A stretch of DNA of 6,511 bases from an uncultured bacterium (GTDB lineage Bacteria; Verrucomicrobiota; Kiritimatiellia; RFP12; UBA1067), in contig CACZAK010000284.1 of the NCBI GenBank assembly GCA_902779075.1, forward strand, positions 1-6,511. The letters are read 5' to 3'. The notes under the pieces are model-generated. The model made no database searches. It was given only the letters and a program-made list of their open reading frames with translations, and was not told the DNA's origin. This document shows, one piece after another, positions 1 to 6,511 of the stretch. Positions within the stretch are counted from its first letter, which is position 1, and every line of letters begins with the position of its first letter. Both the position numbers and the translations under genes were made by a program.

Positions 1-97
1 GGGAATCAGGCAACCCGCCGGATGCGTCTTTGCATTCGGTGTGGACAACCTCTCCCTGCTTTACAAGCCGTTCAATTTGTTTTGCCGTCAACTTCAT
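1..97 (-). CDS. AlbA_2/Schlafen-like ATP-binding regulator, N-terminal fragment (3' end outside window)
   Basis: Reading from an ATG at 97-95 gives 32 codons that run open off the left edge, starting MKLTAKQIERLVKQGE and ending in TECKDASGGLPDS. The pattern 'leucine-rich helix, QGE, then E-C/F-K, then GGLP-(K/D)-S' is how the AlbA_2 (Schlafen-like) domain begins in bacterial proteins annotated as ATP-binding or helix-turn-helix regulators; the family usually continues with a W-E-T-x-x-A-F-A-N segment that would lie off-window. These proteins are common accessory genes in gut anaerobes and are usually several hundred residues long, so most of it is missing here. The ribosome binding site is weak. 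A promoter repeat lies 108 bp upstream (206-234). The family call rests on one short segment and is moderate; the existence of a gene is more secure than its name. Confidence 0.55.
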   Translation of the reverse strand, partial: MKLTAKQIERLVKQGEVVHTECKDASGGLPDS

Positions 98-157
98 TAT
101 TATCTACCGCTTTTTCCTATACCTTCTCGAAGCAATGATCGCAACACATGCGACTCT

Positions 158-417
158 CCCGCGTGGGTAATCAGGTATCTCGCCTTTGAGAGACAAGACG
201 GAAATAGTATGCCACATTCCCCCGCCCAACGCAAGCGGGATTTTGGGATTTTGGGAAATTGAAGTTTTGCGCGCGGTTTGAAATGTGAATGCGCGGTACG
301 TCAAATATCGCAATAGGTGAAGTAACGGGTATAATGTGTAAGATTACGGTGCGGAACGTGTTTTTTGGGGGAATTGCGGCTCGCCCGGAGGGCTCGCCCC
401 ACCACGGCTCGGCGGGA
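158..417 (-). repeat. Long copy 1 of the island's promoter-bearing repeat
   Basis: About 260 bp align almost throughout with 3967-4214. In minus-strand order it holds a GC-rich GGCGAGCC-type part, a roughly 90-bp less GC-rich part, a CCCGC...GCGGG hairpin, a sigma70-like promoter, a short hairpin (178-198) and a CCCGCGTGGG near-palindrome. Compared with the other long copy it has a 10-bp internal duplication (TTTTGGGA repeated at 241-254). It fills almost the whole 322-bp gap between the AlbA-like gene and the GNAT gene. No protein-coding signal is seen inside it. Confidence 0.85.
206..234 (-). promoter_or_regulatory. Sigma70-like promoter in repeat copy 1
   Basis: On the minus strand: -35 TTGCGT (234-229), 17-bp spacer, -10 CATACT (211-206), preceded by TGTGG. 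The predicted start near 199 falls at the foot of the 178-198 hairpin. It points at the AlbA-like gene starting at 97. Both hexamers are imperfect; the confidence comes mainly from the same geometry recurring in the other copies. Confidence 0.5.
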
Positions 418-425
418 TGTCATGC
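374..425. repeat. 52-bp perfect repeat (partner at 1699-1750)
   Basis: These 52 bases are identical to 1699-1750. They contain the GGCTCGCCC/AGGGCTCGCCCCACC motifs and end in GATGTCATGC. Read on the minus strand, the end of this repeat supplies the last alanine codon and the TGA stop of the GNAT gene. Confidence 0.9.
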
Positions 426-1010
426 CGGCAAAACTGAGAACATCTGGTCGTAAACGATTCCGTCCTTAGCATTGCGCCGCGTTGTCCAGGACTTGAAACC
501 GTTAGATTCGTAGAAATCAAGCAGTTTGGGGCGGTCTATTTCCCTTTCAACCATAACGAGCTTACCGCCAATACTCTGCTTTACCATCGAAAGTTTCTCA
601 ATTGCCAGAGCCAAGAGGTCATTGCCCGATATCCGATGGTCTTCCGGAAGTGCGTAATTCTTGCCAATCTGTGCAATCAGATACACTGCCGCATTGAAAT
701 AACCGTTTGCGTCTACTTCCGCGAAACGTTCTATCAGCCGTCGATTCTTTGAATTGAGCGAAACACCCATTACGGAATAGGCTTTTGCCGTTAGGGTAAA
801 GTAACCAAGCAGTTCCTTTGTTTCATCATCCCATACAAGATAAGTCATGGATGAAGACAGTCGCGATGAGTGACGAGCCTTGTTCTTCAGGAAATCTTCG
901 ACTTCGCGATTTTTCGGACATGAGAAACTCTGGATGAAAATAGCTAACGCTTCTTCACCCATCATTTTCTCACCCTGTAATAGCGTATAAGCGCTGATAC
1001 CTTTCATCAT
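420..1010 (-). CDS. GNAT-family acetyltransferase, probable type II toxin
   Basis: 196 residues. The N-terminal part has the PKNREVEDFLKNKA region and the strand TYLVWDDETKELLGYFTL (56-73), typical of GNAT proteins of the 170-190-residue toxin-like class. Residues 107-140 (AAVYLIAQIGKNYALPEDHR, then SGNDLLALAIEKL) match the strand-4/helix-3 acetyl-CoA pyrophosphate-binding region, with QIGKNY as the loop. KLLDFYESNGFK (163-173) is the usual C-terminal GNAT motif. Family knowledge: TA-linked GNAT toxins acetylate charged tRNAs to stop translation. The target here is inferred, not shown. The ATG at 1010 overlaps the stop of the upstream small gene as ATGA, implying translational coupling; a second ATG at 1007 is also possible. 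The stop lies inside the 374-425 repeat. A plain non-toxin acetyltransferase is the alternative. Confidence 0.85.
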   Translation of the reverse strand: MMKGISAYTLLQGEKMMGEEALAIFIQSFSCPKNREVEDFLKNKARHSSRLSSSMTYLVWDDETKELLGYFTLTAKAYSVMGVSLNSKNRRLIERFAEVDANGYFNAAVYLIAQIGKNYALPEDHRISGNDLLALAIEKLSMVKQSIGGKLVMVEREIDRPKLLDFYESNGFKSWTTRRNAKDGIVYDQMFSVLPA

Positions 1011-1213
1011 GCGTTCGCCTTCATCTCCTGGGCCTTTTTAATGAGTGCTTTGAAGAATGCACGTTCACCAGCAGGTGTACGCACAACTTCGCGACAACTT
1101 CTCTTGGGCCTCAATCGAGACGGAGGTGTCTGCGTAAAAAGTGCATGGACTATCGCATTGGCGGCCTTGGGGTCGTCAGTGTAGAAGTTCGCAGTTATGC
1201 TTGATGTTGCCAT
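1007..1213 (-). CDS. Small putative antitoxin of the GNAT toxin (68 residues)
   Basis: The ATG at 1213 is chosen because GAGG sits five bases upstream; the open frame extends further but without a ribosome site and through the promoter repeat. The product begins MATSSITANFYTDDPKAANA and ends in a basic, helical tail FFKALIKKAQEMKANA. I see no clear ribbon-helix-helix or helix-turn-helix motif, so the DNA-binding class is unknown. The role is inferred from position: first gene of a two-gene operon, with a four-base overlap (ATGA) with a GNAT toxin, as in other GNAT-type TA pairs where the antitoxin comes first. The promoter repeat 1265-1293, with a perfect TATAAT, lies 51 bp upstream, and a small GGGC-ATA-GCCC hairpin (1236-1246) sits in the leader. 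Confidence 0.75.
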   Translation of the reverse strand: MATSSITANFYTDDPKAANAIVHALFTQTPPSRLRPKRSCREVVRTPAGERAFFKALIKKAQEMKANA

Positions 1214-1264
1214 GTTATCCTCGCTTTCCGTCCAAGGGCATAGCCCCAGTAAAAAGGTAACGTT

Positions 1265-1293
1265 ATTATACCACTTTCCCCGACCCAAAACAA
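1265..1293 (-). promoter_or_regulatory. Strong sigma70-like promoter in diverged repeat copy, upstream of GNAT TA pair
   Basis: Minus strand: -35 TTGTTT (1293-1288), 17-bp spacer ending AAAGTGG, -10 TATAAT (1270-1265), a perfect consensus. The distance to the antitoxin ATG is 51 bp. This is the best single promoter in the window. Confidence 0.75.
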
Positions 1294-1325
1294 GCATGAA
1301 TTTTGGAAGTTGAAGCCTCGCGCGC
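1265..1325 (-). repeat. Diverged copy of the promoter repeat
   Basis: Aligns with the core of the long copies: CCAC-TTCCCC-G-CCCA at 1271-1287 and ATTTTGGAAGTTGAAG at 1300-1315, followed by a CGCGCGC run. The CCCGC/GCGGG stem arms are lost here, as are the hairpin and palindrome beyond the promoter. The promoter spacing is kept. Confidence 0.7.
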
Positions 1326-1557
1326 ATCTGCGTAATTCACCGCCGAGCCTTCAGATGTTTGGAAAAAACTATTTGAAACAACTTGCCTTTGGCGCGCGGA
1401 CTAACTCGCCCGCGCCCATTAGCCGATCCTCTAACTACCACAATTCTGAATGTTCAAGGTGCGCCCGCAGGATAATGTTGTTCTTGAAAGTTGTCATGGT
1501 TGTTTCCAAATCCCAATACGTATGGGGGAAAGCGGCGGTGCGTGCGCGGCACAGCCA
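1326..1557. other. Gene-free stretch with one doubtful 20-codon ORF
   Basis: No convincing gene. On the minus strand an ATG at 1497 opens a 20-codon frame (MTTFKNNIILRAHLEHSELW, stop at 1435) with a weak GGA eight bases upstream. It could be a remnant or chance; I do not recognise it. There is also a GGCGCG...CGCGCC arm pair (1391-1416) and an imperfect palindrome around ATACGTAT (1512-1527). Confidence 0.3.
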
Positions 1558-1750
1558 ACGGCTCGCCCGGCTCGGCGGGAGGGCTCGCCCCACCCGTTGC
1601 GGCTCGCTGAGAGGGCTCGCCCCACCTTACGGCCGCGACGGAGCGCGGCCCTCCCAGTGGGGCCGCGACCGGCTCGGCGGGACGCCTCGCCCCACCCGTT
1701 GCGGCTCGCCCGGAGGGCTCGCCCCACCACGGCTCGGCGGGATGTCATGC
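1558..1750. repeat. Cluster of GC-rich interspersed motifs (GGCTCGCC / AGGGCTCGCCCCACC)
   Basis: The 15-mer AGGGCTCGCCCCACC occurs at 1580-1594, 1612-1626 and 1714-1728, with a variant ending CCTCGCCCCACC at 1685-1696. GGCTCGGCGGGA is interspersed. A perfect 7-bp hairpin, GGCCGCG-ACGGAG-CGCGGCC, lies at 1631-1650. Its last 52 bases are identical to 374-425, and the same motifs occur at 4173-4228 next to another promoter repeat. The long open frames across it on both strands are Arg/Pro/Gly-rich repeat translations, not genes. Confidence 0.85.
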
Positions 1751-1763
1751 GGTAATTCGATAT

Positions 1764-1787
1764 CCGCGAGAACACTGTCGTTCGCGG
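1764..1787 (-). terminator. Hairpin downstream of DUF2442 gene, possible terminator
   Basis: CCGC and GAAC arms pair with GTTC and GCGG around a six-base loop, with a two-base bulge. It lies 10 bp after the DUF2442 stop in the transcription direction. There is no clean U tract, so a terminator role is only possible. Confidence 0.3.
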
Positions 1788-1797
1788 CTATCATCAT

Positions 1798-2043
1798 CTA
1801 TGGCAAAATATTAGAACGTTCCCATACAGATTCTGGTGCGACATCAATATTGTCATCCCAGACGATTGTTCCATACTCAGCTCTCGCCGTATTGAAGAAA
1901 TCTACATCTTTCAGTCGCGCCCAATATGGATCTGCCGTCAGGTACTCGCAATTGAATATCCCTGTCTCGCCTGTGTCAAATCGGACTTTGACGCTGCAAT
2001 TGCCACACGGTACTGCTTCTGTCACGAAATGTAGTTGTTCCAT
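1798..2043 (-). CDS. DUF2442 protein, second gene of DUF4160-DUF2442 pair
   Basis: 81 residues from the ATG at 2043, chosen because AAAGGAG lies eight bases upstream; a longer frame starts inside the neighbouring gene. The order of features matches DUF2442: an early strand (VTEAVPCGNCSVKVRF), a G-E-T-G-I-F-N strand in place of the usual G-E-x-R-x-F-D, then Y-W-A-R-L-K-D-V-D-F-F (40-50) and Y-G-T-I-V-W-D-D-N-I-D-V-A-P-E-S-V-W (57-74). The last segment corresponds to the family's G-T-V-x-W-x-x-x-x-D-x-x-P-x-x-L/V-Y. Length is typical. It follows the DUF4160 gene by 14 bp, with that gene's TGA abutting the ribosome site. The pair is recurrent in bacteria and often suspected to be a TA or related two-component module; the biochemical role is unknown to me. 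Confidence 0.88.
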   Translation of the reverse strand: MEQLHFVTEAVPCGNCSVKVRFDTGETGIFNCEYLTADPYWARLKDVDFFNTARAEYGTIVWDDNIDVAPESVWERSNILP

Positions 2044-2057
2044 AATGCCAACTCCTT

Positions 2058-2339
2058 TCAGCGAGAAAGCGGTGCGATCTCTGGCGGAGTAATGCCACGA
2101 CGCAGCATTTCCCATGCAGCGGAAAGATCGTCATTATGGATTTCAATCCATGTTTTTATCCATCCCGCCTGTCTTCTTGGGAAACCGTTCTTGCCCTTTG
2201 CCAGCATTCTGCCAGTCTTCGCGTCAAACGATGCCGCATGCCCTTGATACCATGCATGAACATGAGCGCTCTTGTGGCGCTCGCAGTCCTCTTTTTCCAT
2301 TGAAAGTATTATTCCAAAGAATGATGATAGTTTAGCCAT
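2058..2339 (-). CDS. DUF4160 protein, first gene of DUF4160-DUF2442 pair
   Basis: 93 residues; the ATG at 2339 has AGGAG seven bases upstream. The start MAKLSSFFGIILSM matches the family's 'isx-F-x-G-I-x-I-x-M' opening. HKSAHVHAWY (22-31) is the characteristic H-x-x-x-H-x-H segment, normally written PPHFHxxY, and is followed by a strand with A-S-F-D. FPRRQAGWIKTWIEIHNDDLSAAW (53-76) matches the C-terminal helix (R-x-x-x-x-V-x-x-W-x-x-x-H-x-x-E-L-x-x-x-W). The histidine cluster could bind metal, but I know of no proven activity. The first 'PP' of the usual motif is replaced by KSA. The promoter repeat with -10 TATCAT lies only 32 bp upstream, giving a very short leader. The gene is co-directional with DUF2442 and probably co-translated with it. 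Confidence 0.88.
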   Translation of the reverse strand: MAKLSSFFGIILSMEKEDCERHKSAHVHAWYQGHAASFDAKTGRMLAKGKNGFPRRQAGWIKTWIEIHNDDLSAAWEMLRRGITPPEIAPLSR

Positions 2340-2371
2340 GGCTTGCTCCTGTCAAATTAAAAAGCACTTAC

Positions 2372-2400
2372 ATGATACCACATTCCGCACACCGCCGCAA
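2372..2400 (-). promoter_or_regulatory. Sigma70-like promoter in diverged repeat copy, upstream of DUF4160
   Basis: Minus strand: -35 TTGCGG (2400-2395), 17-bp spacer ending GGAATGTGG, -10 TATCAT (2377-2372), a 5/6 match. It lies 32 bp before the DUF4160 ATG. A TTGACA just before the start codon (2356-2351) is too close to the gene to act as its -35. Confidence 0.65.
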
Positions 2401-2443
2401 GCAAGGATTTTGGAAATTGAAGTTTTGAAGTTTTGCGCGCGGG
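2372..2443 (-). repeat. Diverged copy of the promoter repeat
   Basis: Shares the CCACATTCC segment, the CGCAA -35 complement and GGATTTTGGAAATTGAAG with the long copies. The last part, TTGAAGTTTTG, carries a duplicated TTGAAGTTT (2417-2433). It lacks the 5'-hairpin and palindrome. Upstream, 2444-2500 retains weak similarity to the long copies (CAACGGGTATGAGAT, GCGGCGCGG). Confidence 0.7.
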
Positions 2444-2549
2444 CGCTCGGAGGTTACAATTTGCCGCAACGGGTATGAGATGCGTCCGCGATATTGCGGC
2501 GCGGGGACCGATACACTTCGGTTCTGACTTTACGAACGGAAAAGGAACG

Positions 2550-2795
2550 TCATGCTGTAATCCCAAGTTGTTCCCTTAATCGTTTGCCAGACGCACGAGC
2601 CCGCTCTGCCACTTCATGCAGACTTTCGCCTACATACATGTTCTTTTCGCGCCACAAGGTATAATCCTCCGGCTCGCGAATCGTGAGCGTTATGAACCGC
2701 TCGGCATTGACATTCCCAAAGGTGTCGACAAGCACCTGGAATCCCGTCGTCATCAATTCTCTATCTGTCAGAATTCTTTCGGTTGTAGCGGTCAT
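2550..2795 (-). CDS. 81-residue antitoxin-like protein, unpaired
   Basis: The ATG at 2795 has AGGAG eight bases upstream. The sequence starts MTATTERILTDRELMTTGFQ, continues V-D-T-F-G-N-V-N-A-E-R-F-I-T-L-T-I-R-E-P-x-D-Y-T-x-W-R (24-49) and ends in a charged helix (ESLHEVAERARASGKRLREQ). I recall small proteins with this layout (helical N-terminus, G-x-V-x-A-x-R-F, D-Y-T-x-W) in many bacteria, often beside toxin-like genes, but cannot name a Pfam family securely. No recognisable partner gene follows: the 110 bp downstream lead into the next repeat. It is the only complete accessory cassette here with a single full gene. The leader is unusually long (183 bp from the -10) and contains a short ORF resembling a nucleotidyltransferase N-terminus. 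Confidence 0.75.
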   Translation of the reverse strand: MTATTERILTDRELMTTGFQVLVDTFGNVNAERFITLTIREPEDYTLWREKNMYVGESLHEVAERARASGKRLREQLGITA

Positions 2796-2817
2796 GGATT
2801 CATCTCCTGTATAAATG

Positions 2818-2883
2818 TCAATGGATTAGCCACTCGCATTTTCTCTCATCTCGCTTCGCATTTATCTCGTCCAACATACACAT
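2818..2883 (-). pseudogene. Tiny leader ORF, possible remnant of a nucleotidyltransferase start
   Basis: A 21-codon frame whose ATG at 2877 has GGAAG six bases upstream. From that ATG it reads MLDEINAKRDE, which resembles the first residues of small MNT-type nucleotidyltransferases (often M-L-x-E-I-x-A-K-R-D-E-I). It then leaves the family pattern and stops after eight more residues. It could be an eroded antitoxin gene, a leader peptide or chance. The stop lies 22 bp before the 81-residue gene. Confidence 0.3.
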
Positions 2884-2929
2884 CTTCCAATACCTTCCAC
2901 ACATATCGGCTACGGTTGCTCACCGTCTG

Positions 2930-3040
2930 ACCCGCGCGGGTAATCTGTTATCTCGCCTTCGAGAGGCAAGACGGAAATAGTATGCCACATTCCCCCACCC
3001 AACGCAAGTGGGATTTTGGAAATTGAAGTTTTGCGCACGG
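2930..3040 (-). repeat. Promoter repeat copy with 5'-hairpin and palindrome
   Basis: Matches the long copies from the palindrome ACCCGCGCGGGT (2930-2941) through the hairpin 2951-2971, the promoter and the stem CCCAC...GTGGG, to TTGAAGTTTTGCGC, then diverges into the GAGAC-rich stretch. The stem has a paired change relative to the other copies (CCCGC/GCGGG to CCCAC/GTGGG). Confidence 0.88.
2979..3007 (-). promoter_or_regulatory. Sigma70-like promoter in repeat copy upstream of the 81-residue gene
   Basis: Minus strand: -35 TTGCGT (3007-3002), 17-bp spacer, -10 CATACT (2984-2979). Same hexamers and spacing as copies at 206-234 and 4015-4043. Confidence 0.5.
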
Positions 3041-3054
3041 GAGCGCAGAGATTG

Positions 3055-3178
3055 ACGAGAGACGCGAGACGCGAGACGCGAGCGGAGACTAGCAGACGTG
3101 AGACTATGAGGCAATGCGGCTTTGCCAATGTCTCATCGTCTCATGTCTCGGCTCGTCTCCCGTCTATCGTCTCACGTC
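3055..3178. repeat. GAGAC/GTCTC-rich imperfect inverted repeat
   Basis: The left half has three tandem GAGACGC units and further GAGAC motifs; the right half has repeated GTCTC. GACGTGAGAC (3095-3104) pairs perfectly with GTCTCACGTC (3169-3178). Nested inside, GAGAC-t-ATGAG pairs with CTCAT-c-GTCTC, around an inner GCAA/TTGC hairpin. The structure would form in either strand. No gene is visible here. Confidence 0.75.
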
Positions 3179-3204
3179 CGCGCGCACACGCCCACCTCGC
3201 CGGC

Positions 3205-3241
3205 GGCGGGCGCGTACGCCATTCCGGAATCGCCTCCCGCC
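3205..3241 (-). terminator. GC-rich inverted repeat after vapC, possible terminator
   Basis: GGCGGG (3205-3210) pairs with CCCGCC (3236-3241) and encloses the perfect palindrome ATTCCGGAAT (3221-3230). It begins 27 bp after the vapC stop in transcription direction. There is no U tract, so the role is uncertain. Confidence 0.3.
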
Positions 3242-3267
3242 AAACCGCATTGCGTGGCCGGACAAAA

Positions 3268-3645
3268 CTACCAGATCGTCGGTACAGGGTATTGCGGGAT
3301 CATCCTATCCCGCGTGATAATTGTCATCTTGCCGATTTGCGCCTGAGCGATGATGAGACGATCAAAAGGGTCGCCGTGGATTTTCGGCAACGACTTGATC
3401 TGTTCAAGCACGACGGATTGAATCGGAAGTACCTGGATGTCTCGGTCAAGGCACAAAGATTCCAGTTCTGGAATTGTCATGCAAAACTGCATCTTGCCGA
3501 CGCTCTGCTTAATGGCGATTTCCCAGAAGGAGGCAATACTGACCGCAACGTATTCTGCCTTATCTATTAGGGAATGTGCCGATGCGGAAAGTTCAGACGA
3601 ATCACGCAGATACCAAAGCATTGCATGTGTGTCGAGCAAGTACAT
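3268..3645 (-). CDS. vapC: VapC-type PIN-domain toxin ribonuclease
   Basis: 125 residues from the ATG at 3645. All PIN signatures are present: LLDTHAMLW with acidic D5, SIASFWEIAIK with E42, DPFDRLIIAQA with D92 and D95, and ITRD with D113. These acidic residues bind the metal ion in PIN nucleases, so the active site looks intact. The C-terminus YPVPTIW matches the usual end of this VapC subgroup, so the protein is full length. Family members cut RNA, often tRNA or rRNA; the target here is not predictable. The ATG overlaps the antitoxin stop as TGATG and is preceded by AAGGAG eight bases away. A GTG one codon earlier (3648) is the alternative start. It forms an operon with the DUF2281-type gene. 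Confidence 0.95.
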   Translation of the reverse strand: MYLLDTHAMLWYLRDSSELSASAHSLIDKAEYVAVSIASFWEIAIKQSVGKMQFCMTIPELESLCLDRDIQVLPIQSVVLEQIKSLPKIHGDPFDRLIIAQAQIGKMTIITRDRMIPQYPVPTIW

Positions 3646-3884
3646 CACATGTACTCCTTAAAACATTCTAGCGGCTCATCAAAATCTGGTGCCATGTAGA
3701 ACTCGCCTGTAATTCCCCCAGCATGGCGTCGTGGAGCATCTGCAGCAACATGAGATGACACTGTGCCTCCCGAAATCGTTGACTGCTTTTGCCTAAAGAT
3801 CAGAAAATCCAAAAAAGCCAGCAACTCCTCGCGATACTGCGGGGATATTTCGTCCACTTTGTCTTTTACTGCTGCATAAGGCAT
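3645..3884 (-). CDS. DUF2281/VapB-like antitoxin
   Basis: 79 residues. The ATG at 3884 is chosen for AGGAG seven bases upstream; the frame stays open further back but lacks a ribosome site. The N-terminal half (VDEISPQYREELLAFLDFLI, 11-30) is the leucine-rich helix typical of DUF2281 antitoxins. The C-terminus GEFYMAPDFDEPLECFKEYM (60-79) closely follows the family's G-x-x-x-M-A-x-D-F-D-E-P-L-E-x-F-x-E-Y-M, the part expected to wrap the toxin. The middle (31-59) is a low-complexity linker. The gene overlaps vapC by one base (TGATG), with the last methionine codon only three bases ahead of the toxin start. The promoter repeat 4015-4043 lies 130 bp upstream; antitoxins of this type normally repress their own operon, but no operator can be assigned with certainty. 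Confidence 0.9.
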   Translation of the reverse strand: MPYAAVKDKVDEISPQYREELLAFLDFLIFRQKQSTISGGTVSSHVAADAPRRHAGGITGEFYMAPDFDEPLECFKEYM

Positions 3885-3966
3885 GGCAAGGCTCCTAAAC
3901 TTTTCATTAGCTTCAACCTGCGCGCTGTAGCGGCGAGCTCGGAAAGCACGTGACAACCGCAACCAC

Positions 3967-4214
3967 CCCGCACGGGTAATCTGTTATCTCGCCTTTGAAA
4001 GGCAAGACGGAAATAGTATGCCACATTCCCCCGCCCAACGCAAGCGGGATTTTGGAAATTTGAAGTTTTGCGCGCGGTTTGAGATGTGAATGCGCGGTAC
4101 GTCAGGTATTGCGATAGGTGAAGTAACGGGTACTTGGCATGAGATTACGGCGCGGAACGTGGTTTGGGGGATGCGGCTCGCCCGGAGGGCTCGCCCCACC
4201 ACGGCTCGGCGGGA
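3967..4214 (-). repeat. Long copy of the promoter repeat upstream of vapBC
   Basis: About 248 bp collinear with 158-417: CCCGCACGGG palindrome, hairpin 3987-4007, promoter, CCCGC/GCGGG stem (4032-4050), GAAGTTTTGCGCGCGGTTTG, the GTGAATGCGCGGTACGTCA segment, GTGAAGTAACGGGTA, GCGGAACGTG, then GGCTCGCCC motifs. It ends where copy 1 reads GATGTCATGC and this one reads GACGCCTCGC. Confidence 0.88.
4015..4043 (-). promoter_or_regulatory. Sigma70-like promoter in repeat copy upstream of vapBC
   Basis: Minus strand: -35 TTGCGT (4043-4038), 17-bp spacer, -10 CATACT (4020-4015), preceded by TGTGG. The predicted start falls at the foot of the 3987-4007 hairpin, and the leader to the antitoxin ATG is about 120 bases. 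Confidence 0.5.
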
Positions 4215-4270
4215 CGCCTCGCCCCACCGAGCGGTCGCGAAAGCGCGGACTCTCCCGCTGTTGGCGGGGC
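4173..4270. repeat. GC-rich interspersed motifs, second cluster
   Basis: Contains AGGGCTCGCCCCACC at 4186-4200, then GGCTCGGCGGGACGCCTCGC, which also occurs at 1671-1690. The end (GGTCGCGA...GCGCGGACTCTCCC...GGCGGGG, 4231-4268) is a degraded version of the GGCCGCGACGG...GCGCGGCCCTCCC hairpin region at 1631-1664. No gene is seen. Confidence 0.75.
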
Positions 4271-4278
4271 CACCATGA

Positions 4279-4388
4279 CAGGGGGGATTTTTGAGCTACG
4301 CAGGGGGGATTTTTGAGCTGCGCAGGGGGGATTTATGAGCTACGCAGGGGGGATTTTTGAGCTACGCAGGGGGGATTTTTGAGCTGCG
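4279..4388. repeat. Five-unit 22-bp tandem repeat
   Basis: Five exact-length units (4279-4300, 4301-4322, 4323-4344, 4345-4366, 4367-4388), each CA-G6-ATTTTT-GAGCT-RCG. They differ only at an A/G near the end of the unit and one T-to-A change in unit 3. There are no spacers between units, so it is not a CRISPR array. The unit length is not a multiple of three and is about two helical turns. Confidence 0.95.
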
Positions 4389-4398
4389 TTGGGAGAGC

Positions 4399-4439
4399 GA
4401 CCTCCCTACGATTAGGGAAAGACCTGCCTACGATTAGGG
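4399..4439. repeat. 19-bp direct repeat, two copies
   Basis: GACCTCCCTACGATTAGGG (4399-4417) and GACCTGCCTACGATTAGGG (4421-4439) differ by one base and are three bases apart. Function unknown. Confidence 0.85.
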
Positions 4440-4494
4440 CTTGATGTCACTACAGCGAGGGCATGACCTCGCCTTTGGGAGGCAATACGGAAAT

Positions 4495-4522
4495 AGCATA
4501 CCAATTCCCCCGCCCAACGCAA
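4495..4522 (-). promoter_or_regulatory. Weak sigma70-like promoter in the gene-less repeat copy
   Basis: Minus strand: -35 TTGCGT (4522-4517), 16-bp spacer, -10 TATGCT (4500-4495). No start codon with a ribosome site follows before the tandem array. Confidence 0.35.
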
Positions 4523-4532
4523 GCGGGGAATT
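4503..4532 (-). terminator. Extended hairpin 47 bp after the PFOR stop
   Basis: In this copy the repeat's stem is lengthened to about ten pairs, AATT-CCCCGC against GCGGGG-AATT, with one bulged C and a nine-base loop. It is the most stable-looking hairpin downstream of nifJ and could end its transcript or protect its 3' end, although no U tract follows. Confidence 0.35.
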
Positions 4533-4578
4533 CAGAAAGTTGAAGGTCAAGAAGGCCGTAACCGCTTTTGGGCGTCCG

Positions 4579-6511
4579 TCACCAGTTACATGTGGTGAGG
4601 TCCTCAAGACGGTCGTAGTAGTTGCGGTAGAATCTCTCGGCCTTCGAGAGCATCTCCACGGCGTGTTCGGGATTGCGCTTGAGGAGAAGCTTGAAGCGGT
4701 TTTCCTCGGACGCCGTGGCCGCAAACGACTTCGACGGCGGCTTGGAGTCGAGCTCGAGCGCGGAGAAGCCCTTGGCGCTGCGCGAGGGATCGTAGCGGAA
4801 GAGCGGGAAGTGGCCCGTCTCCACAGCAGTCTTCTGCCGGGCGAAGCCCTGCGCCATGTCGATGCCGTGCGCCACGCAGTGCGAGTAGGCGATCACGAGC
4901 GCGGGGCCGTCGTAGGCGTCCGCCTCCGCAAGCGCCTTCGCGGCGGCCTGCGGGTTTGCGCCGAGCGAAATCTGCGCCACGTACACGTCGCGGTACGTGA
5001 GGATGATGCCGCCGAGGTTCTTCTTCATCGTGGGACGTCCCCCGGCGGCGAACTTCGCCACCGCGCCCATGGGCGTTGCCTTTGAGGCCTGTCCGCCGGT
5101 GTTGGAGTACACTTCGCTGTCGAGGACGAGCGCCTTGATGTTGCGTCCGCTCGCAAGCGCGTGGTCGAGTCCGCCGAACCCGATGTCGTACGCCCAGCCG
5201 TCGCCGCCAATGAGCCACACGCTCTTGCGAATGAGCCAGTCGGCGTTGGCGAGCATGGAGACAGCGCGCGCGTCGGTGCGCCCGGCGAGCGACTTCTTGA
5301 GCTGCTCCACTGCGGCGCGCATGTCCTCCACGCCGCGCGGCGTGGCCTGGTCGATACCGCTCACGCGGGCCGCGGCCTCGCGCACGGCGGCGGGCTCGTC
5401 GCGGTCGAGCATGAGCTTCGCCGCCTCGGCGCGCGCGCGTGCCTCAAGGTTGTCGCAGGTGACGCGCATGCCGAGTCCGTATTCGGCGTTGTCCTCGAAG
5501 AGCGAGTTGCCCCACGCGACGCCGCGTCCGTCCGCGCGCGTGCAGTACGGCGCGGTGGGCAGGTTGCCGGCGTACACGCTCGAGCAGCCCGTCGCGTTCG
5601 CCACCACAAGGCGCTCGCCGCAGATCTGCGTGAGCAGGCGGATGTACGGCGCCTCGCCGCAACCCGCGCACGCGCCGCAGAACTCGAAGAGCGGCTTCTT
5701 GAGCTGGACGTCGTTGTAGTTCGACATGTCGAGCTTCGTGGCATCCGCCTCGGGAATCGTGAGGAAGAACTTCCACATCGCGAGGTCGCGGTCGCGGTTC
5801 TTCTCCTCGTGCGGCTGCATCTCGAGCGCGCCACGGGCGGCCGCCGGACAGTTCGCCACACAGAGGCCGCATCCCGTGCAGTCCTCCGTGGAACACTGCA
5901 CCGTGAACTTGCCGCCGTGGCGACGGTAGGCGGGCGACTTCGCGTCCGCGCTGCGAAAGCCGGCCGGCGCGCCCTCGAGCGCCTCCTCGTGGAACGCCTT
6001 GAGACGCAGCGCGGCGTGCGGACACGCCCCAGCACAGCGTCCGCACTGCACGCACGCGGCGGGATTCCACACGGGCACGTCCGCCGCCACGCCGCGCTTC
6101 TCCCACTGCGTGGTCGCTACGGGCCACACGCCGTCCACGGGAATCTTCGAGACGGGCAGCTCGTCGCCCTTCTGCGCAATCATCTTCGCCGTCACCTCGC
6201 GCACGAACTCCGGCGCGGCGGGATCGACAACGGGCGGACGCGGCGGCAGGTCTGTCACGGTCTCCGGCACGGACACCTTGTGGATGCCGGCCGCCGCCGC
6301 CTCGATGCAGGCGATGTTCTTGCGCACCACGGCGTCACCCTTCGAGGCATACGTCTCCTCGGCTGCAGCCTTGAGGTAACTGACCGCCTCGTCCGCCGGC
6401 AGGATGCCGGAAATGCGGAAGAACGCGGCCTGCATGACGGTGTTGATGCGCGTGCCCATGCCGTTCTCGCGGGCGATCTTCGCCGCGTCGATCACGTAGA
6501 AGTTGATCTTC
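4579..6511 (-). CDS. nifJ: Pyruvate:ferredoxin (flavodoxin) oxidoreductase, C-terminal half (5' end outside window)
   Basis: The last 643 codons of a gene whose family is about 1170-1200 residues; the frame stays open to the right edge, so the GTG at 6495 is not the start. Counting from the first full codon (6510-6508): KINFYVIDA and RINTVMQAAFF (end of the gamma domain, 1-50); the EKR motif (137-139); two ferredoxin-type 4Fe-4S motifs, C153/156/159/163 and C211/214/217/221; CGAC (278/281), C309 in ATGCSS and C545 in YSHCVAHG, which match the ligands of the third cluster; and the thiamine diphosphate site GDGWAYDIG (436-444) with NTGGQ (470-474). The enzyme, cytoplasmic in anaerobes, turns pyruvate and CoA into acetyl-CoA, CO2 and reduced ferredoxin. 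All ligands are intact and the C-terminus is complete. It is more GC-rich than the accessory genes downstream and probably marks the chromosomal edge of the island. Confidence 0.98.
   Translation of the reverse strand, partial: KINFYVIDAAKIARENGMGTRINTVMQAAFFRISGILPADEAVSYLKAAAEETYASKGDAVVRKNIACIEAAAAGIHKVSVPETVTDLPPRPPVVDPAAPEFVREVTAKMIAQKGDELPVSKIPVDGVWPVATTQWEKRGVAADVPVWNPAACVQCGRCAGACPHAALRLKAFHEEALEGAPAGFRSADAKSPAYRRHGGKFTVQCSTEDCTGCGLCVANCPAAARGALEMQPHEEKNRDRDLAMWKFFLTIPEADATKLDMSNYNDVQLKKPLFEFCGACAGCGEAPYIRLLTQICGERLVVANATGCSSVYAGNLPTAPYCTRADGRGVAWGNSLFEDNAEYGLGMRVTCDNLEARARAEAAKLMLDRDEPAAVREAAARVSGIDQATPRGVEDMRAAVEQLKKSLAGRTDARAVSMLANADWLIRKSVWLIGGDGWAYDIGFGGLDHALASGRNIKALVLDSEVYSNTGGQASKATPMGAVAKFAAGGRPTMKKNLGGIILTYRDVYVAQISLGANPQAAAKALAEADAYDGPALVIAYSHCVAHGIDMAQGFARQKTAVETGHFPLFRYDPSRSAKGFSALELDSKPPSKSFAATASEENRFKLLLKRNPEHAVEMLSKAERFYRNYYDRLEDLTTCNW

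Follow-up and report, generated by a model that had tools for sequence, protein, structure and literature searches.

A repeat with a predicted promoter precedes toxin-antitoxin and other accessory cassettes in an uncultured bacterium and related genomes

Genes and repeats of the locus

The window, by which we mean the whole 6,511-nucleotide stretch of DNA that was analysed, contains a row of small minus-strand genes next to a host gene for pyruvate:ferredoxin oxidoreductase. An earlier note made from the letters alone had proposed that six repeat copies in one orientation lie in this stretch and that five of them each precede a different gene family. Six copies, all on the minus strand and far above chance, were indeed found where the note had placed them, as were the five families (AlbA-like; GNAT plus partner; DUF4160/DUF2442; an 81-aa protein; VapB/PIN). 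The genes are as follows.

1-97, minus strand: N-terminal part of an AlbA-like protein behind copy 1, truncated at the edge of the window (DNA about 90% identical to that of L060 and L134)
420-1010, minus strand: GNAT-like protein (four weak PDB acetyltransferase matches, best E = 5.4e-4)
1007-1213, minus strand: small partner ORF of the GNAT gene, behind copy 2 (called by position; no family match)
1798-2043, minus strand: DUF2442 protein (Pfam E = 1.1e-6, longer ORF used)
2058-2339, minus strand: DUF4160 (DhiT-like) protein, behind copy 3 (Pfam E = 3.2e-14)
2550-2795, minus strand: 81-aa protein, behind copy 4 (no family match)
3268-3648, minus strand: PIN-domain (VapC-like) protein (L071 homologue matches PF01850, E = 9.8e-16)
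3645-3884, minus strand: VapB-like antitoxin, behind copy 5 (NCBIfam 55.5 bits, cut-off 60, longer ORF used)
4579-6511, minus strand: pyruvate:ferredoxin oxidoreductase, the host gene beside the array (TIGR02176, E = 6e-232, partial protein)

Homologues at other loci matched SLFN_AlbA_2 (the AlbA-like protein of L060, E = 1.7e-11) and DUF2281 (the VapB-like protein of L137). The DUF4160 protein scored 41.5 bits against the NCBIfam model of the toxin DhiT, under the cut-off of 100. Pfam and NCBIfam searches gave no match for the GNAT-like protein, nor did an NCBIfam search for the PIN protein of the window itself. The copy-5 cassette, in which the VapB-like antitoxin adjoins a putative toxin with a PIN domain, is by its sequence a type II toxin-antitoxin (TA) system of the vapBC kind. 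Split alignments indicated that about 454 bp including a second ORF, found in L070 and L100, are missing at the 81-aa locus of the window. An ORF of up to 183 aa stands ahead of the 81-aa gene in L066, L070, L071, and L100, and no identity was found for it.

The repeat copies and the blocks upstream of them are given below, with scores against a profile of the repeat.

159-303, minus strand: copy 1, promoter 206-234 (TTGCGT, 17-bp spacer, CATACT), 141 bits
1260-1325, minus strand: copy 2, diverged, promoter 1265-1293 (17-bp spacer, TATAAT), 45 bits
2365-2444, minus strand: copy 3, diverged, promoter 2372-2400 (17-bp spacer, TATCAT), 47 bits
2932-3043, minus strand: copy 4, long-spacer form, promoter 2979-3007 (17-bp spacer, CATACT), 117 bits
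3044-3219, minus strand: long spacer that contains a hairpin, preceding copy 4 (inverted repeat 3092-3107/3166-3181)
3968-4104, minus strand: copy 5, short-spacer form, promoter 4015-4043 (17-bp spacer, CATACT), 152 bits
4092-4170, minus strand: palindrome-type block upstream of copy 5 (block alignment; the equivalent block ahead of copy 1 is at about 291-369)
4466-4547, minus strand: copy 6, promoter 4495-4522 (16-bp spacer, TATGCT), 65 bits

Copies 1, 4, and 5 are at least 88% identical to one another over 101 ungapped bp, and the aligned span of copies 2 and 3 is only 66 to 72 model columns. These two, the most diverged, lack the CTTGCC...GGCGAG hairpin, as had been claimed. Copy 6 points towards a 22-bp tandem repeat, and no cassette or gene was recognised behind it; equivalents occur in L064 and L074, and it is missing from L070. 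The stretches 245-369 and 4046-4170 form a repeat pair that is 86% alike, and in the long-spacer form the sequence from 3219 down is common to many loci. The idea of a unit inserted exactly between the palindrome and hairpin blocks was dropped, as both forms proved to be one module that has either a short or a long spacer. An RNA element within the repeat core was likewise rejected, as no base pairs were predicted and the core had no consensus fold.

The predicted promoter and its conservation

The promoter parts agreed with the earlier description: all six copies have a −35 TTG and a 17-bp spacer (16 bp in copy 6), and the −10 element is CATACT in three copies and TATAAT, TATCAT, and TATGCT in the others. 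A plain sigma-70 consensus scan of positions 1-4600 listed none of the six promoters and returned 7 other sites versus 4.1 ± 1.9 expected. The scan misses the six because their −35 agrees at only 3 of 6 bases, so the case for a promoter is built on conservation and not on consensus score. The repeat alignment comprised 141 copies from 75 sequences (the window and 74 fetched regions), and the 128 copies that scored at least 40 bits are the base of the 128-copy counts below. The most conserved letters include those of the promoter (the −35 TTG, a G at −14, and, within the −10, the A and the final T), the 17-bp spacer is present in 110 of the 128 copies, and the left edge of the shared homology clusters at −62. 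Promoter letters are also kept in copies that are less than 80% identical, in a set found by homology, a procedure that favours conserved columns. The conservation pattern strongly supports a predicted sigma-70-type promoter within the repeat, from which transcription would be expected, and the consensus scan does not.

Cassettes and leader RNAs across genomes

The nearest matching genomes include rumen and gut MAGs named Kiritimatiellae, and, of 96 genomes of the family to which those MAGs belong, 14 carried the repeat, with 42 down to 1 copies per genome in eight genomes. All compared genomes are draft MAGs, and the outlines of arrays may be blurred where contigs end or sequences were binned wrongly. 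Within five genomes, 14 of 108 PIN matches followed a copy on their own strand at a distance of no more than 1 kb versus 0.3 expected, as did 5 of 22 DUF4160 matches versus 0.06 expected. No PIN or DUF4160 match lay behind an opposite-strand copy in the same five genomes, and two control sets were found behind copies in 0 of 21 and 0 of 48 cases. The remaining 94 of the 108 PIN matches had no copy within 1 kb upstream, and thus the repeat is not a general TA promoter. Diverged copies (22 to 47 bits) likewise stand ahead of PIN genes. The copies within one locus are nearly all co-oriented, a 20-bit copy in L128 being the one exception. The earlier note had named a scatter of copies that ignores accessory genes and orientation as evidence against its idea, and no such pattern came out.

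Individual cassettes recur across different species and contexts. L133 and L141 share a 1,094-bp block at 99.3% identity between unrelated flanks, and in the pairs L133/L137, L063/L121, and L076/L143 the promoter and one flank are common and the gene behind differs. Since cassettes are the same in varied contexts and genes differ behind a shared promoter at three sites, the idea of a modular promoter is largely supported. The part that stood is a repeated promoter module in one orientation ahead of unrelated TA and defence cassettes, which are exchanged behind it; the idea does not cover all copies, as 33 of the 128 stand ahead of a candidate leader RNA of one of two kinds, in most cases at the last position of the array, and 43 have neither a TA nor a leader call.

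Among loci with at least two copies, the leader-headed copy was last in 16 of 19 cases and the TA-headed copy in 3 of 34, and many arrays close with a surface-type gene that follows a structured RNA. One of the two leaders, the X leader, about 175 nt long, shows strong covariation and was found in 46 of the 96 family genomes. A similar promoter lies upstream of it in 31 of 40 further loci, including genomes where the repeat was not found, and the repeat may therefore descend from the X leader promoter. Comparison of the X-leader region L110 960-1400 with Rfam 15 gave no match up to E = 1, and Rfam at gathering score gave none in the window, L057, L105, L110, L062, or L146.

Explanations and known systems

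The best explanation, and in our judgement a fairly likely one, is a cassette array anchored by promoters. The repeat would be a module of about 100 bp whose core reaches from 62 bp ahead of the last base of the −10 to 30 to 70 bp past it; a palindrome block and a spacer, either short or long, often lie upstream. From the repeat each TA or defence cassette would obtain a sigma-70-type promoter of its own together with the beginning of a leader. Recombination within repeats, probably homologous, could cause gain, loss, and exchange of cassettes, so that the promoter would stay and the gene behind it would change. An older unit of promoter, structured leader RNA, and surface-type gene, which still closes many arrays, probably gave rise to the module through its promoter and the first part of its leader. 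Much more tentatively, the arrays may constitute a cassette system that needs no integrase and is defined by a promoter. In such a system, a surface operon carrying a structured RNA of a class not found in Rfam would offer its promoter and the beginning of its leader as a docking site, at which TA and defence cassettes would be lined up and replaced and each newcomer would come under a working, co-regulated promoter.

The repeat could instead be a non-autonomous transposable element of the MITE, REP, or BIME type that has a promoter by chance and spreads by transposition, with TA genes gathering in insertion-tolerant islands. The high copy number in some genomes, the upstream palindromes, and the presence of Y1_Tnp proteins in 5 of 5 genomes tested are consistent with such an element, but the shared orientation within loci, the kept promoter letters, the swapping of cassettes behind a fixed copy, and the finding that 0 of 21 Y1_Tnp matches lay within 1 kb downstream of a copy make it unlikely. 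Slightly less probable again is an ordinary family of regulon promoters, in which TA and surface genes each have a vertically inherited copy and cassettes are not exchanged. Inheritance of this kind would accommodate the diverged copies ahead of PIN genes and the wide occurrence of a similar promoter at the X leader, yet homology extends well past the promoter letters, and promoter and cassette histories conflict at the three sites above.

An attC site consists of RYYYAAC and GTTRRRY boxes plus a fold, and a GTTGGGC inside the repeat core, together with the head-to-tail order of cassettes that measure about 1 kb and include TA genes, would suit a chromosomal integron or CALIN in which the repeats are attC sites. 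We rejected this reading as very improbable: the GTT letters are conserved at only 68 to 72%, inspection by eye revealed neither a partner box nor conserved boxes, and no consensus fold was predicted for the core. TIGR02249 was over its cut-off in 0 of 8 genomes, although a CALIN needs no integrase and the search, which also gave 0 in 14 control genomes, may miss a divergent one. A plasmid or phage origin was rejected, with no match at E 1e-5; an exact 30-base pattern, which diverged copies would escape, had no match in viral contigs.

If the promoter-anchored array is the correct reading, bacteria would need no integrase to gather defence genes and have them expressed, with the shared promoter as both landing site and expression signal, and TA island turnover could be tested by comparing arrays among related rumen genomes. 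The arrays also point to a strongly covarying leader RNA.

Integron arrays contain TA genes, and mobile promoters and REPIN-type repeats are short, intergenic, and present in many copies, some of them promoter-active. Promoter-bearing gene-less cassettes are described for sedentary chromosomal integrons of Vibrio in PMC11014356, and CALINs, a comparison class, are defined in PMC7923331. Integrons and CALINs resemble the present arrays in their small head-to-tail cassettes, TA content, and promoters within the array; unlike them, the arrays here have no integrase over the cut-off and no attC boxes seen, and the shared repeat is itself the predicted promoter, 5′ of the gene. Mobile promoters and REPIN-type repeats (compare PMC8049555) share the multicopy, intergenic character of the present repeat, but here the copies stand in arrays that run in one direction and are linked to exchangeable TA cassettes, and promoter letters are the best kept. 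Halovirus HF2 carries intergenic repeats with promoters ahead of many genes in one genome, and is thus similar in its promoter-carrying repeats; in contrast, it is an archaeal virus, and the available part of that report (PMC8707807) describes no exchangeable bacterial TA cassettes.

Repeats with predicted promoters and their conserved letters

The six minus-strand copies of the repeat that the earlier note had reported, each with its promoter boxes, were present as described when the window sequence was checked. Copies 1, 4, and 5 were at least 88% identical to one another over 101 bp, and copies 2, 3, and 6 were more divergent. Five copies had been said to head operons, and five did face small operons, with several of the gene assignments weak or under cut-off; copy 6 faced a tandem repeat.

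Window 4466-4547, minus strand: gene-less copy 6, with counterparts in the fetched genomic regions L064 and L074
Window 4279-4393: 22-bp tandem repeat behind copy 6
Window 374-425, 1564-1750, and 4171-4247: GC-rich repeat family between cassettes

At the copy 6 site, ~93 bp were absent from region L070, between two similar 10-bp stretches. Separately, the copy 4 cassette (window 2550-2795) was without ~454 bp present in L070 and L100, where the stretch carried an ORF without identified family upstream of the 81-aa gene. The 81-aa gene of the copy 4 cassette may be an orphan partner.

A 23-base degenerate pattern search matched 26 stretches; the MAGs they came from bore the titles uncultured bacterium (RUG series), Kiritimatiellae bacterium, or uncultured Lentisphaerae bacterium. 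When the eight genomes concerned were searched at the DNA level, they gave 42, 1, 20, 3, 4, 18, 12, and 4 matches, and the repeat was matched in 14 of 96 genomes drawn from the family of genome G001. An iterated profile search of the window and 74 fetched regions yielded 142 matches (141 aligned, 128 at 40 bits or more), with two overlapping pairs, in L060 and L061, being partial tandem duplicates. All copies at multi-copy loci pointed in the same direction, the sole exception being one 20-bit match in L128, and adjacent copies were mostly 0.45 to 1.2 kb apart. Upstream of the core, which extends from 62 bp before the −10 end to 30 to 70 bp after it, lay a palindrome block, perfect by eye across 32 bp in L100, followed by a short or long spacer, the long form bearing a hairpin.

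Letters conserved at 99% or more in the copy alignment included the −35 TTG, the G at −14, and the A and last T of the −10, and some non-promoter letters (e.g., the C before TTG and the T at −17) were equally conserved. A 17-bp promoter spacer was found in 110 of the 128 copies, and 8 were missing a TTG at a fitting distance. Consistent with the suggested selection for promoter function, promoter letters stayed at 97 to 100% in the 36 copies under 80% identity, where other columns averaged 0.68 and 0.75 in two bins (17 and 19 copies). Two points weigh against this reading: a consensus promoter scan listed none of the window's six promoters, and homology-based detection is biased toward conserved columns. 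We infer that transcription could start from these predicted promoters.

Genes behind the copies

Behind the 128 copies lay a toxin-antitoxin (TA) or defence label only (43), such a label plus candidate leader RNA X (2), leader X only (15), a second candidate, leader Y, only (16), neither call (43), or a contig end less than 250 bp away (9). Labels came from Pfam scans of 50 proteins, extended via clustering; some were under the Pfam cut-off (ParE-like, AbiEi_4, one PIN, and one DUF6364), and in the window the labels for GNAT and AlbA were assigned by hand. The families were PIN, DUF2281, SLFN_AlbA_2, AbiEi/AbiEii, NTP-transferase/HepT, DUF3990/DUF3791, DUF4160/DUF2442, DUF433/DUF5615, DUF6364, ParE-like, FRG, and HEPN.

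Association was counted in five genomes (28.1 Mb), using 150 of 227 matches. A same-strand copy lay within 1 kb upstream of 14 of 108 PIN matches and 5 of 22 DUF4160 matches, versus ~0.3 and ~0.06 expected under uniform placement, and none in these genomes lay downstream of an opposite-strand copy. Control families had no upstream copy (Y1_Tnp, 0/21; response regulators, 0/48 tested of 87 found). The remaining 94 PIN matches had no such copy, and therefore the repeat cannot be regarded as a promoter for TA genes in general.

Apparent exchange of cassettes

Cassettes recurred across loci: the window's vapBC cassette was common to L071, L125, L137, and L144, and its AlbA cassette to L060, L120, L129, L134, and L145. 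Loci L133 and L141, from two genomes, shared a 1,094-bp block at 99.3% identity between unrelated flanks, one end falling inside the core and the other 2 nt past the stop codon. Moreover, at three sites the promoter and one flank were common and the gene behind differed.

L133/L137: 97.4% across 4.1 kb of right-hand host region and 96% across the promoter module; DUF3791/DUF3990 versus vapBC
L063/L121: left 2.1 kb, 92.9%; DUF6364 versus LRR_5
L076/L143: left 2.06 kb, 93.8%; DUF4160 versus ParE-like

Exchange breakpoints fell within the repeat or directly behind the −10, positions that would be expected from, without proving, recombination between repeats; a site-specific enzyme is a possible alternative. 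We note that at L059 and L068 the arrays of two genomes shared stretches of 3,763 and 1,460 bp at 100% identity next to others at 90 to 95%, which may reflect either recent transfer or mis-binning. We conclude that the modular-promoter reading is largely right and is extended by apparent gene exchange behind a fixed promoter.

Candidate leader RNAs at array ends

At loci with at least two copies, leader-headed copies were last in the array in 16 of 19 cases, versus 3 of 34 for TA-headed copies.

L110:1108-1288, plus strand: leader X (model R2), plus 12 other loci
L122:6974-7282 and L057:1498-1802, plus strand: leader Y candidate, behind other copies, plus 11 other loci

Leader X is ~175 nt long; of the 13 loci where its motif matched in full, 11 have it beginning 78 to 84 nt past the −10. 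Its covariation was strong: 12 sequences gave 65 both-sided-change cells, versus 20.8 ± 3.6 when shuffled and at most 11 when slid, and 18 pairs with both-sided changes, versus 12.3 ± 1.9 (reached by 3 of 500 shuffles). Pairing support for leader Y was weaker, with both-sided changes in 13 of 59 pairs and a covariation term near zero. An Rfam search extended to E = 1 gave no match for leader X, and leader Y had one sub-threshold match, on the opposite strand.

The X model matched 46 of the 96 family genomes, 11 of them among the 14 bearing the repeat. Forty further X loci were examined, and 37 of them came from genomes in which the repeat was not matched. A TTG-16/18-TAnnnT site lay upstream of X in 31 (shuffled mean, 2.2; maximum, 8), and a AGATTTCCCGCG-like motif, also seen by eye in several window copies, occurred in 33 (shuffled mean, 0.7). 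Behind X, 50 scanned ORFs included FGE-sulfatase (7), LRR_5 (5), FRG (5), and other proteins. From the promoter and motif likeness and these genes we infer, short of proof, that the repeat may descend from X-type units, namely from their promoter and the beginning of their leader, and an origin in an RNA-led surface operon is possible. As a separate observation, 11 of the 31 promoters upstream of the 40 X loci (L170-L209) had an inverted repeat scoring at least 6 across the −35 TTG, differing in sequence (shuffles, 5.9%).

Searches of open-access full texts turned up no recognised description of such arrays or leader RNA, subscription journals and preprints being outside the scope of the search. 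Among sedentary chromosomal integrons, the closest comparison includes promoter-bearing, gene-less Vibrio cassettes (PMC11014356).
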